Shown: piece by piece, positions 1 through 10,143 of the stretch | Position numbering within the stretch: the stretch's first letter is position 1 | How the letters are laid out: the number at the start of each line of letters is the position of its first letter | Assembly: GCA_934394615.1 (NCBI GenBank) | Contig: CAKRRJ010000075.1 | Location: 1-10,143 of the forward strand | Length of the DNA: 10,143 nt | Source: an uncultured Lachnospiraceae bacterium | GTDB taxonomy: Bacteria > Bacillota > Clostridia > Lachnospirales > Lachnospiraceae | Direction of reading: 5' to 3' | Position numbers and translations under genes: made by a program | Notes under the pieces: generated by a model | Seen by the model: only the letters and a program-made list of their open reading frames with translations | Database searches by the model: none | What the model was told of the DNA's origin: nothing

Positions 1-1074
1 ATCGTCAAGGTCGTAAAGAAAGAGCTGACCGTGCCGAAGGTAACCCAGTATTATTATGAAGTAAAGCCGAAGACCAAAGTAGAGGTAATGTGCCGTCTGC
101 TTGACATGTACGCGCCGAAGCTTTCTGTAGCATTCTGCAACACCAAAAAGCAGGTTGATGAGCTGGTGACGGAGCTGCAGGGACGCGGTTATTTCGCAGA
201 GGGTCTGCACGGAGACTTAAAGCAGGTACAGCGTGACCGCGTTATGAACAGCTTCCGCAACGGCCGCACAGAGATCTTGGTGGCAACAGACGTAGCTGCC
301 CGCGGTATTGACGTAGACGATGTAGAAGCGGTATTCAACTACGACATTCCGCAGGATGAGGAGTACTATGTACACCGTATTGGACGTACCGGCCGTGCGG
401 GCCGCGAGGGTATCGCATTTAACTTTGTAGTAGGCCGTGAGGTTTACAAACTGCGCGACATCCAGCGTTACTGCAAGACCAAGATTATCCCGCAGGCAAT
501 CCCGTCCCTGGATGATATTACCGAGATCAAGGCAGAGAAGATCCTGGATCAGGCAAAGGAAGTTCTGGCAGATATGGACTTAAGCCGCATCTCCCACATT
601 CTGGAGAAGAAGCTGTTAGAGGAGGATTATACTTCCCTGGAGCTGGCAGCAGCACTGCTTCGCATGAATATGGGTGAGGAGAACGAGGATATCATCTTTG
701 ACAACCGTCCGGCGAGATCTTTAGACGATCTGGATTCCAGACGTGACCGCGGTGACCGTGGAAACGGACGCGGCAGAAAAGACGGCAAGGGCAGAGACGG
801 ACGCGGAAACCGCGGCAGAAAGAACCAGGATGAGGATATGGCCCGCCTGTTCATCAACATCGGAAAAGACCAGAAGGTAAAACCGGGTGATATTCTGGGT
901 GCCATCGCAGGCGAATCCGGCATTTCCGGCCGTCTGGTGGGAAGCATCGATATGTACGACAAGTACACCTTCGTAGAAGTTCCGCAGGACTGCGCAGAGG
1001 AAGTACTCGAGTGCATGAAGAATGCCCGCATCAAGGGAAAGTCCGTTCATATGGAGCCTGCGAACGGAAGATAA
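1..1074 (+). CDS. DEAD-box ATP-dependent RNA helicase, C-terminal part (5' truncated by window edge)
   Basis: The frame is open from base 1, so the first domain (Walker A and DEAD box) lies upstream of the window. What remains is RecA-like domain 2 and the tail. Visible are helicase motif V (ATDVAARGID, about nt 283-312) and motif VI (HRIGRTGRAGR, nt 373-405), which contact ATP and RNA. A helical linker follows, then a very basic R/G/D-rich stretch (about nt 738-828), then a DbpA-type RNA-binding domain (about nt 838-1060, starting MARLFINIGKDQKVKPGDIL). This domain order is that of the DeaD/CsdA/CshA group, cytoplasmic helicases that remodel structured RNA in ribosome assembly, mRNA decay and cold growth. 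Codons are biased to GTA, GCA and CGT, more so than in the next genes, suggesting high expression. The family is certain; the exact paralogue is not, because the N-terminus is missing. Confidence 0.95.
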   Translation: MVKVVKKELTVPKVTQYYYEVKPKTKVEVMCRLLDMYAPKLSVAFCNTKKQVDELVTELQGRGYFAEGLHGDLKQVQRDRVMNSFRNGRTEILVATDVAARGIDVDDVEAVFNYDIPQDEEYYVHRIGRTGRAGREGIAFNFVVGREVYKLRDIQRYCKTKIIPQAIPSLDDITEIKAEKILDQAKEVLADMDLSRISHILEKKLLEEDYTSLELAAALLRMNMGEENEDIIFDNRPARSLDDLDSRRDRGDRGNGRGRKDGKGRDGRGNRGRKNQDEDMARLFINIGKDQKVKPGDILGAIAGESGISGRLVGSIDMYDKYTFVEVPQDCAEEVLECMKNARIKGKSVHMEPANGR

Positions 1075-1088
1075 ATATAGAGCAAAGC

Positions 1089-1122
1089 AAAGGCGCGTAT
1101 GGAAAGTACGCGCCTTTTGTGT
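1089..1122 (+). terminator. Rho-independent terminator of the helicase gene
   Basis: A perfect 9-bp G/C-rich stem, AGGCGCGTA (1091-1099) with TACGCGCCT (1107-1115), encloses a 7-nt loop. Two more A-T pairs sit at its base, and TTTTGTGTT follows. It starts 16 nt after the helicase stop codon. It separates the helicase from proC. The proC promoter must lie in or just after it, but the A/T-rich stretch 1120-1140 shows no convincing -35/-10 pair. Confidence 0.85.
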
Positions 1123-1161
1123 TAAAATATCTATTATAAATTTGCACAGGAGGACACGGAC

Positions 1162-1959
1162 ATGAAGCAGTTTGGATTTATCGGTATGGGCAACATGGGT
1201 TACGCGATCTTAAAGGGCCTTTTAAAGACCGTGGCACCGGATCAGCTCATTTTTTCGGCAAGGAATAAAGCGCATATGGAACAGGTGGCGGCAGAGACCG
1301 GAGTGTTTTATGCGGCGGACAACGCGGTCTGCGCAAGAGAGTGTGCCTGCCTGGTGCTGGCGGTAAAGCCGCAGCAGTTTGATACCGTGATCAGCGAGAT
1401 CCGCGATGTCATTACGAAGGACCAGATCATCATCTCCATTGCGCCGGGCATTAGCATCAAAGATCTGCAGGAGCGCTTTGGAACCGCCTGCCGCATTGTC
1501 CGTGCCATGCCGAATACCCCGGCTCTGGTTGGTGAGGGCATGACCGGCGTGTGCTATGACCGGTCGCAGTTTTCGGAGGAAGAGGAACAGACGATTGAAA
1601 AGCTGTTTACCTCATTTGGCCGCATGACGGTTGTGGAGGAAAAGCTGATGGACGCAGTCGTATGTGCCAGCGGAAGCTCACCGGCTTACGTTTACATGTT
1701 TATGGAAGCACTGGCCGACAGTGCTGTAAAATATGGTATCCCGCGGGCGGCGGCTTATGAGCTGGTGGCACAGACGGTGCTTGGCAGCGCGAAGATGCTG
1801 TTAGAGACCGGGGAACATCCAGGCCTTCTGAAAGATAAGGTCTGCTCCCCTGGCGGAACGACCATTGCCGGTGTGGCAGCGCTGGAAGAGTATGGCATGC
1901 GCAATGCCATTATGAAAGCGGCGGATGCCTGCTACGCAAAATGCCAGGGAATCAAATAA
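1162..1959 (+). CDS. proC: Pyrroline-5-carboxylate reductase
   Basis: ProC catalyses the last step of proline synthesis, reducing 1-pyrroline-5-carboxylate to L-proline with NAD(P)H in the cytosol. The 265-residue length is normal for the family. The N-terminal Rossmann fold begins with FGFIGMGNMG (residues 4-13), the dinucleotide-binding glycine motif. Further family blocks are RAMPNTPALVGEGMTG (114-129), SGSSPAYVYMF (170-180) and DKVCSPGGTTIAGV (225-238), the last being the C-terminal signature that forms the substrate pocket. An AGGAGG site lies 8 nt before the ATG and fixes the start. The gene is followed after 21 nt by the Nudix gene, so the two are probably co-transcribed. No glutamate kinase or gamma-glutamyl phosphate reductase gene is in the window. 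Confidence 0.97.
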   Translation: MKQFGFIGMGNMGYAILKGLLKTVAPDQLIFSARNKAHMEQVAAETGVFYAADNAVCARECACLVLAVKPQQFDTVISEIRDVITKDQIIISIAPGISIKDLQERFGTACRIVRAMPNTPALVGEGMTGVCYDRSQFSEEEEQTIEKLFTSFGRMTVVEEKLMDAVVCASGSSPAYVYMFMEALADSAVKYGIPRAAAYELVAQTVLGSAKMLLETGEHPGLLKDKVCSPGGTTIAGVAALEEYGMRNAIMKAADACYAKCQGIK

Positions 1960-1980
1960 AATCCAATGGAGGAAACGATC

Positions 1981-2577
1981 ATGAGTGCAGAACAGGAAGA
2001 AAAACGAAACGCAGGCCAGCCGGAGAACGGAGCGAAGATTGAGCCGGTTATCCGCACAGACCGCAAGCTCAAATATACCGGAACCATTTTAAAAATTTAT
2101 GAGGATACCGTGATCGCGAATGGTCACGAGGCACACTGGGATTTCATTCATCATGACGGGGCGGCTGCCGTAGTAGCTGTAGCGGACGATGGACAGCTCC
2201 TTATGGTGCGCCAGTACCGCAACGCGCTGGACCGTGAGACGCTGGAAATTCCGGCTGGCAAGCTGGACGCGCCGGATGAGCCGAAGATTGAGTGCGCCTA
2301 CCGTGAGCTGGAGGAGGAGACTGGCTACCGCTGTGAAAAGCTGGAGTATCTGATGAGTTTAAACACCACCGTAGCGTTCTGCGACGAGGCAATCGATATC
2401 TTTGTAGCGCGCAACTTAATCCCGTCCAAACAGCATCTTGATGAGGATGAGGTCATCAATGTGGAGCGCTGGAGCGTGAAAGACCTGCAGGAACTGATCT
2501 ATACCGGCAAACTTACAGACGCAAAGACGGTGGCAGCCGTTATGGCATACGCCGCAAAATACGGAGTGGAAGCATAG
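1981..2577 (+). CDS. nudF: Nudix hydrolase, probable ADP-ribose pyrophosphatase
   Basis: This is a 198-residue cytosolic Nudix enzyme, expected to cleave ADP-ribose to AMP and ribose 5-phosphate. The Nudix box runs from residue 93 to 116, starting AGKLD and ending RELEEETGY. Its glutamates bind the catalytic divalent metal ions. The spacing between the first glycine and RE is one residue longer than in the classical GX5EX7RE pattern; such a loop variant appears compatible with the ADPRase group. Strand motifs VVAVADDGQLLMVRQYR (64-80) and FCDEAIDIF (133-141) fit NudF-type enzymes. An in-frame ATG at 1966 was rejected because it overlaps the ribosome binding site GGAGG (1969-1973 region), which lies at ideal distance from the ATG at 1981. 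Its place before a SpoIIM-like gene and xerD matches the nudF neighbourhood of Bacillus. Substrate is inferred, not shown. Confidence 0.88.
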   Translation: MSAEQEEKRNAGQPENGAKIEPVIRTDRKLKYTGTILKIYEDTVIANGHEAHWDFIHHDGAAAVVAVADDGQLLMVRQYRNALDRETLEIPAGKLDAPDEPKIECAYRELEEETGYRCEKLEYLMSLNTTVAFCDEAIDIFVARNLIPSKQHLDEDEVINVERWSVKDLQELIYTGKLTDAKTVAAVMAYAAKYGVEA

Positions 2578-2615
2578 TCCTGCCTGTACCGCGCATAAAA
2601 TAAAAGGCAATGTCA

Positions 2616-2640
2616 CTGTGATGGTGCGCAACCGTTACAG
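2616..2640 (+). other. RNA hairpin in the gap before the SpoIIM-like gene
   Basis: CTGTGATGG (2616-2624) can pair over 9 bp with CCGTTACAG (2632-2640) around a 7-nt loop, TGCGCAA. Two of the pairs are G-U, which favours the plus-strand transcript as the folded molecule. No T-run follows, so it is not a terminator. The rest of the 2578-2697 gap shows no promoter or gene. Confidence 0.4.
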
Positions 2641-2697
2641 GGCAGCAAAGAAGACTGCGCAGCCTGGCCGGGCGGCATGAAAAAAGCGGGTGAGGCA

Positions 2698-3222
2698 ATG
2701 AGGACGGACCGGGCGGTAATGACCCTGGCAATCGCGGCACTTGGCGGATGGCTGGTTTCAGTGATGTTTTGTAACTGGCTGTTTTACAACAATATCGTAA
2801 ATTATGAGGTGCTGTACCGCGGGGTTGCGGATTCCTGGAGCAGGGCGCTTTCGCGCGGAAGAAGCGGGAAAATAAGCCTTTTGCTGATCCGGATCCTTCA
2901 GGTGGGAGTGGCAGCCGGAATAACCCGCAGCCGCTTCCGGAGAGCAGGCAGCCTCATTTTGGGAGCAGGATGTGGATTTGGCAGCGGATTATTTCTCACA
3001 CTGCTTGTCTGGAGCCTGGGACTTCCCGGCGGTGCTGTGTTTCTGGGTGCCGGGTTTCCGCAGGCGCTGGCGTATCTGCCCTGTATTTTCGTCCTTTTGA
3101 TCGGCGGATATTCCGGGCGGCCGGTGCAGAAAGACCGCCTAATCAGTGTGACAGTAGGACTTCTGGCTGCCGGAATCTGGCTGGAACTCTATGCAAACCC
3201 GTTTTTTCTAAAATTGTTCTAA
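2698..3222 (+). CDS. Small polytopic membrane protein, SpoIIM-like
   Basis: The protein has 174 residues from the ATG at 2698, preceded by a GGGTGAGG site at short distance. An in-frame ATG at 2677 has no good ribosome binding site. Five hydrophobic segments can be read at about residues 7-29, 59-76, 83-107, 120-137 and 148-164, separated by basic loops (RSRFRR at 77-82, RPVQKDR at 141-147). The run from LILGAGCGFGSG to FPQALAYLPCIFVLL recalls the second half of the SpoIIM/DUF95 family, whose members carry a glycine-rich helix and a [FL]P-x(5,6)-P helix. SpoIIM is part of the sporulation DMP complex with SpoIID and SpoIIP, which drives septal peptidoglycan removal during engulfment. Position between nudF and xerD also matches spoIIM in Bacillus. 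The loop after the first helix is shorter than in classical SpoIIM, so the role is uncertain; this may be a relative without the sporulation function. Confidence 0.72.
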   Translation: MRTDRAVMTLAIAALGGWLVSVMFCNWLFYNNIVNYEVLYRGVADSWSRALSRGRSGKISLLLIRILQVGVAAGITRSRFRRAGSLILGAGCGFGSGLFLTLLVWSLGLPGGAVFLGAGFPQALAYLPCIFVLLIGGYSGRPVQKDRLISVTVGLLAAGIWLELYANPFFLKLF

Positions 3223-3241
3223 AAAAATACAATGTAAAATT

Positions 3242-3286
3242 TACAACATATTGAGCATAAAAACGTCATATGTCCAATATGTTGTA
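3242..3286. repeat. 12-bp inverted repeat (operator or weak terminator)
   Basis: The arms TACAACATATTG (3242-3253) and CAATATGTTGTA (3275-3286) are perfect complements around a 21-nt spacer, and TTTTTATGTT follows the right arm. The stem is nearly all A-T, apart from a few G-C pairs, and the loop is long. It could end transcription of the SpoIIM-like gene, which stops 20 nt upstream, or serve as a binding site for a dimeric regulator upstream of the xerD promoter. The sequence does not decide between these. Confidence 0.5.
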
Positions 3287-3325
3287 TTTTTATGTTAATC
3301 AGAAAAAATGGGCTGAAATATGTGT

Positions 3326-3354
3326 TTGATTTTATAGAAAAATGCGGATATAAT
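3326..3354 (+). promoter_or_regulatory. Sigma-A promoter for xerD
   Basis: TTGATT (3326-3331) and a consensus TATAAT (3349-3354) are separated by 17 bp, the ideal spacing. Transcription would start near 3361, giving a leader of about 113 nt before xerD. Within that leader TTTTGCGCGG (3400-3409) pairs with CCGCGAAAAA (3422-3431) with one mismatch, a hairpin with no T-run after it. Confidence 0.75.
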
Positions 3355-3473
3355 GTATTCACATTGCCGAAATATGCAGTTTTTGCAGCAATAGAGCGGT
3401 TTTGCGCGGGTTTTGGCGCTGCCGCGAAAAAGCATGGACTGGAACTGTTTTGGGGAAATCGGGGTTTTGAAAA

Positions 3474-4325
3474 ATGACGACAGAAATAGAATCCTTTATC
3501 CATTATCTTGAGGAAGTAAAACGGTCCTCCAGAAATACTGTGGTATCGTACCAGCGGGACTTACGGCAGCTCAGGGAGTATCTGGAGCGCCAGGGAATCG
3601 CGGAGCCGGCCAAGGTGACAAGGACCAGCCTCAATTCTTATATTGTATATCTGGAGCGGAAGGGAAAAGCAACCACGACCATTTCCCGTGTGCTGGCATC
3701 CACAAAGGCCTTTTTTCATTATGAATATATGGAAGGTCATATCCGCAAAGACCCGGCGGAACTTTTAAAAACTCCGAAGATCGAAAAAAAGATTCCGGTC
3801 ATTCTGACGGTGGAGGAGGTTAACCGCTTTCTGGAACAGCCGGACGGCGGGAGTGCCAAAGAGCTGAGGGACAAGGCGATGCTGGAGCTTCTCTATGCGA
3901 CAGGCATCCGTGTTTCGGAACTCATCAATCTGGAGCTGTGCGATGTGAACCTCACGGTCGGTTTCCTCAACTGTCACGACGGTGAGAAGCTGCGGGTAAT
4001 CCCATTTAACAAAAAGGTGAGCCAGTATCTGCGCATTTATCTGGAAAAGGCAAGGCCGGAACTCTTAAAAGGAAATGAATCATCCTGGCTTTTCACAAAC
4101 TGCAGCGGAAAGCAGATGTCCCGTCAGGGTTTCTGGAAGATTGTGAAATATTATGGAGATAAGGCAGGGATTCAGGTGGATATCACGCCGCATACCCTGC
4201 GTCATTCCTTTGCCGCGCATCTCATCAGCAGCGGAGCGGACATCCAGGCGGTCCAGACCATGCTTGGGCATGCGGATCTGGCTACCACGCTGGCATATCA
4301 GGGATACATTCAGAATCAGAAGTAA
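3474..4325 (+). CDS. xerD: Tyrosine site-specific recombinase XerD
   Basis: XerD-type recombinases work with a partner at the dif site to resolve chromosome dimers before cell division. The 283 residues hold the N-terminal SAM-like core-binding domain (about 1-90) and the C-terminal catalytic domain (about 105-283). The catalytic set is complete: Arg146 in ATGIRVSEL, Lys172, His240 and Arg243 in HTLRHSFAAHL, His266 in MLGHADLATT, and the nucleophile Tyr275. Only eight residues follow Tyr275, so the protein is shorter at the C-terminus than usual XerD (about 295-300), which ends in a helix that docks on the neighbouring subunit. The ribosome binding site is poor (GGGG at 3461-3464, 9 nt before the ATG). 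Synteny with nudF and a SpoIIM-like gene favours the housekeeping XerD over a phage integrase. Confidence 0.9.
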   Translation: MTTEIESFIHYLEEVKRSSRNTVVSYQRDLRQLREYLERQGIAEPAKVTRTSLNSYIVYLERKGKATTTISRVLASTKAFFHYEYMEGHIRKDPAELLKTPKIEKKIPVILTVEEVNRFLEQPDGGSAKELRDKAMLELLYATGIRVSELINLELCDVNLTVGFLNCHDGEKLRVIPFNKKVSQYLRIYLEKARPELLKGNESSWLFTNCSGKQMSRQGFWKIVKYYGDKAGIQVDITPHTLRHSFAAHLISSGADIQAVQTMLGHADLATTLAYQGYIQNQK

Positions 4326-4327
4326 AG

Positions 4328-4380
4328 AAGGGATCCGACGAAGGCATAAGGTCCGGCAGGTCGGATGCCCTTTTTCTTTT
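4328..4380 (+). terminator. Rho-independent terminator after xerD
   Basis: AAGGGATCCGAC (4328-4339) pairs with GTCGGATGCCCTT (4360-4372), with a single bulged base, and TTTTTCTTTT follows. Inside the 20-nt loop a second, competing pairing of GGCAT (4343-4347) with ATGCC (4365-4369) is possible. It begins 2 nt after the xerD stop codon. Confidence 0.88.
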
Positions 4381-4404
4381 AGAATCATTCTGACGGGAAA
4401 TTTG

Positions 4405-4413
4405 TGGTATACT
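4405..4413 (+). promoter_or_regulatory. Extended -10 promoter for the amidase gene
   Basis: TGGTATACT is an extended -10 box: a TG one base before TATACT (4408-4413), which matches TATAAT at five of six bases. No good -35 is present, as is usual for extended -10 promoters. It lies between the xerD terminator and the amidase gene, giving a leader of roughly 64 nt. Confidence 0.55.
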
Positions 4414-4483
4414 TTAGAAAGCAGTGTGAAAGGTCCCTGTTTGCATGAAGTATGAACAGGAACATACAAAGGAGCGTGTGGAT

Positions 4484-5170
4484 ATGGCACGGGAAGAGGA
4501 AGCATACAGGCAGCAAAAAAGGCGCACGGGAAAGAGCAGGCGGAGAAAGCGGAAGGTCCGTACGCTGCTGTTCCTGGATATGGTGCTGTTTTTGGCGGTG
4601 CTTGTGGCTGGAGGCATCCTGCTTTGCCGGAATTTAAAACAGGAGCCGGACCAGCATCTTGCTGAGATCCAGGCTCCGGACTGGTGCACGGAAGAATTTC
4701 TGACCATCAACCCATATTCAAGACCTGGGACGAAGCGGCAGCATGTCCGGGATATCGTAGTGCATTATGTGGCTAATCCGGGCACGAGCGCAAAGCAGAA
4801 CCGGGATTATTTTGAGGGACTGAAGGATCAGACCGGGAGTCATACGGTTTCTGCGAGCAGCCATTTTGTGATCGGGACAGACGGAACCATCATCCAGTGT
4901 ATTCCGTTAGATGAGGTGGCCTATGCCAACTATCCGCGCAATGACGATACCGTGTCGATCGAGTGCTGCCATCCGGATGCGTCAGGAAAATTTACCGATG
5001 CCACCATTGCGTCGCTGGCAAAACTGACCCGCTGGCTGTGTGGGGAGCTTTCACTCGATGAAAAACACATCATCCGTCACTATGATGTAATTGGAAAAAA
5101 CTGTCCGAAGTATTATGTGGAACACGAGGATGCCTGGAAGAATCTGAAAAAACAGCTGGCAGCCCCGTAA
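4484..5170 (+). CDS. Membrane-anchored N-acetylmuramoyl-L-alanine amidase (Amidase_2 family)
   Basis: This enzyme class cuts the amide bond between N-acetylmuramic acid and L-alanine in peptidoglycan, using a zinc ion. The 228-residue protein has a strongly basic cytoplasmic N-terminus (residues 9-26), one membrane helix (about 27-48) and an outside domain, a type II membrane protein. The Amidase_2/PGRP-like domain spans about 84-225. Probable zinc ligands are His94 in IVVHYVANPG, His199 in RHYDVIG and Cys207 in KNCPKYY; Glu160 in VSIECCH is also conserved in such folds. The in-frame ATG at 4445 was passed over because AAAGGAG (4468-4474) lies 9 nt before the ATG at 4484. There is no SH3b or LysM cell-wall binding domain. 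Before insertion of the repeat at 5188, topB would have followed after only 36 nt. The physiological role (cell separation, recycling or germination) cannot be told. Confidence 0.9.
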   Translation: MAREEEAYRQQKRRTGKSRRRKRKVRTLLFLDMVLFLAVLVAGGILLCRNLKQEPDQHLAEIQAPDWCTEEFLTINPYSRPGTKRQHVRDIVVHYVANPGTSAKQNRDYFEGLKDQTGSHTVSASSHFVIGTDGTIIQCIPLDEVAYANYPRNDDTVSIECCHPDASGKFTDATIASLAKLTRWLCGELSLDEKHIIRHYDVIGKNCPKYYVEHEDAWKNLKKQLAAP

Positions 5171-5179
5171 TACACGCGG

Positions 5180-5187
5180 ATAACAAC
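5180..5187 (+). repeat. Left copy of an 8-bp target-site duplication
   Basis: ATAACAAC directly abuts the left terminal inverted repeat of the element at 5188-5320. The same eight bases recur exactly at the other border. Confidence 0.75.
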
Positions 5188-5320
5188 GTTACTGTACACG
5201 GGTAGGCATTTTCTGAACTGAAAATGCCGTATGATACAGTGATGGCAGCAGATTTTGCCGATTTGGAATGCAAAGCACCGGCAAAATCCGTTGCTGTTTG
5301 CGCAACGCGTGAACAGTAAC
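5188..5320 (+). mobile_element. MITE-like hairpin element, copy 1 (133 bp, with target-site duplication)
   Basis: The element starts GTTACTGTACACG and ends CGTGAACAGTAAC, terminal inverted repeats with 12 of 13 matches. An identical 8-bp ATAACAAC flanks both ends. It encodes no protein. Three stems fill it: GGCATTTTC/GAAAATGCC (5205-5213 with 5220-5228), GATTTTGCCG/CGGCAAAATC (5251-5260 with 5279-5288), and a 14-bp stem 5290-5303 with 5307-5320 around an AAC loop, including three G-U pairs in the plus-strand RNA. A second copy, about 91% identical (11 substitutions and one 1-base gap in 134), lies inverted at 8901-9034. The pattern fits a non-autonomous element moved by a transposase encoded elsewhere; several DDE families, such as IS66, ISL3 and IS256, make 8-bp duplications. 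The source family is not identified. It separates the amidase gene from topB and forms part of any topB leader. Confidence 0.85.
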
Positions 5321-5328
5321 ATAACAAC
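5321..5328 (+). repeat. Right copy of the 8-bp target-site duplication
   Basis: ATAACAAC directly follows the right terminal inverted repeat and matches 5180-5187 at all eight positions. Confidence 0.75.
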
Positions 5329-5347
5329 AGAAAGGAATCCTGATCTT

Positions 5348-7399
5348 ATGGGAAAATCATTATACATAGCGGAAAAACCAAGCGTGGCGCAGCAGTTTGC
5401 GGATGCGCTGAAAATTTCCGCAAGGCGGTCGGACGGCTATATTGAGTCCGATACCGCAGTGGTAACGTGGTGTGTGGGACACCTGATTACCATGAGTTAC
5501 CCGGAGGCCTACGACCCGGCCTTAAAAAAGTGGAGCCTGCAGACGCTTCCCTTTCTGCCAAAGGAATTTAAATATCAGGTGATCGACGGCGTGTCGAAGC
5601 AGTTTCAGATCGTGAGCCGTCTTTTAAACCGGCCGGATATCGATACCATTTATATTTGTACGGACTCCGGGCGTGAGGGAGAATACATTTATCGCCTGGT
5701 AGATCAGATGGCGGGCGTGAAGGGAAAAACGAGAAAGCGTGTCTGGATCGACTCTCAGACGGAGGAAGAAATTTTACGAGGCATCCGGGAGGCGAAGGAT
5801 TGGAGTGAGTACGACAATCTGGCAGCATCCGCTTATCTGCGCGCGAAGGAAGATTACCTGATGGGAATCAATTTTTCCCGCCTGCTGACCCTGAAATATG
5901 GGCCGGTCATTTCGTCTTATCTGAAAAAGGACTGGACGGTGCTTTCCGTTGGACGAGTGATGACCTGCGTGCTCGGTATGGTGGTGCGGCGGGAGCGGGA
6001 AATCCGAAATTTTGTAAAGACTCCGTTTTACCGGGTCATCGGCACGTTCGCCTCTCAGGACATGAAGTTTGACGCGGAATGGAGGAGCGTGGATGGCTCG
6101 CGCTATTTCCAGTCGCCAAAACTCTATAAGGAGAACGGATTTAAGAAGCGGGAGGATGCGCAGGCACTCCTGGATCTTTTAAACGGAACGGATCCGCTTA
6201 TCGGAGTGCTGAGTAAGGTAGAACGCAAGAAAGAAACCAAAAATCCGCCGCTTCTTTATAACCTGGCAGAGCTTCAGAACGACTGTTCCAAAATGTTTAA
6301 GATCAGCCCGGATGAAACATTAAAGGTGGTACAGGAGTTGTATGAGAAAAAACTGGTGACCTATCCGCGTACCGATGCCCGCGTGCTTTCCACGGCAGTG
6401 GCAAAGGAAATTACGAAAAATATCGGCGGTCTGCGAAATTTTGAGCCGGTAAAAGATTTTGCGCAGGAGATTCTGGATCATGGTTCCTACAAGGGAATTG
6501 CGAAGACCCGCTACGTCAATGACGCGCAGATTACCGATCATTATGCGATCGTACCGACTGGTCAGGGGTTTGGTGCCATGCGGAGCCTTTCTCCGCTTTG
6601 CATGAAGGTTTATGAAGTCGTCGCGAGAAGATTTTTGAGTGTCTTTTATCCGGCGGCAGTCTACCAGAAATACGCGCTGGAACTGACCTGCGGACAGGAA
6701 CACTTTTTTACGAGTTTCCGTGTTCTCACAGAGCAGGGATATCTGAAAGTAGCGGATGTCGGAAAGAAAAAGCGCCAGGAGAGTGGAAACGGCACGGCTT
6801 CCCAGACACAGGACGGAGACGGGGAGGACAAAGATGAGTCTGAGACAAACCGGAAGGACCTGGAAAATCCGGCGTTCATTGCCATGCTGGCATCGCTCAA
6901 AAAGGGCATGCAGCTTCCGGTGGACGGTTTTGCCATCAAGGAGGGCGAGACATCTCCGCCAAAACGCTATTCCTCCGGTTCCATGATCCTTGCCATGGAA
7001 AATGCCGGCCAGCTGATCGAAGATGAAGAACTCCGCGCCCAGATCAAGGGCAGTGGAATCGGAACGAGCGCGACCCGTGCAGAGATTCTGAAAAAACTCG
7101 TGAACATCAAGTATCTGGCACTGAACGGGAAAACCCAGATCATCACGCCGACGCTTCTTGGGGAGCTGGTATTTGATGTGGTTGCCGCGTCCATCCGCCA
7201 GCTTCTGAATCCGGAACTTACGGCGAGCTGGGAAAAGGGTCTCACTTATGTGGCAGAAGGTTCCATCACACCGGATGAATATATGGAAAAGCTGGAGCAT
7301 TTTGTGGCGGGGCGTACCTACGGCGTTTTGCGTCTGAATAACCAGTACCAGCTGCGGGCGTATTTTGAGGCGGCCGGGAAGAATTACACAAAGAAGTAA
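5348..7399 (+). CDS. topB: DNA topoisomerase III (type IA)
   Basis: Type IA topoisomerases pass DNA through a single-strand break and, in the TopB branch, decatenate replicating DNA and process recombination intermediates. The 683 residues begin with the Toprim domain: SLYIAEKPSVAQQF (4-17) with catalytic Glu9, then YICTDSGREGEYIYR (102-116). The usual DxDxE of TopA reads DSGRE here; DxGRE versions are known in TopB-like enzymes. The active-site tyrosine is Tyr339 in LVTYPRTDARVLS. GIGTSATRAEI (570-580) is the conserved domain-I block. An acidic, low-complexity insert occupies about 473-505. No zinc-ribbon tail is present. The start was set at 5348, where AAAGGA lies 11 nt upstream and the conserved sequence begins at once; the open frame extending back to 5255 would translate part of the repeat element. 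The next gene follows after 46 bp without a terminator. Confidence 0.94.
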   Translation: MGKSLYIAEKPSVAQQFADALKISARRSDGYIESDTAVVTWCVGHLITMSYPEAYDPALKKWSLQTLPFLPKEFKYQVIDGVSKQFQIVSRLLNRPDIDTIYICTDSGREGEYIYRLVDQMAGVKGKTRKRVWIDSQTEEEILRGIREAKDWSEYDNLAASAYLRAKEDYLMGINFSRLLTLKYGPVISSYLKKDWTVLSVGRVMTCVLGMVVRREREIRNFVKTPFYRVIGTFASQDMKFDAEWRSVDGSRYFQSPKLYKENGFKKREDAQALLDLLNGTDPLIGVLSKVERKKETKNPPLLYNLAELQNDCSKMFKISPDETLKVVQELYEKKLVTYPRTDARVLSTAVAKEITKNIGGLRNFEPVKDFAQEILDHGSYKGIAKTRYVNDAQITDHYAIVPTGQGFGAMRSLSPLCMKVYEVVARRFLSVFYPAAVYQKYALELTCGQEHFFTSFRVLTEQGYLKVADVGKKKRQESGNGTASQTQDGDGEDKDESETNRKDLENPAFIAMLASLKKGMQLPVDGFAIKEGETSPPKRYSSGSMILAMENAGQLIEDEELRAQIKGSGIGTSATRAEILKKLVNIKYLALNGKTQIITPTLLGELVFDVVAASIRQLLNPELTASWEKGLTYVAEGSITPDEYMEKLEHFVAGRTYGVLRLNNQYQLRAYFEAAGKNYTKK

Positions 7400-7412
7400 A
7401 AAATAATATAAA
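7384..7412 (+). promoter_or_regulatory. Possible promoter before the acyltransferase gene
   Basis: TTACAC (7384-7389) and TATAAA (7407-7412) are 17 bp apart in the very A/T-rich end of topB and gap. The -35 match is weak, and A/T-rich gaps give such matches by chance. The downstream gene has codon use suggesting higher expression than topB, which would fit a separate promoter. Confidence 0.35.
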
Positions 7413-7445
7413 AATAATATATTTGAAAGAAAAGAGGAAATGATC

Positions 7446-8117
7446 ATGAAAAAAGAAGAAATGAAGATCAAAGACCTGTACAGCCTGGAACACACCATGG
7501 CGAAGGAACTGCTGGAGCAGTTTGAGTATCCGTGGGAGGTCCTGGCCCACATTGGCGAGTTTGTAGAGCGTCTGGGTTCCACTCTGCCGAAGGAGGAGTA
7601 TGAAAATCCGGCGGAAGGCATCTGGATCCATAAAACCGCACATGTAGCCCCGACCGCAGGCATCATTGCACCGGTCATCATCGGACCAGAAGCGGAGATC
7701 CGCCACTGCGCATTTATCCGTGGCAAAGTGATCGTGGGAAAAGGCGCAGTTGTTGGCAACTCTACTGAGCTGAAAAATGTGATCCTGTTCGACGGTGTTC
7801 AGGTTCCGCATTACAACTATGTGGGCGATTCCATCCTGGGCTACAAGGCACACATGGGCGCAGGCTCCATCACCTCCAATGTCCGCTCCGACAAGGCTCT
7901 GGTAAAGGTTCATGCAGAAGACGGCGACATCGAGACCGGCTTAAAGAAGTTTGGCGCGATGCTTGGTGACTGCGTTGAAGTAGGCTGCGGCTCCGTCTTA
8001 AACCCGGGAACCGTCATCGGAAAGAACAGCAGCGTATACCCGCTCTCCAGCGTCCGCACCGCAGTCGATGCAGATTCTATCTACAAGAAACAGGGCGAGG
8101 TTGCGAAGAGACAGTAA
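7446..8117 (+). CDS. Left-handed beta-helix acyltransferase (GlmU C-terminal-like)
   Basis: The protein has 223 residues. A helical N-terminal part (about 1-55) is followed by hexapeptide repeats forming a left-handed beta-helix (about 58-205), for example IHKTAHVAPTAGI, APVIIGPEAEI and IRGKVIVGKGAVV. The block PHYNYVGDSILGYKAHMGAG (121-140) resembles the acetyltransferase site of GlmU, where the equivalent histidine (here His122) is the catalytic base and GAGTIT-like residues bind the cofactor. There is no nucleotidyltransferase domain, so names such as UDP-N-acetylglucosamine pyrophosphorylase, often transferred to such proteins, would be misleading. Acetyl-CoA-dependent transfer to a sugar or sugar nucleotide is the likely reaction (inference); the acceptor is unknown. 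AGAGGA (7433-7438) is 7 nt before the ATG at 7446, better than for the overlapping ATG at 7440. Confidence 0.83.
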   Translation: MKKEEMKIKDLYSLEHTMAKELLEQFEYPWEVLAHIGEFVERLGSTLPKEEYENPAEGIWIHKTAHVAPTAGIIAPVIIGPEAEIRHCAFIRGKVIVGKGAVVGNSTELKNVILFDGVQVPHYNYVGDSILGYKAHMGAGSITSNVRSDKALVKVHAEDGDIETGLKKFGAMLGDCVEVGCGSVLNPGTVIGKNSSVYPLSSVRTAVDADSIYKKQGEVAKRQ

Positions 8118-8138
8118 ACAGAAAATGAAAGCGTAACT

Positions 8139-8186
8139 AGAAAAGGGCCGAAAGGCCCAGGCCGCCCAGCTTCGGACTTTATTTTA
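8139..8186. terminator. Bidirectional terminator between the convergent acyltransferase and upp genes
   Basis: GGGCC (8145-8149) and GGCCC (8154-8158) form a compact stem with a GAAA loop on the plus strand. On the minus strand the same stem is followed by TTTTCTAG, ending upp transcripts. On the plus strand, CCGAA (8148-8152) can alternatively pair with TTCGG (8171-8175), followed by ACTTTATTTTAT, ending transcripts from the left. The two genes stop only 71 bp apart, so a shared terminator is expected. Confidence 0.7.
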
Positions 8187-8188
8187 TA

Positions 8189-8818
8189 TTATCTGGTTCC
8201 AAAAATCCGGTCTCCGGCGTCTCCGAGGCCCGGGCAGATATATGCGTTTTCATTCAGGCAGCGGTCCAGATGTCCTACATAGATCTGGATGTCCGGGTGT
8301 GCCTCGTGCAGGCGCTTCAGTCCCTCTGGGGCTGCAATGATGGCCATAAACTTAATATTTTTTCCACCGTGCTGCTTGATGAAATCTACGGCAGCGACTG
8401 CGGAACCGCCGGTTGCGAGCATCGGGTCGGTCACGACGATGGTTCTCTGGTCGATCGGGGTCGGGAGCTTGCAGTAGTACTCGTGCGGCTCGTGGGTCTC
8501 TTCATCGCGGTAGAGGCCGATGTGTCCGACTTTTGCGCTCGGGACCAGGGCCAGGATGCCGTTTACCATGCCGAGGCCGGCGCGCAGGATCGGCACAACA
8601 GCCAGTTTCTTTCCTGCGATCATCGGGGTCATGCAGGTCTCAATCGGGGTTTCCACTTCCACATCCTCGGTCGGAAGGTCGCGCAGTGCCTCATAGCCCA
8701 TGAGCATGGCAATTTCTTCGATGAGGGAGCGGAACTCATTGGTTCCGGTATTTTTGTTCCGGAGGATTGAAATTTTGTGCTGGATAAGCGGGTGGTCAAA
8801 AATAATTACGTTTTCCAT
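8189..8818 (-). CDS. upp: Uracil phosphoribosyltransferase
   Basis: Upp salvages uracil by joining it to PRPP to make UMP. The protein is 209 residues, the standard length. The PRPP-binding loop is [14 protein letters not shown] (127-140). The C-terminal block [15 protein letters not shown] (194-208) forms the uracil site, and PILRAGLGM (76-84) is another family signature. The start is the ATG at 8818, giving the usual MENV...DHPLIQHK opening, with AAAGGA 10 nt upstream. A longer open frame reaching 8884 runs through the promoter and is not translated. The leader is about 40 nt and shows no PyrR-type attenuator. The gene is transcribed on its own: promoter directly upstream, terminator directly downstream. 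Confidence 0.97.
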
Positions 8819-8865
8819 AAGTGAAATGTCCTTTCTCCTGTATTCGGATCTGATGCCTTTGCACC

Positions 8866-8894
8866 ATTGTAGCAGAATCCCCATGAAATGGCAA
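8866..8894 (-). promoter_or_regulatory. Sigma-A promoter for upp
   Basis: On the minus strand TTGCCA (8889-8894) and TACAAT (8866-8871) are 17 bp apart, each with five of six consensus bases, and a TG one base before the -10 makes it an extended -10. Transcription should begin near 8859. The repeat element copy 2 ends only 6 bp upstream of the -35. Confidence 0.8.
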
Positions 8895-8900
8895 TGGTCC

Positions 8901-9034
8901 GTTACTGTTCACACGTTGTGCAAACAGTAACGGGATTTTGCCGATGCTTCGCATTCCAAATCGGCAAAATCTGCTTCCGCCACTGCATCATACGGCATTT
9001 TCCGTTCAGAAAATGCCTACCCGTGTACAGTATC
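8901..9034 (-). mobile_element. MITE-like hairpin element, copy 2 (134 bp, inverted, no target-site duplication)
   Basis: Read on the minus strand this is the same element as 5188-5320. The stem GGCATTTTC/GAAAATGCC is unchanged, the second stem is extended to GATTTTGCCGAT/ATCGGCAAAATC, and the third stem is GTTACTGTTTGCAC with GTGTGAACAGTAAC. Its 5' terminus reads GATACTGT instead of GTTACTGT, and the 8 bases on each side do not match, so this is an older or rearranged insertion. Its first base is the G of the lipoprotein gene's TAG stop codon. Relative to its neighbours the orientation is the same as copy 1: it follows the stop of the upstream gene and precedes the downstream gene on the coding strand. 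Confidence 0.8.
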
Positions 9035-9891
9035 TATTTATTTTCCGGTGTGTAGACAGCAAGGATGTAGTCTCCGATGGCATGCGCAACCGGAAGAGAG
9101 AAATAGACCGATCCTTCAAATTCGTAGCTGAAACATTCCGGAAAATTTCCGCTGTACGGGAAGTCGGCGTTCTGGAACAGATTCAGATAGTAAGCGTGGT
9201 CATTTTCGGCGAGGAACGTCTTCGCAGCCTCGATCGTCTCAGCGTCTGCCTCCGGAAATGTACAGTCACCGGAAAGCACATAAGAAGCGAGGGTGGAAGG
9301 GTCAGCAATCTGAGACAGACCGATATCCGCACCGGTACCTACATTTACTGTATTGGTGTAGAATACGGCGGATGGATGCGCGCCGCCGTTTACCTGGAAG
9401 CTGCCCTCGTAGCGGATGGCGATGCGGCTCTTTGTGGCAGAGAGCACCTTACAGGTTACGTCCAGGGTATCGTTTGCTTCATCCAGTCCGTAGGCGCTCA
9501 GGATCGAGAGCGCATTGTCTTTGATGTGGTCATTGACGGATGCTTTTACGGATGCATCGGTGATGACCGGATACTGGATGGAAATGTTTCCGTTCCGGTA
9601 AGTATCCAGACGGACAGAGAGCGAAAGGGTTGAGGCAGATCCGCCGGCTGTAGTTCCCTGCGGCTGTCCGGCAGCGTTCTCAATGCCCGGTTCAATGGAA
9701 ATTTCAGAGTTGGCGGACTCTTCCGTTTGGGTGACAGCAGGAGCGGTCTGCACCTGGGATTCGGAAATAGCAGGCTCACTGCCTGCAAGATCGATCCGGT
9801 CATGCTTTTTCTTACAGCCGGACATTAAGCAGACGGTACTGAGCGTCAGGATGGCCAGGGTTATGGTATATTTCATCTTCTTTGGTATCAT
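9034..9891 (-). CDS. Predicted lipoprotein with DUF4163/DUF3298-type (PdaC/RsiV-like) domain
   Basis: The 285-residue protein has a lipoprotein signal peptide: basic MIPKKMK, a hydrophobic core (about 8-22) and the lipobox LMSGC with Cys26 as the expected lipidated residue. A Ser/Thr/Glu/Gln-rich linker runs to about residue 87. The rest resembles the DUF4163 plus DUF3298 pair (about 90-165 and 190-280), including the GGAHPS motif (169-174). The same pair occurs in PdaC and in the anti-sigma factor RsiV, where it can bind lysozyme or precede a catalytic domain; no polysaccharide deacetylase domain is present here. A role at the outer face of the membrane is likely, but the ligand is unknown. 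The ATG at 9912 was rejected: it lies at the expected transcription start, whereas AAGGAGG stands 8 nt before the ATG at 9891. Confidence 0.82.
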   Translation of the reverse strand: MIPKKMKYTITLAILTLSTVCLMSGCKKKHDRIDLAGSEPAISESQVQTAPAVTQTEESANSEISIEPGIENAAGQPQGTTAGGSASTLSLSVRLDTYRNGNISIQYPVITDASVKASVNDHIKDNALSILSAYGLDEANDTLDVTCKVLSATKSRIAIRYEGSFQVNGGAHPSAVFYTNTVNVGTGADIGLSQIADPSTLASYVLSGDCTFPEADAETIEAAKTFLAENDHAYYLNLFQNADFPYSGNFPECFSYEFEGSVYFSLPVAHAIGDYILAVYTPENK

Positions 9892-9918
9892 GGAAAGCAC
9901 CTCCTTTTTCATGTCCCC

Positions 9919-9948
9919 ATTATAGCGCAGGATGGGAGAAAAATACAG
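9919..9948 (-). promoter_or_regulatory. Promoter of the lipoprotein gene
   Basis: A consensus -10, TATAAT, lies at 9919-9924 on the minus strand. The best -35 candidate is poor (TGTATT at 9942-9947, 17 bp away), suggesting an activator or weak use. Transcription would begin near 9912, leaving a leader of about 20 nt that holds the AAGGAGG ribosome binding site. Confidence 0.55.
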
Positions 9949-9996
9949 ATGGGGAGAGTGAAACTAAGAATATCGTAATAAGAGTGAAGAAAATGA

Positions 9997-10053
9997 TAAA
10001 AAGGAAAAAAGAAAGAGCTCCAAAACTGCTGTTACACAGTTCCGAAGCTCTTT
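9997..10053 (-). terminator. Rho-independent terminator of the tRNA-Leu gene
   Basis: A 17-bp stem pairs 10037-10053 with 10012-10028; the minus-strand RNA starts AAAGAGCTTCGG and three pairs are G-U. The 8-nt loop is followed on the minus strand by CTTTTTTCCTTTTT. It starts about 15 nt after the tRNA 3' end. The stretch 9949-9996 between it and the lipoprotein promoter shows nothing recognisable. Confidence 0.88.
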
Positions 10054-10067
10054 GCCCCTGCCAAGGA

Positions 10068-10143
10068 TGCCGGCAGCCGGACTCGAACCGGCACGAGGTC
10101 GCCCCCGTCAGATTTTGAGTCTGATGCGTCTGCCATTCCGCCA
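10068..10143 (-). tRNA. tRNA-Leu (anticodon CAA), 5' end cut by the window edge
   Basis: Read on the minus strand, the window enters at U8, so only the seven 5' acceptor bases are missing. The anticodon stem TCAGA/TCTGA encloses the loop CTCAAAA, with anticodon CAA at 10115-10117, which reads the TTG leucine codon. A long variable arm, typical of class II tRNAs, follows. The T arm is GCCGG-TTCGAGT-CCGGC, and the acceptor strand TGCCGGC ends with discriminator A at 10068. The next bases are TCC, so CCA is not encoded and must be added by the nucleotidyltransferase. Confidence 0.95.

Follow-up and report, generated by a model that had tools for sequence, protein, structure and literature searches.

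Our analysis describes a 133-bp element present in two copies within a stretch of 10,143 nucleotides from a Lachnospiraceae genome (the window), and very probably the best overall explanation is a mobile, non-autonomous MITE with fixed ends and 8-bp target-site duplications, whose fold is preserved through compensatory changes. The element is a MITE in kind, and its family is new as far as these searches reach. A high-copy, structure-conserving MITE family, which appears to cross species, is thereby added for the gut Lachnospiraceae.

Architecture of the two copies

The first-pass annotation had described a hairpin-rich 133-bp element with ends matching at 12 of 13 bases and an 8-bp duplication, and these positions were confirmed exactly. 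Copy 1 comprises the following features.

5180-5187, unstranded: left copy of the target-site duplication, ATAACAAC, identical to 5321-5328 (8/8)
5188-5320, plus strand: element copy 1, 133 bp, starting GTTACTGTACACG and ending CGTGAACAGTAAC
5188-5200, plus strand: left terminal inverted repeat GTTACTGTACACG, pairing with 5308-5320 at 12/13
5205-5228, plus strand: hairpin 1, GGCATTTTC-TGAACT-GAAAATGCC; 94.8% of cells paired, with compensatory changes
5251-5288, plus strand: hairpin 2, GATTTTGCC...GGCAAAATC; 95.5% of cells paired, with compensatory changes
5290-5320, plus strand: right-end palindrome, formed by an internal terminal-repeat copy in inverse orientation (5290-5302) and, opposite it, the right terminal repeat (5308-5320)
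5321-5328, unstranded: right copy of the target-site duplication, ATAACAAC

The termini of copy 1 are GTTAC, and the family ends are GTWACWGTWCACR. Its size of 133 bp, under the 500 bp limit for MITEs, is accompanied by terminal inverted repeats (12/13); it has room for at most 44 codons and thus encodes no transposase. The copy is flanked by genes for an N-acetylmuramoyl-L-alanine amidase and for a DNA topoisomerase; we take the latter to be topB, and its closest relative shares 85% protein identity with it.

The inverted second copy reported at 8901-9034 was recovered, with an identity to copy 1 of 91.0% as computed over 8901-9032.

8901-9034, minus strand: element copy 2, inverted, 91% identical, without target duplication
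8901-8931, minus strand: right-end palindrome of copy 2
8934-8971, minus strand: hairpin 2 of copy 2, with the loop ATGCGAAGCAT in element orientation
8994-9017, minus strand: hairpin 1 of copy 2
9022-9034, minus strand: left terminal repeat of copy 2, GATACTGTACACG

The arms of copy 2 match those of copy 1 at 93% over 100 nt and at 87% over 38 nt. Its left end reads GATACTG, and its flanks agree at 2 of 8 bases, that is, without duplication. The neighbours are a uracil phosphoribosyltransferase gene and an ORF without a Pfam match (9034-9912, minus strand), read by eye as a lipoprotein; base 9034, at the end of copy 2, provides the final G in the TAG stop codon of this ORF. A partial tRNA occupies the window end (10068-10143, minus strand). 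The hairpin-rich character was borne out in both copies and on both strands, with fold z-scores from -5.85 to -6.34 and none of 200 shuffles reaching an equal value.

Distribution, duplications and spread

The high copy number suggested by the first-pass annotation was seen in relatives, the element being abundant in a few genomes. Brotaphodocola catenula (G004) holds at least 36 matches (36 of 105 candidates scored), the best being 96% identical at full length; G244 holds at least 40 (40 of 148 scored) and G312 holds seven (all 23 scored). When the family was sampled evenly and up to two candidates were scored in each genome, matches came from 6 of 397 genomes, of which three were only marginal (28-34 bp), and within the B. 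catenula genus 2 of 24 genomes matched, one marginally. A covariance model search of the order, scoring eight candidates per genome, gave matches in 4 of 392 genomes and added G164 (four matches) and G658 (one match) as hosts.

Duplications of 7/8 or 8/8 are present in all five carrier genomes. End pairs with a duplication of at least 7/8 in the fetched loci numbered 57 in G244, 13 in B. catenula and five in G312, and a control with the left flank shifted gave zero duplicated end pairs in these three genomes. G164 has 12 such pairs, one broken by unread bases, and the sole G658 copy has a 7/8 duplication. Nearly all duplication-bearing copies are 115-143 bp or 27-31 bp long. At L204, two full elements stand in tandem at 1920-2209, with the 8-bp AAATACAG occurring three times in the order duplication, element, duplication, element, duplication. 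The sole duplicated copy of intermediate length (L221:2950-3030; 81 bp, 7/8) has model positions 1-46 joined to 96-133.

The insertion site in the window is empty elsewhere. The element is absent from all 80 topoisomerase loci of relatives, and in eight of these the topoisomerase gene adjoins an amidase gene across a short, element-free gap, giving syntenic empty sites. The earlier reading of a transposed non-coding element therefore stands: because other genomes show the same fixed ends and 8-bp duplications, and eight syntenic relatives lack the element at the window site, the two outcomes that the first-pass annotation had set against it, namely copies lacking these marks or an element held at one place in distant genomes, did not occur.

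Five of the six window genes compared share 67-80% DNA identity with B. catenula, the sixth having no match in that locus; for these five genes, B. catenula is no closer than the element-free relatives L001, L002 and L006. The best element copies of the window and of B. catenula are 96.2% identical. Since the element is so much more similar than the host genes, it has probably spread horizontally between species. Carriage as phage or plasmid cargo was considered and rejected, four patterns giving zero exact matches in viral_contigs, and searches of plasmids also giving none. In a phage collection, one record (L081, MT839400.1) matches the window and G312 elements, and none matches a G244 element. 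This record, an unverified 'Bacteriophage sp.', carries one near-complete and one partial element, a PHP-type frame (by eye) and unrelated-looking DNA, and looks like a chimeric contig.

Conservation of the fold

We aligned 37 hand-chosen full-length copies (two from the window, 13 from B. catenula, 15 from G244 and seven from G312). In this alignment, 92.8% of cells are paired, compared with 28.5-44.0% for slid structures, and both sides are changed in 92 cells, where shuffles, which ignore the relatedness of the copies, give 31.2 +/- 4.7. Columns 20/39, for example, carry C-G, A-U or U-A, and columns 75/98 exchange C-G for G-C. Of the five measures, two gave no excess over the shuffles, namely the pairs with a change on both sides (10 vs 9.3) and the pair types (27 vs 27.5). 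For the right-end palindrome, 91.6% of cells are paired and seven pairs are changed on both sides, against 4.1 +/- 0.9. The changes tell subfamilies apart, and therefore the structural constraint probably acts on source copies.

The distant relatives in G164 and G658 keep the same order of parts, namely the end, then AGG-hairpin 1-CCGTAAGA, followed by another paired region and the right palindrome. Some apical loops contain GCGAAGC, an unusually stable DNA mini-hairpin. The mobile hairpin element of the first-pass annotation is retained, to which the present work adds the fold shared across species, the palindromic right end and a 27-31-bp form; all of these were absent from that reading and come to light only through other genomes.

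A stand-alone right-end palindrome

The right-end palindrome is a part of the element that is also found alone in relatives. In 20 cases a stand-alone palindrome is bordered by its own duplication (7/8 or better), in three lineages that differ in sequence (13 in G244, three in B. catenula and four in G164). The fetched stretches were picked around end-repeat hits, so the following ratios do not represent genome-wide frequencies: in G244, 13 duplicated palindromes of 30 bp (seven perfect) against 44 copies of 132-134 bp; in B. catenula, three of 31 bp, nine of 132-136 bp and one of 81 bp; in G164, four of 27 bp and seven of 115-143 bp. The palindrome pattern, at no more than one mismatch, occurs 92 times in G244, with the right ends of full copies counted, and zero times in the other 244 relatives searched. 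At L157:15505-15593, the broken end of a subfamily A element is occupied by a stand-alone palindrome of 30 bp, which duplicates GTTCTGGC of that element.

Two origins of the short form both fit the data: it may be a mobile unit of exceptionally small size, or the product of recurrent precise deletion. We lean slightly towards deletion, in which the left end would slip or recombine with its direct repeat, the internal copy, so that approximately 100 bp are lost and the right palindrome is left within the original duplication. The left end and the internal copy are indeed direct repeats, sharing GTTACTG in subfamily B of G244 and GTTACTGT in G164. Perfect duplications are somewhat rarer in the short form (7/13 in G244, compared with 29/44 for full copies), and subfamily A, whose two copies match poorly, has no stand-alone palindrome in a partial sample searched with a pattern that would miss this type. 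Moreover, one 29-bp copy, L163:16043, resembles such a junction. However, the shared stretches in B. catenula are just 3 and 4 bp long, yet short forms exist there; the junctions seldom fall in the distal shared block; and duplicated deletions of other sizes are almost absent, with the 81-bp copy as the one case.

Independent transposition of the 27-31-bp form is a serious contender, although we place it somewhat below an even chance. Here, two facing 13-bp ends across 1-5 bp would suffice for the transposase, with the internal inverted copy of the end perhaps standing in for the left end, and the form would rank among the smallest mobile units. The 20 cases with their own duplications, in three lineages of different sequence, argue for this possibility, as do the bimodal lengths with a single intermediate (81 bp, in B. 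catenula). In G244, the short forms average 1.54 mismatches to the consensus, and the right ends taken from 35 full-length copies of subfamily B average 0.91, a difference that is not significant (permutation p 0.157). The base of the internal copy is found at position 8 in 12 of the 13 G244 short forms, and two of the three short forms in B. catenula keep the GTTG of the internal copy, where the usual left end has GTTA. On the other hand, a spacer of 1-5 bp leaves scant room for synapsis of the ends, and the short forms copy the variants of local full copies. L163:16043 has a sequence of the left-end type, as does L176, which lacks a duplication. Some stand-alone palindromes of G244 lack a recognisable duplication, 9 in a set of 21 scoring at most 6/8, L163:16043 included, the duplication of the latter becoming 8/8 if the element is taken one base shorter. 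Finally, no donor was found that misses only the right 30 bp and has a matching duplication, the flanks of the sole candidate, L152, being mismatched.

The fuller proposal, that a right-end palindrome nested in a larger structured MITE transposes independently as a 27-31-bp unit, is put forward tentatively. If it is true, a DDE transposase would move DNA, possibly folded into a hairpin, that scarcely exceeds its two binding sites in length, and the palindromic end would be a factory for mini-elements in at least three lineages. The duplicated stand-alone right end offers a testable case for the minimum size of a transposable unit.

Gene context and the RNA reading

Of the 89 placed copies, 57 have neighbours in tandem orientation, and 45 of these share the strand of the genes, whereas 12 are on the opposite strand (G244 26/10, B. 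catenula 13/2, G312 5/0, window 1/0). Adding G164 and varying the gene-size cut-off gives 39/13, 50/17 and 47/16; in G164 alone the counts are 2/4, 2/5 and 2/5, and the bias is absent there. Gene calling simply took the longest ORF, and the direction of replication was not separated from that of the genes, so the bias is suggestive of selection on the transcript and is not proof of it. Seven of the 89 placed copies overlap an ORF; in the recount with other cut-offs, 28 copies do so at the loosest ORF setting.

Although the compensatory changes and the co-orientation with tandem genes (45 to 12) would suit a conserved non-coding RNA or regulatory element that is not mobile, this is very improbable for the whole element and largely refuted as the sole explanation by the 8-bp duplications at unrelated sites, the element-free orthologous sites, the G164 orientation of 2 to 5, and Rfam, which gave no family at gathering score over the window element or in six loci with relatives. 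A conserved riboswitch or small RNA was rejected, as the Rfam matches were sub-threshold only (best score, 17.7 bits). A transcript function on top of mobility is possible. For the mobile element, the hairpins may serve transposition through contacts with the enzyme or with single-stranded DNA, or they may instead keep read-through transcripts harmless. The covarying hairpins, together with the gene-strand bias, provide a way to ask whether the structure of a MITE serves transposition or the host transcript.

Search for an autonomous parent

The element would be mobilised in trans by an enzyme of the DDE type. Duplications of 8 bp are made by the IS6, IS1595, ISL3 and ISAs1 families. The first-pass annotation had suggested looking for a full-length insertion sequence with matching termini and 8-bp duplications, and none was found in the fetched stretches or around IS66 and IS256 genes. 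The fetched stretches contain one end pair longer than 150 bp with a duplication of at least 7/8, a 389-bp pair in G164, which proved to be an element broken by unread bases and was discarded as a candidate parent. Between 500 and 4500 bp, the fetched loci yielded no well-duplicated end pair; inspection by eye of three weak ones (5/8, two of them the same place) revealed no frame resembling a transposase. L146 has only a left end, before a TrkA gene.

An IS66 origin was not supported: PF03050 is found in one of the five carrier genomes (G312), and only single end-like matches with 2-3 mismatches lie nearby. Nor was an IS256 origin, PF00872 scoring above cut-off in two of the five (G658 and G312), none with element ends; around IS256, 13 loci gave no end-like match with at most one mismatch and no other duplicated end pair. 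B. catenula and G244 gave no IS66 or IS256 match. All carriers are draft genomes, and breaks between contigs may have cost them insertion sequences.

Relation to known elements

MITEs of the ERIC, Correia and RUP type duplicate TA, and REPINs are not known to make a target duplication. The present element differs from both, having GTTAC termini in place of TA and clear 8-bp duplications. Unlike ERIC, Correia and RUP, its right end is a palindrome that is also found alone. The portions of PMC2229807 consulted describe the termini of those families as mostly 5'-TA-3' (Table 1), and they also record several shared traits of ERIC, Correia/NEMIS and RUP: a size of about 100-200 bp, terminal repeats, stable stem-loops and a mostly intergenic location. 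A parent is known for few of them (same portions of PMC2229807), and none was found here either. No description of our family appears in the literature searched, including the consulted parts of PMC6382973, PMC2267715, PMC2229807, PMC10969869 and PMC3116915.

The REPINs, which are linked to RAYT transposases, and the REP singlets likewise consist of short inverted hairpin units, with single palindromes beside a larger unit (PMC3116915, in part). In the same part of that source, REP singlets are read as dead remnants and are significantly more diverged, whereas our short form is not significantly more diverged in a small sample.

In the consulted portion of PMC10969869, QMITE1 and QMITE2 of Coxiella burnetii likewise have short direct repeats (7-9 bp for QMITE2) and a strong fold, and QMITE1 also has shortened copies, ranging from 39 to 400 bp. 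The QMITE lengths given there are broad, whereas the duplicated copies described here are near-bimodal (115-143 and 27-31 bp) and, unlike the QMITEs as they appear in that portion, have a short class that is always the right-end palindrome.
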